The position numbers and the translations under genes were made by a program. From positions 806,001 through 870,000 of the forward strand of contig NZ_CP013422.1 in the NCBI RefSeq assembly GCF_001718695.1: a stretch of 64,000 nt of DNA, given 5' to 3'. The notes beneath the pieces were generated by a model. The model was not told the origin of the DNA, ran no database searches, and saw only the letters and a list, made by a program, of their open reading frames with translations. Shown in pieces: positions 1-64,000 of the stretch (position 1 is its first letter; the number at the start of each line of letters is the position of its first letter). This DNA comes from Burkholderia ubonensis (lineage in GTDB: Bacteria > Pseudomonadota > Gammaproteobacteria > Burkholderiales > Burkholderiaceae).

Positions 1-17
1 ATGTAAAACCGTCTCAT
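1..17 (-). CDS. Start of a gene running off the left edge (possible ArsI/CadI-like)
   Basis: Only five codons are visible: a minus-strand ATG at 17 followed by codons for R, R, F and Y. An AGGATCA stretch just upstream could serve as ribosome-binding site, and the ATG lies 12 bases after the arsR stop codon, so the two genes are probably co-transcribed. ArsI/CadI glyoxalase-fold proteins in arsenic operons commonly begin M-K/R-R-F, which would fit the neighbour. That identity is a guess from four residues; only the presence of a start with a plausible ribosome-binding site is seen. Confidence 0.35.
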
Positions 18-29
18 GAACGTGATCCT

Positions 30-353
30 TCAGCACTTGCAGGAATCGGCGGCCGCGGCGACGCACGGCTCGCCGCTGCAACAGTTCTCGGTGAGAAAGC
101 CGAGCAGCGCGTTCATCTGCTCGAAGGCAGCTCGGTAGATCAGGCTGCGGCCATCGCGCTCCTGCGTGACGAGCGCCGCGTTCGTCAATTCCTTCAGATG
201 GAACGAGAGGGTGGCGTTGGGAATGTCGAGTTGCGCCGCGATGGCGCCGGGCGTCAATCCGGCCGGACCTGCGACGACGAGCATCCTGAATACGTTCAGG
301 CGCAGTTCGTGAGCAAGCGCGGCGAAAGCGCGGACAGCATCTTTGTTTTCCAT
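30..353 (-). CDS. arsR: ArsR-family thiol metalloregulator (AfArsR-type cysteine site)
   Basis: A 107-residue winged-helix repressor; helix-turn-helix at about residues 33-59. The C-terminal helix carries Cys91-Cys92 and Cys97, with Cys105 and Cys107 at the very end. A CC...C trio in the last helix is the As(III) site of the Acidithiobacillus-type ArsR (Cys95, Cys96, Cys102), unlike the CVC site in the DNA-binding helix of E. coli ArsR. The frame is open to a TTG at 422, but I chose the ATG at 353: a promoter (-35 at 383-388, -10 at 360-365) places transcription initiation at or next to this ATG, implying a leaderless mRNA, and the inverted repeat directly upstream would then be its operator. 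Arsenic as ligand is inferred. Confidence 0.8.
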   Translation of the reverse strand: MENKDAVRAFAALAHELRLNVFRMLVVAGPAGLTPGAIAAQLDIPNATLSFHLKELTNAALVTQERDGRSLIYRAAFEQMNALLGFLTENCCSGEPCVAAAADSCKC

Positions 354-388
354 ATTTCGAATATAGTCGAAATGATGGGCGGGAGCAA
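354..388 (-). promoter_or_regulatory. arsR promoter with overlapping dyad operator
   Basis: Minus-strand -10 TATATT (365-360) and weak -35 TTGCTC (388-383) have a 17-base spacer. The -10 lies inside an inverted repeat with 7-base arms, ATTTCGA at 354-360 and TCGAAAT at 367-373, separated by 6 bases. A dyad covering the -10 is the usual arrangement for self-repression by ArsR. The repeat ends one base from the ATG at 353. Confidence 0.6.
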
Positions 389-437
389 CAAGGTGTTTGT
401 CCGGTCTGCTCGATTCGTTCAAGATCGACTACCCAAC

Positions 438-462
438 AAAAAAGGCCCTCACGGGCCTTTTC
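438..462 (-). terminator. Bidirectional-looking intrinsic terminator after phnW
   Basis: Perfect 8-base stem AAAGGCCC (441-448) / GGGCCTTT (453-460) with a 4-base loop, flanked by A-rich sequence on the left and TT on the right. It lies between the 3' end of the phosphonate operon and the arsR promoter, so it should end the minus-strand operon and insulate arsR. Confidence 0.75.
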
Positions 463-486
463 CTTGACGCAACCTGCAACCACCAC

Positions 487-1551
487 TCACCGCGTCAACG
501 CCGTAAACCCATCCAGCAACCGCTCGACGTCAGCCGCCTCGATCGCGCCCATCGTCGAGATGCGGAACAGTTCCTTCGACAGCCCGCCTTGCCCCGCGTA
601 GATCACGAAGCCGCGCGCCTTCAGCCCGTCGTGGAGCTGCTCGTACGTCACGCCCTGCGGCAGGCGGTACGCGCGCAGCACGACCGACGACGCGCCCTCG
701 GGCAGCACGAGCGGCATCCCGCGCGCGGCGAGGCCTGCTTGCGCCTGGTCGGCGAGCGCCTTGTAGCGCGCGTGGCGCGCGCGCCAGCCGCCGGCTTCGT
801 CGAATTCGCGCAGCGCCTCGACGAGCGCGTAGTACGCGTGCACCGACGGCGTGAACGGCGTGTTGCGCTGGTCCTGCAGCTTCGCGAGGCGGCCGAGGTC
901 GAGGTAGTACGTGCGGCTCGCGGCCTGCGCGAGCGCGCTGCGGCGCACGATCACGAACGCCGCGCCCGGCACGCCGTGCAGGCACTTGTTCGCGGTCGCC
1001 GCCACTGCGTCGATGTCGCCGCCCGCGAAATCGATCGCCTCCGCGCCGAAGCTGCTGACGCCGTCGACGAGCAGCCTCACGCCGCGCGCACGGCACACGT
1101 CGGCGATCGCGCCGAGATCGTTCAGTCGGCCGGTCGTCGTTTCGTGATGGATCACCGCGACGTGCGAGAAGCCGCCCGCGTCGAGCCGCGCGGCGATCTG
1201 CGCGAGGTCGGGCGCCTGCATCCACTCATGCTTGAGCACTTCATGCGCAATCGCGTACTGCGTCGCGATCTGCGCGATCCGCTCGCCGTACACGCCGTTC
1301 TCGATCACGAGCAGCTTGCCGCCCTGCGGGACGAGCGCCGCGACCATGCTTTCGACGGCGGCGGTGCCCGAGCCCGTCATCAGCACGGCGGCCCATTCGG
1401 CCGGATCGAGGCCGTACGCGGCGACGAGCCGCGCGCGCGCCTCGTCCTGCAGGTCGAAGAACTCGCTTTCGCGATGGCACAGGTCGGGTTGCAGCAGGCT
1501 GCGGCGCACGCGTTCGGACAGCGTCACCGGGCCGGGGTTCAGCAGCAGCAT
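487..1551 (-). CDS. phnW: 2-aminoethylphosphonate aminotransferase
   Basis: A 354-residue class V (fold type I) PLP aminotransferase interconverting 2-aminoethylphosphonate (AEP) plus pyruvate with phosphonoacetaldehyde plus alanine. It opens with the family signature LLLNPGPVTLSERV; Asp163 (LLVDGVSSFG) should contact the PLP ring nitrogen and Lys189 (ATANKCLHG) forms the Schiff base. Length matches PhnW. In catabolic clusters this enzyme removes nitrogen from AEP, but here it is the last gene of an operon with PEP mutase and phosphonopyruvate decarboxylase and no phosphonatase, so the biosynthetic direction is inferred. The ATG at 1551 shares its A with the upstream stop codon (TGATG), implying translational coupling. 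A TTG one codon earlier is a less likely start. Confidence 0.92.
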   Translation of the reverse strand: MLLLNPGPVTLSERVRRSLLQPDLCHRESEFFDLQDEARARLVAAYGLDPAEWAAVLMTGSGTAAVESMVAALVPQGGKLLVIENGVYGERIAQIATQYAIAHEVLKHEWMQAPDLAQIAARLDAGGFSHVAVIHHETTTGRLNDLGAIADVCRARGVRLLVDGVSSFGAEAIDFAGGDIDAVAATANKCLHGVPGAAFVIVRRSALAQAASRTYYLDLGRLAKLQDQRNTPFTPSVHAYYALVEALREFDEAGGWRARHARYKALADQAQAGLAARGMPLVLPEGASSVVLRAYRLPQGVTYEQLHDGLKARGFVIYAGQGGLSKELFRISTMGAIEAADVERLLDGFTALTR

Positions 1552-2732
1552 CAATGGGCTCCTTCAGCGTGGGCTTCGGCCTGCGCGGCGCCGATGTGGC
1601 GCATCAGGCGGGTCTTGACTTCGACCGGCGTGACGGTCGGGCGGGGCAGCCCGTCGGGCACGCCGGTGCGGATCGCGATGCGCACGAAGCGCGCGCCGTC
1701 CGCTTGCGCGGCCAGCGCCGCGTCGAGCACATCGAGCGACTCGCCTTCGACCGCCGACGCATAGCCGCACGCGGCGGCGACGCCGGCGAACGACACGTGC
1801 TGCGACACGGTGGCCTGGCCGCCCGTCGATTCGTGCGCGCCGTTGTCGAGCAGCACGTGCGTGAGGTTCGCGGGGCCGTAGGCGCCGAGCGTCGCGAACG
1901 CGCCCATGCGCATCAGCGCGGCGCCGTCGCCGTCGACCGCGACGACCTTCAGGTCGGGCCGCGCGAGCGCGAGGCCCAGCGCAAGCGGCGTCACGCAGCC
2001 CATCGAGCCGACCATGTACAACTGGTTCGGGCGATCGTCGAGCGCATACAGCTCGCGGCCGCAGAAGCCGGTCGATGCGAGCACGACGGTCGAGTCGACC
2101 GGCGTGTGCGCGATCACGCGCCGCAGCGCGTCGTGGCGGGTCGGCCGCGCGTCGGCCGATTCAACTCGCGCCGCCGACTGCGCGGCGACGTGCGCGCGCG
2201 GCGTCGCCGCCGGATTGGCCTTCAGCTCATACGGCGCGACGCTGCCTTTCTGCATCACGAGCGCGTACGGGCGGCCGGTCGCGTCCATGTGCGCGATCGC
2301 GCGGTCGAGCGCCGGGCCGACCGCGTCGGGATCGGTCGGGAAGGTTTCCCACGGGATCTCCATCGTGTCGAGCATCGCGGGCGTGATCGGCCCCATCAGC
2401 GCGTGCTGCGGCTCGTCGGGCACGCCGGGCTGGCCGCGCCACGTGACGATCAGGAGCTGCGGCAGGCGGAACGTCCACGTGAGCGACGTGAGCGGGCTCA
2501 CCGCGTTGCCGAGCCCCGAGTTCTGCATCATCGCGATCCCGCGCTTGCCGCCCAGCGTCGCGCCCGCGATCAGCGCGACCGCGTCGCCTTCGTTCGCGGC
2601 CGACACGTAGTGCAGCGTCGGGTCCTGCAGCACGTAGTTGATGAACGGCGTCAGGTACGAGCAGGGCACGCCCGCGTACCAGTCGAAGCCGCGCGCGCGG
2701 GCGGCCTCGACGAACTGGGCCGCTTCGATCAT
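1551..2732 (-). CDS. aepY: Phosphonopyruvate decarboxylase
   Basis: A 393-residue thiamine-diphosphate enzyme that decarboxylates phosphonopyruvate to phosphonoacetaldehyde, making the thermodynamically unfavourable PEP mutase step irreversible. The N-terminal half has the pyrimidine-binding domain with the conserved Glu at about residue 48 (AANEGDAVA); the C-terminal half has the diphosphate/Mg site GDG followed some 25 residues later by [10 protein letters not shown]. Typical length for Ppd. The ATG overlaps the stop of the PEP mutase gene by four bases (ATGA), so the two proteins are made in tandem. It cannot be confused with sulfopyruvate decarboxylase given the PEP mutase immediately upstream. 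Confidence 0.93.
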
Positions 2733-4417
2733 TGCGCGCCTCCGTTGCCGGCGCCCGGTTCGGACAGCGGCGTCTGGCCGTGCGCGAAGTCGCCCGCGCG
2801 GCGGAAATCTTCGAGATCGTTGACGCCGCGCCAATGGCCGTGCACGTACTGCACCTCGATCTTCTCGCCGGCGGCGATCAGTTCGTTGAGGAGCGTGGGG
2901 ATGTCGAGCGTGTCGAAATCGGCGCGCGCCTGCAGCGTCGCGAGCATCGCCTTCAAACGTTCGACGCCTGCGCCTCGCACGTTCAGCAGGCCGATCCAGC
3001 GGCCGTGCGGCGTGCCTTCGGCCACATCGCTCGACACGCGCTGCAGATAGGTCTTCTGGCCGAACAGGCCGCGGTCGTCGGCAGCGGAGCAGAGCGCGAA
3101 GTCGCGCACGCTCTGGTTCGTCGGCTGCGTCAGCGACGAATCGACGACGACGCTGAACTCGGCCTCGCTTTCCGCGAGGTCGCGCAGGATGTAGCTGCGG
3201 AACAGCAGGTCGCCGTACGAGATCACGGTGTCGCCGGTCAGGCGCTCGGCCGCGCACGCGAGCGACGCGAGCTCGCCCGTCTGCGCATGGCGCTCGTTGA
3301 CGACGAGCTTGATGCCCGACGTGTCGATCGCGTCGGCGCGGTAGCCGCCGACCACGGTGATGTCGTTCACGCCGTGCTTCTTGAAGCCGTCGACGAGCCA
3401 GCGCAGCAGCGGCTTGCCGGCGACCGGCAGCATCACCTTCGGCTTGTCTTCGGTGACGGCTTCCAGCCCCTTGCCGCGGCTCGCGGCGAGCACGATCGCG
3501 GCGTTCGACGCGCGCGACGACGACGACAGGTAGATGCGCTCGGCCGCCGAATACTCGTCGGCGTCCTGCAGGCGGAAGATCTCGTTGACCGACGCGACGC
3601 GGTCTTCGACGTTGATCAGCGTTTCGTTCTCGTGGATCTCGCGCGCAACGGCCTGCATCGCGGACGCCGATGCGCGGATCAGGTGGTTCGCCCAGATCAC
3701 GGTGCTGATGCCGGCCTGGCGGAACACGTCGGTCGGCGTGCTGTAGTACTTGGTCGGCACGATCACGAGCGGCGCCTTGCCGCTCCATTCACGCGCGAAC
3801 TGCAGGATCTCGTCCGGGCGCGACAGCTTGCTGTGGATCAGGATCGCGTCCGCGCCGGCTTCCGCATACGCGTTCGCGCGGCGCAGCGCCTCGTCCATCC
3901 CCCAGCCGGCGATCAGCGCCTCGACGCGCGCGACGATCGAGAAGTCCGGGTCGCTCTGCGAATCCTTGCCGGCCTTGATCTTGCCGCAGAACTCGTCGAT
4001 CTCGGCGAGCGGCTGGCGCTCGCCGTCGATGAAGCTGTTGGTCTTCGGGAACTGCTTGTCCTCGATGCACACGCCCGCGATGCCGCGCTGCTCGAGCTTC
4101 TTCACGAGGCGGCGCACGTTGTTGAAGTTGCCGTAGCCGGTGTCGCCGTCGAGCAGGATCGGCAGGTCGCTCGCGTCGGCCATGAACTCGAGCACGTCGA
4201 CGACCTGGGTCCAGCTCGCCTCGTTGTTGTCGCGCACGCCGAACTGCGCGGAGATCGCGAGGCCGGACGCCCAGATCCCCTTGAAGCCCGCCTCGCGGAC
4301 GATCCGCGCGGACAGGCCGTTGTGCGCTTCCATCAGGAATTCGAGGTCGCTGCTGACGAGCATGCGGCGCAGGCGCGCGCTGCGCGATTCGGTGAAGTTG
4401 GGTTCGCGTGCGTTCAT
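2729..4417 (-). CDS. aepX: PEP mutase fused to a nucleotidyltransferase domain
   Basis: A 562-residue two-domain protein. Residues 1 to about 300 are phosphoenolpyruvate mutase, isomerising PEP to 3-phosphonopyruvate and forming the C-P bond; the mutase-specific gating-loop signature [11 protein letters not shown] is at residues 119-129, which separates it from isocitrate lyase and methylisocitrate lyase homologues. Residues about 304-562 form an NTP-transferase domain. Its glycine-rich signature reads [17 protein letters not shown] at 311-327, so the Gly and Arg usual in the G-x-G-x-R motif are Ser and Gly here. Whether this domain is active, and on AEP or another phosphonate, is unknown; a separate nucleotidyltransferase is encoded just upstream. 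Four-base overlaps at both ends. Confidence 0.92.
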
Positions 4418-5181
4418 CGTGCAGCTCCGGCGGTGGTGCGTTGAATCAGGGGGAGGATGTCCTGCGTGGCGCGCGCGACATCGTTCGGGAAGTCGATCTC
4501 GATCCACGGCGCGCCCGTCACGTCGGCGACGTCGAACGAATGGCCGCCTTCGAGCAGCAGGTCGCGCACGGCTTCCTCGTGCGGCATGTTCGCGCGGCCG
4601 CTGTCGACGTAGCCGGCGACGATCGCCGCGAGGCGGCGCGCGGTGCCTTCGGTGAAGCGGAAGAAGCCGACCGATTCGCCGATCGTGTCGTAGTCGAGGT
4701 CGACCGCGAGCTGCTTGCGCAGCTCGACGGGCACGCCGTTCTTCAGGCACAGCTTGACGGGCTCGTCGCCCGCCTCGAAATCGCGGTCGATCAGCAGGCG
4801 GTCGACCGGCTGGTCGGGGTTGGCCACGAGCGCGTGCAGGATGCTTTCGTCGTACAGCACGTCGGCGTCCATCAGCAGCACGTCGCCGCCGCGCGTCATC
4901 GCGTCGGCGACGGTATGCACGGTCAGCACGCTGCCGAGATCGTAGCGGTCGTTCAGCACGATTTCCGCGCGGCGGCCGAGGCGCTTCAGTTCTTCCTCGA
5001 CCTTGCCGGACTGGAAGCCCAGCGCCAGCACGATCTCGTCGACGCCGGCCGCGTCGAGCACGCGCAGGTGGCGCTCGAGCAGCGAGGCGTCGTCGAAGCG
5101 CAGCAGACACTTCGGGAATTGCGCTTCGGGAGGTTGCTGCAGGCGCAAGCCGAGGCCTGCCGCAAGAATGATGGCTCGCAT
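4414..5181 (-). CDS. NTP transferase, probable AEP cytidylyltransferase (PntC-like)
   Basis: A 255-residue single-domain nucleotidyltransferase. It starts with an intact glycine-rich signature, [10 protein letters not shown], followed by the FPKCLL lysine segment and a metal-binding [10 protein letters not shown] at about residues 106-115. Enzymes of this kind in phosphonate operons (PntC, LicC-like) convert AEP plus CTP to CMP-AEP. With a CDP-alcohol phosphatidyltransferase in the same operon, CMP-AEP is the expected activated head group. I chose the ATG at 5181 because the A-x-I-L-A-A-G strand must begin at the N-terminus; an in-frame start at 5196 would add five residues. It overlaps the PEP mutase gene by ATGA. 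Substrate is inferred. Confidence 0.8.
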
Positions 5182-5223
5182 GTGTTCTCCAACCAAAAAA
5201 TCGACCGATCGATGCTTGACCGA

Positions 5224-6225
5224 TCAGTCGGCGAGAGGCTGCGGCGCACGGCGCCGCTGCCAGTTTCTTTCACTGAAATGCAGATAGAGCAGGCCGGGCA
5301 GGCCGAGCGCGAGTTCGCGCGCGCGCTTCGCGAGCGACAGCGCGAGCGCCGCGTCGGGCGGCAGGCCGACGAGCGGCGCGAGCAGCAGGTAGCCGCCTTC
5401 CTGCGCGCCGAGCGAGCCGGGAATCGCGAAGGCGGCGCCGCGGATCGCCTGGCCGACGCTTTCGAGCAGCAGCGCGTCGAGCCAGCTCACCGGATGCCCG
5501 AGGAAATGCAGCGCGAGCCACACTTCCGCGGTGCCGACGATCCAGCCGACGAGACTCAGCGCGAAGGTCGACGCCACCTTGCGGCGGTCGCGGTACAGCG
5601 TGCCGACCGCCGCGTCGATCGCGTCCGCGCGGGTCGCGAGCGACGACCAGTCGCGCGGGCCGAGCAGCTTCGACGCGACGCGCAGGCCGCGGCCGAACAG
5701 CCCGCGCCGCTGCGCGGCATAGAACAGCACCGCGCAGCCGCCGAGCACGCCGGTCGCGATCAGCGCCGGCGTGCGCAGGTGCGCGGCCGATTCGTGCGTC
5801 GCGACCATGCTGAACGCGGCGATGCCGAGCAGCGCGAACGCCATTTGTGCAAGCGCCTGCATCGTCGTGCTGACCGTGATCGCCGCGGCGGCATTCGCCA
5901 TCCGGGTGCCGCGCTGCGCGAGGTGGCGCACCATCAGCACGGGGCCGCCGATCTGCCCGGCGGGCAGCAGGCTGTTGACCGATTCGCCGACCCAGCGCGC
6001 GCGCAGCGCATTGCCGAGCTCGGCGCCGGGCTCGCCCTTGCGGAACATCACCGAGATCGCCGCCGCGTCGATCACGAGCGGCACGACGTGGAACGCCGCG
6101 ACGAGCGCGAGCCCCCAGCCGGCCGCGAGGAACGTCGACGCGACCGCGCCGACACCCTGCCACGCGAGCAGGGCCACGAACAGGGCCGTCCCGAGGGACA
6201 GCAGGATCATGCCGGCGCGTGTCAT
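5224..6225 (-). CDS. Flippase-like integral membrane protein (LPG-synthase TM / UPF0104 family)
   Basis: A 333-residue polytopic protein with about eight hydrophobic segments, beginning [20 protein letters not shown]. It carries the family's conserved core ([18 protein letters not shown] near residue 90, [19 protein letters not shown] near residue 255). The family covers the membrane half of MprF and the hopanoid-associated HpnL; members are thought to move or attach modified lipids, but no soluble transferase domain is present here. In this operon a role in flipping or exporting the phosphonolipid is a reasonable inference. Start overlaps the oxygenase stop codon (ATGA); 42 bases separate it from the next gene, the only real gap in the operon. 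A distant relative is encoded at 52369-53376. Confidence 0.8.
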
Positions 6226-7031
6226 GAGCCCGTCGCGCGTCGCGTCGCCAACTGCTTGAACACCTGGCGGAAACCGAAATACGCGATCGCGTCCTTCATG
6301 TTCGAGATGAAACGCTTCCACGGCCGCATGCCGGGGTCGGTCACGTATTCGAACGTGAGCGACACGCGCATTTCGTTCTGGCCGAGCGGCGTGACGCGAT
6401 GGCGCAGCTTGTCGCCGTCGAACAGCACGATGCCGCCGTCGGCGATCTGCACCGAGCCCGGTTCGTCGGGCACCGCCGGATTGCGCGTATGCAGCTCGTA
6501 GTCGAGCCGGCACGACGAGTCGTCGATCACGCCGATCAGCAGCGTGTAGCGGCGGCCGTCGTAGTACGACGTGTCGTAGTGCCAGCCGATGTGGTCGCCC
6601 GGCTTCGTGTAGTAATACAGCGCGTACGCGTGCGGATCGTCGTCCGGCGACAGCAGCAGCGTGTCGCCGGTGAGCTTCTCGAGGAGGCCGATCAGCGCCT
6701 TCGAGCGGTACAGCTCGGCGATGTACGGCGCCTTCGCGTCGATCGTGTGGCGGCTCACGCTGCCGCCCTGCTTGTGGCCGGGCAGGTAATTGCGGTTGAT
6801 GTCGGCCGTGAGCGCGCGCGCGGCGTCGGCGAGCTTCGCGTGCGCGTCGGGCGGCAGGAACGTGTCGAGATACAGGAACGACCCCTGGCGCGTGTAGTCG
6901 TCGCGCAGGCGGCCGACGTCGAGCCGGCCGACGCAGTCGGCCACGGTGCGGTCCGCGGTGGCCGCCGCTGCGCGCGCAGGCGCGGGGCGTGCCGGGTTCA
7001 GCACGGAGTCGTCGCGTGTGCTGGGAGTCAT
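6222..7031 (-). CDS. 2-oxoglutarate/Fe(II)-dependent oxygenase (HalD/BesD-related)
   Basis: A 269-residue double-stranded beta-helix oxygenase. The iron triad is visible as His151-x-Asp153 (GWHYDTSYYDG) and distal His211 (DKLRHRV), with Arg222 (EMRVSLTF) placed to bind the 2-oxoglutarate carboxylate. The sequence resembles the group that includes amino-acid halogenases such as BesD, but those have Gly in place of the Asp; the Asp here predicts hydroxylation. Four-base overlaps with both neighbours make it an integral part of the phosphonate operon. The likely substrate is the AEP head group, free, CMP-linked or in lipid, giving 1-hydroxy-2-aminoethylphosphonate; hydroxylation of the lipid acyl chain is the main alternative. 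Substrate is inference. Confidence 0.8.
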   Translation of the reverse strand: MTPSTRDDSVLNPARPAPARAAAATADRTVADCVGRLDVGRLRDDYTRQGSFLYLDTFLPPDAHAKLADAARALTADINRNYLPGHKQGGSVSRHTIDAKAPYIAELYRSKALIGLLEKLTGDTLLLSPDDDPHAYALYYYTKPGDHIGWHYDTSYYDGRRYTLLIGVIDDSSCRLDYELHTRNPAVPDEPGSVQIADGGIVLFDGDKLRHRVTPLGQNEMRVSLTFEYVTDPGMRPWKRFISNMKDAIAYFGFRQVFKQLATRRATGS

Positions 7032-7708
7032 TTGCTTGCCTGGATTTCGGTTGGGTTCTGCGGCAGGGCGCCGCGACGAACGATGCGCCACCAGTCGATC
7101 ACGACCCAGGCGGCGAACAGCGGCGCGCCGATCGACGCCGCCAGCAGGAACGGTTCGACGCCGTTCGTGAGCGTCACGAGCGGCAGCAGGTAGAGCACGT
7201 CCTCGGTCTCGAAGCCGCCGACGAACGCCTGCTTGGTGCCGGCCTTGCCGGCGAACGATTCGATCCGCATCCGCAGGTAGAAGATCAGCGCGACCGCCGC
7301 GCCGGCCGCCGCGCCGAGCAGCACCGGCGACGCGGCCATCTGGCCGCCCTGGGCGATGATGCCGACGCCCATGCTGACGAACAGCGCGATCGTGACGAGC
7401 GCGTCCGCCGCGAGGTCGTAGAAATGGCCGATCTTGCTCGACTTGCCGCTGATGCGGGCGAGTTCGCCGTCCGTGTGGTCGACGAAGTTCGACAGCACGA
7501 TCAGGAATGCGCCGGCGTTGCTCCAGCCGTAGCCGCCCTGGGCAAGGCACCACGCGCCGGCAAGGCCGATCAGCAGGCGGACGGTGGTGAGGTGATTCGG
7601 GGTGACGGGCGTGTCGACGAGCGGCCGGACGAGGGCGCGCGCGAGCCGCGCATCCCACGTGCGGGGTAGCGGTGGCTCGGAACGTTTGGCGGTTTTTCTT
7701 TGGTCCAT
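7028..7708 (-). CDS. CDP-alcohol phosphatidyltransferase (predicted phosphonolipid synthase)
   Basis: A 226-residue membrane enzyme with the complete family motif D77-x2-D80-G81-x2-A84-R85-x8-G94-x3-D98-x3-D102 and about six hydrophobic segments. Family members transfer a phospho-alcohol from a CDP/CMP donor to a hydroxyl acceptor, releasing CMP. With AEP made and probably CMP-activated by its neighbours, this enzyme is predicted to join AEP to diacylglycerol or a sphingoid lipid, like an ethanolamine/choline phosphotransferase with a phosphonate donor. It is the first gene of the operon. Start set at the ATG at 7708; an in-frame start at 7756 would add 16 unconserved residues. No strong ribosome-binding site is seen for either. 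Confidence 0.87.
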   Translation of the reverse strand: MDQRKTAKRSEPPLPRTWDARLARALVRPLVDTPVTPNHLTTVRLLIGLAGAWCLAQGGYGWSNAGAFLIVLSNFVDHTDGELARISGKSSKIGHFYDLAADALVTIALFVSMGVGIIAQGGQMAASPVLLGAAAGAAVALIFYLRMRIESFAGKAGTKQAFVGGFETEDVLYLLPLVTLTNGVEPFLLAASIGAPLFAAWVVIDWWRIVRRGALPQNPTEIQASK

Positions 7709-8353
7709 CGGCGAAATATATACGGATTTGTAAGTTGTTGCTTTTCCTTGGACCAATGTCCTGACATGTGCCTGTGTTACGGAGTATTCCGGGTGTTGGC
7801 AAGTTGTAATCCGGGCCCGTGAATTGGCGTTCCCGCCTTCGGATCGTACCGGTTCCAGCGGGGTTCGCCGCGCGCCGCCGTCAAGGGCCGGCGGGCCGCG
7901 CAGCGGCGCTCGGCGCGGATCCGCGCGGGCGTGCGGCTTTGATCTCGGTCACGGGTCGAGACGGGGCGCCGCGCGACAATTCGCAGCAGCGATTCGCGAA
8001 GCGCTCGGCGTGCGCGGATTGCCCGGTTGCCGACGCCGGATCCGGACGGTTTTCGCTCGGTCGACGTTCAGCATTTCGTAAGCTGTCCGGGCGAGAATGG
8101 CCGTTTTCTTTCGAATTGCTTTCTGTCGCATTCGGTCAAATTACGACCGACTGACACAGAAGTGCCGTTCGATATCAGGCGCATCCGGCAAGAATCTTTT
8201 TCATTCGGGCTGACATTTCGCGACGACGGCGTCTGCGATACTCGGACCGTGCCCGTGGTGCCGGGCCGCCCTCGCGGCCCCAAGGGCTTCGCGTCGCTCA
8301 GGAGACACCCCCCGCGGCGTCAACGACAGACCAGAAGCTTCAGATATATAGCC
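7709..8353. other. Divergent intergenic region between phosphonolipid operon and CoA transferase
   Basis: About 645 bases with no convincing gene. It must hold the promoters of the minus-strand operon and of the plus-strand CoA transferase. Two dyads are visible: TTGGTCC at 7700-7706 (inside the first codons of the operon) with GGACCAA at 7750-7756, and TCGGTC (8132-8137) with GACCGA (8145-8150). AT-rich TATATA elements occur near 7716-7722 and 8345-8350. I could not assign a convincing -35/-10 pair. Confidence 0.4.
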
Positions 8354-9868
8354 ATGTCTTCATCCCGCATCCTCGCTCCCGCCCTGCGCTCGCTCGTCCG
8401 CACCGCCGCCGAAGCCGCCGCCCTGATCCGTCCCGGCATGACCGTCGCCATGAGCGGCTTCACCGGCTCGGGCTACCCGAAGGCCGTGCCGGCCGCGCTC
8501 GCCGCGCACATCGAGGCGGCGCACGCGCGGGGCGAGGCATTCCGCATCAACGTGCTGACCGGCGCATCGACCGCGCCGGAGCTCGACGGCGCGCTCGCCC
8601 GGACGAACGGCATCTCGATGCGCCTGCCGTACCAGTCCGACCCGACGCTGCGCGACAAGATCAATGCCGGCGAAGTCGACTACCAGGACGTCCACCTGAG
8701 CCACGTCGCGCAGTACGCATGGTTCGGGCTGTACGGCGATCTCGACGTCGCGATCGTCGAGGTCGCGGGCATCCGCGAGGACGGGCTGCTGATTCCGTCC
8801 GCGTCGGTCGGCAACAACAAGACCTGGCTCGACCGCGCGAAGCACGTGATCCTCGAGGTCAACGCGCGCCAGCCGCTCGGCCTCGACGGGATGCACGACA
8901 TCTATTACGGCACCGCGCTGCCGCCGCACCGCAAGCCGATCCCGCTGACGAAGAGCGACGACCGCATCGGCGAGCCGTACCTGCGCTGCCCGGCCGAGAA
9001 GATCGTCGCGATCGTCGAGACCGACGCGGCGGACCGCAGCAACGCGTTCTCCGCGCCGGACGAGACGTCGAAGCAGATCGCGGCGCAGCTGATCGATTTC
9101 CTGCGCCACGAAGTGAAGCGCGGCCGTCTGCCGGAGAACCTGCTGCCGCTGCAGTCGGGCGTCGGCAACATCACGAACGCGGTGCTCGCGGAACTGAGCA
9201 CGGCCGGATTCTCGAATCTCACCGCGTACACCGAGGTGATCCAGGACGGCATGCTCGACCTGCTCGCGGACGGCACGCTCGGCTTCGCGTCGGCCACCGC
9301 GCTGTCGCTGAGCCCGGACGCGGTCAAGCGCTTCGCCGACGAGATCGCGACGTTCCGCGAGAAGATCCTGCTGCGCCCGCAGGAGATCAGCAACCATCCG
9401 GAGCTCGTGCGCCGCCTCGGCTGCATCGCGATGAACGGGATGATCGAGGCCGACATCTACGGCAACGTGAACTCGACGCACGTGATGGGCACGAAGATCC
9501 AGAACGGCATCGGCGGCTCGGGCGACTTCGCGCGCAACGGCTACCTGTCGTGCTTCATGTCGGCGAGCACCGCGAAGGGCGGCGCGATCTCGCGGATCGT
9601 GCCGATGGCGAGCCACGTCGACCATACCGAGCACGACGTCGCCGTGGTCGTCACCGAGCAGGGCCTCGCGGACCTGCGCGGGCTGTCGCCGAAGCAGCGC
9701 GCGCGCAAGATCATCTCGACCTGCGCGCACCCGGACTTCCGGCCGATGCTCGACGACTACTTCGAGCGCGCGTGCCGCGAGAGCTTCGGCAAGCAGACGC
9801 CGCATCTGCTCGGCGAGGCGCTGTCGTGGCACGAGCGGTTCGTGCGGACCGGGTCGATGAAGGTCTGA
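8354..9868 (+). CDS. Succinate CoA-transferase (acetyl-CoA hydrolase/transferase family)
   Basis: A 504-residue class I CoA-transferase, full length for the YgfH/AarC/Ach1 group, moving CoA between succinate and acetate or propionate. The catalytic glutamate is Glu294 in AYTEVIQDGMLDLL, the same number as in acetic-acid-bacterium AarC; the conserved GSGGSGDFARN-type stretch near residue 390 (GIGGSGDFARNGYL) builds the CoA site. The open frame extends to 8027, but homology begins at the ATG at 8354. It acts in the cytosol on acetate or propionate overflow. The choice between acetyl-CoA hydrolase naming and succinate:propionate/acetate CoA-transferase cannot be made from sequence, although the hydrolase activity reported for this family is generally weak. 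Confidence 0.88.
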   Translation: MSSSRILAPALRSLVRTAAEAAALIRPGMTVAMSGFTGSGYPKAVPAALAAHIEAAHARGEAFRINVLTGASTAPELDGALARTNGISMRLPYQSDPTLRDKINAGEVDYQDVHLSHVAQYAWFGLYGDLDVAIVEVAGIREDGLLIPSASVGNNKTWLDRAKHVILEVNARQPLGLDGMHDIYYGTALPPHRKPIPLTKSDDRIGEPYLRCPAEKIVAIVETDAADRSNAFSAPDETSKQIAAQLIDFLRHEVKRGRLPENLLPLQSGVGNITNAVLAELSTAGFSNLTAYTEVIQDGMLDLLADGTLGFASATALSLSPDAVKRFADEIATFREKILLRPQEISNHPELVRRLGCIAMNGMIEADIYGNVNSTHVMGTKIQNGIGGSGDFARNGYLSCFMSASTAKGGAISRIVPMASHVDHTEHDVAVVVTEQGLADLRGLSPKQRARKIISTCAHPDFRPMLDDYFERACRESFGKQTPHLLGEALSWHERFVRTGSMKV

Positions 9869-10031
9869 GCCTGACCGGCGCGGAGTGGGGCGTGCGCCGC
9901 GCGTGCGCCCCCGCCGCGCCGTTAATTTGTCGCTGCCGCGCTGCATGCGCGGCGGGCGGCTCCAATCACGCCGCAACCCCCGCGGCGGCACGCACGCGTC
10001 GCGCTTGTATCGGAACGGTCGAGCGGCTATC

Positions 10032-10060
10032 TTGCAGCTTCAAGTTCACTTGAGGTCAAG
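10032..10060. promoter_or_regulatory. SoxR-like MerR-family operator upstream of the MerR gene
   Basis: The dyad at 10039-10056 (CTTCAAGTTCACTTGAGG) differs at two positions from the SoxR consensus CCTCAAGTTAACTTGAGG. On the minus strand it sits between TTGACC and CAAGAT with the 19-base spacing typical of MerR-activated promoters, pointing left toward the end of the CoA-transferase gene. The plus-strand equivalent (TTGCAG, 19 bases, CAAGCA) is weaker. The dyad ends 5 bases before the regulator's ATG. Confidence 0.55.
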
Positions 10061-10061
10061 C

Positions 10062-10487
10062 ATGGGCCGTCTGGATATTGCCGACGTCGCGCGTCATGCG
10101 GGCTTGCCCGCGTCGACGCTGCGCTACTACGAGGAAAAGGGCTTGATCGTGCCGAGCGGACGGCATGGGCTGCGGCGTCAGTACGACGCGTCGGTGCTGG
10201 AGCGTCTCGCATTGATCGCGCTCGGCCGCGAGGCCGGGTTCTCGCTCGATGACATGCTGGCGATGTTCGGCGCGGACGGCCGACCGGCGATCGACCGCGC
10301 GACGCTCGAGCGCAAGGCCGACGAGCTCGATCGCGCGATCCGCCGGCTCAGCGCGGTGCGCGACGGCCTGCGGCACGCGGCGGCGTGTCCGGCGCCGAGC
10401 CATCTCGAATGTCCGTCGTTTCGCAAGCTGCTGCGCATCGCCGCGCATCGCGCCCCGGCGCGCCGGACGAAACCGGATAGCCCTTGA
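10062..10487 (+). CDS. MerR-family transcriptional regulator
   Basis: A 141-residue regulator: winged helix at residues 1-70 (DIADVARHAGLPASTLRYYEEKGL), a dimerisation coiled coil at about 80-115, and a short tail with two cysteines in CPAPSHLECPSFRKLL. SoxR has four closely spaced cysteines holding a [2Fe-2S] cluster; only two are present here, so it is SoxR-like in DNA binding (see its operator) but not a SoxR by ligand. The open frame extends upstream to 9885, but the MerR fold starts at the ATG at 10062. No adjacent target gene is obvious; the operator just upstream suggests autoregulation. Confidence 0.82.
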   Translation: MGRLDIADVARHAGLPASTLRYYEEKGLIVPSGRHGLRRQYDASVLERLALIALGREAGFSLDDMLAMFGADGRPAIDRATLERKADELDRAIRRLSAVRDGLRHAAACPAPSHLECPSFRKLLRIAAHRAPARRTKPDSP

Positions 10488-10521
10488 CGAGCCAGAACGG
10501 GCTAGAACGCCGTACGGCCCG

Positions 10522-11400
10522 TCATCCCGCGTGATACACGCGGCATTCCATCTCGCGTCCTCGCACGACCCGCTTGCCGGCGAGCGCGCCGAGCGTCCCG
10601 GTGACGACGGTGCGCAACTGTTCGCGCTGCGTTGCATCGTAGAAATAGAGCGCGACCCAATCGGCGGTCGCGGACGGCTCCTGCGCGCGGGCAGGGCACG
10701 CGGCCAGGGCGGTGAAATGCCAGCCGCCCTTCGTCATGTGCATCACGGGCGGCGACACGCTGACGTCCGCGTTCAGGCGGCGCGGCACGAGGGTCGGCAG
10801 CATGCCGGCGGCCGCCTTGTTGCGGTACAGGCGATCGACGTACAGCAGCAGCTCGACCGGCGGCTCGGTGCCGAGGCCGGCGTCGCGCGCATGGCCTTGC
10901 CAGCGTCGGCGGCGGCTCAGCACCTCGTCGAGCGCCGCGCGAATGCCCGCCGCGCGGCGCGGGCCGACGCCCGCGATCGCTTCGAGCTGGCCGCTGCGCG
11001 CGGCGCGCTCCAGCTCCTCGAGCGTATCGATCTGCAACTGGTCGTGAATGCGCATCGCGAGTTCGCGGCCGATGCCGGGCACGGCCTCGAACGCGGACAC
11101 GCGCTCGGCGTCGCCGCGCAACCGGTCGAGCAGACGCCAGCGGCCGCTCACCAGCAGCTCGGCGATCGCCTGCGCGACGCCTGCGCCGACTGCCGGCAGC
11201 GCGCCCAGCGCATCCACGCCGCCCGCGTCGAACCGCGCGCGCAGCGCTTCGTCGAGCGATTCGATCGTATCGGCGGACGCGCGGTAGGCGGCCACCCGAT
11301 ACGGATTCGCTCCCTGGTCGGCAAGCAACTGCGCGGCCTCGCGCAGATGGTCGGCGATCTGCCGGTTTTCCTCGTCGGTGTGGCTGATGGTCGTTTCCAT
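10522..11400 (-). CDS. Helix-hairpin-helix protein related to the N-terminus of family X DNA polymerases
   Basis: A 292-residue protein. Residues 1-70 resemble the 8-kDa domain of polymerase beta/PolX (NPYRVAAYRASADTIESL), followed by helix-hairpin-helix repeats (LPAVGAGVAQAIAELL, VPGIGRELAMRIHDQL, IAGVGPRRAAGIRAAL). The nucleotidyl-transfer palm with its aspartates and the PHP nuclease domain are absent; the last 120 residues are an unrelated conserved domain ending CRVYHAG. It probably binds structured or gapped DNA, but no enzymatic activity can be predicted. Start chosen at the ATG at 11400 because the polar 22-residue extension from 11466 is not domain sequence. Convergent with the MerR gene. 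Confidence 0.72.
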   Translation of the reverse strand: METTISHTDEENRQIADHLREAAQLLADQGANPYRVAAYRASADTIESLDEALRARFDAGGVDALGALPAVGAGVAQAIAELLVSGRWRLLDRLRGDAERVSAFEAVPGIGRELAMRIHDQLQIDTLEELERAARSGQLEAIAGVGPRRAAGIRAALDEVLSRRRRWQGHARDAGLGTEPPVELLLYVDRLYRNKAAAGMLPTLVPRRLNADVSVSPPVMHMTKGGWHFTALAACPARAQEPSATADWVALYFYDATQREQLRTVVTGTLGALAGKRVVRGREMECRVYHAG

Positions 11401-11590
11401 GGCGCGGGACCGGGGCAAGCGCAAACGGGATGGACGCGGCGCGCAATGCGCCGCAGCACGCTTCATTTCAGCACATTGTCGCGGCCCGTGACGGATGGAA
11501 ATTGACGCGCATCAACGGCGAACGTTGCGGGCGTGCGGCAGCCCACACGCGCGCGTTCGCACCGGTGTGCGGCGCGTCGCGCGTGGCCGC

Positions 11591-13147
<1,557 letters not shown>

Positions 13148-13458
13148 GTCGATAGCGGCGTGAGCCGCGCTCCTGTATGGGCGGGCCGAAGGTCCGCGGG
13201 TTTCAGGTCGCCGGGGGCCGCGAACGCCCGTCCGCGCCGGCCAGCCTGACTCGATATCCAACGTGAGGGCGATCGCGCCAACTTCAATGTCGGCGCGGCA
13301 GACGCGCAAGCAGGCGGCGTGCCTGTGGGGCCGCATCGGCCCGATTCATGCGGCGAAACAAAAAGTCACCGATCAAACCCGCAGAAATATGCAGGGGACG
13401 TAAGCTAGATACAGGCGCGCGCCGCGCGGCGGCGCGCCGATTTCGTCCGGAGCATTCG

Positions 13459-13917
13459 ATGATTTCCCTTTCCGCTGCGAAGCGACCCGCGCTGGCGTTG
13501 GTCATGCTCGCGCTGAGTGGTTGCTATTACACGGGGCCGTACGGTTATGCACCGTATTACGCACCGGCGCCCGCACTGCTGTCGCAGCGCGAGCTTCTCG
13601 TCGCGCCGGCGAGCGGGGCGTCCGCGGCTGCACCGGCGCCGACTCCAGCCCCCGCTCGGGCGCCGGCTCGGGCCCAAGCCCAGGTTCCGGCTCCAGCTCC
13701 AGCTCCAGCCGAGCCGCCGCCTGATTACACCTACGCGCCGCCCCCCGTTTATGTCGCACCGGCCTACGTGCCGTATCCGGTCTATTACCCCGCGTACTAT
13801 CCGGCGTACTACCCCGGCTGGTACGGGCCGCCGATCTCGATCGGCTTCGGTTTCCGCGGATACTGGGGCGGCGGCGGGCACTGGGGCGGCGGACACCACG
13901 GCGGCCATCGACACTGA
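13459..13917 (+). CDS. Small Tyr/Pro/Gly-rich lipoprotein
   Basis: A 152-residue predicted lipoprotein: signal peptide II with lipobox LALSGC and lipidated Cys22. The mature part is low-complexity: an Ala/Pro/Gln linker (about 52-88), then tyrosine-proline repeats (YVPYPVYYPAYYPAYYPGWY), and a Gly/His-rich tail (GGGHWGGGHHGGHRH) that could bind metal. Not assigned to a known family. The next gene follows after 33 bases and encodes another envelope protein, so the two likely form a unit. The frame is open to 13348, but only the ATG at 13459 gives a proper lipoprotein signal. It is divergent from the sigma factor gene; the 310 bases between them show no clear promoter. Confidence 0.72.
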   Translation: MISLSAAKRPALALVMLALSGCYYTGPYGYAPYYAPAPALLSQRELLVAPASGASAAAPAPTPAPARAPARAQAQVPAPAPAPAEPPPDYTYAPPPVYVAPAYVPYPVYYPAYYPAYYPGWYGPPISIGFGFRGYWGGGGHWGGGHHGGHRH

Positions 13918-13950
13918 AGGACGCGCGGCTGCACCGCGCGGGAGAGCACC

Positions 13951-14781
13951 ATGAGCAAAACGATGATTCGAAGTCTGTGCGTCGTCCTGTTCGGCATCGC
14001 CGCGGCGCCGGGCATCGCCGCCGCGCAAAGCAGCGCCTACACGAACTCGGTCGCGGCGCTCTATGCCGGGCCGGCACCCGACTATCCGGTGGTCGCTCAG
14101 CTTCCGCCGGGCACCGCGGTGGACGTGTTCGGCTGCCTGAGCGACTACTCGTGGTGCGACGTCGCGCTGCCTGGCGTGCGTGGCTGGATCGACGCGGAGC
14201 AGCTCGACTATCCATACCAGGGCTACTACGTGCCGCTGATCGAATACGGCGCGATCGTCGGCGTACCGGTCACCGGGTTCGCGATCGGCGCGTACTGGGA
14301 CCGCTATTACCGCAAGCGCCCGTGGTTCCACGATCGCGATCGCTGGGAGCATCGCGCCGAGCCGCGCATCGGTCCGGGAGGGCTCCCGCCGGGACAGGGA
14401 CACCCGCAGCCGGGCGGCCCGATCCAGCGCGCGCCCGGCGGCGCTCCGCCGGCGCAGCGCGATACGCGGCCGTCGGCCACGCGCGGCGGCTGGGGTGGAC
14501 CGAACCGCATGCCGGCCCCACAGGCGATGCCCCAGGCGGCGCCGGTACCGCACGCGGCGCCGCAACCGGGCCCGGCAGCCGCACCGCACGCGGCGCCGCA
14601 ACCCGGGCCGGCGCCCGGTTCAGCCGTCGTGCGCCCGGCGCCCGGGCCGGGCGGCGGGCCGCGCATGCTGCCGCCGCAGGGAAACCCAGGCGGCGGCGGT
14701 TACGGCGGCCGGTCGCAAGGTGGCGGAAATGCCGGCGGCGGCCACGGCGGCGGCGTCGGCAACGACGAGTTTCGCCGCTGA
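13951..14781 (+). CDS. Secreted bacterial SH3-domain protein with a Pro/Gly-rich tail
   Basis: A 276-residue exported protein: signal peptide (residues 1-25, ending GIAAAQ), then a bacterial SH3 (SH3b) domain at about 27-92 (VAALYAGPAPDYPVVAQLPPGTAVDVFGCLSD and a later GVRGWIDAEQL). The rest is a long disordered Pro/Ala/Gln/Gly tail with repeated HAAPQPGPA motifs at about 195-225. SH3b domains often bind peptidoglycan or other cell-wall ligands. Lies 33 bases downstream of the lipoprotein gene and convergent with ilvD. Function beyond an envelope location is not predictable. Confidence 0.75.
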   Translation: MSKTMIRSLCVVLFGIAAAPGIAAAQSSAYTNSVAALYAGPAPDYPVVAQLPPGTAVDVFGCLSDYSWCDVALPGVRGWIDAEQLDYPYQGYYVPLIEYGAIVGVPVTGFAIGAYWDRYYRKRPWFHDRDRWEHRAEPRIGPGGLPPGQGHPQPGGPIQRAPGGAPPAQRDTRPSATRGGWGGPNRMPAPQAMPQAAPVPHAAPQPGPAAAPHAAPQPGPAPGSAVVRPAPGPGGGPRMLPPQGNPGGGGYGGRSQGGGNAGGGHGGGVGNDEFRR

Positions 14782-14807
14782 CACGCGGCGCCCGCGTTGC
14801 CGCGGGA

Positions 14808-14836
14808 CGAAAAAAAGCCGCTCCGTAGAGCGGCTT
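14808..14836 (-). terminator. Intrinsic terminator of ilvD
   Basis: Perfect 9-base stem AAGCCGCTC (14815-14823) / GAGCGGCTT (14828-14836) with loop CGTA; the A-run at 14810-14816 becomes a U-run for minus-strand transcripts. It is oriented to end transcription from ilvD about 100 bases after its stop codon. Confidence 0.8.
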
Positions 14837-14882
14837 GGGCAGCTTGCCGATCCGGCCGGCGGGCTGCGGGTGGGGCTCGGGT

Positions 14883-14925
14883 AGAGGCCGGGAACGAGCC
14901 CGTCTCCGGCCCGTTCCCGGCCTCT
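14883..14925. repeat. Perfect 14-base inverted repeat in the ilvD 3' region
   Basis: AGAGGCCGGGAACG (14883-14896) is exactly complementary to CGTTCCCGGCCTCT (14912-14925), with a 15-base loop. It begins 10 bases after the ilvD stop codon and precedes the terminator, so the transcript would carry a very stable hairpin in its 3' UTR. It has no U-run, so it is not itself a terminator. Confidence 0.8.
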
Positions 14926-14935
14926 AAGGCGACGG

Positions 14936-16795
14936 TCAGTCGTCCAGCAACGACAGATCGCGTACCGCGCCCTTGTCGGCCGACATCACCAGCTTCGCGT
15001 AGGCCTTGAGCGCCGCGGACACCTTGCGCGGACGCGGCTTGGCCGGCTTCCACCCGTTCGCGTTCTGCTCCTCGCGGCGGCGCGCCAGTTCCTCGTCGGA
15101 CAGCAGCACGTTGATCGTGCGGTTCGGGATGTCGATGCGGATCCGGTCGCCGTCGCGCACGAGGCCGATCGCGCCGCCGGCCGCCGCTTCGGGCGAGCAG
15201 TGGCCGATCGACAGGCCCGACGTGCCGCCCGAGAAACGGCCGTCCGTCAGCAGCGCGCAGGCTTTGCCCAGGCCCTTGGACTTGATGTAGCTGGTCGGGT
15301 AGAGCATTTCCTGCATGCCGGGGCCGCCCTTCGGGCCTTCGTAGCGCACGATCACCACGTCGCCGGCCTTGACCTTGTCGTTGAGGATGTTCTCGACCGC
15401 CTCGTCCTGCGACTCGGTGACGTGGGCCGTGCCCTCGAACACGAGAATGCTCTCGTCGACGCCGGCGGTCTTCACCACGCAGCCGTCGAGCGCGATGTTG
15501 CCCGTCAGCACCGCGAGGCCGCCTTCCTTCGAGAACGCGTGCTCGTACGAGCGGATGCAGCCTTCGGCGCGGTCGAGGTCCAGGCTCGGCCAGCGCGTGT
15601 CCTGGCTGAACGCGACCTGCGTCGGAATGCCGGCCGGGCCGGCCAGGTAGAAGGTCTTGACGGCTTCGTCCTGCGTGCGGGTGATGTCCCACTGGTCCAG
15701 CGCGTCCCTGAGCGACGCGGCGTGCACCGTGGGCACGTCGGTGTGCAGCTTGCCGGCGCGCTCGAGCTCGCCGAGGATCGCCATGATGCCGCCCGCGCGG
15801 TGCACGTCCTCGATATGGTACTTGTTGGTGTTGGGCGCGACCTTGCACAGCTGCGGCACGACGCGCGACAGGCGGTCGATGTCGGTCATCGTGAATTCGA
15901 TGCCCGCTTCGCGCGCGATCGCCAGCAAGTGCAGGATCGTGTTGGTCGAGCCGCCCATCGCGATGTCGAGCGTCATCGCGTTCTCGAACGCCTTGAAGCC
16001 CACCGAGCGCGGCAGGATGCGTTCGTTTTCCTGTTCGTAGTATTCGCGGGTCAGCTCGACGATGCGGCGGCCGGCGCGCTTGAAGAGCTGCTCGCGGTCC
16101 GCGTGCGTTGCCACGACCGTGCCGTTGCCCGGCAGCGACAGGCCGAGCGCCTCGGTCAGGCAGTTCATCGAGTTGGCCGTGAACATGCCCGAGCACGAGC
16201 CGCAGGTGGGGCAGGCGGAGCGTTCGACCTCGGCGACGTCGGCGTCGGAATAGGCCTGGTCGGCCGCGATCACCATCGCGTCGACCAGGTCGAGCTTCTT
16301 GAGCTCGACGGTCTTGGTGACGGGATTGGCGAGGCGCGTCTTGCCGGCTTCCATCGGGCCGCCGGACACGAAGATCACCGGGATGTTGAGGCGCATCGCG
16401 GCCATCAGCATGCCGGGGGTGATCTTGTCGCAGTTGGAGATGCACACCATCGCGTCGGCGCAGTGCGCGTTGACCATGTATTCGACCGAATCCGCGATGA
16501 TGTCGCGGCTGGGCAGCGAATACAGCATGCCGTCGTGGCCCATCGCGATGCCGTCGTCGACTGCGATGGTGTTGAATTCCTTGGCGACGCCGCCCGCGGC
16601 CTCGATCTCGCGCGCAACGAGCTGGCCGAGGTCCTTCAGGTGCACGTGGCCGGGCACGAACTGGGTGAACGAGTTGACCACCGCGATGATCGGCTTCGAG
16701 AAGTCGTCGTCTTTCATGCCGGTGGCGCGCCACAGGGAGCGCGCGCCCGCCATGTTGCGGCCGGCGGTGGAGGTTTTGGAACGGTATGCGGGCAT
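14936..16795 (-). CDS. ilvD: Dihydroxy-acid dehydratase
   Basis: A 619-residue IlvD, the full length of the E. coli-type enzyme, which dehydrates 2,3-dihydroxy-isovalerate and 2,3-dihydroxy-3-methylvalerate in valine, leucine and isoleucine synthesis. Fe-S ligand cysteines are visible in SNCDKITPG (about residue 122) and [17 protein letters not shown] (about 195), and the [11 protein letters not shown] and [15 protein letters not shown] ([11 protein letters not shown]) stretches are intact. Start at the ATG at 16795 gives the standard [22 protein letters not shown]-terminus. Followed by a hairpin and a strong terminator. It stands alone, not with ilvBC, as often in Burkholderia. A frameshift in the gene upstream leaves that frame open all the way into this one. 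Confidence 0.95.
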
Positions 16796-17043
16796 TGTGA
16801 TGGCTGAAGAAATATCGCGGAAAAGGGTGGAGGCACGGGAATAAAGGCCTCTCTCGCGCCCGTGCGAACAACCTCTTGAGCTGCGCTGTGGGCAAACCGG
16901 GGGATTATCCCATAGCCGCCGGGCGTGCGCCGGCGGTCGGAGCGGGCGGTGGGACGCGGGGTTTGGCCATTCAATAGGCGATGAGCGGCCGCGGGCCGCG
17001 GCGCGCAGGGCAGGCCGTGTAGGCCGGCCCGCACCGCCACGCC

Positions 17044-18067
17044 TCACTCGACCAGCGCGAGGATTTCCTCGTAAAGCGGCCGTGGAATCCGCACGCCGTT
17101 CGCCGCGCTGCGCGCGCGGGCGTCGAAGCGCCGTTGCGACGGCAGCCGCGCGCCCTGCGCGACGATCGATTCGAGCATCCGTTCGCCGCGCGCGAGCCCC
17201 GCGTCGAGGTCGTCGCCGAGGAACACCTTCGGGTCGAACGCGATCACGAGCTCGCCATGGCACGGCGTCGCGCCGACGCCCTCGTCGAAGGCCATCGACT
17301 CCTGGCTCGTCAGGTCGCCGATCAGCGCGCCGCCGAGCAGCTCGACCATCGCCGCGAGGGCCGAGCCCTTGTGGCCGCCGAACGTGCGCATCGCGCCCTG
17401 CAGCGCGGCCTTCGGGTCGGTGGTCGGCTGGCCGTCGGCGTCGATCGCCCAGTGCGGCGGGATCGGCTTGCCTTGCTTCGCATGCAGCTCGATGTCGCCG
17501 CGCGCGATCGCGCTCGTCGCGAAATCGAACACGAACGGCAGGCCGCCCGGCCGCGGCCACGCGAATGCGATCGGATTGGTGCCGAACACGGGCGGGCCGG
17601 TTGCCGCCTTCCGGCGCGACCCAGCTATGACTCGGATTCATCGCGATGCCGGCGAGGCCCTCGGCCGCGATCGCCTCGACCTCGGGCCACAGCGCGGAGA
17701 AGTGATAGCAATGGTTGATCACCATCGCCGCGATGCCGTGCTGCTTCGCCATTTCAACCAGCACGGGCAGGCCCGTCTCGAAGCTCAGCAGCGAGAAGCC
17801 GCGATGCGCGTCGACCGCGACGATCGACGACGACAGCCGGCGCAGCGTCGGCGCGGCCTGCGGATCGACCTTGCCCTTTTTCAGCGAGCGTACGCAGACG
17901 AGCAGCCGGTACACGCCGTGCGAATGGCATTCGTCGCGCTGGCCTTGCGTGATCACGTTCGCGATCGCGCGCGCATGCGCGTCGGACATCCCGTGTCGGG
18001 TCAGCACGCGCAGCGCGAGCGCGTGCACGTCGCCGAGCGGCAGGACGACTTCATTCACGTCAGACAT
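17044..18067 (-). pseudogene. Ldh/MDH2-family oxidoreductase, frameshifted
   Basis: About 340 residues of an NAD(P)-dependent Ldh-family reductase (the family of malate/L-lactate, ureidoglycolate and delta-1-pyrroline/piperideine-2-carboxylate reductases). The N-terminal part (18067 to about 17600) includes the catalytic-region [14 protein letters not shown] and ends VAPEGGNRP; the C-terminal part continues one frame over as [16 protein letters not shown] to the TGA at 17044. One extra C in the run at 17590-17600 explains the shift: removing it reads [12 protein letters not shown]. The remainder is undegraded, so this may be a sequencing error or a recent mutation. It overlaps the aldehyde dehydrogenase stop by 8 bases and probably serves hydroxyproline/proline-derived imine reduction; that role is inferred from context. 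Confidence 0.8.
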
Positions 18068-19655
18068 CGCGCGCCTCCTTCGGCAGCACCACGACGCCGT
18101 CGATGCGCTGCGCGACGTGCAGCGGATTGCCGTCGCGCAGCGCCGCCGGCAGCAGCGCGGCGGGCACGTCCTGATACGACACCGGGCGCAGGAAGCGCTC
18201 GATCGCGCGCGCGCCGACCGACGTCGTGCGCGTGTCGGACGTCGCCGGGAACGGCCCGCCGTGCACCATCGCATGCCCGACCTCGACGCCGGTGCCGAAG
18301 CCGTTGACGAGAATGCGGCCGGCCTTGCGTTCGAGCGTCGGCAGCAGCTTTGCGAACAGCGGCGCGTCGCCGTCGGCGAGATGCGCGGCGATCGTCAACT
18401 GGCCTTCGAGCGACTTCAGCACGCGGTGCAGCGTGTCGGCGTCCGGGCAGCGGACGATCAGCGACGCGGGGCCGAACACTTCGTCGCGCAGTTCGCGGCG
18501 CGCGATGAACGCTTCCGCCGACGTCGCGAACAGCGCGGCGCGCGCCTGGTAGCGGTCGCCTTCGACGCCTTCGGCGAGCGTGTCGACGGCAGCGTGCGCG
18601 CGCAGGCGCGCGACGCCGTCGCAGTAGCTCGCGTGGATGTGCGGCGTCAGCATCGTCGCCGCCGCAGCCACGCGCGCCGCGGCCGCCGCGGCGGCCTCGA
18701 ACGCGCGCAGCGCGGGCCCGTCGACGCCGAGCACGAGGCCCGGGTTCGTGCAGAACTGGCCGGCGCCGAGCGTCAGCGACGCGACGAACTGCTGCGCGAT
18801 CGCATCGTGCCGCGCGGCGAGCGCGTCGGGCAGCAGCAGCACCGGGTTGATCGAGCTCATTTCCGCATAGACGGGGATCGGCTCGTCGCGCTTGGCCGCG
18901 ATGTGCATCAGCGCGACGCCGCCGCGGCGCGAGCCGGTGAAGCCGACCGCCTTGATGCGCGGATCGGCGACGAGCGCCTGGCCGATCTCGCGCGACGCGT
19001 CGAACAGCAGCGAGAACACGCCGGCCGGCAAGCCGCATTCGTGCACCGCCTGCTGGATCGCGCGGCCGACGAGCTCCGACGTGCCCGGATGCGCGGAATG
19101 CGCCTTGACGATCACCGGGCAGCCGGCCGCGAGCGCCGACGCCGTGTCGCCGCCCGCGACCGAAAACGCGAGCGGGAAGTTCGACGCGCCGAACACGGCC
19201 ACCGGCCCGATCGCGACGTTGCGCAGCCGCAGGTCGACGCGCGGCAGCGGCTTGCGCTCGGGGCGGGCGGGATCGATGCGCGCGTCGAGGAAGCCGCCGT
19301 CGCGCACGACCGACGCGAACAGCCCGAGCTGGCCGACCGTGCGGCCGCGCTCGCCCTCGATGCGCGCGCGCGGCAGCCCCGATTCGGCGACGCAGCGCTC
19401 GATCAGTGCGTCGCCGAGCGCCATGATGTTGCGGCCGATCGCGTCGAGAAACGCGGCGCGCGCTTCGAGGCTCGTCTCGCGATACGTGTCGAACGCGTCG
19501 TCGGCGAGCGCGCAGGCCGTCTCCAGGTCGTGCAGGCTCGCGCCGCCGAACGCGGGTTCGAGCCGTTCGCCGGTCGCGGCGGCGATCGCATGGAGGGTGC
19601 CGTTCCGTCCGGCGACGGCCGTCTGGCCGATCAGGAGCTGGCCTGTGAGTTGCAT
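18060..19655 (-). CDS. Aldehyde dehydrogenase, probable alpha-ketoglutarate semialdehyde dehydrogenase
   Basis: A 531-residue NADP-type aldehyde dehydrogenase oxidising 2,5-dioxopentanoate (alpha-ketoglutarate semialdehyde) to 2-oxoglutarate, the last step of hydroxyproline breakdown. The nucleophile is Cys302 in [10 protein letters not shown]; the general-base region reads [11 protein letters not shown] instead of the common E-L-G-G-K/N pattern, as in this semialdehyde subgroup. The cofactor loop [10 protein letters not shown] is intact. It heads a minus-strand unit with the Ldh-family gene and faces the epimerase-dehydrogenase unit across an 870-base region. Start at the ATG at 19655 ([11 protein letters not shown]), the expected family N-terminus. 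Other semialdehydes from sugar-acid pathways are possible substrates; context favours hydroxyproline. Confidence 0.85.
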
Positions 19656-19737
19656 GGGGTTCCTTGGAAAATGCGGCGCCGCGCGCACTGCGTGCGGCCG
19701 GAGTGGGAAGGGGCGGATAGAAGCGGAAAGCGGGGCG

Positions 19738-19890
19738 TCAGCCTTCGTCGTCCTCGAGCTGCAGCTTCGCGGACGGCACGCCGGTATGCGCGCCCCAGTA
19801 ATAGATGACGAGCGCGATCGCCGCGACGGCGAGCGTGTCGTACGGATGCGCGAGCTGGCCCGTGCCGCCGAAGCCGCCGCGGATCGGGAC
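19738..19890 (-). pseudogene. C-terminal remnant of an amino-acid permease
   Basis: About 45 codons ending at a TGA at 19738 read [43 protein letters not shown] across the region, quoted here only as a description: a hydrophobic helix followed by a short acidic tail, like the last transmembrane segment and C-terminus of APC-family amino-acid permeases. Confidence 0.45.
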
Positions 19891-20384
19891 AACGGGACGG
19901 GCGGATGGGCGTTGCGTTGCGCTGGCATGGGTGCGTCTCCTGGGATGTATCGGGGCCGGGGCCGGGGCCGGTGCGGGTGGCGGCCGGTCCGGACGAGCGG
20001 CGGGGGCGCCGGCCATTCATGCGCCGCGCGCGGCGCGCTGCGGCGAACGGGCTCGGCGCCGGCGATGCCGGGCACGCAAATGGCGAAGCGGCGGTGTGCC
20101 GCCGCCGCGCTGCCGGCACGCACCTGCCCCGCACATTCGGCGGTTCGCCCGATGACCGCTGACCAATGACGCACGGCCGGCGCGCTGCGCCGTGACGAAA
20201 GCGGCGTAGCGCCGCCCGCGCACCGGCCGGCTGCCGGGCGCGGCGCGAAGTCCGTCGCTTGTGGCCGACGTCCCGGCGCACTGCGCACGCCTGCGGCATC
20301 TCGATCGACGACCGGCGCGGCGACCTGCAACCAGTATCGCCGTGCAAACGCCCGTCGCGCTTGAGCCGTATCGCGGAGCGGAAT
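19891..20384. other. Divergent control region, no gene recognised
   Basis: Very GC-rich sequence between the permease remnant and the dyad upstream of the epimerase gene. Several open frames exist but are Arg/Ala/Pro-rich shadows without homology. It should contain the promoter for the aldehyde dehydrogenase unit; none could be assigned. Confidence 0.4.
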
Positions 20385-20447
20385 GACGAAATCGGCACAA
20401 TGCGCGGCGCGCGTCCGGGCGGCGCCCGACGCTGTGCCGATTTCGTC
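20385..20447. promoter_or_regulatory. Perfect 15-base inverted repeat upstream of the hydroxyproline epimerase
   Basis: GACGAAATCGGCACA (20385-20399) and TGTGCCGATTTCGTC (20433-20447) are exact reverse complements separated by 33 bases. The repeat ends 80 bases before the epimerase ATG and lies between the two divergent halves of the hydroxyproline cluster. It fits a paired operator for a cluster regulator encoded elsewhere, or a strong 5' hairpin. Confidence 0.6.
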
Positions 20448-20527
20448 GTCGTCCTCAACGAAAATCCACAAGCGGGCGGACGCGCGACGGAGGAAGCTGT
20501 GCTCCTTTCCCCAATTTCGGACGACGC

Positions 20528-21463
20528 ATGATGAAGCGCATCCAGATCATCGATTCGCACACCGGCGGCGAACCCACGCGGCTCGTCGTGTCCGGTTTTC
20601 CTGCGCTCGGCAACGGCTCGATGGCCGAGCGGCGCGATCGGCTCGCGCGCGAGCACGACCGCTATCGCACCGCGTGCATCCTCGAGCCGCGCGGCAGCGA
20701 CGTGCTGGTCGGCGCGCTGCTGTGCGAGCCGGTGTCGCCCGACGCGGCCGCCGGCGTGATCTTCTTCAACAACAGCGGCTATCTCGGCATGTGCGGGCAC
20801 GGCACGATCGGCGTCGTGCGCACGCTGCACCACATGGGGCGCATCCAGCCGGGCGTGCACCGGATCGAGACGCCGGTCGGCACCGTCGAGGCGACGCTGC
20901 ACGACGACCTGTCGGTCAGCGTGCGCAACGTACCCGCGTATCGCCATGCGAAGGACGTCGTCGTCGACGTGCCGGGCCATGGCCCCGTGAAGGGCGACAT
21001 CGCGTGGGGCGGCAACTGGTTCTTCCTGATCAGCGGCCACGGGCAGCGCGTCGCCGGCGACAACGTCGCGGCGCTGACCGCGTATGCGTCGGCCGTGCGC
21101 GCAGGGCTCGAACGCGCGGGCATCACCGGCGCGAACGGCGGCGAGATCGACCACATCGAGCTGTTCGCCGACGATCCCGAACACGACAGCCGCAGCTTCG
21201 TGCTGTGCCCGGGCCTCGCATACGACCGTTCGCCGTGCGGCACCGGCACGAGCGCGAAGCTCGCGTGCCTCGCGGCGGACGGCAAGCTCGCGCCGGGCGT
21301 CGTGTGGCGGCAGGCGAGCGTGATCGGCAGCGTGTTCCACGCGAGCTATGCCGAAAGCGACGGCGGCATCGTGCCGACGATCCGCGGCACCGCGCACCTG
21401 AGCGCGGAAGCGACGCTGCTGATCGAGGACGACGATCCGTTCGGCTGGGGCATCGTGTCGTGA
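20528..21463 (+). CDS. 4-hydroxyproline 2-epimerase (proline racemase family)
   Basis: A 311-residue proline-racemase-fold enzyme that epimerises trans-4-hydroxy-L-proline to cis-4-hydroxy-D-proline, the entry step of the pathway. Both acid/base cysteines are present: Cys89 in GMCGHGTIG and Cys237 in [10 protein letters not shown]. Two cysteines mark an epimerase or racemase; the related trans-3-hydroxyproline dehydratases have Thr or Ser at the second site. The D-amino-acid dehydrogenase genes immediately downstream, with 5-base spacing or overlap, support hydroxyproline over proline as substrate. Two tandem ATGs (20528, 20531) are possible starts. Confidence 0.92.
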
Positions 21464-21468
21464 GCGAC

Positions 21469-22587
21469 ATGAAGACCGACGTCGTCGTGATCGGCGCGGG
21501 CATCGTCGGCGCGGCGTGCGCGCACGAGCTGGCGCAGCGCGGCCTGCGCGTGCTGGTGCTCGACGACGCCAGCGGCGGCGCGACCGGCGCGGGCATGGGG
21601 CATCTCGTCGCGATGGACGACAACGCGGCGGAGCTGGCGCTCAGCCATTTCTCGATCGAATTGTGGCGAGGGCTGAGCGGCGGGATGCCGGGAGGCTGCG
21701 CGTATCGCAACTGCGGGACGCTGTGGCTCGCGGCCGATTCGAACGAGATGGACCTCGCGCGCGCGAAGCAGGCGACGCTCGCCGCGCATGGCGTGGCCGG
21801 CGAGCTGGTCGACGGCGGCGCGCTCGCCGCGCTCGAACCGATGTTGCGGCCCGGGCTCGGCGGCGCGCTGAGGATTCCCGGCGACGGCATCCTGTACGCG
21901 CCCGTGACGGCGAACTGGCTGCTGCAGCGCGTGCCGGGCATCGTGTTGCGCCGCGACAAGGCGGTCGCGGTCGACGGGCCGAGCGTGACGCTCGCGAACG
22001 GCGACGTGCTGCGCGCGGAACGCGTGGTCGTCGCAAACGGCGTCGCCGCGCGCACGCTGCTGCCCGAATTGCCGCTGCGGCCGAAGAAGGGGCATCTGCT
22101 GATCACCGACCGTTACCCGGGATGCGTGTCGCACCAGCTCGTCGAGCTCGGCTATGCGGCGAGCGCGCATGCGAGCGACGGCACGTCGGTCGCGTTCAAC
22201 GTGCAGCCGCGCCCGACCGGTCAACTGCTGATCGGCTCGTCGCGCCAGTTCGACACGGAAGATTCGCGCGTCGAGCCGCCGGTGCTCGCGCGCATGCTGC
22301 GCCGCGCGGTCGGCTATCTGCCGGCGCTCGCCGACCTGAACGGCATTCGCTCATGGACGGGTTTCCGCGCGGCGAGCCCGGACGGCCTGCCGCTGCTCGG
22401 CGAGCATCCGGCGCGGCCGGGGCTGTGGCTCGCGGTCGGGCACGAAGGGCTCGGCGTGACGACCGCGCCGGGCAGCGCGCGGCTCGTCGCCGCGCAGATG
22501 TTCGGCGAGCGGCCGCCGATCGACGTCGAACCGTATTTGCCGGGACGCTTCCTGTCGACGTCCCGCGTTGCCGGAGCACTTTCATGA
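21469..22587 (+). CDS. D-hydroxyproline dehydrogenase FAD subunit (DadA-like)
   Basis: A 372-residue FAD oxidoreductase of the DAO family. The dinucleotide-binding motif VVVIGAGIVGAACAHELAQRG is at the N-terminus, and the C-terminal FAD loop reads GHEGLGVTTAPGSARLVA. With the two following genes it forms the three-part dehydrogenase that oxidises cis-4-hydroxy-D-proline to the pyrroline carboxylate, passing electrons through Fe-S centres. The ATG at 21469 is used here; an in-frame GTG at 21460 overlaps the epimerase stop (GTGA) and is an equally plausible start three codons earlier. Its 3' end overlaps the ferredoxin-like gene by four bases. Confidence 0.87.
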   Translation: MKTDVVVIGAGIVGAACAHELAQRGLRVLVLDDASGGATGAGMGHLVAMDDNAAELALSHFSIELWRGLSGGMPGGCAYRNCGTLWLAADSNEMDLARAKQATLAAHGVAGELVDGGALAALEPMLRPGLGGALRIPGDGILYAPVTANWLLQRVPGIVLRRDKAVAVDGPSVTLANGDVLRAERVVVANGVAARTLLPELPLRPKKGHLLITDRYPGCVSHQLVELGYAASAHASDGTSVAFNVQPRPTGQLLIGSSRQFDTEDSRVEPPVLARMLRRAVGYLPALADLNGIRSWTGFRAASPDGLPLLGEHPARPGLWLAVGHEGLGVTTAPGSARLVAAQMFGERPPIDVEPYLPGRFLSTSRVAGALS

Positions 22588-22817
22588 TCATTCATCTGGA
22601 CGGCCGCGCGCTGACGGTGGCGGACTGCCTGACGGTCGCCGCCGCCGTCGCGTCGAGCGGCGACGACACGACGCGCACGTCGTGCACCGGCGCGCCGCGC
22701 GCGCCGTTTTGCGGGATGGGCATCTGCCAGGAGTGCAGGATGACGATCGACGGACGCCGCCGGCTTGCGTGCCAGACGCTGTGCCGCGACGGGATGCAGG
22801 TGGAGCGCACGCGATGA
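22584..22817 (+). CDS. Small [2Fe-2S] subunit of D-hydroxyproline dehydrogenase
   Basis: A 77-residue ferredoxin-fold protein with the plant-type cluster signature Cys43-x4-Cys48-x2-Cys51-x11-Cys63 (FCGMGICQECRMTIDG and ACQT). Proteins of this size and pattern form the gamma or middle subunit of heterotrimeric amino-acid dehydrogenases. The genes on either side overlap it by ATGA, so the three subunits are translated in series. Confidence 0.88.
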   Translation: MIIHLDGRALTVADCLTVAAAVASSGDDTTRTSCTGAPRAPFCGMGICQECRMTIDGRRRLACQTLCRDGMQVERTR

Positions 22818-24088
22818 AACACGAGATTCTGAGCGTCGACGTCGCGATCGTCGGCGCGGGGCCGGCCGGGCTGTCCGCCGCGCAGGCGGCGGCGCGAAGC
22901 GGCGCGTCGATCGCGCTCGTCGACGACAGCCCGCGCGCGGGCGGGCAGATCTGGCGGCAGGGGCCGGGCGTCGCTGCGCCGCCGGCCGCGGCCGCGCGTT
23001 TCGACGTGCTGCGGCAACCGAACGTGCGGCATCTCGCGGCGACGCGCATCGTCGCCGAAGCGAGCCCGTGCATGCTGCTGCTCGAAGACGACGAACGCGG
23101 GCTGCTGCTCGAATACCGGACGCTGATCCTGTGCTGCGGCGCGCGCGAGCTGCTGCTGCCGTTTCCCGGCTGGACACTGCCGGGCGTCACCGGCGCGGGC
23201 GGCTTGCAGGCGCTGATCAAGCACGGCCTCGACGTGCGCGGGCAGCGCACCGTGATCGCGGGCAGCGGGCCGCTGCTGCTGGCGAGCGCCGCGACCGCGC
23301 GCGAGCGCGGCGCGCAGGTGCTGCACGTGCTCGAACAGGCCGCGCGGGCGGATGTGATCGGCTTCGGAGTCGGGCTGTGGCGCTGGCCGTCCAAGCTCGC
23401 GCAGGCGGCGCGGCTGATGACGCCGGTGTTCCGGCCGGATGCTTGCGTCGTCGAAGCGTTCGGCGACCAGCGGCTCGAAGGCGTGCGGATCAGGCAGGCC
23501 GGCCGCGAATTCGACGTCGAATGCGACCGGCTCGCGTGCGGATTCGGACTCGTGCCGAACACGGCGCTGCCGAGCCATCTCGGCTGCCGGATCGAGCACG
23601 GCGCGGTGGCGGTCGATGCGCACCAGCGTACGAGCCGGGAAGGGCATTTCGCGGCGGGCGAATGCACGGGCGTCGGCGGCAGCGAGCTGGCGATGGTCGA
23701 AGGCGAGATCGCCGGTTGTGCGGCAACCGGACAGACGTCGCGGCTTGCCGGGCTGATTGCACGCCGCGCCCGCTGGCAGGCGTTCGCGGATGCGGTGCGC
23801 GACCGGTTCGCGATCCGCGAGCCGGTCCGCAAGCTCGCGCGGCCCGATACGCTCGTCTGCCGCTGCGAGGACGTGCGCTACGACGCGCTCGTGACCGAAG
23901 CCGGCTGGACGGCCGCGAAGCTGCAGTCGCGCTGCGGAATGGGCGCGTGCCAGGGCCGCGTGTGCGGCGCGGCCGCGCAGGCGCTGTTCGGCTGGACGCC
24001 GCCGGCGCCGCGTCCGCCGCTCGTGCCGGCGCGGGTCGGCACGCTGATGCTCGACGATACCGATACGGCGTCCTGCGACGGCGTCTGA
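22814..24088 (+). CDS. D-hydroxyproline dehydrogenase NAD(P)/FAD + [2Fe-2S] subunit
   Basis: A 424-residue pyridine-nucleotide-disulfide-type flavoprotein. The N-terminal FAD site is VDVAIVGAGPAGLSAAQAAA; a second nucleotide site is TVIAGSGPLLLASAATA near residue 140. The C-terminus has a BFD-like [2Fe-2S] domain with cysteines in VCRCEDV and CGMGACQGRVCG (about 350-395). This is the alpha subunit architecture of the hydroxyproline/opine dehydrogenase family. It ends the epimerase-dehydrogenase operon. The usual pyrroline-4-hydroxy-2-carboxylate deaminase is not in this window. Confidence 0.87.
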   Translation: MKHEILSVDVAIVGAGPAGLSAAQAAARSGASIALVDDSPRAGGQIWRQGPGVAAPPAAAARFDVLRQPNVRHLAATRIVAEASPCMLLLEDDERGLLLEYRTLILCCGARELLLPFPGWTLPGVTGAGGLQALIKHGLDVRGQRTVIAGSGPLLLASAATARERGAQVLHVLEQAARADVIGFGVGLWRWPSKLAQAARLMTPVFRPDACVVEAFGDQRLEGVRIRQAGREFDVECDRLACGFGLVPNTALPSHLGCRIEHGAVAVDAHQRTSREGHFAAGECTGVGGSELAMVEGEIAGCAATGQTSRLAGLIARRARWQAFADAVRDRFAIREPVRKLARPDTLVCRCEDVRYDALVTEAGWTAAKLQSRCGMGACQGRVCGAAAQALFGWTPPAPRPPLVPARVGTLMLDDTDTASCDGV

Positions 24089-24193
24089 GCCGTCGCAGCG
24101 AAGCAGCACGCGGCGCGGCGCAGTTGTCGCGTCGCGCATCCCTCCGTTTGCCTTTTCCGTCTCGCTGCGACCGAGTGCCGCGCGAGCGCACTG

Positions 24194-24225
24194 CCGACAA
24201 ACAATATATAAAACGATATAATATT
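24194..24225 (+). promoter_or_regulatory. Promoter and AT-rich operator of the BigR-like regulator
   Basis: A consensus -10 TATAAT (24217-24222) lies 17 bases after CCGACA (24194-24199). The AT-rich block 24203-24225 is an imperfect dyad (AATATAT facing ATATAATATT) covering the -10, as for self-repressing ArsR-family proteins. The regulator ATG is 30 bases downstream. Confidence 0.6.
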
Positions 24226-24252
24226 CAAACTGAAATCGTAGCGAGGGTACCG

Positions 24253-24603
24253 ATGAACGCAGATTCCGTCTCTGGACTGCCCGAGCCCGACGAAATGTGC
24301 GCCGCCGCCGAATCGGCCTGCGCGCTGCTGAAGGTCCTGTCGAATCCCGACCGGCTGTTGCTGTTGTGCGAGCTGTCGCAAGGCGAACGTTGCGTCGGCG
24401 ATCTCGAAGCGCGGCTCGACATCCGCCAGCCGACGCTGTCGCAGCAACTCGGCGTGCTGCGCGACAACGCGCTGGTTCGCACGCGCCGCGAAGGCAAGAA
24501 CATCCGTTACTCGCTCGACAGCCCGGCCGCGATCGCGGTGATGGCGGTGCTGTACGAGCAATTCTGCGGCCCGGCCGCGACGAGGAGGCGTCATGCAGAT
24601 TGA
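24253..24603 (+). CDS. ArsR-family persulfide-sensing repressor (BigR/SqrR-like)
   Basis: A 116-residue winged-helix repressor; recognition helix in RQPTLSQQLGVLRDNALV (about 58-75). It lacks arsenic-type cysteine clusters but has Cys39 and Cys105, 66 residues apart. That is the spacing of the reactive pairs in BigR (Cys42/Cys108) and SqrR (Cys41/Cys107), which form di- or tetrasulfide links on exposure to sulfane sulfur. It is co-transcribed with two YeeE/YedE sulfur-transport halves, the first overlapping it by 11 bases. The inferred role is derepression of sulfur transport or detoxification under sulfide or persulfide stress. Confidence 0.82.
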   Translation: MNADSVSGLPEPDEMCAAAESACALLKVLSNPDRLLLLCELSQGERCVGDLEARLDIRQPTLSQQLGVLRDNALVRTRREGKNIRYSLDSPAAIAVMAVLYEQFCGPAATRRRHAD

Positions 24604-25027
24604 TACGTTTCATTTCACGCCGGCGCTATCGCTTGCCGGTGGTGTGCTGATCGGACTGGCCGCCGCGTGGCTCGTCGCGTTCAACGGCCGCGTGGCCGGG
24701 ATCAGCGGCATCGTCGGGGGGCTGCTCACGGCCCGCGGCGGCGAGCGCGCGTGGCGCGCCGCATTCGTCGCCGGGTTGATCGCCGCGCCGCTGATGATGC
24801 GCGTCGCCGGCAGCGGCGCGATGCCGCAGGTCAATGCCGGCTGGGGCGAACTGCTGGCGGCCGGGTTGCTGGTCGGAATCGGCACGCGTTACGCGGGCGG
24901 ATGCACGAGCGGCCACGGCGTGTGCGGGCTGTCGCGCGGCGCGGTCAGATCGATCGTCGCGACGGCGGTGTTCATGGTGGCGGGTTTCGCGACCGTATTC
25001 GTGCGCAGGCACGTGCTCGGAGGCTGA
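24593..25027 (+). CDS. YeeE/YedE-family sulfur transport protein, first half
   Basis: A 144-residue membrane protein with about four hydrophobic segments, equal to one half of a full-length YeeE/TsuA thiosulfate transporter. The conserved cysteine motif GGCTSGHGVCG holds Cys104 and Cys111. A good ribosome-binding site (GAGGAGG) precedes the ATG, which lies inside the regulator gene. Such half-proteins occur as adjacent pairs next to BigR-type regulators and are thought to move sulfur species into the cell. The pair is likely to assemble as one transporter. Confidence 0.85.
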   Translation: MQIDTFHFTPALSLAGGVLIGLAAAWLVAFNGRVAGISGIVGGLLTARGGERAWRAAFVAGLIAAPLMMRVAGSGAMPQVNAGWGELLAAGLLVGIGTRYAGGCTSGHGVCGLSRGAVRSIVATAVFMVAGFATVFVRRHVLGG

Positions 25028-25028
25028 C

Positions 25029-25448
25029 ATGCAGGCAGGATTTGCGTTTCTGGCGGGACTGCTGTTCGGCGCGGGGCTCGTCGTGTCGGGCATGGCCAAT
25101 CCGCAGAAAGTCCTCGGCTTTCTCGATCTCGCGGGCAGCTGGGATCCGTCGCTTGCCTTCGTGATGGCCGGCGCGACGGGCGTCGGCGTGCTCGCATTCG
25201 CATGGGCGAAGCGCCGCACGCGGTCGTGGCTCGGCCTGCCGATGCAGCTGCCGGCCGCACGGGCGATTACCGTGCGTCTGGTGGCGGGCAGCGCGGCGTT
25301 CGGAGTTGGCTGGGGGCTGGCGGGCTTCTGTCCGGGGCCCGCGATCGTGTCGATCGGCTTCGGATCGCTCAGGGGCAGCGCGTTCGTTGCCGCGATGCTG
25401 GTCGGGATGGTGTTGTTCGAATGGATCGAGCGGCGGCGGAACGCTTAG
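25029..25448 (+). CDS. YeeE/YedE-family sulfur transport protein, second half (DUF6691)
   Basis: A 139-residue membrane protein starting directly after the stop of its partner (one base apart). It has about four hydrophobic segments, the family N-terminus LLFGAGLVVSGMANPQKVLGFLDL, and a conserved cysteine, Cys101, in LAGFCPGPA. Together with the preceding gene it reconstitutes a full YeeE-like channel with cysteines from both halves lining the path. Substrate (thiosulfate or persulfide sulfur) is inferred from the family and the regulator. Confidence 0.83.
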   Translation: MQAGFAFLAGLLFGAGLVVSGMANPQKVLGFLDLAGSWDPSLAFVMAGATGVGVLAFAWAKRRTRSWLGLPMQLPAARAITVRLVAGSAAFGVGWGLAGFCPGPAIVSIGFGSLRGSAFVAAMLVGMVLFEWIERRRNA

Positions 25449-25637
25449 TGGCAGGGAGGCGGGGAGCGGGCGGGGTCGGGCGGTGTTCATCGCTGGGCGG
25501 TGACAGCGGTGGGGTCGCTCGTTTGAATTGCTTCTGCAGGTGCGCGGACGCACGGTGACACGGCAGACGGCAGACGGCGCGAAACGCCGAGGGCACGCGG
25601 CAACAGGGCGTACGGGGTCGTGACGAGGCGGCCGCCT

Positions 25638-25988
25638 TTAAGGCCGTTCCCGCGCATGACGCGCGCCGAGCGCCTGCGCCACGCACCACCGCAGCCATGC
25701 TTGCAACATCGCGAACACACCGGGCCGCGGCGCAGGTGGCGCGATGCTCGCGCCGCTCGGCCGCGAGCCGTCAGCGGACAACATCAGGTGGCCGGCCGTG
25801 TCGATCGCCATGCATTCGCCTTCGTCGAGCACGCGGCGCATGTACGGCGGCGTCTCGGGCAGCCAGTCGAGACCGCCGTGCCGGAGCGTGACGGCGAGCG
25901 CGCCGTCCAGCACGATGACCTGGCTGCCCTTGTCGAACCACGCGATGTGGCTTTGGCCGGCGTCCAGCCGGATATGTTCCGTGCGCAT
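25638..25988 (-). CDS. DUF2917 domain protein
   Basis: A 116-residue protein of the DUF2917 family, common in Burkholderia. The first 75 residues form a small beta-rich, cupin-like domain (IRLDAGQSHIAWFDKGSQVIVLDGALAVTLRHGG); the rest is a basic, less conserved tail. No catalytic residues are recognisable. It is divergent from the MocR-type regulator with about 200 bases between them, an arrangement that often marks a regulator and its target. Function unknown. Confidence 0.75.
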   Translation of the reverse strand: MRTEHIRLDAGQSHIAWFDKGSQVIVLDGALAVTLRHGGLDWLPETPPYMRRVLDEGECMAIDTAGHLMLSADGSRPSGASIAPPAPRPGVFAMLQAWLRWCVAQALGARHARERP

Positions 25989-26191
25989 GGCGAGTCGTTT
26001 TCCAGGTTCCGCGGCCCCGCGACGGCGGGACGATAGCGTGAGACAAGATTAAGAAAACGCGTGCGAGCGGGACAGATTCAGCGAGCCGCGATCTGTTGCG
26101 GTGCAGACGGCGATTTGGTCGCGCTGTATCGGTGGGTTTTCCTGACATCTGTATCTGGCGCCCGGGAAGGCGCGCGGGCACGATCGCTCGC

Positions 26192-27676
26192 ATGACGCCC
26201 ATCGACGCCCCGTCCCGCACGCCCTTGCCGATGACCGGCGCACCGCTCTATGAGCGGCTTGCCGAGCACTACCGACGCATCATCGCCGCCGGCACGCTGG
26301 CGCCCGGCGACCGGATGCCGTCGGTGCGCGCGGTGATGGAGCAGCACGGCGTCAGCCTGTCGACGGCGATCCAGACGTTCCGGCGGCTCGAAGACGCCGG
26401 CTGGTGCGAGGCGAAGCCGCGCTCCGGCTATTTCGTGCGACGCCGCGCCGCGGCGGCGCTCGGCACGTTGCCGGAAACCGAAGCGCCGCCGCTGAGTGTC
26501 GCGCCGCCGTTCGCCGGCCTGCACGAGCGCGTATCGCGCGTAATCGATCGCGGCAATGCGGCGTCCGATGCGCTGAACCTCGGTGGTGCCTCCGCGTCGG
26601 CGACGCTCTATCCGGCCGAGCCGCTGCAGGCGCTCGCGATCCGGCTGCTGCGGCGCAAGCCGACGCTGCTCACCGATGCCGGCCCGGTCGGCGGTTCGCC
26701 CGAGTTCCGGCAGACGATGGCGAAGCGCGCGCTGGCGTATGGCGTGACGGTGTCGCCGGACGAAGTCATGTCGACGAGCGGCGGCGTCGACGCGGTGAAC
26801 CTCGCACTGCGCGCGGTCGCGCGGCCGGGCGACACGATCGCGATCGAATCGCCGGCGTTCTTCGGGCTGATCCAGCTGCTCGAGAGCCTCGGCCTGCGCA
26901 CGCTCGAAATCCCCGCCAGCCCGACGACCGGACTGTCGATCGAGGCGCTCGACGTGGCGCTGTCCGCCTACCCGGACATCAAGGCGGTGGTCGTCGTGCC
27001 GAACCTGCAGAACCCGCTCGGCAGCGTGATGCCCGACGACCGCAAGGCCGCGCTCGTCGCACTGTGCGCGCGGCGCGGCGTGGCCGTGATCGAGGACGAG
27101 CCGTACCGCGAGCTGGTCGAAGCGCCGCAGGCCGTGAAACCCGTCAAGGCGTGGGACCGCGACGGCACCGTGATCTATTGCCCGTCGCTGAACAAGGTGC
27201 TCGCGCCCGGCATGCGGCTCGGCTGGATGAGCGCGGGGCGCTGGCATGCGCGCGTGAAGATGCTGAAGTTTGCGCACAGTCGCCACAACGCCGCGCTGCT
27301 GCAGGCGGTCGCGGCCGAATTCGTCGGTTCGGGCGCGTTCGACCGCCATCTGCACCGGTTCCGCGAGCAGTTGCGCGCGCAGCGCGACGCGACGATCGAC
27401 GCGATCGCGCGCCACTTTCCGGCAGGCACGCGGCTGAACCAGCCGCCGGGCGGCCTGATGCTGTGGGTCGCATTGCCGGACGGCGTGCATTCCGAAGCCT
27501 TGTTCGACGTGGCGCTGGCCCAAGGGATACGGATTGCGCCGGGTTCGATCTTCTCGAATTCCGACCGCTTCGACGCGTACATTCGGCTTGCCTGCACGCG
27601 GGTATTCGATGCGGCGCACGAAGAGGCGATCCAAACGCTTGGCCGATTGATACGCGATGCGGCGGCCGCTGCGTAA
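26192..27676 (+). CDS. MocR/PdxR-type regulator (GntR HTH + aminotransferase domain)
   Basis: A 494-residue chimeric regulator: GntR-type winged helix at about 15-85 (PSVRAVMEQHGVSLSTAIQTFRRLEDAG), a linker, and a fold-type I aminotransferase domain from about 120. The PLP lysine is Lys335 in CPSLNKVLAPGMRLGW; the aspartate region reads VIEDEPYRELV. MocR proteins use PLP or a PLP adduct as effector, normally without catalysing transamination. Start taken at the ATG at 26192; one at 26231 (MTGAPLYERL) is also possible. The divergent DUF2917 gene is the nearest candidate target. Confidence 0.87.
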   Translation: MTPIDAPSRTPLPMTGAPLYERLAEHYRRIIAAGTLAPGDRMPSVRAVMEQHGVSLSTAIQTFRRLEDAGWCEAKPRSGYFVRRRAAAALGTLPETEAPPLSVAPPFAGLHERVSRVIDRGNAASDALNLGGASASATLYPAEPLQALAIRLLRRKPTLLTDAGPVGGSPEFRQTMAKRALAYGVTVSPDEVMSTSGGVDAVNLALRAVARPGDTIAIESPAFFGLIQLLESLGLRTLEIPASPTTGLSIEALDVALSAYPDIKAVVVVPNLQNPLGSVMPDDRKAALVALCARRGVAVIEDEPYRELVEAPQAVKPVKAWDRDGTVIYCPSLNKVLAPGMRLGWMSAGRWHARVKMLKFAHSRHNAALLQAVAAEFVGSGAFDRHLHRFREQLRAQRDATIDAIARHFPAGTRLNQPPGGLMLWVALPDGVHSEALFDVALAQGIRIAPGSIFSNSDRFDAYIRLACTRVFDAAHEEAIQTLGRLIRDAAAAA

Positions 27677-27695
27677 GCGCGGGCGCCGGCTCGGC

Positions 27696-27721
27696 ACGGG
27701 CGTAGCCTTCCGCGCCCGTTT
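27696..27721 (+). terminator. Probable terminator after the MocR gene
   Basis: Stem ACGGGCG (27696-27702) / CGCCCGT (27713-27719) followed by a short TTT. It lies 20 bases after the stop codon in a convergent intergenic region. The short U-run makes it moderate. Confidence 0.5.
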
Positions 27722-27817
27722 GCCGCGACGGCGGGACGGGGCGGCCGATATGGCGGGTCGTGCTTGCGCCGGTCGCGCGCCGTGCGACGCTGCGCCACCG
27801 GTATGACTTCGGCGCGT

Positions 27818-28117
27818 TCATCGACCGACCGTATGCGTGGCGAGGTGCTGGCGGATCAGCGACAGATAGCGATCGCCGACCGAGAAATCGCGCACCGCCC
27901 GCGGCGGAGCCGTGTGGCGCAGCGTCGCCGGCGCGCTGACGCCCAGGTACCGGCACAGGGCCGACGGAAAGGGCTTGCGGGTGTGCCCGAGTTGCCGCGC
28001 CGCGCGCTCCACGCGCGCATCGCCGACTTGCGTACGCAGCCAGGCCAGCACTTGGCGATCGGTGTCGTTGACGATCCGGACCAGATGTTCCACTTTAAAC
28101 AGGGACCCTTGATGCAT
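27818..28117 (-). CDS. Conserved hypothetical 99-residue protein
   Basis: A soluble 99-residue protein with no motif I can name. It reads as two helical stretches (LFKVEHLVRIVNDTDRQVLAWLRTQVGD and VERAARQLGHTRKPFPSALCRYLG) and a less ordered tail. The second stretch has a helix-turn-helix feel but is not convincing. Codon use is like neighbouring genes, and a good promoter (TTGACA) with a dyad lies about 150 bases upstream, which supports it being real. It is convergent with the MocR gene and shares no operon with the peroxidase genes. Confidence 0.55.
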   Translation of the reverse strand: MHQGSLFKVEHLVRIVNDTDRQVLAWLRTQVGDARVERAARQLGHTRKPFPSALCRYLGVSAPATLRHTAPPRAVRDFSVGDRYLSLIRQHLATHTVGR

Positions 28118-28235
28118 AAGGCTCTCCGGGTGTTCTCGTCGATCGACCGGGCCGGCCGCGATGCAACGCTACGCCGGACCCGGAGCCGACAACCAGTCCT
28201 GCCGACGGTGGCGCGTGCTTCGTGCCGGTGCCGCC

Positions 28236-28296
28236 AATACTGGTTGGTTATACAACTGGTTATTCGTACAGTATTTGGGGCGAGGCGGGTTGTCAA
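28236..28296 (-). promoter_or_regulatory. Minus-strand promoter with operator-like dyad
   Basis: A perfect -35 TTGACA (28296-28291, minus strand) is 17 bases from TACTGT (28273-28268). Just downstream, AATACTG (28236-28242) and CAGTATT (28269-28275) form an inverted repeat that overlaps the -10, enclosing a second element with direct ACTGGTT repeats. This should drive the 99-residue gene under repressor control. Between 28297 and 28586 I see no gene. Confidence 0.5.
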
Positions 28297-28586
28297 GCGG
28301 AATGTCGGGCTATCGGTGAAAGGGATGAGGCGGGACAGAGGGCGCTTGCGTCCAAGCACCGCGGAAGGGCTTCCGCGCCGGTCGTTATCGCCCGCGTTTC
28401 AGGCCGTGATACCGAGACGTGCCACGGTCTTGCGTCGCCCTACAACGCGAAGCAACCGCCCAACGTGCAGACACCCCGTTCGCCCCGCGCCTTCCCGCCA
28501 GGTTCGCTTCGACAACCTCGCGCGACAAGGCAACGGTACGCGGGCTCCGGCGAGCCCGCGCGCCCATACGCGCCCATCCCCCCCAC

Positions 28587-29961
28587 TCAGCGCGTCCGCG
28601 CCGCGCCCCGGGCCACTCCATCGGAACCGCCCCGCGGCACGAGTTCCGCATAGCGCGCGTCGGTCAGCGTGCCGAGGAACGCGACGAGATCGTCGATTTC
28701 CGCTTCGGTCAGCGCGGGCGGCGTGCCGGGGCGGCGGTTCATCGGCGTCGAGTTGACGTTGATGTTGCCGCGGTACGCGGGCGGCACGTCGTCGAACGTC
28801 GCGGCGCCGTGATACCAGTGCTTCGGATCGGTCGAGCGGGTGTTGTAGAACGCCACCGCGTCGCGCAGCGACGTGAACACGCCGTTGTGCATGAAGGTCT
28901 GCTTCACCGCGACGTTGCGCAGGCCCGGCGTGCGCAGGTAGCCGCACCATTGGTCCGGCTCCGGCCAGCGCAGCCGGGCGCGCGGTGTCGCACAGGCCGT
29001 TGTCGAAGTGGCGCGGGTCGCGGTTGGCCGGCAGCGCGCGGTTGCGCGGCACCGCAATCGCGTCGTAGCCGAAATCGGTGAACAGCGAGCGCTCCGGCCG
29101 GCTCGACGTGTCGGACAGCGTATGGCAGCTCATGCAGTTGCCCTTGTCCGGATTCCTGAACAGCGCGAGGCCGCGCATCTCCTGCGGCGCGAGCGGCGTG
29201 CGGTTGCGCAGGTACGCGTCGAAGCGGGACGTGAACGGCGCCATCTCGTCGCTTTGCAGATACGCCTGGACCGCCGCACCGAGCGCGCGCACCATGCGCT
29301 CCGGATCGCGCCGCACGCCGTCGCCGAAGCGCGCGGCGAGCGCGGGCGCGAGCTCGGTTGCGTCGACCTTGCGCAGCAGCGCGGTTGGCGACCGGTTGTT
29401 CATCTCGTTCGGATCGAACAGCGGCCCGCGGATCTGCTCGGCGAGCGTGTCCGCGCGCCCGTCGCTGAACAGGCCGCCGAACGGCGACGGCGCGGGCGCG
29501 TCGTCATCCTGGTAGAAGTGGCGGCGCGGCACGTAGCGCACATAGAGCAGCGACGGCGCGTTGCGCCGGCTGAAGCGCCCGGGGCGGCTGCCCTGCGGCA
29601 CGCCCGGGCCCGCGAGCGCGGCCGCGGACAGCGTCGGCGCGAACGCGCGGCCGGGATCGTGACAGCCGGCGCACGACATGCCGCGCGGCTCCGACAGGCG
29701 CGAGTCGAAGAAGATGCGGCGGCCGAGCGCGACGAGCGTCGGGTCGGGCGCGAAGCGCGCGGCGGCCGCATCGATCTTGTCAGCGACCTGCGGCGTGCCG
29801 TTGCCGATCGTGCCGACGACGCGCGCGGGCGGGGCGCCGGGCAGGAGCACGGTGTCGGACGGCGCGGCGCGGCCGGCAAGGGGCGCGGCGGCGGCAAGCG
29901 TCGCGGCCGCGAGCAGGGCCGTGAGGGCCGATTGGCCGCTGCGTGCAGAACCTTTCGTCAC
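28587..29961 (-). pseudogene. Di-haem cytochrome c peroxidase family protein, frameshifted
   Basis: About 457 codons of an exported di-haem c-type peroxidase (CcpA/MauG family). It has a signal peptide and CxxCH haem sites at Cys97-x2-Cys100-His101 (CAGCH) and near residue 280 (CMSCH). The frame runs to about 28985 (RHFDNGLCDTAR) and then continues one frame over as LRWPEPDQWCGYLRTPGLRNVAVKQTFMHNGVF to a TGA at 28587. The shift lies in the GCGCGCGCC run at 28975-28986. Both parts are otherwise well conserved, so an assembly indel is as likely as a true pseudogene. The GTG start at 29961 overlaps the phosphoesterase stop (GTGA), indicating an operon. Confidence 0.8.
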
Positions 29962-31418
29962 GGCGCGACGAACCCCGTCTTGTCGCAGGCGAGCGTCGTG
30001 CCGGCCTGCGTGCACGACGCGAGCAGCTTGCCGGCGGCCGAGTACGCGTGGAATACCCAGCCCGTCGCCGGTGCGGGGCGGCGCTCCATGATCAGGAAGC
30101 CGAAGCTGTTGTTGTGCGACAGCTTGTCGATGACGGCGCCGGGCGCGGGCGTCATGCCGGCCGGGAACGGGTCGGGCAGCGCGACGTCGAGGTTGTCGCC
30201 GCCGTTGCCCGACACGATCGTCGCCGGGTGGCCGGACGCGAAGTTGATCGCCTGGAAGTCGTGCACGTGCCCGTGCAGCGCGACGTGCACGCCGGGCGGG
30301 TAGTACGCCTGCGCGTTCAGGCTCGACATCACCGACTGCAGCGCGAGATTGCCCGGCGCGGGCGTGCTGCCCGCGATCGGCGCGAATGCGAGGATCGGAT
30401 GATGGTTCGTGAAGATCGTCGTCGACATGCCGGCCTTCGACGCGAGCGCGGCCACCGTCTGGAACTGCTTCTGGTAGATCTGGAATTGCGTGTCGGTCGT
30501 CTTCAGCGCGTTGCGCCCGACCTTCGCGGTATCGAACACGATCACCTGCGTGTCACTGCCGAGCGACACCGCATACGGCTCCGAATAGTTCGCGTTGCCG
30601 TCGTTGGCCGGGTCGTTGCACGAACGCGCATCGCTGTACGGGCGCGGGTCGAGGAAGCGGAACCAGCCCTGGCCGGCGCGCGCGCATTCCTCGTGGTTGC
30701 CGCGCACGACGACCCACGGCGCCTGCGCGAAGAGCGGCGCGGCCGGGCGGAACAGGTCGGCCTGCCACGTATCCCAGCCGTAGCCCCACGGGCTGTCCTT
30801 GCAGCCGGCAATGTCGGATGGGCACGCGTTTTCGCGGTAGTGATAGTCGCCGACGTGCAGCACGAGATCCGGCGACAGCTTCGCGACGCTCGCGGCGATC
30901 GTGTCGAACGGCCAGACCGTCGAATCGTTGCACGCCTGCCATGCGTTGTCGGCCTTCTTCATCCGGCAGCCGGTGTCGGCGATGATCGCGATGCGCTGCG
31001 GCTGCGCCTTCGGCAGCGGCAATGCGCGGCCGGCGACGCGCGCGCTTTGCGCGCCTGCCGGCAGCGTCATTTCGCAGACCGAGACCGGGAAGCTCGACGG
31101 CTTCGAGTCCGCCGGGGCGCTCGCGGTCGGCCGCTGCGGCGCGGTGGCCGCGCCCGCGCGCAGCGTCATCCGCGACACCTTGCCGTCGACGACGAGCTGC
31201 GGGCACAGCGGATCGCTGGCAGTCGCCGGCATGAAGTTGGTGACGACGCGCGCGATCGGCTGGTTCGCGTCGCCGATCTCGACCCACGCGGCCTGCACGT
31301 TGATCGCGGCGCTCGCCGGGTCGGCGGGCGTATCGATGTGATTCGAGCACGCGGACAGGGCGACCGCGGCGAGCGCGGCGCAGCGCGCGAACAGCGCGGA
31401 TGAGAGCAGTCGTGGCAT
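29958..31418 (-). CDS. Lipoprotein metallophosphoesterase (calcineurin-like)
   Basis: A 486-residue predicted lipoprotein with lipobox VALSAC and lipidated Cys24. The catalytic domain has the dimetal phosphoesterase blocks in order: IADTGC (about 150), VGDYHYREN (about 195), RGNHEEC (about 240), TNHHPI (about 335) and HGHVHDF (about 375). The block I aspartate is followed by T-G-C rather than the usual x-H. It would act in the periplasm on phosphomonoesters or diesters; substrate unknown. Operon with the following cytochrome c peroxidase. The ATG at 31418 is the only start giving a lipoprotein signal. Confidence 0.83.
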   Translation of the reverse strand: MPRLLSSALFARCAALAAVALSACSNHIDTPADPASAAINVQAAWVEIGDANQPIARVVTNFMPATASDPLCPQLVVDGKVSRMTLRAGAATAPQRPTASAPADSKPSSFPVSVCEMTLPAGAQSARVAGRALPLPKAQPQRIAIIADTGCRMKKADNAWQACNDSTVWPFDTIAASVAKLSPDLVLHVGDYHYRENACPSDIAGCKDSPWGYGWDTWQADLFRPAAPLFAQAPWVVVRGNHEECARAGQGWFRFLDPRPYSDARSCNDPANDGNANYSEPYAVSLGSDTQVIVFDTAKVGRNALKTTDTQFQIYQKQFQTVAALASKAGMSTTIFTNHHPILAFAPIAGSTPAPGNLALQSVMSSLNAQAYYPPGVHVALHGHVHDFQAINFASGHPATIVSGNGGDNLDVALPDPFPAGMTPAPGAVIDKLSHNNSFGFLIMERRPAPATGWVFHAYSAAGKLLASCTQAGTTLACDKTGFVAP

Positions 31419-31554
31419 GGAAGGCACCGTAGGAAAGCCGTCAACATACGCAACGCGAATGTAAGAAATATGAACGGTCGGCGAGCGCAGCCTTGACTTC
31501 AAGCCGGCTTGAAGCAGCATAGTCGCGATTCCGATCAACGCTGCAGCGCAAAGG

Positions 31555-32412
31555 ATGACGATGATGACAGACAGCCGCCCCAACGAAGCACAGAGCGCGC
31601 TATGGAACGGCCCGTCCGGGCTCGCATGGGTCGAGGCGCAGCGCACGCTCGACCGGATGTTCGAGCCGTTCGAGACGCTGCTCGCGGACGCGGCGGCAGC
31701 CACGTCCGCGCATGGCGTGCTCGACGTCGGATGCGGGACCGGCGCGGTCACGCTCGCGATCGCGCGACGGCTCGCGAAGGACGCGCAGTGCACGGGCGTC
31801 GACATTTCGGCGCGGATGATCGCCGCGGCACGCGAGCGGGCCGAGCGCGACGGCGTCGATGTCGAATTCGTGCATGCCGACGCGCAGACGCACGCGTTTG
31901 CACCCGCGAGCTTCGACCTGATCGTGTCGCGCCTGGGCGTGATGTTCTTCGACGATCCGGTCCGTGCGTTCGCGAACCTGCGGCGTGCGGCGCGCGCGAA
32001 CGCGCAACTGCGGTTCGTCGCCTGGCGCGCCGCGGCCGACAATCCGTTCATGACGACGGCCGAACGCGCCGCCGCGCCGTTGCTGGCCGATCTGCCTGCG
32101 CGACAGCCGGGCGCGCCCGGACAGTTCGCGTTCGGCGACCGGCAGCGCGTCGTGTCGGTGCTGTCGGACAGCGGCTGGGCCGACCTCGCGGTCGAGCCGG
32201 TCGATGTCGCGTGCGCGTTGCCGACGGCCGCGCTGGACGACTACGTCGCGCGGCTGGGCCCGGTCGGGTTGGCGCTGCGGCAGGTGGATGTTGCGACGCG
32301 GCAGCGTGTGCTCGACGAAGTGCGCGGCGCGTTCGATCGCTACGTGCAGGGCACGGATCTGCGCTTCGATGCAGCGTGCTGGCTGGTCACGGCACGGGCG
32401 CCGTCTGCGTGA
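31555..32412 (+). CDS. Class I SAM-dependent methyltransferase
   Basis: A 285-residue methyltransferase with motif I VLDVGCGTG at residues 55-63, an acidic motif II (CTGVDIS, about 85-91) and motif post-II (EFVHADAQTHAF). It resembles the UbiE/arsenite-type group in overall fold but has no cysteine set for arsenic and no quinone-specific features, so the substrate is unknown. Divergent from the phosphoesterase operon. Its last 25 codons are repeated in a 170-base tandem duplication that follows the stop codon. The first ATG at 31555 is used; MTDS at 31564 is an alternative. Confidence 0.82.
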   Translation: MTMMTDSRPNEAQSALWNGPSGLAWVEAQRTLDRMFEPFETLLADAAAATSAHGVLDVGCGTGAVTLAIARRLAKDAQCTGVDISARMIAAARERAERDGVDVEFVHADAQTHAFAPASFDLIVSRLGVMFFDDPVRAFANLRRAARANAQLRFVAWRAAADNPFMTTAERAAAPLLADLPARQPGAPGQFAFGDRQRVVSVLSDSGWADLAVEPVDVACALPTAALDDYVARLGPVGLALRQVDVATRQRVLDEVRGAFDRYVQGTDLRFDAACWLVTARAPSA

Positions 32413-32673
32413 GGCGGCCACGGGGCAGCGCTGCCCGGCATATGCGTCGTCGCTCACGCGTGACGGATATGCGGATGACACCGCCGGTATCAGCCGCGAC
32501 GCTCGATCGCTACGTGCAGGGCACGGACCTGAGTTTCGATGCCGCGTGCTGGCTCGTCACCGCACGGGCGCCGTCTGCATGACGCATCCGCAGCTCAGCG
32601 CTGCCCGGCATATGCATCGTCGTTCACGCGTGACGGACGCGCGGCTGACACCGCAGATATCAACCGCGACGCC
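32334..32673. repeat. 170-base tandem duplication spanning the methyltransferase 3' end
   Basis: Two diverged copies, 32334-32503 and 32504-32673, keep an exact 170-base offset along their length. Each begins in the codons for DRYVQGTDL and includes ...AACWLVTARAPSA, a stop codon, and a shared downstream segment (CGGCATATGC, CACGCGTGACGGA, TGACACCGC). Copy 1 contains the real gene end; copy 2 is an orphan tail. Copy 2 overlaps the last 14 bases of the minus-strand gene at 32660. Confidence 0.85.
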
Positions 32674-32971
32674 CCCGCAACATCACCCAAGCGCAACCGG
32701 CGGCAACGAGTGCGAGCCCGAGCAGTACCGCTTCGACGCCGAGCGCGAAACCGGGCGGCATTTCCCCGTGGTCGTGCTCCGGCGACAGGTTTTGCGTGAT
32801 CGCCACGGCGCCGCCGGCCAGCAGCGCGATACAGACGATCCAGTAGAGCTTGCCGCGCGGCGCGGCCGCGCGAATTCGCCACAGCGCGAGCCCGACGCCG
32901 CCGAGGTAAAGCACCGCGAGCGTCGCGAGCGCGACGATGTCGCCGGTGCTGCCGTTCAGGAGCTTGCTCAT
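32660..32971 (-). CDS. Small membrane protein of unknown function
   Basis: A 103-residue protein with three predicted transmembrane segments (about 10-30, 42-60 and 78-98), separated by a short basic loop (RIRAAAPRGK) and a charged loop (SPEHDHGEMPP). No family recognised. Its stop codon lies within the second copy of the 170-base duplication, so the duplication may have set its present 3' end. Start at the ATG at 32971. Confidence 0.6.
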   Translation of the reverse strand: MSKLLNGSTGDIVALATLAVLYLGGVGLALWRIRAAAPRGKLYWIVCIALLAGGAVAITQNLSPEHDHGEMPPGFALGVEAVLLGLALVAAGCAWVMLRGRRG

Positions 32972-33639
32972 CGCGTTGCTCCGTCGGCCGGCGCGCGCCG
33001 GCGCGACGCGATCGCAACCGCATGCACGTTCGTGCGGCGTCCATCGCGTGTTCGGGCGCACGGCGCGGCAAAGACGCGCGCCGGCCGGCCGCCGGCGGCA
33101 CGCGACGCCTGCGGTGACGCGACAGCCTCGAATGTCGTGCGAGGCAAAGAACGGAAATCCGGCATGGCTGGTATTCAGTTGTAGGCGCAACGAGACACGG
33201 CGCGTGTGTCGCGGTGTGAGGGCTGCAAGAACGGAACCTGCAGCGACGATCGAACCGGACGAATTGTAAGTGATCGCCGCGGGCGGGAAGGGGCGTGTGA
33301 CCGGCGCGCCGCAGGCGCTGCGCAGCGCCCGCCGTGCATCGTTGCCGCGACCATCGATTTGCACGCCCGACAACGCGCGAAAGCGGCTCGCTCGCCGCCG
33401 CACGGGAGCAAACGACGTGCCTCCGCGAAGCGGCGCGTTTTTCGTAACCACCAGGCAATAATCGGCGCGCAGATGTTATATTGCGCGCGCGTGCGCCCGA
33501 CCGATGGGCCAGAAAAATCAGTATCCGCGGACCGGCGCGCAACAGAAGAAATTCAACTAGAACGGGTCCGTCGCGCCATCGGTCCAGCGTCTCCTGGACC
33601 AACGCCCGGCCCATGCGTCTACGCACCGAGGGGACCGAC
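32972..33639. other. Intergenic region upstream of the autotransporter
   Basis: About 670 bases without a credible gene; the open frames seen are Arg/Ala-rich and lack homology. An AT-richer patch at 33425-33485, including TTATATT near 33475-33481, is the likely promoter area for the autotransporter, which would leave a leader of roughly 150 bases. Confidence 0.4.
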
Positions 33640-36600
33640 ATGAACCGCGTTTATCGGCTGGTCTGGAGCCGCAGCTTGCGCGCTCCGCAAGTGGTATCCG
33701 AGCACACCAAAGCATCCCACGGCGGGGTCGACGCCAGCCATGGCGCCACACCCGCGCGCCGCTGCGCTTCCATCGTTTCCATTGGCGTGTCGCTGGGTCT
33801 GGCCGGCGCGGCCGTCCCGGCCTGGGCCGTCACATGTGCGCCCAGCACCATCGCTAATTGCAGCGCCGCGGGCGGCAGCGGCACCCCTGACCGCAGCGGC
33901 AACGGGGGCAGCGGTAACGGCGGCGGCGGCGGTGCATCTACGCTGAGCGGCCCCAACACGGTCCAGATTCCGGGCGGCGCCACGTCGGGCGGGACAGGCG
34001 GCACCGGCGCGATGAACGACAGCGGCCAGGGCGGCCCGGGCGGAGCCCCTGCCGCGGCGCTCGCCGGCGATGTGGTAATCAACGCGAACGTGCAGGGCGG
34101 CGCAGGTCAGGCGTTCGACGGCTTCAACTTCGCCGGCGGTGGCGGTGGTGGCGGCGCGGGTGTGTATTCGACCGGCACCAGCGTGACGGTCAACAGCGGC
34201 ATGACGGTGCAGGGCGGCACCGGCGGCAATGGCGGGGCCGGCACGTCGGGACCGGTGTCGAACGGCGGCGGCGGCGGCGGCGGCGGCGCGGCGCTGGTCA
34301 TGGTGACGCCCGCGGCCGACGTGTCGAACCAGGGCACGCTGATCGGCGGGAACGGCGGCAACGGCGGCGGCGGTGGCTTCGCCGGCGGCGGCGGCGGTGG
34401 TGGCGACGGGTTGCTCACGCTCGGCAGCGGCTCGCAGGTGACCAACATCGGCACCATCGTCGGCGGCGTGGGCGGGGCCGGCGGCGGGGGCGCGAGCACG
34501 GCCGGCGCCAGCGGCGCGGGCGTCAACCTGGCGAGCGGGTTCACCGTGCTGACCAACGTCGGCACGATCACCGGCGGCGCCGGCAATGGCGGGGCCGCGG
34601 GAGCCGGCATCATCGTGAACGGCACCAGTGTCATCGTCAACGGCGGCACGATCGCGGGCGGCTTGTACGCCGACGGCGTGACGCGGGCCGCAGCGATCCA
34701 GTTCAACGGCACGAACAACACGCTGCAGTTGGTCACCGGGTCCAACATCGTCGGTGACATCGAGGTGTCGGCGGGGGCGGCGACCAAGATCACCGCGGGC
34801 TCCGCGGGGCTCACGCTGTCCAACCAGATCACGCTCGGCGATGTGGCATCCCGCGTGACCTTCGATTCGACCACGACCAACCTCGTGGTGTCGGGCGTGG
34901 TATCCGGGGCCGGCGGCGTGGCCGTGAGCGGGAGCCGAACGATCACGCTCACGGGCGAGAACACCTATACCGGCGGCACCACGATCAACGCCGGCACGTT
35001 GCAGATTGGCAATGGAGGGACCACCGGCTCCGTCGCCGGCGACATCGTCAACAACGGCACGTTGGTGTTCAACCGCAGCGACACGGTCGCGTATGGCGGC
35101 ACCATCAGCGGCACGGGCAGCATCGTACAGGCGGGCAGCGGCACGCTCGCGATCTCCGGCGCCGCAGGCTATGCGGGCAGCACCAACATCAACGCCGGCA
35201 CGCTCGCGCTGATCGGCGCGGGCAGCATTGCGGGGTCCAGCGGCGTCGTCAACAACGGCACGTTCGATATTTCGGCGACGACCTCCGGGGCCGCGATCAA
35301 TGCGCTCACCGGCTCGGGCACGGTCGCGCTCGGCGGCCAGACGCTGACGCTGGCCAACGCGGCCGGGACGTTCGGCGGAACCATCGGCGGCACGGGCGGG
35401 CTGACGGTGGCGGGCGGCACGCAGACGCTGTCAGGCGCCAATGGCTACGCCGGTGCAACGTCGATCAACGCCGGCACGCTGGCGTTGAGCGGGGCGGGCA
35501 GCGTTGCGGCATCGAGCGGGATCGTCAACGACGGCACCTTCGACATCTCGGCGACGACTTCCGGCGCCACGATCAATGCGCTCACCGGCTCAGGCACGGT
35601 CGCGCTCGGTGGCCAGACACTGACGCTGGCCAATGCGGCCGGCACGTTCGGCGGCACCATCGGCGGCAGCGGCGGGCTGACGATTGCGGGCGGGACGCAG
35701 ACGCTGTCGGGTACCAACGTCTACACCGGTGCAACTTCGATCAATGCCGGCACGCTGGCGTTGAGCGGATCGGGCAGCGTCGCTGTGTCCGGCGGCGTCG
35801 TCAACAACGGCACGTTCGATATTTCGGCGACGACCTCCGGGGCCGCGATCAATGCACTCACCGGCACGGGCGCCGTTGCGCTCGGCGCTCGCACGCTGAC
35901 GCTCACGAATGCGGTCGGCACGTTCGGCGGCGCCATCAACGGCAGCGGCGGACTGACGGTCGCGGGCGGTACGCAGACGCTGTCGGGCGCCAACGGCTAC
36001 ACCGGTGCAACGTCGATCAATGCCGGCACGCTGGCGTTGACCGGCTCGGGCAGCCTTGCCGCGTCCAGCGGCATCGTCAACAACGGTACGTTCGATATTT
36101 CGACGACGACCTCCGGGGCCGCGATCAATGCGCTCACCGGCACGGGTACGGTCGCGCTCGGCGGCCGGACGCTGACGCTCGCCAATGCGGCCGGCACGTT
36201 CGGCGGCGCCATCAACGGCACGGGCGGGTTGACGGTCACGGGCGGCACGCAGACCTTGTCGGGTGCCAATGGCTACACCGGTGCAACCTCGATCAATGCC
36301 GGCACGCTGGCGTTGACCGGTTCGGGCAGCCTCGCGGCATCGAGCGGGATCGTCAACGACGGTACGTTCGACATCTCCGGCACCACCTCCGGGGCCGCGA
36401 TCAATGCGCTTACCGGTACGGGCGCCGTTGCGCTCGGCAGCCGCACGCTGACGCTCGCGAACGCGGCTGGCACGTTCGGTGGAACCATCAACGGCAGCGG
36501 CGGACTGACGATCGCGGGCGGCACGCAGACGCTATCGGGTGCCAACGGCTACACCGGTGCGACGTCGATCAATGTCGGCACGCTGGCGTTGACCGGGTCG

Positions 36601-38568
36601 GGTAGCCTTGTGGCGTCCAGCGGCGTCGTCAACAACGGTACGTTCGATATTTCGGCGACGACCTTCGGCGCCACGATCAATGCGCTCACCGGCACGGGTA
36701 CCGTTTCGCTCGGCGCTCGCACGCTGACGCTCGCCAATGCGGCCGGCACGTTCGGCGGGACCGTCAACGGCACGGGCGGGCTGACGGTCGCGGGCGGTAC
36801 GCAAACGCTGTCCGGCGTGAACACCTACACCGGGGCGACGATGGTCGACGCGGGCACGCTCGCGTTGTCCGGCGCCGGCCAGCTCGCGTCGTCCACGTCG
36901 GTCACGCTCGCCGGCTCGACGGCCGCGCTCGACCTGTCCGCGGCCGGCAGCCAGACGGTCGCGCATCTGTCCGGCGTGACGGGCAGTCGCGTGGTGCTCG
37001 GCGGCAGCGCGCTCACGCTGTCCGACGACTCGTCGCAGACCTTCGGCGGCAGCCTCGTCGGCACCGGCGGCCTCGTCAAACAAGGCGCGGGCACGCTGAC
37101 GCTGAACGGCGTCAGCACCGCGTTCTCCGGGACGACGACGGTGGCGGGCGGCACGGTGGCCGTCGGCGACGCGGCGAATGCCGGTGCGGTGCTGGGCGGC
37201 AATGTCGTGGTGAATGCACTCGGCACGTTGCGCGGCCACGGCACGGTAGCGGGCGACGTCAGCAGCAGTGGCGTCGTGGCGCCGGGCGGCTCGATCGGAA
37301 CGCTGTCCGTCGGCGGCAACTATGCGCAGGCGGCGAGCGGCACGCTGTCGATCGAGGTCAGCCCCACCGAAGCGTCGCAGCTGCGCGTAGGCGGCGCGGC
37401 GACGCTCGGCGGTTCGTTGGCCGTCCTGTTCGATCCCGGCACCTATACCGCGCGCCGCTACACGGTGCTCAGCGCGGCCAACGGCGTGACCGGCCGTTTC
37501 GCGAACATCGGCGCGACCACGGCCGGCGCGAATCTCGGCGCGTTGCAGCCGTCGGTGGACTACGGCGCGAACGCGGTCGACCTGCTGCTCGCGGAGCCGG
37601 GCGGCCCTGGCACGCCGACCGGCCCGACGATCATCGCGCCGACCAAGACGTCGATCTACACGGCGCTCGGCACGACCGCATTGCTGCAGGCGCAGGACGC
37701 CAGCTCGACGTTGCTCGGCCGTCTCGCCGGCCCACAGGACGACCCGGCGGGCTCCCGCAACGTATGGGCCGTCGCCAGCGGTTCGAGCACCAAGGTCGGC
37801 GGCACGGGCGGCGCGCCGGGCTTCCTGACGCACGCGTACGGATTCCTGGCTGGCGCGCAGGGACGGCTCGGCGGCGCCACGGTCGGTGGGGCCGGCGGCT
37901 ACATGCACACCACGCTCGGCGAAGACACGACCGGTGCATCGGGCACCATCGACACGCTGCGCGTCGCGCTGTACGGCGCGCAGCCGGTCGGTGCCGTCAA
38001 CCTGTCGGCCACGCTTGGCTACGGGCTCGATTTCCTGTCGCAGAAGCGGCCGTTCGGCAGCGCGGGTACGGCCGAAGGCGACCATCTCGGCCACGAGTTC
38101 ACCGCGGCGACGCAGGCGAGCCTGCCGATGGAGGCGGGCGGTTTGCGCTTCACGCCGCACGTCGGGCTGCGGTATGCGTACGTGCGCGGCAGCGGCTTCG
38201 GCGAGAACGGCGCGAACGGGCAGAACCTGAACGTCGGCCCCGACAACGCGCGCAGCCTTCAGCCTTATGTGGGCGTGTCGCTCGACAAGGCGTTCGGCGA
38301 TGCCATGCGGTCGCTCGACGTGCAGCTTCGCGTCGGCTATGCGCACGAGGTGCTGCGCGGCAGCCGCGTCGTCCAGGTGCAGAGCCAGGACGGCACCGTG
38401 TTCGCCGCGCCGGGCACCGACCTGCCGCGTTCGTTCCTGACCACGGGCGCCAGCGTCACGCTGCAGGCCGCGAAGACGACCACCGTATCGCTCGGGTTCG
38501 ATGCGACGATCGACACGAGTCATGTGTCGGCGCAGTCCGCGTATGTGCGGGTGAATCACCGGTTCTGA
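33640..38568 (+). CDS. Large type Va autotransporter with PATR repeats
   Basis: A 1642-residue secreted protein. Residues 1-25 (MNRVYRLVWSRSLRAPQVVSE) are an extended signal peptide region, followed by a signal peptide ending near AVPAWAV. Residues about 85-330 are extremely Gly-rich (GGGGGGGGAA and GGNGGNGGGG tracts). From about 420 to 1100 the passenger consists of autotransporter-associated beta-strand repeats (NTYTGGTTINAGTLQIG type), including six near-identical 92-residue units. A linker leads to the beta-barrel translocator (about 1350-1642) ending in VNHRF with the terminal aromatic residue needed for BamA. Probably a surface adhesin or biofilm factor; no protease or lipase motif is visible. 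Start chosen for the ESPR; the longer frame from 33481 is not needed. Confidence 0.9.
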   Translation: MNRVYRLVWSRSLRAPQVVSEHTKASHGGVDASHGATPARRCASIVSIGVSLGLAGAAVPAWAVTCAPSTIANCSAAGGSGTPDRSGNGGSGNGGGGGASTLSGPNTVQIPGGATSGGTGGTGAMNDSGQGGPGGAPAAALAGDVVINANVQGGAGQAFDGFNFAGGGGGGGAGVYSTGTSVTVNSGMTVQGGTGGNGGAGTSGPVSNGGGGGGGGAALVMVTPAADVSNQGTLIGGNGGNGGGGGFAGGGGGGGDGLLTLGSGSQVTNIGTIVGGVGGAGGGGASTAGASGAGVNLASGFTVLTNVGTITGGAGNGGAAGAGIIVNGTSVIVNGGTIAGGLYADGVTRAAAIQFNGTNNTLQLVTGSNIVGDIEVSAGAATKITAGSAGLTLSNQITLGDVASRVTFDSTTTNLVVSGVVSGAGGVAVSGSRTITLTGENTYTGGTTINAGTLQIGNGGTTGSVAGDIVNNGTLVFNRSDTVAYGGTISGTGSIVQAGSGTLAISGAAGYAGSTNINAGTLALIGAGSIAGSSGVVNNGTFDISATTSGAAINALTGSGTVALGGQTLTLANAAGTFGGTIGGTGGLTVAGGTQTLSGANGYAGATSINAGTLALSGAGSVAASSGIVNDGTFDISATTSGATINALTGSGTVALGGQTLTLANAAGTFGGTIGGSGGLTIAGGTQTLSGTNVYTGATSINAGTLALSGSGSVAVSGGVVNNGTFDISATTSGAAINALTGTGAVALGARTLTLTNAVGTFGGAINGSGGLTVAGGTQTLSGANGYTGATSINAGTLALTGSGSLAASSGIVNNGTFDISTTTSGAAINALTGTGTVALGGRTLTLANAAGTFGGAINGTGGLTVTGGTQTLSGANGYTGATSINAGTLALTGSGSLAASSGIVNDGTFDISGTTSGAAINALTGTGAVALGSRTLTLANAAGTFGGTINGSGGLTIAGGTQTLSGANGYTGATSINVGTLALTGSGSLVASSGVVNNGTFDISATTFGATINALTGTGTVSLGARTLTLANAAGTFGGTVNGTGGLTVAGGTQTLSGVNTYTGATMVDAGTLALSGAGQLASSTSVTLAGSTAALDLSAAGSQTVAHLSGVTGSRVVLGGSALTLSDDSSQTFGGSLVGTGGLVKQGAGTLTLNGVSTAFSGTTTVAGGTVAVGDAANAGAVLGGNVVVNALGTLRGHGTVAGDVSSSGVVAPGGSIGTLSVGGNYAQAASGTLSIEVSPTEASQLRVGGAATLGGSLAVLFDPGTYTARRYTVLSAANGVTGRFANIGATTAGANLGALQPSVDYGANAVDLLLAEPGGPGTPTGPTIIAPTKTSIYTALGTTALLQAQDASSTLLGRLAGPQDDPAGSRNVWAVASGSSTKVGGTGGAPGFLTHAYGFLAGAQGRLGGATVGGAGGYMHTTLGEDTTGASGTIDTLRVALYGAQPVGAVNLSATLGYGLDFLSQKRPFGSAGTAEGDHLGHEFTAATQASLPMEAGGLRFTPHVGLRYAYVRGSGFGENGANGQNLNVGPDNARSLQPYVGVSLDKAFGDAMRSLDVQLRVGYAHEVLRGSRVVQVQSQDGTVFAAPGTDLPRSFLTTGASVTLQAAKTTTVSLGFDATIDTSHVSAQSAYVRVNHRF
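35167..36822 (+). repeat. Six tandem 276-base units in the autotransporter passenger
   Basis: Unit starts fall at 35167, 35443, 35719, 35995, 36271 and 36547, each 276 bases (92 codons) apart, with a partial seventh from 36823. Each unit begins in the codons of Y-x-G-A-T-S-I-N-A-G-T-L-A-L and ends in GGTQTLSGANG. The near-identity at DNA level marks recent amplification and a site for copy-number change by recombination. Confidence 0.9.
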
Positions 38569-38702
38569 TGTCGTTGTCCAAGGGAACGGGGGCGGCCGCT
38601 CGCGTGACGGCAATCGACGAACTGCTGTCACGCGACGGGCGGACGTTGTCGAGCGGCGGTGGTTTCAAGTTGACGTTGACGATGCCCCCGCCGATGCTGG
38701 CG
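38569..38702. other. Spacer between autotransporter and microsatellite
   Basis: The autotransporter stop overlaps an ATG (TGATG at 38566-38570) that opens a frame reading MSLSKGTGAAARVTAIDELL and then Lys-Pro repeats through the microsatellite. That frame does not stop until 41216, running out of frame through the RpiR gene, so I do not call it a gene. Confidence 0.4.
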
Positions 38703-38951
38703 CCGAAGCCGAAGCCGAAGCCGAAGCCGAAGCCGAAGCCGAAGCCGAAGCCGAAGCCGAAGCCGAAGCCGAAGCCGAAGCCGAAGCCGAAGCCGAAGCC
38801 GAAGCCGAAGCCGAAGCCGAAGCCGAAGCCGAAGCCGAAGCCGAAGCCGAAGCCGAAGCCGAAGCCGAAGCCGAAGCCGAAGCCGAAGCCGAAGCCGAAG
38901 CCGAAGCCGAAGCCGAAGCCGAAGCCGAAGCCGAAGCCGAAGCCGAAGCCG
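38703..38951 (+). repeat. Pure hexanucleotide microsatellite (CCGAAG)n, about 41 copies
   Basis: An uninterrupted array of CCGAAG, 249 bases or about 41.5 copies, followed to about 39000 by interrupted copies with GCCACC variants. It encodes (Lys-Pro)n, (Glu-Ala)n or (Ser-Arg)n on the plus strand and Phe-Gly, Leu-Arg or Ala-Ser on the minus strand. Unit length is a multiple of three, so copy-number change would alter spacing or protein length but not frame. It lies between the autotransporter and the RpiR promoter. Confidence 0.95.
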
Positions 38952-39228
38952 CCACCGAAGCCGCCACCGAAGCCGAAGCCGAAGCCGCCACCGAAGCCGC
39001 CAACCGCACCGACATCGAAGGCCAACACCACAGCCAACTCCGCTCCTCCCACATCCGCACGCGAACCGACTTACTCGGGGTTTTCCCGAGGGCGCGCGGT
39101 TCGATCCCACTCCCTCTCTGCACCGGCCGAACGCTCTACGCCCGCGCGCACGCGGGCGCGCCGCCGCCCACCCTCCGCCGCAAAACCGGTCCGTCGTACT
39201 AAACGCGACGAGCACGTGACACCGCCGC

Positions 39229-39276
39229 TGAAAATTTATTTTTTTCCTCCCGATGGATTGTGTAAATTGATTTTCA
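39229..39276 (+). promoter_or_regulatory. AT-rich promoter/operator region of the RpiR operon
   Basis: Directly upstream of the RpiR ATG. TGAAAAT (39229-39235) and ATTTTCA (39270-39276) form a widely spaced inverted repeat, and GAAAATTTATTTTTTTC (39230-39246) is itself an imperfect palindrome. AT-rich dyads of this style are common RpiR-family sites. It is the most AT-rich stretch in the surrounding 8 kb. Confidence 0.5.
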
Positions 39277-39297
39277 TCCACCTTCCAGTCAGCATTC

Positions 39298-40242
39298 ATG
39301 ACGCCACTCGTTCCGCCCGAAGCAAATCACGACGAGTCCGCGATCGCGGAGCGCATCGCGTCGGCCATGCCGAGGATGACGCCGATTCACCGCCGGATGG
39401 GCGAATACGTGCTGGCCAATCCGTTCCGCGCGGCGACGATGCGGATCGACGAGCTTGCCCAGGCCGTCGACGCGTCGATCGCGACCGCGAACCGCTTCGC
39501 GAAGGCGCTCGGCTTCGACGGCTATCCGGCGATGCGCGCGGCGCTGGTGCGCGGCTTCGAGGCGACGCTCGCGCCGGTCGAGCGGCTGCGCTCCGCGCAG
39601 GAGCAGGAAGCCGGCGTGCGCGACGCCGCGTGGATCGACGCGGTGTTCAACCAGGCGGTCGAGAACATCGAGGACACGCGTGCGCAACTGAACGCGGCCA
39701 ATATCGAGGCGGCGGTCGAGGCGATCGTCGCCGCGCGCCGCGTGCTGATCCTCGGCGCGGGATCGAGCGCGTTTCTCGCGGGGTTGATGGAGCACGGGCT
39801 GTCGGTGTGCCACGACAACGTGCAGTCGCTCGCGCTGCTCGGCGGCCCGTCGCATGCGGCGCGGCGCCTGTACACCGCGGATGCGCGCGACCTCGTGATC
39901 GCGATCGCGTTTCCGCGCTACGTCGAGGACACGATCGAGCTGGCGCGCCGCGCGGCCGCGCGCGGCGCGCGGGTGCTCGGCATTTCCGACGGCCCTGGCT
40001 CGCCGTTGGCCCCGGTCGCCTCGCTGAATCTCTACGTGAAGGCCGAGCGGCGCTTCGCGGCGACGTCGGAAGCGGCCGTGCTCGCGATGATCGAGGCGCT
40101 GATCGACGCGGTCGCGCTGCGCACGCATCGCTCCGCGAAGGCCGCCGCGGAAATGACCGAATTCCTGTTGCCGTGGCTCACGCAGCCGCAGGCCGCGCTG
40201 CCGGCGACGGACCCTTCATCCACCGGATCGAGGAAATCATGA
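39298..40242 (+). CDS. MurR/RpiR-family regulator (HTH + SIS domain)
   Basis: A 314-residue regulator: N-terminal HTH_6 domain at about 15-90 (MRIDELAQAVDASIATANRFAKALGFDGYPAMRAALV) and C-terminal SIS domain at about 140-270 (RRVLILGAGSSAFLAGLMEHGL), which binds sugar phosphates in relatives. Its stop overlaps the isoaspartyl peptidase start (ATGA), placing it first in the eight-gene peptide operon. SIS-type sensing suggests a phosphosugar, perhaps a cell-wall amino sugar such as MurNAc-6-P, as signal; this is inferred from the family and the D-aminopeptidase downstream. Confidence 0.87.
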   Translation: MTPLVPPEANHDESAIAERIASAMPRMTPIHRRMGEYVLANPFRAATMRIDELAQAVDASIATANRFAKALGFDGYPAMRAALVRGFEATLAPVERLRSAQEQEAGVRDAAWIDAVFNQAVENIEDTRAQLNAANIEAAVEAIVAARRVLILGAGSSAFLAGLMEHGLSVCHDNVQSLALLGGPSHAARRLYTADARDLVIAIAFPRYVEDTIELARRAAARGARVLGISDGPGSPLAPVASLNLYVKAERRFAATSEAAVLAMIEALIDAVALRTHRSAKAAAEMTEFLLPWLTQPQAALPATDPSSTGSRKS

Positions 40243-41216
40243 CTTCACCCGCGATCGTCGCGATTCACGGCGGCGCAGGCACGATCCTGCGCGAAGCGAT
40301 GAACACCGACACCGAATTGCAATACCGCGCGGAACTGGCGGCGATCCTGCGCGCCGCGCAGGCCGTGCTCGCTGACGGCGGCAGCGCACTCGACGCGGTG
40401 AGCGTCGCGGTGCGGATGCTCGAGGACTGCCCGCTGTTCAACGCGGGGCGGGGCGCGGTGTACACGGCCGACGGCACGCACGAGCTCGACGCGGCGATCA
40501 TGGACGGCGCGACGCTCGCCGCCGGCGCGGTCTGCTGCGTGACGCGCGTGCGCAATCCGGTGCTCGCCGCGCGGCGCGTGATGGAGGCGAGCGAGCACGT
40601 GCTGTTCGCCGGCGCGGGCGCCGACGCGTTCGCCGCCGCGCAAGGGCTGGAGCTCGTCGAACCCGCCTACTTCGGCACCGAAGCGCGGCACGCGCAGTGG
40701 CTCAAGGCGCGCAACGCCGCCGGCGTGCTGCTCGATCACGACGCCGCGACGTTCGCGTTCGGCGACGGCGCGCCGCTCGACCCGGACCGCAAGCACGGCA
40801 CGGTCGGCGCGGTCGCGCGCGACCTGCACGGCCACGTCGCGGCGGCGACGTCGACGGGCGGGATCACCAACAAGCAGCCGGGGCGGGTCGGCGACTCGCC
40901 GATCATCGGCGCGGGCTGCTACGCGGACGACGCGACCTGCGCGGTGTCGTCGACCGGCACCGGCGAGATGTTCATCCGGATGGCGACCGCGCACGACGTC
41001 GCCGCGCAGATCGCGTACCGCGGCGTGTCGGTCGCCGAGGCCGCGTACGACGTCGTGATGAACAAGCTGCCGCGCATCGCGGGCCGCGGCGGGATCATCG
41101 CGGTGGACGCGCACGGCAACGTCACGATGCCGTTCAACACCGAAGGGATGTACCGCGGCTACGCGCGCGTCGGCGCCGCGCCCGTCGTCGGGATCTACCG
41201 CGACGACGCGGCCTGA
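40239..41216 (+). CDS. iaaA: Isoaspartyl peptidase / L-asparaginase (plant-type, Ntn hydrolase)
   Basis: A 325-residue Ntn-hydrolase precursor. Autocleavage before Thr188 in HGTVGAVA generates the alpha and beta subunits, with Thr188 as the nucleophile; downstream [23 protein letters not shown] binds substrate. It hydrolyses beta-aspartyl dipeptides and L-asparagine in the cytosol. In E. coli the orthologue iaaA also sits directly upstream of gsiABCD, so this pairing is conserved. Its natural supply is isoaspartyl peptides from damaged proteins or wall-derived peptides brought in by the ABC transporter encoded next. Confidence 0.92.
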
Positions 41217-41249
41217 TTCCGTTTCGCCCCCGATGCAGGAGACGCATGC

Positions 41250-43199
41250 ATGACTCCGAACCGAACTCCGCCCGCGCTCGCCTTGCCCGAGCAGCGCGTC
41301 GTCGCGGTCGACGACCTGTCGGTGACGTTCCAGCGCGAGGGCGCGACGTTCGACGCGGTGCGCGGCGTGTCGTTCCACGTCGATCGCGGCGAGACGCTCG
41401 CGATCGTCGGCGAATCCGGCTCGGGCAAGTCGGTCACGTCGCTCGCGCTGATGCGGCTCGTCGAGCATGGCGGCGGCACGATCGCGAGCGGCCGGATCGC
41501 GTTCCGGCGGCGCAACGGCGCGCTGCTCGACCTCGCGCGGGCGAGCGCCGCGACGATGCGCGGCGTGCGCGGCGCGGACATCGCGATGATCTTCCAGGAG
41601 CCGATGACGTCGCTCAATCCGGTGTTCACGGTCGGCGACCAGATCAGCGAGGCGATCGCGCTGCATCAGTCCAAGAGTGCGTCGGACGCGCGCGCCGAAA
41701 CGCTGCGGCTGCTCGATCTCGTGCGGATTCCGGAGGCGCGCCGCGTGTTCGCGCGCTATCCGCATCAGCTGTCGGGCGGGATGCGGCAACGCGTGATGAT
41801 CGCGATGGCGCTGTCGTGCCGGCCGGCGCTGCTGATCGCCGACGAGCCGACCACCGCGCTCGACGTGACGATCCAGGCGCAGATCCTGCAACTGATCCGC
41901 GGGCTGCAGGACGAGATGAACATGGGCGTGGTGTTCATCACGCACGACATGGGCGTGGTGGCCGAGGTGGCCGATCGCGTGCTCGTGATGTATCGCGGCG
42001 AAAAGGTCGAGGAGGGCGAGTCGGAGCGCATCTTCACGGCGCCCGCCCATCGCTACACGCGCGCGCTGCTCGCGGCGGTGCCGCGTCTCGGGTCGATGCA
42101 CGGCACCGACGCGCCGGAGAAATTCCCGCTGCTGAAGGTCGACGTGGCCGCGCCCGCTAATGCGAACGGCATGGCGGTTGCGCCGGCGGCCCCGGCCATC
42201 GCCGAAGTGGCGGAGGATGCGAATGAGGTGGCCGCGCTCGCGCAGCCGGGCGTCGATCCGCACGCGCCGCCGATCCTGCGCGTGCGCGACCTCGTCACGC
42301 GCTTTCCGGTCAGGAGCGGCCTGTTCGGCCGCGTGTCGCAATACGTGCATGCGGTCGAGCGCGTGAGCTTCGAGCTGCGCGCGGGCGAGACGCTCGCGCT
42401 CGTCGGCGAATCCGGCTGCGGCAAGTCGACGACCGGGCGCTCGCTGCTGCGCCTCGTCGAGTCGCAAAGCGGCTCGATCGAATTCGACGGCCGCGACATC
42501 AGCGCACTGAAGGGCCCGGACCTGCAGGCGCTGCGCCGCAATATCCAGTTCATCTTCCAGGACCCGTTCGCGTCGCTGAACCCGCGCCTCACGGTCGGCT
42601 TCTCGATCATGGAGCCGCTGCTCGTGCACGGCGTCGCGAGCGGCGCGGCCGCGCAGCAGCGGGTCGACTGGCTGCTCGACAAGGTCGGCCTGCCGGCGGA
42701 GGCCGCGCGCCGCTATCCGCACGAATTCTCCGGCGGCCAGCGCCAGCGGATCGCGATCGCGCGCGCGCTCGCGCTGAACCCGAAGGTCGTGATCGCCGAC
42801 GAGTCGGTGTCCGCGCTCGACGTGTCGGTGCAGGCGCAGATCGTCAACCTGATGCTCGACCTGCAGCGCGAGCTGGGCGTCGCGTACCTGTTCATCTCGC
42901 ACGACATGGCGGTGGTCGAGCGCGTCAGCCATCGCGTCGCGGTGATGTATCTCGGCCAGATCGTCGAGATCGGCCCGCGCCGCGCGGTGTTCGAGGCGCC
43001 GCAGCATCCGTACACGAAGAAGCTGATGAGCGCGGTGCCGGTCGCCGATCCGGCGCGCCGGCACGCACCGCGCCAGCTGCCGGCGGACGAGGTGCCGAGC
43101 CCGATCCGCGCGGCCGGCGACGAGCCGGCGGTCGCGCCGCTCGTCGCGGTCGGCCCCGATCACTTCGTCGCGACGCATCGCGTCGGCGGCGCGTACTGA
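41250..43199 (+). CDS. gsiA: Peptide/glutathione ABC transporter, double ATP-binding protein
   Basis: A 649-residue protein with two complete ABC ATPases in tandem. The first has Walker A GESGSGKS (54-61), signature LSGGMRQR and Walker B LLIADEP; the second has GESGCGKST (about 386), signature FSGGQRQR and VVIADES. Fused DppD-DppF-like ATPases of this size are GsiA-type. The OppD/F C-terminal extensions after each domain are present; they contain no obvious Fe-S cysteine set. It energises import by the permeases encoded downstream. Confidence 0.9.
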
Positions 43200-43325
43200 C
43201 GCGCGGAGGCGGCGATGGACCGCAGTTGCGCACGCGCCAGGCAGAGACGGTTGTTTCCCGAGCGGAGGCAGTCATTCCGCGATTCCCACCACGCGTCACC
43301 GAATCACGCACAGGAGCCAGCCCAC

Positions 43326-44888
43326 ATGAACAAATCGCTTTCGTTCCCGATGTTCCGTCCGCGCGCGCTGCTCGCCACGGGCGCGAGCGCGTTCGCGCTG
43401 GCGGTCGCGCTGCCCGCGTTCGCGCAGCAGACCGCGGTGATCGCGGTCGGCGAGACGTTCACGACGATGGACCCGTACGATTCGAACGACACGGTGTCGC
43501 AGGCGGCCGCGAAGTCGTTCTACGAGGGGCTGTTCGGCTTCGACAAGGACATGAAGCTCGTCAACGTGCTCGCGACGGGCTACACGGCGTCGCCCGACGC
43601 GAAGGTCTATACGGTCAAGCTGCGCCAGGGCGTGAAGTTCCAGGACGGCACCGATTTCAACGCGGATGCGGTGAAGGTCGTGTTCGACCGCGTGACCGAT
43701 CCGGCGAACAAGCTGAAGCGCTACAACCTGTTCCGCGTGATCGAGAAGACCGAGGTCGTCGATCCGTATACGGTGAGGTTCACGCTGCGCGAGCCGTTCT
43801 CGGCGTTCATCAACACGCTCGCGCATCCGTCCGCGGTGATGATCTCGCCCACGGCGCTGAAGAAGTGGGGCCGCGAGATCGGGCTGCATCCGGTCGGCAC
43901 CGGGCCGTTCGAGTTCGTCGAGTGGAAGCAGACCGACGACATGAAGGTGAAGAAATACGCCGGCTACTGGAAGAAGGGCTATCCGAAGATCGACATGATC
44001 GACTGGAAGCCCGTGATCGACAACAACACGCGCGCGGCGCTGATGAAGGCGGGCCAGGCGGACCTCGCGTTCCGGATTCCGTACGAGCAGGTCGCCGACC
44101 TGAAGACCAATCCGAAGCTCGACGTGGTCGAGCGGCCGTCGATCGTGGTGCGCTACATCTCGCTGAACACGCTGCAGAAGCCGTTCGACAATCCGAAGGT
44201 GCGCCAGGCGCTCAACTACGCGATCAACAAGGAGGCACTCGCGAAGGTCGCGTTCTCGGGCTTCGCGGTGCCGGCGCCGGGCGTCGTGCCGCCGGGCGTC
44301 GAGTACGCGACGAAGACGGGCCCGTGGCCGTACGACCCCGCGAAGGCGCGCGCGCTCTTGAAGGAGGCCGGCTATCCGAACGGCTTCGAGTCGATCCTCT
44401 GGTCGGGCTACAACAACACGACGTCGCAGAAGGTGATCCAGTTCGTCCAGCAGCAGCTCGCGCAGGTCGGCGTGAAGGTGCAGGTGCAGGCGCTCGAATC
44501 GGGCGAGCGGGTCTCGAAGGTCGAGAGCGCGCAGGACCCGGCGACCGCACCGGTGCGGATGTTCTACATCGGCTGGTCGTCGTCGACCGGCGAGGCGAAC
44601 TGGGCGCTGACGCCGCTGCTCGCATCCGCGTCGAAGCCGCCGAAGCTGTTCAATACCGCGTACTACCAGAACGGGCTCGTCGACGAGGGGCTGGAGAAGG
44701 CGCTGTCGACGACTGACCGCGCGAAGAAAGGCGAGTACTACGCGGGCGTGCAGAAGCAGATCTGGGCCGACGCGCCGTGGATCTTCCTCGTGCAGGAAAA
44801 GATCGTCTACGCGCGCAGCAAGCGGCTGCAGGGCATGTACGTGATGCCGGACGGCTCGTTCAATTTCGACGAGATCTCGCTGAAGTAA
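43326..44888 (+). CDS. gsiB: Peptide/glutathione ABC transporter substrate-binding protein
   Basis: A 520-residue periplasmic binding protein of the SBP_bac_5 family. Signal peptide of 33 residues with probable cleavage at AFA-QQT; the mature protein starts [21 protein letters not shown], typical of GsiB. Family features such as [23 protein letters not shown] and the [11 protein letters not shown] end segment are intact. It delivers dipeptides, glutathione or small wall peptides to the GsiC/GsiD permease; exact ligand not predictable. A 126-base gap with a GGAG-type ribosome-binding site precedes it, leaving room for boosted translation. Confidence 0.9.
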
Positions 44889-44935
44889 GCGCATTCGGGC
44901 GCGTCACGGCGCGCCGCCCTGGTTCGGTGCCCTTC

Positions 44936-45856
44936 ATGCTGAATTTCATCGTCAAGCGCCTGTTCGGCCTCATGCCCACGCTCGCGATCGTCGCGGTGCT
45001 GGTGTTCCTGTTCGTGCACCTGCTGCCGGGCGACCCGGCGCGGCTCGCGGCCGGCCCCGAGGCCGACGAGGCGACCGTCGCGCTGGTGCGCGCCGATCTC
45101 GGCCTCGACAGGCCGATGCCCGCGCAGTTCGCGAACTTCTTCGTGAAGATCGCGCACGGCGATTTCGGCAAGTCGACGCGCAGCAAGCGCGCCGTGTCGA
45201 CCGAGATCGGCGAGCGCTTCATGCCCACGCTGCTGCTGACGGTCGTCAGCATGGGCTGGGCGACGCTGTTCGGGATGGCGATCGGCATCGCGTCGGCCGT
45301 GTGGCGCAACCGCTGGCCGGACCGCGTCGGCATGACGCTCGCGGTGTCGGGCATCTCGTTTCCCGCGTTCGCGCTTGGCATGCTGCTGATGGAGATCTTC
45401 TCGGTGAAGCTCGGCTGGCTGCCGGTCGTGCCGGACGGCACGTGGAAGAGCTACGCGCTGCCGTCGCTGACGCTTGGAGCTGCCGTCGCGGCGGTGATGG
45501 CGCGCTTCACGCGCGCGTCGTTCGTCGAGGTGCTGAACGAGGATTTCGTGCGCACCGCGCGCGCGAAGGGCGTGCACGAGCCGATGGTGGTGCTCAAGCA
45601 CTGCCTGCGCAACGCGATGATTCCCGTCGTCACGATGATGGGGCTGCAGTTCGGCTTCCTGCTCGGCGGCTCGATCGTCGTCGAGGCGGTGTTCAACTGG
45701 CCGGGGCTCGGGCGGCTGCTCGTCGATGCGGTGACGATGCGCGACTACCCGGTGATCCAGGCGATCGTGCTGCTGTTCTCGCTCGAATTCATCCTGATCA
45801 ACCTGACCGTCGACGTGCTGTACGCGGTCATCAACCCGACCATCCGGTTCAAGTGA
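44936..45856 (+). CDS. gsiC: Peptide ABC transporter permease (DppB/GsiC type)
   Basis: A 306-residue inner-membrane permease with six hydrophobic helices. The N-terminus [23 protein letters not shown] and the loop HLLPGDPA are typical of the OppB/DppB subfamily; the EAA coupling loop appears as [25 protein letters not shown] near residue 200. Start at the ATG at 44936. It forms the translocation channel with the next gene product. Confidence 0.9.
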
Positions 45857-45863
45857 GGCCAGC

Positions 45864-46757
45864 ATGAACGCGACCGTCCAGACCGCGGCGAGCGCCGCGT
45901 CCTCCACGATCCGCACGCCGTGGCGCGAATTCTGGCGCAAGTTCCGCAAGCAGACCGTCGCGCTCGTCGCGGGCGGCTTCGTGCTGGTGCTCGTCGTGCT
46001 GGCGTTCGTCGGCCCGCACGTCGTGCCGTTCGACCCGGAAAACTATTTCGACTACGACGCGCTGAACGCCGGGCCGTCCGCCGCGCACTGGTTCGGCGTC
46101 GATTCGCTCGGCCGCGACATCTTCAGCCGGATCGTCGCCGGCACGCGCATTTCGCTCGAAGCCGGCTTCTTCTCGGTCGCGCTCGGCGCGGTGGTCGGCA
46201 CGTTCTTCGGGCTGCTCGCGGGCTTCTACGAAGGCTGGTGGGACCGCATCACGATGCGCATCGCCGACGTGCTGTTCGCGTTCCCGGGCATCCTGCTCGC
46301 GATCGGCGTCGTCGCGATCCTCGGCAACGGGATGATCAACGTGATCTGCGCGGTCGCGATCTTCAGCATCCCGGCGTTCGCGCGGCTCGTGCGCGGCAAC
46401 ACGCTGGTGCTCAAGCACATGACCTACGTCGAGGCCGCGCGCAGCATCGGCGCGTCGGACCGGACGATCCTGATGCGGCACATCCTGCCGGGCACCGTGT
46501 CGTCGGTCGTCGTGTACTTCACGATGCGGATCGGCACGTCGATCATCACCGCGGCGAGCCTGTCGTTCCTCGGGCTCGGCGCGCAGCCGCCGACGCCGGA
46601 GTGGGGCGCGATGCTGAACGAGGCGCGCGCGGACATGGTGACGGCGCCGCACGTCGCGATCTTTCCGAGCCTCGCGATCTTCCTGACCGTGCTCGCGTTC
46701 AACCTGCTCGGCGACGGGCTGCGCGACGCGCTCGATCCGAAGCTCGAGCGCCGCTGA
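45864..46757 (+). CDS. gsiD: Peptide ABC transporter permease (DppC/GsiD type)
   Basis: A 297-residue permease of the OppC/DppC subfamily with an extra N-terminal helix, the [22 protein letters not shown] signature at about 72-93, and EAA loop [21 protein letters not shown] near residue 190. It begins 7 bases after gsiC and its stop overlaps the following peptidase start (TGATG). Partner of GsiC in the import channel. Confidence 0.9.
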
Positions 46758-47857
46758 TGGCCGCGCCGACGATGTGGAGCGCGACGCTGCCCGCGGGCCC
46801 GCGCGGCACGATCGCCGACGTGCCCGGCGTGACGGTCGGCCATTGCACGCTCGACGCCGGCGCGGTGCAGACCGGCGTCACCGTCGTGAAGCCGCACGCG
46901 GGCGACGTGTATCGCAGCAAGGCGCCGGCCGGCGCGGCGGTGATCAACGGCTTTGGCAAGAGCGTCGGCCTCGTGCAGGCCGTCGAGCTCGGCGTGATCG
47001 ACACGCCCATCGCGCTGACGAATACCTTCGGCGTCGGGGCGGTCGCGCACGCGCAGATCCGCGCGGCGATCGCCGCGAATCCGCGGACCGGCCGCGACTG
47101 GCCGACCGTCAACCCGCTCGTGTTCGAATGCAACGACGGCTACCTGAACGACCTGCACGCGTTCGCGGTGGGCGCGTCGCACTACGATGACGCGTGCCGC
47201 GCCGCGACGCGCGACGTCGTGCGCGGCGCGGTCGGCGCGGGGCGCGGAATGTCGTGCTTCGATCTCAAGGGCGGGATCGGTTCGGCGTCGCGGATCGCGG
47301 CGGCCGCCGGGCGCACATATACGGTCGGCGCGCTCGTGCTCGCGAATTTCGGCCGGCTGCCGATGCTGACGCTCGCCGGCGTGCCGGTCGGGCGGATCGT
47401 CGCGCAGCGGCGCGCCGTATCGTGCGTATCGCGCGCGCAGGCAACCGACGCGACGGCGCCCGAACAAGGCTCGATCATCATGCTGCTCGCGACCGATGCG
47501 CCGCTCGACGCGCGGCAGCTGGCGCGGCTCGCGCGCCGCGCGGCGGCGGGGCTCGCGCGCACGGGCTCGGTCTACGGCCACGGCAGCGGCGATATCGCGC
47601 TCGCGTTCTCGACCGCGTACACGATCGCCCATGACGCGCAGTTCGTGACGCTGCCGGCGCTGCTCGCCGACAGCGTGCTCGATCCGCTGTTCCAGGCCGC
47701 GGCCGAAAGCGTCGAACATGCGATCGTCGATGCGCTGCTGCAGGCGGTGACCGTTACCGGGCGCGACGGTCATGTGCGGCAGGCGCTGCGCGATGCGGTG
47801 AACGACCTCGACCGCCTGTTCGGCGGCCAAGACGACGGACTTCCTACCCGCTCATGA
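46757..47857 (+). CDS. P1-family (DmpA/BapA-like) aminopeptidase
   Basis: A 366-residue self-cleaving peptidase of the P1 family. The nucleophile after autoproteolysis is Ser239 in QGSIIMLLATDAPL; the N-terminal signature DVPGVTVGHCTL and the GRGMSCFDLKGGIGSASR glycine stretch are intact. Characterised members are L-aminopeptidase/D-Ala-esterase (DmpA) or beta-aminopeptidases (BapA), which handle D- or beta-amino acids at the N-terminus. It has no signal peptide, so it should digest peptides already imported by the Gsi transporter. Confidence 0.87.
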   Translation: MAAPTMWSATLPAGPRGTIADVPGVTVGHCTLDAGAVQTGVTVVKPHAGDVYRSKAPAGAAVINGFGKSVGLVQAVELGVIDTPIALTNTFGVGAVAHAQIRAAIAANPRTGRDWPTVNPLVFECNDGYLNDLHAFAVGASHYDDACRAATRDVVRGAVGAGRGMSCFDLKGGIGSASRIAAAAGRTYTVGALVLANFGRLPMLTLAGVPVGRIVAQRRAVSCVSRAQATDATAPEQGSIIMLLATDAPLDARQLARLARRAAAGLARTGSVYGHGSGDIALAFSTAYTIAHDAQFVTLPALLADSVLDPLFQAAAESVEHAIVDALLQAVTVTGRDGHVRQALRDAVNDLDRLFGGQDDGLPTRS

Positions 47858-48681
47858 AAATTCTGATTTCAACCGATATCGAAGGCGTTGCCGGCGTGTT
47901 TGCCGTCGAGCAGACGCGGCCCGGCAATCCGGAATACGAGCGCGCGCGCTGCTGGATGACCGCCGAGGCGAACGCGGCGATCGAGGGCGCGTTCGCGGGC
48001 GGCGCGCAGGCCGTGTGGGTCAACGATTCGCACGGCGGCTTCCGCAACCTGCTGCCCGACGCGCTCGATGCGCGCTCGCGCGTGGTCCTCGGCAAGCCGC
48101 GCATGCTCGGCATGATGGCCGGGCTCGAGCAGCGGCCCGACCTCGTGTTCATGATCGGCTATCACGCGAAGTCGCAGACGCGCGGGGTGCTCGCGCATAC
48201 GATCAACAGCTTTGCGTTCACGCAGGTCTGGCTGAACGGCGTCGAGCTCGGCGAAGCGGGGCTGTACGGCGCGCTGGCGCAGGAATACGGCGCACACGTC
48301 GCGCTGGCGTCCGGCGACGACGTGTTCGCCGAGGAGACGCGGCCGCTGTTTCCGGCCGCGCGTTTCGAGACGGTCAAGACGGCCGGCGGCGCGTCGTGCG
48401 GCGACACGCTGACGCCCGCGGCCGCGTGCGGGCGCATTGCGGTCGCGGCACGCGAAACCGTCGAGCATGCGCTTGCGTCCGGCTGGCACGCGGATGCGCA
48501 TCGGACTGCCCCGGCCGCGTGCACGCTGCGCGTGCAGAGCGCCGCGCTCGCGGACCTGTTCGGCATGCTGCCGGCATTGGAACGGATCGATGCGGTGACG
48601 CTGCGCTTCGATGCGCCGTCGGTCGAGCATGCGGTGCGCACGCTGAACAGCCTGTCGGCGATGTCGTTCATGCTGCGGTGA
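47854..48681 (+). CDS. M55-family D-aminopeptidase (DppA-like)
   Basis: A 275-residue zinc peptidase of family M55. Residues matching the Bacillus DppA metal and catalytic set are present: Asp8 and Glu10 (STDIEG), His60 (NDSHGGF), His104 (GYHAKS), His115 (LAHTINSF) and Glu134 (ELGEAG). DppA releases D-Ala from D-Ala-D-Ala or D-Ala-Gly-Gly. Its start overlaps the P1 peptidase stop (ATGA). Together with P1 and iaaA it gives the operon hydrolases for D-, beta- and isoaspartyl-containing peptides, pointing to recycled peptidoglycan or damaged-protein peptides. Confidence 0.88.
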   Translation: MKILISTDIEGVAGVFAVEQTRPGNPEYERARCWMTAEANAAIEGAFAGGAQAVWVNDSHGGFRNLLPDALDARSRVVLGKPRMLGMMAGLEQRPDLVFMIGYHAKSQTRGVLAHTINSFAFTQVWLNGVELGEAGLYGALAQEYGAHVALASGDDVFAEETRPLFPAARFETVKTAGGASCGDTLTPAAACGRIAVAARETVEHALASGWHADAHRTAPAACTLRVQSAALADLFGMLPALERIDAVTLRFDAPSVEHAVRTLNSLSAMSFMLR

Positions 48682-48716
48682 TGCGTGCCGAGCCGATGCC
48701 GCGCAGCGGCGGCGCA

Positions 48717-49487
48717 TCAGGCGGGCGCGGTCGCTGCATCGTCGAGAAAGCGTTCCATCGCCGCGACGAGCGCGAGCGGCGTTTCGTTCATCGGGTAATG
48801 GCCGGCATTGCGTAGCACGTCGACGCTTGCGCGCGGGTAGCGGCGCAGATAGGTGCGCGCCATCAGCGCGGCGTCGAACGCCGGGTCGTGTTCGCCGATC
48901 AGCACCTTGACCGGATGACGGCCTGCAATTTCGTCGCTGAAATCCGTGTCGGCCCAGGCGCGGAAGTACGCGCCGAACGCCGTCGGCGACGAGCGGGATG
49001 CAGAATACGCGGCTTTCCACTCGACCCAGGCGGCGGGCAGGCGGCTGCCGGTGCTGCGCTCGATGATGGTCCGGCGCGCGGCGATGCTGTCGGCCGCGCG
49101 TTCGAATAGCGCGCGACGCGCCGCGTCGAACGGCAGGCCGCCGCACGGGACCGGCGCGATCGGCACCAGCGCGCGTACGCGTTCGGGCGCGATGGCGGCA
49201 ACCTTCTCGATCGCCATGCCGCCCATCGAGTGGCCGACGAGGCTGAAGGTGCGCCAGCCGAGTGTGTCGGCGAGCGCGAGCGTGTCGGCGGCGATTTCGG
49301 CGATCGAATACGCGCCGTGTGCGTCGCGCATGCGGCCGTAGCCGCGGTAGTCCATGAAGACATAGGTGAAGCGCTCGCGCGACAGCCACGGTTCGACGGG
49401 CTCGAACGCATGTGCGTCGCCGAACCAGCCGTGCAGCACGAGAACAGGGTGGGGGCCGTCCCCCACGCGATGAAACGTATTGGGCAT
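48717..49487 (-). CDS. Alpha/beta hydrolase
   Basis: A 256-residue alpha/beta-hydrolase fold enzyme: oxyanion loop VLHGWFGD (about 18-24), nucleophile elbow GHSMGG with Ser87, acid Asp in IGEHDPAFD (about 195) and His in NAGHYPMNE (about 230). No lid domain or signal peptide. It could be an esterase or a haloperoxidase-like hydrolase; substrate unknown. Convergent with the peptide operon and divergent from the AraC regulator, which is its likely controller. Start at the ATG at 49487; upstream in-frame codons are basic and not conserved-looking. Confidence 0.8.
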   Translation of the reverse strand: MPNTFHRVGDGPHPVLVLHGWFGDAHAFEPVEPWLSRERFTYVFMDYRGYGRMRDAHGAYSIAEIAADTLALADTLGWRTFSLVGHSMGGMAIEKVAAIAPERVRALVPIAPVPCGGLPFDAARRALFERAADSIAARRTIIERSTGSRLPAAWVEWKAAYSASRSSPTAFGAYFRAWADTDFSDEIAGRHPVKVLIGEHDPAFDAALMARTYLRRYPRASVDVLRNAGHYPMNETPLALVAAMERFLDDAATAPA

Positions 49488-49629
49488 GTTCGCTCCGATG
49501 AAGTCGCTATCCGGCCGGTTCGGCCGTCGGGTTGCGCGGCCGTCCGGTCGCGCAGGCGTGGAGCGGATCGTAGATCGATCGAAGGTGACCCGCCTTCGAT
49601 ATCGGGTCATTGACGATGGAATTCGGGCC

Positions 49630-50409
49630 GTGAGAAATACGCTGCTGGACCCTTACGAACATATCCCGCGGAGCGTGGTGGTCACTGCCAACGACTACGC
49701 GGCGGGCACGACTTTCCGCGAGCACGCGCATGCGCGCGGGCAGTTCGCGTTCGCGTCGCGCGGCACGATCAGCGTGTCCACGCCTCACGGGCGCTGGCTG
49801 GTGCCGCCGCAGCGCGGGTGCTGGGTACCGGCCGGCGTGCGGCACGAGATGACGATGACCGGGCCGGTCACGATGCTGAACGCGTTCGTGTCGCCCGATG
49901 CGGCGCAGTCCGTCGGCTTGCCGGACCGGTGCGGCGTGTACGGCGTGTCGTCGCTGTTGCGGCAACTGCTCGACGACGCGATCGATCTGCCGCCGATGTA
50001 CGACGTCGAGGGCCGGCCGGGCAAGCTGATGGCGCTGCTCGTCGCGGAAATCGCGACGATGCCGCAGCTGTCGCTGCACGCGCCGCTGCCGGCCGACGCG
50101 CGGCTCGCGAAGATCTGCCGGCATTTGTTGGAGTCGCCGTCGATCTCTGCCGATCTCGACCAGGTGGCGACCGATGCGGGCGTGAGCCGGCGCACCTTCA
50201 CGCGACTGTTCCGCGCGCAGACCGGCGTGAGCTTCGCGGCGTGGCGTCAGCAGGTGTGCATGCTCGCGGCGATCGCGCGGCTGAGCGACGGACAGCCGGT
50301 CACGCGTGTCGCGTTCGACCTCGGATATGCGAGCGCGAGCGCGTTTACGTCCGCGTTTCGGCGGATTCTGGGCGAGACGCCGAGTCGGTATGTGGAGGTG
50401 CGGCGGTAG
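49630..50409 (+). CDS. AraC-family transcriptional regulator
   Basis: About 259 residues: an N-terminal cupin-type sensor domain (FREHAHARGQFAFASRGTISV, CWVPAGVRHEMTM) and a C-terminal double helix-turn-helix (ISADLDQVATDAGVSRRTFTRLF and TRVAFDLGYASASAFTSAFRRILGETPSRY). The frame is open from 49480, but the extra N-terminal residues are basic and unlike the family; I prefer the GTG at 49630 (RNTLLDPYEHIPRSVVV), which has a weak ribosome-binding site. It faces the alpha/beta hydrolase gene and probably regulates it. Confidence 0.8.
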   Translation: MRNTLLDPYEHIPRSVVVTANDYAAGTTFREHAHARGQFAFASRGTISVSTPHGRWLVPPQRGCWVPAGVRHEMTMTGPVTMLNAFVSPDAAQSVGLPDRCGVYGVSSLLRQLLDDAIDLPPMYDVEGRPGKLMALLVAEIATMPQLSLHAPLPADARLAKICRHLLESPSISADLDQVATDAGVSRRTFTRLFRAQTGVSFAAWRQQVCMLAAIARLSDGQPVTRVAFDLGYASASAFTSAFRRILGETPSRYVEVRR

Positions 50410-50562
50410 GGAGTGGCAGCAATTGCAGAAATGTGGGGGCCGGTAATTGCCGTAGCGCACTTGCGCTTGTCCGTCTGTTGCTCAAGCTTTGTGTCGCGAA
50501 TCCGTTAACGCGTGGGTCCAGTAGATGTTTGGCCGATGAATACGCGTGGAGATTAGACGGAC

Positions 50563-51324
50563 ATGTTGCTGAAAAAAACCGGTTTCGCCGCTTTGATGCT
50601 GTTGATTTCGATCGCGGGCCATGCGCGCGATACGACCTCCGAAGTCAATGCTGAAAGAGTGAGTGCGGTCAAGACTGTGACGGTCGTCTATCCAGGCAAG
50701 GCCGTGTACATCACGGTGGGGCCGTCCGGCCCGATTCATATTCCGGTTCCGATTCCAGGTGTCGGCGTAGTGGGCGCGCTCGCCATGGGGGCTGTCGCAG
50801 GGGCCGTCGGCGTCGGGCTCGGCAAGCACGACAACGATTCGCCGACATCCCTCAATGATCTCGTCACCGCCAGATTCGGCGATACGGGGCTTAACCGGCG
50901 CTTCACCGACAGTATCGAAACGGTCCTGCGAAATCATGGCTTCACGGTGCAGGAGGTCGATGCATCGGCGCCGGGCTTGCCGACGCTCAAACCGGACGCA
51001 CACCGCATGTGGCAGGCAAGCGGCTCGCCCTATCAGGGTAGCGATGCGGTCTTGTTCCTGCGCGTCGGCACCGGTTATGTCACGCCCGGCGGTTTTCACG
51101 GTTTCACACGCCGGGTGATCGGCGACATCGTCATGTTCCAGAGCGACACATACGATGCGATTCTCCGACAACACGTCAACTGGAAACAGTCTGGCGACCC
51201 GTACAGCTATTCGTCGATCGATGCGCTGGACAGCGATCTCCGACGTGCGATCGATGGGCTCGACGAAGGTCTGATGGCGCAGGTCGATCCGTTCAACAAG
51301 TTGCTCGATTCGATTCCGCGTTAG
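50563..51324 (+). CDS. Exported hypothetical protein
   Basis: A 253-residue protein with a signal peptide (MLLKKTGFAALMLLISIAGHA). The region after it is Val/Pro/Gly-rich (IHIPVPIPGVGVVGALAMGAVAGAVGVGLG, about 58-87) and may insert in a membrane; residues 95-253 look like a globular alpha/beta domain (LNDLVTARFGDTGLNRRFTDSIETVLRNHGF). Similar exported proteins of unknown role occur in proteobacteria, but I cannot name a family. GC and codon use are a little lower than in the upstream operon, at the start of an accessory-looking stretch. Confidence 0.65.
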   Translation: MLLKKTGFAALMLLISIAGHARDTTSEVNAERVSAVKTVTVVYPGKAVYITVGPSGPIHIPVPIPGVGVVGALAMGAVAGAVGVGLGKHDNDSPTSLNDLVTARFGDTGLNRRFTDSIETVLRNHGFTVQEVDASAPGLPTLKPDAHRMWQASGSPYQGSDAVLFLRVGTGYVTPGGFHGFTRRVIGDIVMFQSDTYDAILRQHVNWKQSGDPYSYSSIDALDSDLRRAIDGLDEGLMAQVDPFNKLLDSIPR

Positions 51325-51739
51325 CGGATAGCGTCAGGAGGGGGCCGCGGGCGACGAGGGTGCAAATAGGCGCGGCTCATGGAACGCGCGGTGTGGTGGC
51401 CAATGCCCGCAGAGGATGGTGGCGCCTTCGATACGCCGGCGCAGCGGTCTTATCCATTCGCTGCATCGACGGGATGAATTCGCATTCCCGGAACCGAAGG
51501 TCATGCGGGCCATGCCGGAGCCTCGGCCAACAGTTGGCGCAAGATTACGTTTCGAGACCGCGACCGCAATCGGCCAGTTCTCGTTGCCCGCAGAGTGCGG
51601 GCTTTATTGCATCAATATTTCGCGCGCCATCTGCCCAGCACAATACTGCGTTCCATATATCCGCCTATTCCCTTCGCGCTCGACGACCGTTAACCGAGGT
51701 GAGCAGCATACGTATGCTCGCAACCTCTAGGAGATGTAC
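51325..51739. other. Intergenic region with a perfect 14-base palindrome
   Basis: No convincing gene in 51325-51739. AGCATACGTATGCT at 51705-51718 is a perfect palindrome ending 10 bases before the AGGAG ribosome-binding site (51729-51733) of the small gene at 51740, so it may be an operator or leader element. Confidence 0.5.
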
Positions 51740-51970
51740 ATGAGCGTTTCTTCTGTTGGCGGTAACCAACAACTCCAACTCCCGATGCAGACTGCGCAAA
51801 CGGCACAACGCGGCATGACGTCGTCGGAAGCCCGCGAAGTCGGTCCCGATGTCGACGGTGACGGCGACGATGCGGGCGCAAAGGCGGTCCAGGCAGCAGC
51901 TGCGCAGCCGGCGCCGAGCGTGAACAGCAGCGGCCAGCAAGTCGGGACGATCATCAACGTCAAGGCCTGA
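51740..51970 (+). CDS. Small acidic Asp/Ala/Gln-rich protein
   Basis: A 76-residue hydrophilic, probably disordered protein: Gln/Thr-rich start (NQQLQLPMQTAQTAQRG), an acidic stretch with calcium-loop flavour (DVDGDGDDAG, about residues 38-47), Ala/Gln linker, and ending VGTIINVKA. The AGGAG at 51729-51733 has ideal spacing to the ATG at 51740 and none to the ATG at 51734. Small proteins of this style recur in Burkholderia genomes; I know of no function. Confidence 0.6.
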   Translation: MSVSSVGGNQQLQLPMQTAQTAQRGMTSSEAREVGPDVDGDGDDAGAKAVQAAAAQPAPSVNSSGQQVGTIINVKA

Positions 51971-52036
51971 GCGCGCGATTCGTTTCAGCAACCGCGTTCC
52001 TTGGCATGAGGTTTCTCGCGGCCTGAACGCGTCCTT

Positions 52037-52058
52037 CGCACGTCTTCGCTGACGTGCG
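52037..52058 (+). terminator. Stable hairpin after the small acidic protein gene
   Basis: CGCACGTC (52037-52044) pairs with GACGTGCG (52051-52058) across a 6-base loop. It lacks a U-run, so termination is uncertain. Confidence 0.3.
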
Positions 52059-52068
52059 CTAAGCCCGC

Positions 52069-52345
52069 ACACTGCACCCCAGAAGTTGGCTCCGATCCGA
52101 CCTTTGGGGTGTTTTCCATGGCGAAGTACATGGCTGCGCTACCCGGCGCTACGGGCAGCGGGTAAGCAGGTAGCGAGCGTCCGGACGAGGACTAAAGCCC
52201 GCCGTTCGAGCAATCCGTGCCGGATCTGATGGAGCGCGAAGGCGCGTCTGATCGGCAAGCTGCTGCGCGCTTCAACATTCGGAATCGCCCGATCATGCTG
52301 AACGCGCAGCGTTTTCGGTCCGGATCGGAAAGACGTGCGGCAGCA
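52069..52345 (+). mobile_element. Decayed IS3-family insertion sequence (left end and orfA remnant)
   Basis: The segment CACTGCACCCCAGAAGTTGG near 52070-52089, mirrored by CTTTGGGGTG at 52102-52111, looks like an IS3-type terminal region, and an ATG at 52118 opens with M-A-K-Y as many IS3 OrfA proteins do. Further on, 52217-52320 reads MEREGASDRQAAARFNIRN, matching the OrfA helix-turn-helix consensus around R-Q-A-A-x-x-F-x-I-R. Reading frames are interrupted, no transposase DDE part is left, and the right end is missing. Confidence 0.6.
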
Positions 52346-52368
52346 TGCCTCAATGATTTCCGAGGTCC

Positions 52369-53376
52369 TTATTCCGTAGTCGGCCTTACCGAACCCCGCC
52401 GCCAGGCAAAAGCAAAGAAGGCCGCGGCACCGAGGATCAGCGGGAAATAAAGCGTCGCGAAGCGCCAAAGAACCAGAGCCGACGCCATGGCATCTTGCGG
52501 AATCCAGTTTGCAAATGCTGCCGCAAGCGCCAAGTCGCCGGCGGCACCGCCGGCCGGTATCCCGGTCCAAAGCGCCGCATGCAGGACCACGGCCTGCACC
52601 GCCACAACGAATCCGAACGGCAACCGGTAGCCGAGTTCGAGCAGCACGAACCACAGGACGCCATAGCGCGGCAGCCATTGCAGCGTAGTGAAGACGAGCA
52701 AGCCGGCAAACCGGTGGCGAGGCCCCATCATGAGCAGCCCCGCTTGCCGGCGCACACTCTGGCGGAACCCGTCCCACCGGGCTCGCTGGCTCCCGAGCCA
52801 CTGAATGCGGCCACATGCAGCATCCAGCGCGCTCGCGACTTTCCGGCGGCACGCCCATAGCGTCGCTACAAGAATCGCGACACCTGCCAGCATTCCGACG
52901 ACCATCGACACGTTTGGCCTCGGCACGACCTGAGCCAGCGGACCGACAGCGAACGCAATCGCGATTGGAACCGCCACCGCCAAGAAAGCCAGGTCGAGCG
53001 CCTGGTCGGCGCCGACGACCGTCGTGGCCGTTGCCCACGAGGCTCCAGCGCGCTGCAGCAACCCGATATTGACGCCATATCCTGCCGCCCCCAGGGGCGA
53101 GACGAGAAAGGCAGAATCGGTCACGAGGGCGATGCCATATGTGCGTCCGAAAGGAAGACGCAAGCCCAGTGCCGTTTGTATCAGGTGCTGTTTGCCAGCC
53201 TTGCCGAGCGCGCTCGCAGCGGCGCTTGCCGCCAACACCAGGAACATCTGCATCGAGACGGTCCGCAGCCAGGCAAGCGACTGGTGGGAGCCCACTATGA
53301 AAGGTGCCCCCACGGCCAGTCCAACGCCAAGCACAGCCAGCATCGTCGCCGTATTACGTTTGAAAGGCCTGCTCAA
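52369..53376 (-). CDS. Flippase-like membrane protein (LPG-synthase TM family, HpnL-like)
   Basis: A 335-residue polytopic membrane protein of the same broad family as the one at 5224-6225, with conserved landmarks DSAFLVSPLGAAGYGVNIGLL (about 90-110) and GIPAGGAAGDLALAAAF (about 275-290). Next to an HpnI-like glycosyltransferase, a role in moving a glycolipid or hopanoid across the inner membrane is plausible. The longest frame begins with TTG at 53376; an ATG at 53343 is the alternative, and neither has a clear ribosome-binding site. Its 3' end abuts an IS remnant. Confidence 0.72.
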   Translation of the reverse strand: MSRPFKRNTATMLAVLGVGLAVGAPFIVGSHQSLAWLRTVSMQMFLVLAASAAASALGKAGKQHLIQTALGLRLPFGRTYGIALVTDSAFLVSPLGAAGYGVNIGLLQRAGASWATATTVVGADQALDLAFLAVAVPIAIAFAVGPLAQVVPRPNVSMVVGMLAGVAILVATLWACRRKVASALDAACGRIQWLGSQRARWDGFRQSVRRQAGLLMMGPRHRFAGLLVFTTLQWLPRYGVLWFVLLELGYRLPFGFVVAVQAVVLHAALWTGIPAGGAAGDLALAAAFANWIPQDAMASALVLWRFATLYFPLILGAAAFFAFAWRRGSVRPTTE

Positions 53377-53563
53377 AGGAGCCGCCCCGGAACTCGCCGC
53401 GGGGCAACGTGGCCTGGCGTTCGCGAGGTGCTCTGCGCCGACGTAAGCGGAAGAATATGAATAAGCATGCGGATATAAGGATCGTTCCGGCAGCAGCGGC
53501 GTTACCCCGAGTGCGAAGCGCGACGCTGCATAGCACGGCCGGCGGCCGCGCTCGTACCAGCTT

Positions 53564-54718
53564 TCAGCGTTTTGAATGTAGCATGCCGTTCCGGTCCACG
53601 TGAAAAGTGAAGCCGCGCCAGGTGACCAGGGTCGAACTGTAGCTCGCGAGGAAGATCAGGAACAACGCAATATCCCATATCGGCAGCAGCCACAGCTCGC
53701 GATGGGGATGGCACAAGGCCCGGTCCGCCCGGAGCTTCAGCCAAAGGCGGGCCAGCAGGGCGATCGCGGCGAGCGACCACGACCAGCTTGCGGCGCCCGA
53801 CAGTACGATGGTCAGCGTGGCGAACGCAAACGGATGCATCAGCGCAGAGCCCAGGTGGCCCGCCGGATCGATGGAGCGAATCGTGCGGCTCCAGCGTAAT
53901 TCGTGCGAGATCAGGCTTGCGGCGCTCGTTTCAGCACAGGCGTGGGAAATGAAGAACGGTGGAATCACGACCCGCTCGCCGGCTTTGCGCACGGCCTGGC
54001 CGATCGCGTGGTCCTCGGCGAGATGATGGGCGAACTGTTCGAAACCGCCGATCTTGTCCACCGTCGCGCGGCGCATTGCGATGGTCGGTCCCATGCAGGG
54101 TTTGGCCAGCCCCAGTGTCAGGCCGGTCACCACGCCCGGAACGAACTGATAGTTGATCGCATTGACAGCCAGGCGTGGCCAGAACCCCGGCGCGGACTTT
54201 CCACGATAGATACAGCTCACGAGGCCCACCCCCGGCTTTTGCAATTCGCCTACGACGCTGCGCAAATACTCTGGGCTCACACTGACGTCGCTGTCCGCAA
54301 AGATCATCACATCATGGGCCGCCTGCGTCAGCATGTTCACGATGTTGGCGATCTTCCTGTTCGGCCCGTACAGGCGGGCATCCGCTACCACCGTGATGTA
54401 CGCCTCGGGGTAGAGCGTGCGCAGCATCTCGACCGCCTCCAACGCAGGGTCAGCCGCATCGTGCACGCCGAACAGATATTGCACGTCGCCCGGATAATCC
54501 TGCTGAAAGAAGCTCGACAGGTTATCGAGCAGGTTCCACTCGTTACCGTGTAGCGGCTTGACGACCGTGACAGGCGGATAGCTGGAGGGAACTGAAGTCG
54601 GGCGCGCAAAAAAGCGCGACATCAATACGCTTGCCAGCAACGTATAAATGATGCCGCCTACGGCCGCCGAAGCTGAGATACCCAGCAGCGCAACGAGCAG
54701 CAGATGGGCTGCCCGCAT
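53564..54718 (-). CDS. hpnI: HpnI-like membrane glycosyltransferase
   Basis: About 384 residues of a GT21/GT2-type processive-like glycosyltransferase with an N-terminal membrane anchor and three C-terminal hydrophobic helices. Catalytic blocks in order: VVKPLHGNE, FADSDVSVSP (DxD-like), AEDHAIGQAV (catalytic Asp) and HELRWSRT (the x-x-R-W site). This is the layout of ceramide glucosyltransferases and of HpnI, which adds N-acetylglucosamine to bacteriohopanetetrol. No hpnJ/K genes are adjacent, so a ceramide or other lipid acceptor remains possible. ATG at 54718 chosen for its GAAGG ribosome-binding site; an in-frame ATG at 54748 adds ten residues. Confidence 0.78.
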   Translation of the reverse strand: MRAAHLLLVALLGISASAAVGGIIYTLLASVLMSRFFARPTSVPSSYPPVTVVKPLHGNEWNLLDNLSSFFQQDYPGDVQYLFGVHDAADPALEAVEMLRTLYPEAYITVVADARLYGPNRKIANIVNMLTQAAHDVMIFADSDVSVSPEYLRSVVGELQKPGVGLVSCIYRGKSAPGFWPRLAVNAINYQFVPGVVTGLTLGLAKPCMGPTIAMRRATVDKIGGFEQFAHHLAEDHAIGQAVRKAGERVVIPPFFISHACAETSAASLISHELRWSRTIRSIDPAGHLGSALMHPFAFATLTIVLSGAASWSWSLAAIALLARLWLKLRADRALCHPHRELWLLPIWDIALFLIFLASYSSTLVTWRGFTFHVDRNGMLHSKR

Positions 54719-55311
54719 CGTACCTTCGAATGCGGCCAGTCCGGTCATGAGCAGCAGACCGGGTGGGAGAATGATCGACTCAGGCAGTGGTCGATCAGTG
54801 CAGCCGAAAAATTTTGACGTGTGGAGGTGTCGAACACGCTCCTGATGGGACTAGCGTCGGTCAAAAGATCGTTCCGGTTGTCGTGAAAACGGTCATGTGC
54901 TCTGTCCGGCATGGAACTAGCTATCCTGAAAACGATCCAGGTTGGCAAGACTACGCCTAAATTCTTACATCTTGATGCTCGCCGCTGGATTGTTCCTACC
55001 GTCAGGTCGTGCAGCTCCTTTACAGGCTGCTGTATTGCTGCGGCATACGTTTACGTGTACGGACGCCGAGCATCAGAACGCTCGGTTTGCGTGGTGCGGG
55101 AATCCGGGATGCCATCTTCGAAGAATTTCGTCCGCCAAGCGCCACGGGGTCTGCACCGGCCCGTGCCTCGGCGGATTTCGGACGGCGGTGCAAGTATCGT
55201 CCACCGCAGAGTTGCTATGCGGGGTCTGGATCAGCAAACTGCTGCCGTCTCCCTTTGCACTTCACCCAGCCCCGTGGTCATCATCCGCAACAGGGATGGA
55301 GCGAGCCCGAT
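54719..55311. other. Low-GC intergenic region, possibly with a decayed coding fragment
   Basis: About 590 bases of mixed composition. A plus-strand frame from 54942 (TTG) begins with a signal-peptide-like stretch (SYILMLAAGLFLPSGRAAP) and then loses any protein-like character after about 60 codons, which suggests an old gene start. Other frames look random. No promoter could be assigned. Confidence 0.35.
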
Positions 55312-55764
55312 TCAGTCGATCAGCTTGTTGAGCGTTCGAACCGCGGCCTCCAACACCGCGCGTTCTTCGCGGCTCGTCTTCGTCAGCAGTTGCTCGGTAA
55401 GCCATTGCGAACGTGCATCTCGCGCCTGCGCAGTCTGTGCACGCCCCGTATCGGTCAGATCCACGACCCAGGCGCGGCGATCTTCATTGTCTACCGTCAA
55501 GGTCACCAGCCCTTGTTCGACCAGTTTCTGCACGATCAGCCGCATGGTCTGATGGGTCACGGCTCTGCGCACGGCGAGTGTCGCGATACTCACCGGGCCG
55601 CAGCGTTCGAGTAGCGCAAGCGTCTCGTTCTGCGCGTTCGATTGCGTACCGCTTTGCTCGCGAACGACCTTGACCAGACGGCTGACGACATCGCGAATCG
55701 CTTCGCCCAACACCGCAGCTTCGGCGGCGCGGTCGCTAGGGGCGTTTCTGGAGATCCGACTCAT
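55312..55764 (-). CDS. MarR-family transcriptional regulator
   Basis: A 150-residue winged-helix regulator with recognition region VSIATLAVRRAVTHQTMRLIVQKLVEQGLVTLTVDNEDRRAWVVDLTDTG (about 55-105), the DxRxxx wing and a long C-terminal dimerisation helix. The ATG at 55764 overlaps the stop of the SnoaL-like gene (ATGA); together they form a two-gene operon behind a perfect palindromic operator at 56246-56268, which indicates autorepression. No thiol sensor cysteine in the usual N-terminal place, so a small-molecule ligand is likely. Confidence 0.85.
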   Translation of the reverse strand: MSRISRNAPSDRAAEAAVLGEAIRDVVSRLVKVVREQSGTQSNAQNETLALLERCGPVSIATLAVRRAVTHQTMRLIVQKLVEQGLVTLTVDNEDRRAWVVDLTDTGRAQTAQARDARSQWLTEQLLTKTSREERAVLEAAVRTLNKLID

Positions 55765-56189
55765 TTTGGCCGCACCGCGCGTTCGCGAAGTCGCGCAACG
55801 ACGGCGGCAAGCGTATTGACGCCCCAATGCTCGACATATTGCCCGTCCCGAATGCGGACGATATCGATGACGTCGATCGAAATGTCGTCGCCAGTCGCGT
55901 CGACGCCCAGCAGTGGCCCGACATGTTTGCCGGTGATCGACTTCCGCGTCGTGACTTTGTCACCGTCGCATAGTTGCTCGTGAATGTGGATCTCCATGTC
56001 GGCAATGGCCGGCCGAAGCACGGACGCAAACGTTGCCCACATCGCTTCGGCGCCTCGGCTCGCCTCATTCGGCGCGGACCAGTTGACGAAGTCGGGCGCC
56101 ATGAGCGCTTCGAAGCAGGCTCGATTGCCATCGCGGATCACTTCGTAGTTGAACCGCTCGACGACAGCTTTGGGATCGTTGCTGTTCAT
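55761..56189 (-). CDS. SnoaL-like / ester cyclase family protein (NTF2 fold)
   Basis: A 142-residue cone-shaped NTF2-like protein resembling polyketide cyclases and the ester-cyclase family (FNYEVIRDGNRACFEALMAPDFVNWSAP, then IHEQLCDGDKVTTRKSITGKHVG and WGVNTLAAVV). The His in VEHWG is a typical pocket residue. It may isomerise, hydrolyse or simply bind a small hydrophobic compound, perhaps the ligand of its partner MarR protein. Start at the ATG at 56189; a longer frame to 56405 includes the operator and is not coding. Confidence 0.75.
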   Translation of the reverse strand: MNSNDPKAVVERFNYEVIRDGNRACFEALMAPDFVNWSAPNEASRGAEAMWATFASVLRPAIADMEIHIHEQLCDGDKVTTRKSITGKHVGPLLGVDATGDDISIDVIDIVRIRDGQYVEHWGVNTLAAVVARLRERAVRPK

Positions 56190-56245
56190 GCTTGTCCTCA
56201 ATTGTTCGGAAATTCGTTCGCCCCGGCCGAAGGGGGGGAACGAAT

Positions 56246-56268
56246 AATATACAGCAAGGCTGTATATT
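56246..56268 (-). promoter_or_regulatory. Perfect palindromic operator upstream of the SnoaL-MarR operon
   Basis: Arms AATATACAGC (56246-56255) and GCTGTATATT (56259-56268) are exact reverse complements around a 3-base centre. Size and AT-rich ends fit a MarR dimer site; it lies 57 bases upstream of the SnoaL-like ATG, where it would overlap the promoter (TATATT sequences are part of the arms). Confidence 0.75.
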
Positions 56269-56450
56269 TCAACCGAATGAGTGCCCGGCTCGGTAGGTGC
56301 CCGACCCGGGCGTTCGACTATTCGATATGAACGAGGACTTGCTACGCCGCCTGGTGCCGAAAGCGCGCATATCGGGATGCCCGCCGTAATCAAGCGGTCG
56401 CGCACATCAACGCATTCAATCTGTTGCCATTGACGAGGCGCCCGGTCCGT

Positions 56451-57674
56451 TCACCGGCGCTTCCCGGACGGAAAGCCGTGGGTCTTCGCTCGCCATGCCG
56501 TGAACAGCCCAATCGCAAGCAGCGACGAGACCACCCACGGAAATGCAACGACACCGGTCGTTTCAAGTAATACGCCACCGATGATCCCACTGCCAGCAAA
56601 CGAGAGATTGAACACCGTCACCAGCGCGGATTGCGCAACGTCGGCGCCATCGCCGGCTGCATCGGCCAGGGCAGTTTGAAGAAGTGTCGGCGCACCGCCG
56701 AAACTGAAGCCCCATATCACCACGCCGACCCAGATAACCGCGGGTGACGTGACGCCCAGCCCGAATATCAGCGAAACCATCGCGAAGGCCGCCAGTCCAG
56801 CCAGCACCAGCAGACGCAGCGATCCGTCAACGAGAGCACCGATTACCCAAATCCCGAGCATGGCGGAGATACCAAACAGCAACAGCACCGAATCCATGTC
56901 GCGGGTGAGTCCGACGGATGCGAGGAACGGCGCAATGTAGGTGTAGAGAATGTAGTGCGGAAGAATCCACGCGCTGACCACGAACAGCACGGACCGCACG
57001 CCCGGGATAGCGAGAACTCGCCGCATCGGCAGACGCTGGCCCGCCATCTCGCCGGGATAGTCGGGAACCTTCCAGCACACCAGGGCCATCAGCGCGAGCG
57101 ACATTCCGGACATGATGCCGAAGATGCTGCGCCAGCCGACCATACTGCCGAGCCACACGCTTAACGGCACACCGACCGACAACGCCAAAGGGATGCCGAT
57201 CATCGCCACCGCGAGCGCGCGTCCCTGCATCGCCGGGGGAACCATGCGCCGCGCGTAAGACGCCAAAAGGCTCCACGCGAGCCCGGTGGCGAGTCCCACG
57301 GCAAAGCGCGTCGCCAGCGTCAGCATGTAGTTCGACGACACTGCGGTGATCGCATTGCAAGCCGCAAAGACGCCGAGCACCAGTAGCAGGACATGCCGGC
57401 GCTGCCACCTGCGCACGGCTGCGGTCAGCGGGATGGCCGCTACACCGGAGCCGAGCGCGCAGCACGTCACCAATTGCCCGGCCCACGCTTCGCTCACATG
57501 AAACCCTCGTGCAATCTCCGGAAGCAAGCCGGCCGGTACGGCTTCGTTTGCCGTGGCGATGAAGCTGGCCATCGTCAACGCGAGCAACGCTGCCATCGGG
57601 AGACGATTTACCGTCGCCGCGCATCCAATACCAATGGCCGCTACACCGCAATCTTCATCCATCTTTCTCTCCAT
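56451..57674 (-). CDS. MFS transporter (sugar/drug efflux type)
   Basis: A 407-residue major-facilitator permease with twelve predicted helices. The N-terminal half contains FIATANEAVPAGLLPEIARGFHVSEAWAGQ, close to the AraJ/SotB-like sugar-efflux and chloramphenicol-exporter branch, and the motif A-like loop RRWQRRHVLLLVLG between helices 2 and 3. Likely an exporter; substrate unknown. Good ribosome-binding sites exist for both the ATG at 57674 (GAGGA) and an ATG four codons later. Divergent from a LysR gene across 107 bases, the standard pairing of an efflux pump with its regulator. Confidence 0.85.
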   Translation of the reverse strand: MERKMDEDCGVAAIGIGCAATVNRLPMAALLALTMASFIATANEAVPAGLLPEIARGFHVSEAWAGQLVTCCALGSGVAAIPLTAAVRRWQRRHVLLLVLGVFAACNAITAVSSNYMLTLATRFAVGLATGLAWSLLASYARRMVPPAMQGRALAVAMIGIPLALSVGVPLSVWLGSMVGWRSIFGIMSGMSLALMALVCWKVPDYPGEMAGQRLPMRRVLAIPGVRSVLFVVSAWILPHYILYTYIAPFLASVGLTRDMDSVLLLFGISAMLGIWVIGALVDGSLRLLVLAGLAAFAMVSLIFGLGVTSPAVIWVGVVIWGFSFGGAPTLLQTALADAAGDGADVAQSALVTVFNLSFAGSGIIGGVLLETTGVVAFPWVVSSLLAIGLFTAWRAKTHGFPSGKRR

Positions 57675-57731
57675 GTTTCCTCGCTTGCCTGCATCCGGGC
57701 TTGCGAAGTGGCAGTCTGCTTGGTAAATACG

Positions 57732-57771
57732 GATTTGATAATTGGCCGCCCGTTTGAATACATCTCAAATC
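57732..57771. promoter_or_regulatory. Inverted repeat in the MFS/LysR divergent promoter region
   Basis: GATTTGA (57732-57738) and TCAAATC (57765-57771) are exact complements 26 bases apart in the 107-base space between the divergent genes. A LysR protein controlling both genes would be expected to bind here. Confidence 0.45.
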
Positions 57772-57781
57772 TGGATGAAGA

Positions 57782-58741
57782 ATGGCAACTGATCGACTGG
57801 GTGATATGCGTTTGTTCGTGGAAGCGGCGGCACTGGGCAATTTGTCGGCCGCCGGCCGGAAGCTGGGATTTTCCCCAGCAGCAGCGAGCGCACGGCTCGC
57901 CAAATTGGAAGCGGCACTATCGACGCGGCTATTCGACCGCAATACGAGGCAACTACGCCTGACCGAAGAGGGGCGGCTATATCACCATCACTGCAGCATT
58001 GCATTGAGGGCCATCGAGGATGGCGAGGCTGCTCTCACTGCGAGCCGGGGCATAGCGCGGGGCAAAGTCCGGATCTCGGCATCGGCCGATTTCGGTCGCC
58101 ATCTGCTGAACTCCTGGCTGGAAGCCTTCGTCCGCACGCAGCCCGAGCTCAAAATCGCACTCGACCTTACCGACTCGGTATCGGATTTGCTGCAAGACGA
58201 GGTCGATCTCGCGATCCGATTTGGCCGGCCGAACACCCCCTCACTGATTGCACGCCGGCTTGCACCGAACTGGCGAGTGCTATGTGCGTCCCCCGACTAT
58301 CTGGCCAAATGCGGCACGCCGCTCGTTCCGGCCGATCTGGTTGCGCATGAGTTCGTCGTTCTGGTTACGGCTGCAGGGCCACTGAACGAGTTTCGCCTGG
58401 TGTCGGAAGGCAAGCGTTGCAATCACACCGTGGCAATGGAAAATGCGTGGGAAACCAATGACGGCGCGTTGGCTCGCGCGTGGACACTGGCCGGATATGG
58501 CATCGCTCGAAAAACGATCTGGGACGCCGCAGCGGATATTCGCGCCGGCAAACTCCAGGTCGTTCTGCCGGACTGGATCGAAAGCGAACCCGGCATTTAT
58601 GCCGTGTTGAACCGGAATCGCTATATGACGCCGCGGGTGAGAGTGCTACTGGACTTCCTGGTCGAGCGCTTCCAACGTGCGATATCTGACGGCATCCTGG
58701 CCGGGCTCCCGTCGCCATCCGTGTCGGAAAACGCGGACTGA
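57782..58741 (+). CDS. LysR-family transcriptional regulator
   Basis: A 319-residue LysR regulator: N-terminal winged helix (DMRLFVEAAALGNLSAAGRKLGFSPAAASARLAKLEAAL, about 8-46), linker helix, and a periplasmic-binding-like effector domain from about 93 (GKVRISASADFGRHLLNSWLEAF). It belongs to the large CrgA/YafC-type group. Divergent from the MFS gene it probably regulates. The ATG at 57782 has a GATGAAG ribosome-binding site five bases upstream. Confidence 0.87.
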   Translation: MATDRLGDMRLFVEAAALGNLSAAGRKLGFSPAAASARLAKLEAALSTRLFDRNTRQLRLTEEGRLYHHHCSIALRAIEDGEAALTASRGIARGKVRISASADFGRHLLNSWLEAFVRTQPELKIALDLTDSVSDLLQDEVDLAIRFGRPNTPSLIARRLAPNWRVLCASPDYLAKCGTPLVPADLVAHEFVVLVTAAGPLNEFRLVSEGKRCNHTVAMENAWETNDGALARAWTLAGYGIARKTIWDAAADIRAGKLQVVLPDWIESEPGIYAVLNRNRYMTPRVRVLLDFLVERFQRAISDGILAGLPSPSVSENAD

Positions 58742-58812
58742 CTGATTGCCGTCGCGCGAGTGCTGTGCGCCGGTTGTACGCCCGGCGCGGGCCCACCCGC
58801 GCTCCGCCTCAT

Positions 58813-59655
58813 TCAAAACCGCCCCACGCTCGCGCATTCGACGAAGCGCAGCATCGCCCCGTGCGAAACCGCTCCCTCGACCACCACACCGCGTTCGCTT
58901 CGCCGCATCTCGACGCCGGCACCGCCCAGCACATCGGCAAGCCGATCGAGCGACTGCACCGTGAACGCGAGCTCCGTGAAGTGCGGTCCGGTGCGCAGCG
59001 CCTCTGCGCGCGCTGCGCCGTCGATACGAACCTCGACCTTCCCGCAGCGGATCAGATAGCTTGCATCGTCCAGGCGCGTCGCGCTCGCTGCGAGCACGCG
59101 TTCGTAGCGATCGACGGTCATCTCGAGCGCGGCAGCGTCGACGGCAATCGTTATCCCCGCAAGGCTCGTTACGCCGTTCGGATGCAGCGCGCCACCGGGC
59201 GGGTAGACGAGTTCCGGCGTCAGATGTTCGCAAGCGAACACGCGGCCGCCCGGCGTATAGGCGACGTCGACCTGCGTGATGCGGAAGCTCGCATCGCCGG
59301 TGCCGTTGCGCGTCGCGACGGGCCGCGAAAACGCCACCGGCGGCTCGGCCGGTACGCCCGCCGCGTGCCAGTCGCGATACAGCGCGTCCGCGCTGTCGGT
59401 CGCGACCACCATCGCAGCCGCTCCGTCACCGTGTTCGAGAAAGTCGGAGAAGAATGCCGTGACGGGATGCGGCCGGCGAACCGTCAGCAGTTCGAGGTAG
59501 CAGCCGTCGAACATCGCGCAATGATTCTCGGAGCCCATGGTGTGATAACCGCGCGGCGTGAGTGCGAATCCCATCCGCGCAAAGTCGTCGCGCGCGGCAT
59601 CGAGGTCGCGCACCGCGATGACGAAATGGTCGATTCCCGAAAGATGCTGTGTCAT
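58813..59655 (-). CDS. VOC-superfamily (glyoxalase-like) protein
   Basis: A 280-residue protein with two vicinal-oxygen-chelate modules. The first (about 6-110) begins GIDHFVIAVRDLDAARDDFARMGF, with His10 and later Glu55 (YLELLTV) as potential metal ligands; the second spans about 165-275 and has ITIAVDA in place of the usual I-x-H-V start. It resembles the Glyoxalase_3 (YycE-like) group of unknown substrate. The gene starts 9 bases after the FAD oxidase stop, so the two are co-transcribed, and it may act on the oxidase product. Confidence 0.75.
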   Translation of the reverse strand: MTQHLSGIDHFVIAVRDLDAARDDFARMGFALTPRGYHTMGSENHCAMFDGCYLELLTVRRPHPVTAFFSDFLEHGDGAAAMVVATDSADALYRDWHAAGVPAEPPVAFSRPVATRNGTGDASFRITQVDVAYTPGGRVFACEHLTPELVYPPGGALHPNGVTSLAGITIAVDAAALEMTVDRYERVLAASATRLDDASYLIRCGKVEVRIDGAARAEALRTGPHFTELAFTVQSLDRLADVLGGAGVEMRRSERGVVVEGAVSHGAMLRFVECASVGRF

Positions 59656-59664
59656 GGCAGGTTC

Positions 59665-60984
59665 CTAATCTCGGTGATCTTTCCAGCGGTAATAGAGCAT
59701 CGCGCCGATCGCCACACGCCTGACGAGCGCATGGGCGGCGATCGTCCGCAACGTGGAAAACGGCAGCCGCGACGCGCGCTCGTCGCCCGTCAGCGCCACT
59801 TCCGCAAGCTCGGGGCCGACCGCGGTCGACAATGCGACGCCGCGACCATTGCAGCCGAACCACGTGTACAGACCGTCATCCAGTTTCACGAAGCGAGGCA
59901 TCCGGTCCGGCGTGACGGCGAAGTCGCCATGCCACAGATATTCGAAACGAAGCGGCACGTCGTTCAGCTGCGGAAACATCCGCCGCACGCGCGCACCGAT
60001 GCGCTGCGGCAGCCGGCGCTCATAACCCATCGGCACGACGAGCGCGCCGCCGGTCACAAGCCGCCCGTCGCGATCGAAGCGGGCGAAGTGGAGATCCGAT
60101 TGCGTATCGGACATCGCGTGATCGAGCGGCAGGATCGAGGCGCGCAGATCGGCCGGTAGCGGCTGGGTGGCCATCTGATACGAGCGCATCGGCAGCAGCG
60201 CCTTCGCAATGCCGGGCCACGGCGCGCGCGTGGAGTGGCCGCTGTAACTGTGCGTGGCAATCACGACCCGGCTGGCGTGCACCGCCGCGTCGCCGTGCGC
60301 GGCCACCCAGTGCGTGCCCTGTCGCGTCAGCGACGACACGGGCGTGTGCGTATGGATGCATGCGCCCGCGTCCTGCGCGGCGCGCGCCAGTCCGCGGACG
60401 AACGCAAGCGGATTCACGTGCCCGCCGGTCGGGTTCTGCCAGCCGCCGTGCCAGAACGACGAGCCGGTCAATTCGGCGGTGCGATCGCGATCCAGCAACT
60501 CCACTTCGACGCCGCGCCGCCGCCATTGCTCGACGCGCGAGCGCGCAAGCGCCAGGCGGCTCGCGCGATGTGCGGGCTGCATCCATCCAGCCTGCACGGC
60601 CGCGCAGTCGATCCGGTGCCGGCGTGCGAGCTCGAACACGGTGTTCGCAGATTCGCCGATCAGCGAGACGAGCGTTTCGCCCTTGTCCGCGCCGTACTCG
60701 GCAACGATCGCGTCAGGATCCGCGCGCGTCATGGCCGGGATCACCTGTCCGTTGTTGCGGCCCGACGCGCCCCAGCCGATCTCCGCTGCCTCCAGCACGA
60801 CCACCCGGGCGCCGCGCTCGGCCGCATGCAGCGCGGCGCTCAGGCCCGTGAAGCCGGCGCCTATGACGAGCAGGTCCGCGAAGTACGTGCCGCTCGGCAG
60901 CGGCGCAGTTGCAGCGGCGGGCGCGGCGGTGGCCGCCCACAGCGATGGAGGCAGGCGGCTCGGGTCGAGGCTCGCGTCAGGCAT
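59665..60984 (-). CDS. FAD-dependent amine/amino-acid oxidase (PuuB/DadA-like)
   Basis: A 439-residue DAO-family flavoprotein. The FAD motif ADLLVIGAGFTGLSAALHAAERGARVVVLEAAEIGWGASGRNNGQV is at about 35-80, and the C-terminal loop WFGCNGRGVALSTAVGPELAE closes the FAD site. The G-A-S-G-R-N-N-G-Q signature is typical of gamma-glutamylputrescine oxidase and related amine oxidases. Natural substrate unknown; an imine or semialdehyde product would pass to the co-transcribed VOC protein. ATG at 60984 preferred (GGGGA upstream); one at 61023 adds 13 residues. Confidence 0.82.
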   Translation of the reverse strand: MPDASLDPSRLPPSLWAATAAPAAATAPLPSGTYFADLLVIGAGFTGLSAALHAAERGARVVVLEAAEIGWGASGRNNGQVIPAMTRADPDAIVAEYGADKGETLVSLIGESANTVFELARRHRIDCAAVQAGWMQPAHRASRLALARSRVEQWRRRGVEVELLDRDRTAELTGSSFWHGGWQNPTGGHVNPLAFVRGLARAAQDAGACIHTHTPVSSLTRQGTHWVAAHGDAAVHASRVVIATHSYSGHSTRAPWPGIAKALLPMRSYQMATQPLPADLRASILPLDHAMSDTQSDLHFARFDRDGRLVTGGALVVPMGYERRLPQRIGARVRRMFPQLNDVPLRFEYLWHGDFAVTPDRMPRFVKLDDGLYTWFGCNGRGVALSTAVGPELAEVALTGDERASRLPFSTLRTIAAHALVRRVAIGAMLYYRWKDHRD

Positions 60985-61411
60985 GGCAGATTCCCCGTCC
61001 GGAATGGTCCGGTGCGTTTGCATGAATAGGCGTCGTTGAAGAAAACGGGCGGGTGAAGTTCGCCGAGGGTAGGCCGAGCGTGCCTGGCAAACGGCCGGGA
61101 TGCCGTCCGCCATGACTGAGACGGGCTTGCATCGAAGGTTGTCTTGCGTCGAGGGCCATGCGTGTCCTTTCCGTTCAGAGCGGGCACCGCGCGAGCCGGT
61201 CGACGACGGCTCGCTTGCTGCGCGCGACTGCTTCCCACATATCGGGTAGTGCGTGCGATTGGGGAATCATATCGTCCGGCAAGGAGAAGCCAATTTCCCT
61301 ATCTTTTTTGATTCCGATGATTTGGAGATATTTTTTCTATCTAACGCAGGCGCGGTACACGATGCCGAGCGGCGCGCGGAAGCCCGGCGAACTTGCGGAC
61401 GCCGCGGCGGC
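60985..61411. other. Intergenic region with an AT-rich island
   Basis: No gene seen. The patch 61287-61342 is strikingly AT-rich, with CTATCTTTTTT and ATATTTTTTCTATC elements that face each other as an imperfect dyad. It probably contains the promoter of the FAD oxidase operon and perhaps the 3' processing region of the acyltransferase. Confidence 0.4.
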
Positions 61412-62614
61412 TCATTCGAGCCGCTCGCGCGAATCCAGATCGGGGAGGTTCGACGTCGCGCCGATTCGGCGCAAAGCGTTCGCTTGCCGATTGGCACGTC
61501 TCGGCGTCAGCCACTTCCGGACGATGCGGTTCGACGGCTCGGCGTAGCTGCGCGCGATGGCGGCGCCCAGGCCGACGGAAAGGAGCAGATAGCCGACGAG
61601 AAGCGCCAATTTCTCGTCGCCCGTGACGTGCGACGGCGGATAAATGGTTCTCAGCAAGCCGAGCACGATAAGGTGGAACAGATAGAGCTCGTAGCTGAGC
61701 TTGCCGAGCGCTTCGATGAGCGCGGACACGCGCGCGGGCCGCAGCGACGTGCCGGCTGCGCAATTCGCGGACAGCAACAGAACCGCCGTGCCGAAGGCAA
61801 TGGCGGTCACGCCGAGCACGTTGCTTTGCCCGATCGGCCAGGACAGGTAGACGAGCGCCATGCCCGCGGCCGTCAACCCCGTGAACATGGTCTGCGCGCG
61901 GCCGTGCCATTTGACTTTGCGTGCGAGCAATGCCGCGCAGCAACCGATGGCGATGGCATCGAAGCAGGCGAGATACGCATAGAGATAGTCGCCCTCGTCG
62001 CCTTGGTGGAAGAAACGATAGACGGGGCCGGCGACGATGCACGACAGCCAGAACACCACGAGCCGCGCCTCCCGGCGAAGCGCGACGCACAGCAGCGGGA
62101 ACGACAGATAAAACACTTCCTCGACCGAAAGCGACCACAACACGCCGAGCGCATAGTTGGTCCAGCCGTGGGAGCCGACCAGCACGTTCATCCAGAACGT
62201 CAACGACGCGAGATTCACCAGCCAGAACGAAACCGGCGTGCCGGCCGGCGAGTGATTCTGAAAGATCGCGATGCCGGCCAGCGCCAGCGCGTTGACGATG
62301 GCCAACAACAGCAACAGGCAGGGGACGATGCGGGCGATGCGCAGCGCGTAAAACGTTCCGATATCGACGTGGCCGAGTTCGGACCAGCGCCGCATCGCGT
62401 TCGTCGTGATCAGATAGCCGGAGATCACGAAGAACATCGTGACGCCGTAGTTGCCGTTTCGCGCAACGGCACGCACCGCATTCCAGCCGAATACGTGCGA
62501 CAGCGCAGTGTCGTCGAGCCGGTAAGCGATATTGAAATGGTGAAACAGCACGAGCAGGATCGAAAAGCCCCGCAGGAAATCGATCTTCCGGTTTCGCATG
62601 TCGGCGCCGTTCAT
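61412..62614 (-). CDS. Acyltransferase family 3 membrane protein (OafA-like)
   Basis: A 400-residue integral membrane acyltransferase with about ten helices. The N-terminus RKIDFLRGFSILLVLFHHF carries the family's conserved basic residue and His pair; later blocks FFVISGYLIT and WSLSVEEVFYLSFPLL are diagnostic. Such enzymes acetylate or succinylate sugars of LPS, capsule or periplasmic glucans, taking acyl groups across the membrane. The ATG at 62614 overlaps the beta-lactamase stop codon (ATGA), an odd pairing that implies one transcript. Acceptor unknown. Confidence 0.85.
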   Translation of the reverse strand: MNGADMRNRKIDFLRGFSILLVLFHHFNIAYRLDDTALSHVFGWNAVRAVARNGNYGVTMFFVISGYLITTNAMRRWSELGHVDIGTFYALRIARIVPCLLLLLAIVNALALAGIAIFQNHSPAGTPVSFWLVNLASLTFWMNVLVGSHGWTNYALGVLWSLSVEEVFYLSFPLLCVALRREARLVVFWLSCIVAGPVYRFFHQGDEGDYLYAYLACFDAIAIGCCAALLARKVKWHGRAQTMFTGLTAAGMALVYLSWPIGQSNVLGVTAIAFGTAVLLLSANCAAGTSLRPARVSALIEALGKLSYELYLFHLIVLGLLRTIYPPSHVTGDEKLALLVGYLLLSVGLGAAIARSYAEPSNRIVRKWLTPRRANRQANALRRIGATSNLPDLDSRERLE

Positions 62615-63486
62615 CCCGCGTGCGTCGCCCACTGCACGAATGCCGAGCCGGCCTCGCGCAACACGGCCTCGCGTGCGTCCATGCTGACACCCGGCGCGTC
62701 GTAGTAGACGGCGACGAGCAACGGCGCGCGCCCGGGCGGACGGACTAGCGCGTAGTCGTTCGTCTCGCGGTCGACGCTGGTGCCGGGCCGGTCGGCGGCT
62801 TGCCAACCGGCGGGCAACACGGCGCGAATCCGGTTGAGCCCCGGCTTGCAGTCGGTCATGCCGCGCTCCAGTCGCGCGCGCGAGCCGGCGCTGAGCACGT
62901 CGCCGAGCAGCAGGCGCTGCGCCGTGGCGGCGATGGCCTTCGGCGTGGTGGTGTCGAGCACGCCGTGATAGCGGTTCGAGTCGGGCTCGTAGCGGTCGGA
63001 GCGCGTCACGGTATCGCCGAGGCCGCGAACGAAGCGCGTCAGCGCCGCAGGGCCGCCGGCGCTGCGCATCAGCAGGATCGCGGCCGTGTTGTCGCTCTCC
63101 ACCAAAACCGCGCGGCAGAGCGCCTCGATCGACATCGCACCCTGAGCGACGTTGGCCTTCGTCACCGGCGACGTGAAAATCAGGTCCTTTTCCGTGTAGT
63201 GGACGAGGCGATCTAGCCGCTCCGAGCCGCTGTCGACGCGTGCCAGGATCTGCGCGGCGAGCAGTCCCTTGAACGTGCTGCACATCAGGAAACGTTCGTC
63301 GGCGCGATGGCCGAGCGTGCGTCCCGAGCCGGTATCGATCGCGAACACGCCGAGGCGGCCGCCGCTTCTGCGCTCGATTTCGGCAAGCGGCGATTCTTCG
63401 GCTGCGCGCAGCGCGGGAGCCATGCACGTGCCGGCGAGCAGCGGTAATCCGATCAGTAGTTTTCTGCGCAGGAGCGAGTGGGGCAC
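62611..63486 (-). CDS. Class A beta-lactamase-like protein with R-P-G in place of K-T-G
   Basis: A 291-residue exported serine hydrolase. A twin-arginine-like signal (RRKLLIGLPLLAG) is followed by the class A elements: Ser70-x-x-Lys73 (CSTFK), Ser131-Asp132-Asn133 (ESDN), and the omega loop with Glu167 (YEPDSNRYHGVLDTTTP, two residues shorter than TEM). The K-T-G box on strand B3, usually Lys234-Thr235-Gly236, reads Arg233-Pro234-Gly235 here. Arginine at that place is known in carbenicillinases (R-S-G/R-T-G), but proline next to it is unusual and could change substrate range. The start is taken as the GTG at 63486; the frame extends to 63552. Co-transcribed with the acyltransferase. Confidence 0.87.
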   Translation of the reverse strand: MPHSLLRRKLLIGLPLLAGTCMAPALRAAEESPLAEIERRSGGRLGVFAIDTGSGRTLGHRADERFLMCSTFKGLLAAQILARVDSGSERLDRLVHYTEKDLIFTSPVTKANVAQGAMSIEALCRAVLVESDNTAAILLMRSAGGPAALTRFVRGLGDTVTRSDRYEPDSNRYHGVLDTTTPKAIAATAQRLLLGDVLSAGSRARLERGMTDCKPGLNRIRAVLPAGWQAADRPGTSVDRETNDYALVRPPGRAPLLVAVYYDAPGVSMDAREAVLREAGSAFVQWATHAG

Positions 63487-64000
63487 GGTCGGGTCCGGTG
63501 GGTTAGGGCAAGGAACAGGAGGAGACACGCTCGACACGTCGAAGCGTGTCACGCGAATCGAGTATCACGTCGCGACGGCCGATGACCACGCGCGCTTCGA
63601 GTACATCGTCGCCGAACGTCGGGGGATTTTCGCAGGGCAGAGGCGCTGTTTGCGCAGTACGTTCGAGCCGCTTGGGTTTCTCGCTGGGTTGCGACACCCA
63701 GGCATCGACTACGGCCTCGAAGAACAAAAAAAGCGCCTGCCGGATATGGGACAGGCGCGCTTAAAGGCACTCGGTCAGAAAAGCCGCGCGAATGAGCCGC
63801 CGCTTGAATCACGCATCGCTCGGGCAATTGCTGCTCGGCCCGATTCAATCGCGGCACTTCGCTTGCGATAAGAAAGCATACGCCGCACAACACGCAAACG
63901 ATATCGCGTGTCTGAGGAAATCGATGTGCTCGTGCAGCATGCGTTTCAAGCGCATGTTTGATACATGTTCAGAATTCGCCGAACGGGCGCGCATCCGCCC
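63487..64000. other. Right-edge region, no gene recognised
   Basis: Promoter region of the beta-lactamase on the left, then a minus-strand terminator at 63726-63758, then about 240 bases of moderately AT-rich sequence to the window edge. Open frames here are short and not protein-like. The terminator implies a minus-strand transcript coming from the right: a gene starting beyond the edge or a small RNA. Confidence 0.4.
63726..63758 (-). terminator. Strong minus-strand intrinsic terminator
   Basis: Stem GCGCCTG (63733-63739) / CAGGCGC (63752-63758) with a 12-base loop; the seven A residues at 63726-63732 give a U-run for minus-strand RNA. It ends a transcript entering from the right of the window. 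Confidence 0.75.

Follow-up and report, generated by a model that had tools for sequence, protein, structure and literature searches.

Background

The gene set closest to the one considered here is that of a lichen Nostoc, which a figure legend published in 2018 (PMC5987646, Fig. 7) places beside a homologous Burkholderia cluster and ascribes to phosphonolipid synthesis, by a pathway that its authors adapted from Yu et al. 2013. The genes named in the legend (CDP-alcohol phosphatidyltransferase, OG-Fe(II), NTPT, pepM, ppd, AEPT and hpnL) are identical to those of our locus, and the claim of the first-pass annotation that such a route was undescribed for this kind of bacterium is therefore not borne out; the account given with the figure stops at phosphonate lipids, without a link to hopanoid gene clusters. 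A plasmid search for the Nostoc cluster returned 17 records, none of them cyanobacterial, and among 120 proteins listed of 3651 in another search, those with an organism name came from Burkholderia, Paraburkholderia, Cupriavidus or Trinickia. One phosphonate cluster has also been recorded in each of four B. ubonensis strains (PMC5472815).

A second related system is the Pnt pathway (PMC6697681), with which the present locus has the CMP activation of 2-aminoethylphosphonate (AEP) in common, and whose steps following activation are called unknown in that account. There, the PEP mutase signature is given as EDKx5NS, about 33% of the Ppm enzymes are described as fused to a PF12804 domain, and the cytidylyltransferase PntC has the consensus GXG(T/S)RX4-8PK. 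Thirdly, hybrid clusters of squalene-hopene cyclase (SHC) and PEP mutase were reported from Roseomonas in 2021 as a possible undiscovered terpene-phosphonate (PMC8776678). These share PEP mutase, decarboxylase and aminotransferase genes with our locus, and terpenoid (hopene cyclase) genes are often closely linked to them, whereas the phosphotransferase, the HpnL-family protein, the free-standing nucleotidyltransferase and the relation to Burkholderia, which are connected here, go unnamed in the relevant part of that report. No report of a product isolated from the operon was found in the portions of the literature covered, nor one of a phosphonohopanoid in the open-licence literature searched, and the novelty appears to lie in the hopanoid link of the operon, not in its gene set.

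The operon and the route to AEP

The window, a 64,000-nucleotide stretch of the Burkholderia ubonensis contig NZ_CP013422.1 (positions 806,001 to 870,000), carries a seven-gene operon on its minus strand, from 7708 to 487. Every frame runs from an ATG start to a TGA stop with no inner stop, and five of the six junctions are overlaps of, in order, 4, 4, 4, 4 and 1 bases, the exception being a 42-base gap between the third and fourth genes. Family assignments were made with NCBIfam and Pfam profiles at their curated cut-offs. The first gene encodes a CDP-alcohol phosphotransferase (PT; 7028..7708, 226 aa; Pfam CDP-OH_P_transf, 55.5 bits, cut-off 22) and is followed by a 2OG-Fe(II) oxygenase of the HalD/BesD fold (6222..7031, 269 aa; Pfam HalD, 46.9 bits, cut-off 26), a flippase-like membrane protein of the HpnL family (LPG_synthase_TM; 5224..6225, 333 aa; TIGR03476, 373 bits, cut-off 196) and a free-standing nucleotidyltransferase with a GxGxR...PK loop, here NT2 (4414..5181, 255 aa; NTP_transf_3, 50 bits, cut-off 27). 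The second half of the operon comprises a PEP mutase with a fused second nucleotidyltransferase domain (2729..4417, 562 aa; TIGR02320, 410 bits, cut-off 320), a phosphonopyruvate decarboxylase (1551..2732, 393 aa; TIGR03297, 479 bits, cut-off 313) and an AEP aminotransferase (AEPT, PhnW-AepZ; 487..1551, 354 aa; TIGR03301, 399 bits, cut-off 361). Owing to the fusion at 4417-2729, two nucleotidyltransferase domains are present, one fused and one alone, and both match NTP_transf_3 at 50-51 bits (cut-off 27). The first-pass annotation had described seven minus-strand genes, nearly all overlapping, that encode the enzymes of AEP synthesis, nucleotidyltransferases that could activate AEP with CMP, a CDP-alcohol transferase with its complete motif, a flippase-like protein and a 2OG oxygenase, and on all of these counts it is supported.

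The arrangement is not a product of chance, because the whole set was contiguous in 52 of the 80 named loci retrieved by similarity to PT; 26 held the PT-oxygenase-HpnL-NT2 half only and two were cut by a contig end. Counts were made by tblastn with known proteins; the gene caller had mis-called frames in some loci.

The steps leading to AEP are supported by family assignment above curated cut-offs. The best solved match of the PEP mutase is the PEP mutase 1m1b (E 5.9e-131), and the EDKx5NS signature is present in the window protein and in 92 of 92 relatives' matches, some genomes being counted twice in this and the other counts of relatives' motif matches. A PEP_mutase domain search of the window's own genome found five places, of which the operon copy is the one considered here. 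Burkholderia are known to make flavophos through another PEP mutase cluster (PMC12871164), which lends some colour to a diffusible, antibiotic-type phosphonate as the product; the presence of the operon in all 15 same-genus genomes sampled, together with a membrane transferase and an HpnL-family protein within it, makes this very improbable indeed.

Predicted activation and transfer of AEP

The locus differs from the Pnt pathway in having two nucleotidyltransferase domains, the fused one of which departs from the published consensus. Its signature loop reads SRGKG...PK, without the consensus arginine; among the relatives the PntC consensus occurs in 0 of 92 matches and PK is kept in 92 of 92. 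The best solved match of this domain is LicC (1jyk, 56 bits). NT2 reads GLGLR, nine residues, PK, with Leu in place of T/S and a spacing one residue longer than the consensus allows, and the G-x-G-x-R...PK pattern is found in 112 of 113 relatives' matches. Its best solved match is 6pd1 (query residues 2-246, 42 bits), the PntC-AEPT of T. denticola (PMC6697681), to which it is a better match than the fused domain; as regards a preference for AEP over phosphocholine, NT2 has an Asp at the position of Glu104 of that enzyme (counted by eye in the printed alignment). A phage family was also considered and set aside, the PHROGs search having given one weak match, to NT2.

The motif D-x2-DG-x2-AR-x8-G-x3-D-x3-D of PT is complete in the window (DHTDGELARISGKSSKIGHFYDLAAD) and occurs in 120 of 120 relatives' matches. 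The nearest solved relatives by sequence are AF2299 (4o6m) and the inositol-1-P cytidylyltransferase/inositolphosphotransferase 4mnd, from which the present system differs in that an inositol synthase is absent from the seven genes. An inositol-phosphate lipid was rejected as the product on this ground and on two others: PT and NT2 match inositol-type models below cut-off only, NT2 falling far below that of the inositol cytidylyltransferase model, and the inositol-type transferases, family f39, form a clade of their own (100/100). Judged by the families to which they belong, the operon enzymes would carry out both CMP activation and phosphotransfer.

The acceptor of the AEP group is less readily assigned. 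The capsule of Bacteroides fragilis is known to carry AEP (PMC6697681), and a surface glycan or lipid A could likewise be the destination here, with the HpnL-family protein acting on a lipid-linked intermediate. We regard this as unlikely, as a CDP-alcohol phosphotransferase is the sole transferase of the operon and no glycosyltransferase or LicD family match was obtained among the seven proteins (Pfam, E 0.01).

Co-occurrence and linkage with hopanoid genes

Within a sample of 150 Burkholderiaceae genomes, 77 have both PT and the PEP mutase fusion, two PT only, none the fusion only, and 71 neither. These figures bear on the proposal that PT, oxygenase, HpnL and NT2 constitute a module of their own that serves a different head group, such as phosphoethanolamine, the AEP half feeding something else and the two sharing an ancestral locus only. 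There are two distinct nucleotidyltransferases, as such a proposal might lead one to expect, and the halves lie apart in the 26 named loci mentioned above and in ten sampled genomes; in a Paraburkholderia-type genus of the sample, PT is found in 12 genomes, with the fusion at another place in 10 and absent in 2, and one genome (G065) has kept the first half without a true PEP mutase. The split halves are nevertheless kept together, and one of the two genomes that have PT without the fusion shows decay, its PT, oxygenase and NT2 being partial and an HpnL match lacking, so that independent modules seem distinctly improbable.

SHC matches were obtained in all 79 Burkholderiaceae genomes with PT, against 98 of the 150 overall, and 19 genomes that lack the operon also gave an SHC match; among the 52 SHC-negative genomes, the 20 listed are of 0.2-4.8 Mb. 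All the counts reported here span related genomes without phylogenetic correction, and Fisher values computed for the co-occurrence therefore overstate the evidence. Physical linkage is more restricted: a distance of 18-39 kb separates SHC and PT in 16 of these 79 genomes, which belong to 4 of the 11 genera bearing PT, and in the other 63 the two are on different contigs (44) or further apart on the same contig (19). In Mycetohabitans endofungorum the operon is followed by dxs and then, other genes omitted, by an MMPL transporter, ispH, hpnH, hpnA, shc and hpnD. The genome from which the window is taken has an SHC (TIGR01507, 769 bits, at G000:C3:15176-17071), about 0.8 Mb from PT (C3:813031), the operon thus not being adjacent to hopanoid genes, and no SHC lay within 45 kb of PT in any of the 15 genomes sampled from this genus.

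The association is closer in the Acetobacterales. Of 299 genomes, 24 have PT, 23 of these have a PEP mutase above cut-off, and all 23 PEP mutase genomes have PT. The whole set stands in one cluster in 13 of 21 genomes that were read, and in 11 of these 13 complete clusters SHC lies 3.3-7.4 kb from PT with HpnH and HpnG alongside. Six genomes have the unit HpnN-PT-HpnL, with AEPT adjacent in five and PEP mutase elsewhere. In Roseomonas marmotae the order, on mixed strands, is hpnA, C, D, E, shc, hpnH, ispH, PT, AEPT, HpnL, aepY, aepX, NT2. A wider sample of 398 Pseudomonadota genomes gave an SHC match in 15 of 15 PT genomes against 57 overall; eight of the 15 lack PEP mutase and are of the distant f39 type, and in three of these eight (G308, G332 and G408) the SHC matches are below cut-off.

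A predicted phosphonohopanoid pathway

Because the operon genes lie inside a hopanoid gene cluster in several relatives, the lipid concerned may, instead of the presumed glycerolipid, be a hopanoid. The phosphonolipid reading of the first-pass annotation thus holds in part: genes assigned by family to the AEP route, to activation and to transfer are all present, and it is the acceptor that needs revision, the comparative evidence pointing at hopanoids. The main rival is diacylglycerol, to which PT would transfer AEP from CMP-AEP to give a phosphono analogue of phosphatidylethanolamine, the hopanoid link reflecting co-regulation or a shared membrane domain. This classical scheme agrees with the published reading of the Nostoc/Burkholderia cluster, the abbreviations of which include DAG, AAG and HAEP (PMC5987646), as well as with the CDP-alcohol phosphotransferase fold of PT and the absence of SHC linkage in the window's own genus. 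It leaves unexplained, however, the position of the set in or beside hopanoid clusters in the Acetobacteraceae and four Burkholderiaceae genera, and also the HpnN-PT-HpnL unit, and we consider it possible but rather doubtful.

We narrowly favour the view that the operon is an AEP head-group pathway whose PT places AEP on a side-chain hydroxyl of a hopanoid, giving a phosphonohopanoid; the suggestion of a hopanoid acceptor comes entirely from genomic linkage. PEP would be converted through phosphonopyruvate and phosphonoacetaldehyde to AEP, and AEP to CMP-AEP, with NT2 as the main cytidylyltransferase candidate. PT would then move the AEP group to the hydroxyl on the hopanoid side chain, the HpnL-family protein would move or present the phosphonohopanoid across the inner membrane, and HpnN would take it outward. 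Such a pathway would represent a class of C-P-bonded hopanoids missed so far, the gene set being present in every same-genus genome sampled; a predicted phosphonolipid cluster would gain an acceptor and the HpnL family a testable role, and there would be a zwitterionic triterpenoid to seek in lipidomes and as an environmental source of phosphonate. Were the acceptor diacylglycerol, the operon would still define a set of enzymes that make a phosphonolipid in bacteria.

The other HpnL-family gene of the window's own genome is found together with hpnJ and hpnK. The genes hpnI, hpnJ and hpnK have a role in forming the cyclitol ether of the hopanoid head group. In B. cenocepacia they are grouped with hpnL (PMC5472815), the function of which is described as not established (PMC12583986). 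An HpnL-family protein thus stands beside head-group enzymes in both systems, whereas the present locus has a CDP-alcohol phosphotransferase as its transferase and, by prediction, a phosphonate as the head group. A broader proposal, on which we find the balance about even, is that Burkholderiaceae and Acetobacteraceae make phosphonohopanoids, hopanoid polyols to which a CDP-alcohol phosphotransferase in partnership with an HpnL-family protein has attached AEP or hydroxylated AEP, and that HpnL-family proteins are the shared partner of interchangeable head-group modules: the cyclitol ether with hpnIJK, aminoethylphosphonate here, and perhaps phosphoinositol in an inositol variant.

The oxygenase

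The oxygenase would hydroxylate the AEP moiety. It carries HYD...H...R, with H151, D153, H211 and R222 invariant in 22 aligned sequences and HYDTS present in 100 of 100 relatives' matches. The best PDB matches of the predicted model (pLDDT 77.5) are HalB, BesD and HalD, the BesD-like hydroxylase 7jsd coming at rank 17. In the BesD/HalD halogenases, Gly or Ala replaces the metal-binding Asp. The site found here is therefore of the hydroxylase type and not of the halogenase type, and a halogenase was ruled out, HYD being present and HxG absent. A search of the 23 Acetobacterales and G435 loci did not recover the Burkholderia oxygenase. Genome G435 has two phosphotransferase contigs, which offer no usable context, and a PEP mutase above cut-off on another contig. 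A different, PhnY-like oxygenase is present at 4 of the 23 Acetobacterales and G435 loci.

Operon structure and earlier descriptions

Seven genes run on the minus strand from position 7708 to 487 of the window (G000:C3:806001-870000, within a genome of 6.68 Mb in three contigs). By profile searches they are, in operon order, a CDP-alcohol phosphotransferase (PT), a HalD-type 2OG oxygenase, an HpnL-family membrane protein, a lone nucleotidyltransferase (NT2), a PEP mutase fused to an NTP-transferase domain, phosphonopyruvate decarboxylase (Ppd) and 2-aminoethylphosphonate (AEP) aminotransferase (AEPT). The junctions from PT to AEPT measure -4, -4, +42, -4, -4 and -1 bases, and the gene next after the operon (422-30) matches the profile of an ArsR-type regulator. 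The closest named relative of this PT comes from Burkholderia ubonensis LMG 20358 and is 100% identical, although records very near the window were possibly excluded. Gene families and operon structure together make it a well-supported prediction that the pathway supplies a membrane lipid with an AEP head group.

The first-pass annotation regarded such an operon as undescribed for this kind of bacterium. That claim fails, since a figure legend in PMC5987646 already gives the same gene set in a lichen Nostoc with a homologous Burkholderia cluster, treated there as phosphonolipid synthesis and adapted from Yu et al. 2013. CMP activation of AEP is likewise established in PMC6697681, which also gives the frequency of PEP mutase-PF12804 fusions, and PMC8776678 links PEP mutase to hopene cyclase in Roseomonas, suggesting an undiscovered terpene-phosphonate. 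Within the accessible text of the open-licence literature, no work was found that joins the Nostoc/Burkholderia cluster, CMP-AEP activation and the Roseomonas linkage.

The two nucleotidyltransferases

The best solved match of NT2 is Treponema denticola PntC (245 residues, 42 bits), and that of the fused domain is LicC (119 residues, 56 bits), with PntC reaching only 23 bits. Both G-x-G-x-R and PK are conserved in 112 of 113 relatives' matches to NT2; the fused domain matches the published nucleotidyltransferase consensus in none of 92. Because NT2 resembles PntC and keeps these residues, and the fused domain departs from the consensus, we propose NT2 as the candidate AEP cytidylyltransferase. 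The window's own fused domain (2732-3532) is without the consensus arginine (SRGKG...PK), and the corresponding loop reads SGGEL or similar in several Acetobacterales loci.

Conservation and division of the operon

PT, PEP mutase fusion and squalene-hopene cyclase (SHC) were searched for in one common set of 150 Burkholderiaceae genomes. PT is present in 79 and the PEP mutase fusion in 77, all within the 79, in a co-occurrence test that treats related genomes as independent. The two exceptions have no PEP mutase above cut-off: G065 keeps PT, oxygenase, HpnL and NT2, and G143 has a decayed set with no HpnL match. The remains in G143, a genome without the PEP mutase fusion, are partial PT, oxygenase and NT2 genes (L205:8166-9543).

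The whole set lies at one place in 52 of 80 named loci, only the first half is found in 26, mostly named Paraburkholderia, and two are interrupted by contig ends. The ten sampled genomes of genus g20 in which the halves lie apart all carry the PEP mutase fusion and Ppd, and nine carry AEPT. In G085 (4.1 Mb, genus g20) the Ppd match is interrupted and AEPT is present only as fragments (L199:11544-13107). Directly upstream of PEP mutase, two of the ten, both Paraburkholderia-type genomes, hold a C-terminal NT2 remnant (L197:9451-9684 and L198:11080-11235) covering residues 216-249 and 198-249 of 255, respectively, at 62% identity; in L197 a 19-residue N-terminal piece of NT2 precedes it. Judged from sequence, these remnants are a scar of the operon split.

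Association with hopanoid genes

An SHC match occurs in all 79 PT-bearing Burkholderiaceae genomes versus 98 of 150 overall (97 of the 98 above cut-off), kinship again being ignored; the PEP mutase fusion is present in none of the 19 genomes with an SHC match and no PT. Among 398 genomes sampled across the phylum, the match is found in 15 of 15 PT genomes versus 57 overall (47 above cut-off). Five Burkholderiaceae, G435 and G485 make up seven of the 15, and G435 and G485 also have PEP mutase above cut-off. The remaining eight are of a distant type, family f39, without PEP mutase, and three of these have SHC matches below cut-off only.

In 16 of the 79 Burkholderiaceae genomes the start of SHC is 18-39 kb away from that of PT; these genomes belong to genera g11 (10/11), g16 (3/3), g8 (2/4) and g7 (1/1). 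This linkage is absent from the other seven PT-bearing genera, including the window's own (15 genomes), and SHC and PT are on separate contigs in 44 of the 79. In the three linked loci read throughout (G140, G046 and G016), homologues of HpnN, HpnH, HpnA and HpnG either occupy the stretch from AEPT to SHC or adjoin SHC. In G006, HpnN comes after AEPT, with SHC and HpnG farther along. A Mycetohabitans endofungorum record reads hpnD-shc ... hpnA-hpnH-ispH ... MMPL transporter ... dxs-AEPT-aepY-aepX-NT2-HpnL-oxygenase-PT, NT2 and HpnL carrying other names in that annotation. From such genomic linkage, the predicted acceptor of the AEP head group is best read as a hopanoid, the main rival being transfer of AEP to diacylglycerol.

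The window's genome has a second HpnL-family gene, adjoining hpnJ and hpnK, a grouping that agrees with the hpnIJKL named for B. cenocepacia in PMC5472815. The match to this gene (L039:8466-9402; G000:C1:1403465-1404401) is split into two segments that overlap and are read in different frames, which may be real or a sequencing error.

Clusters in Acetobacterales

PT was found in 24 of 299 Acetobacterales genomes, Roseomonas marmotae being a named example, and PEP mutase above cut-off in 23, every one a PT genome. A further 23, including the last PT genome (G769), have weaker PEP_mutase-model matches below cut-off. Among the 21 PT loci read, 13 hold NT2, PEP mutase fusion, Ppd, HpnL, AEPT and PT in a single cluster. 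In 11 of these the fetched DNA includes SHC, HpnH and HpnG, with SHC 3.3-7.4 kb from PT, HpnN in seven and HpnA in five. The remaining two of the 13 are L254, where HpnN is present, and L255, where no hopanoid gene was found in the 11 kb up to the contig end.

At six loci the order is HpnN-PT-HpnL. AEPT adjoins this unit at five of them, the sixth being a short contig, and for all six PEP mutase lies elsewhere in the genome. One of these, L185, has HpnN (TIGR03480), HpnL and AEPT above cut-off and does not satisfy the stricter HpnN model NF052374. Two further loci are L256, a short contig that carries PT, HpnL and NT2, and L267, which has PT with part of HpnN in a genome whose PEP mutase is on another contig.

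Oxygenases and the head group

The operon oxygenase has an invariant HYD/H/R set across the aligned sequences, and the closest structures to its predicted model (mean pLDDT 77.5) are those of HalB, BesD and HalD, which are amino-acid halogenases; at rank 17 comes a BesD-like hydroxylase with lysine bound. These neighbours of the model would suit a small amine substrate such as AEP. Of 23 loci searched, four (three complete clusters plus the AEP locus of G485) have an oxygenase of another kind next to NT2. The one of these that was scored resembles the methylphosphonate hydroxylase PhnY, at 157 bits versus a cut-off of 500; a PhnY-like PhyH oxygenase of this kind (L257:16634-17425) directly follows NT2 in some Acetobacterales clusters. 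Because of the operon oxygenase's features and the PhnY-like enzyme beside NT2 elsewhere, we suggest that the product may carry hydroxylated AEP.

An inositol-type arrangement

In a 50-row tree, in which two rows are long-branched and of unsure placement, the AEP-associated PTs, with that of G435 and one more distant G485 sequence, stand apart from the f39 PTs (100/100). Inositol-3-phosphate synthase is beside PT in seven of the eight f39-type genomes. Hopanoid neighbours were seen at two f39 loci, and none on the other six contigs. At both, a nucleotidyltransferase-PT fusion, inositol-3-phosphate synthase and a second nucleotidyltransferase (L190:9641-12870 and L188:1318-5872) lie beside hopanoid genes, namely SHC-HpnG-HpnN-HpnA-HpnL at L190 and HpnL with part of HpnN at L188, hinting at a phosphoinositol hopanoid.
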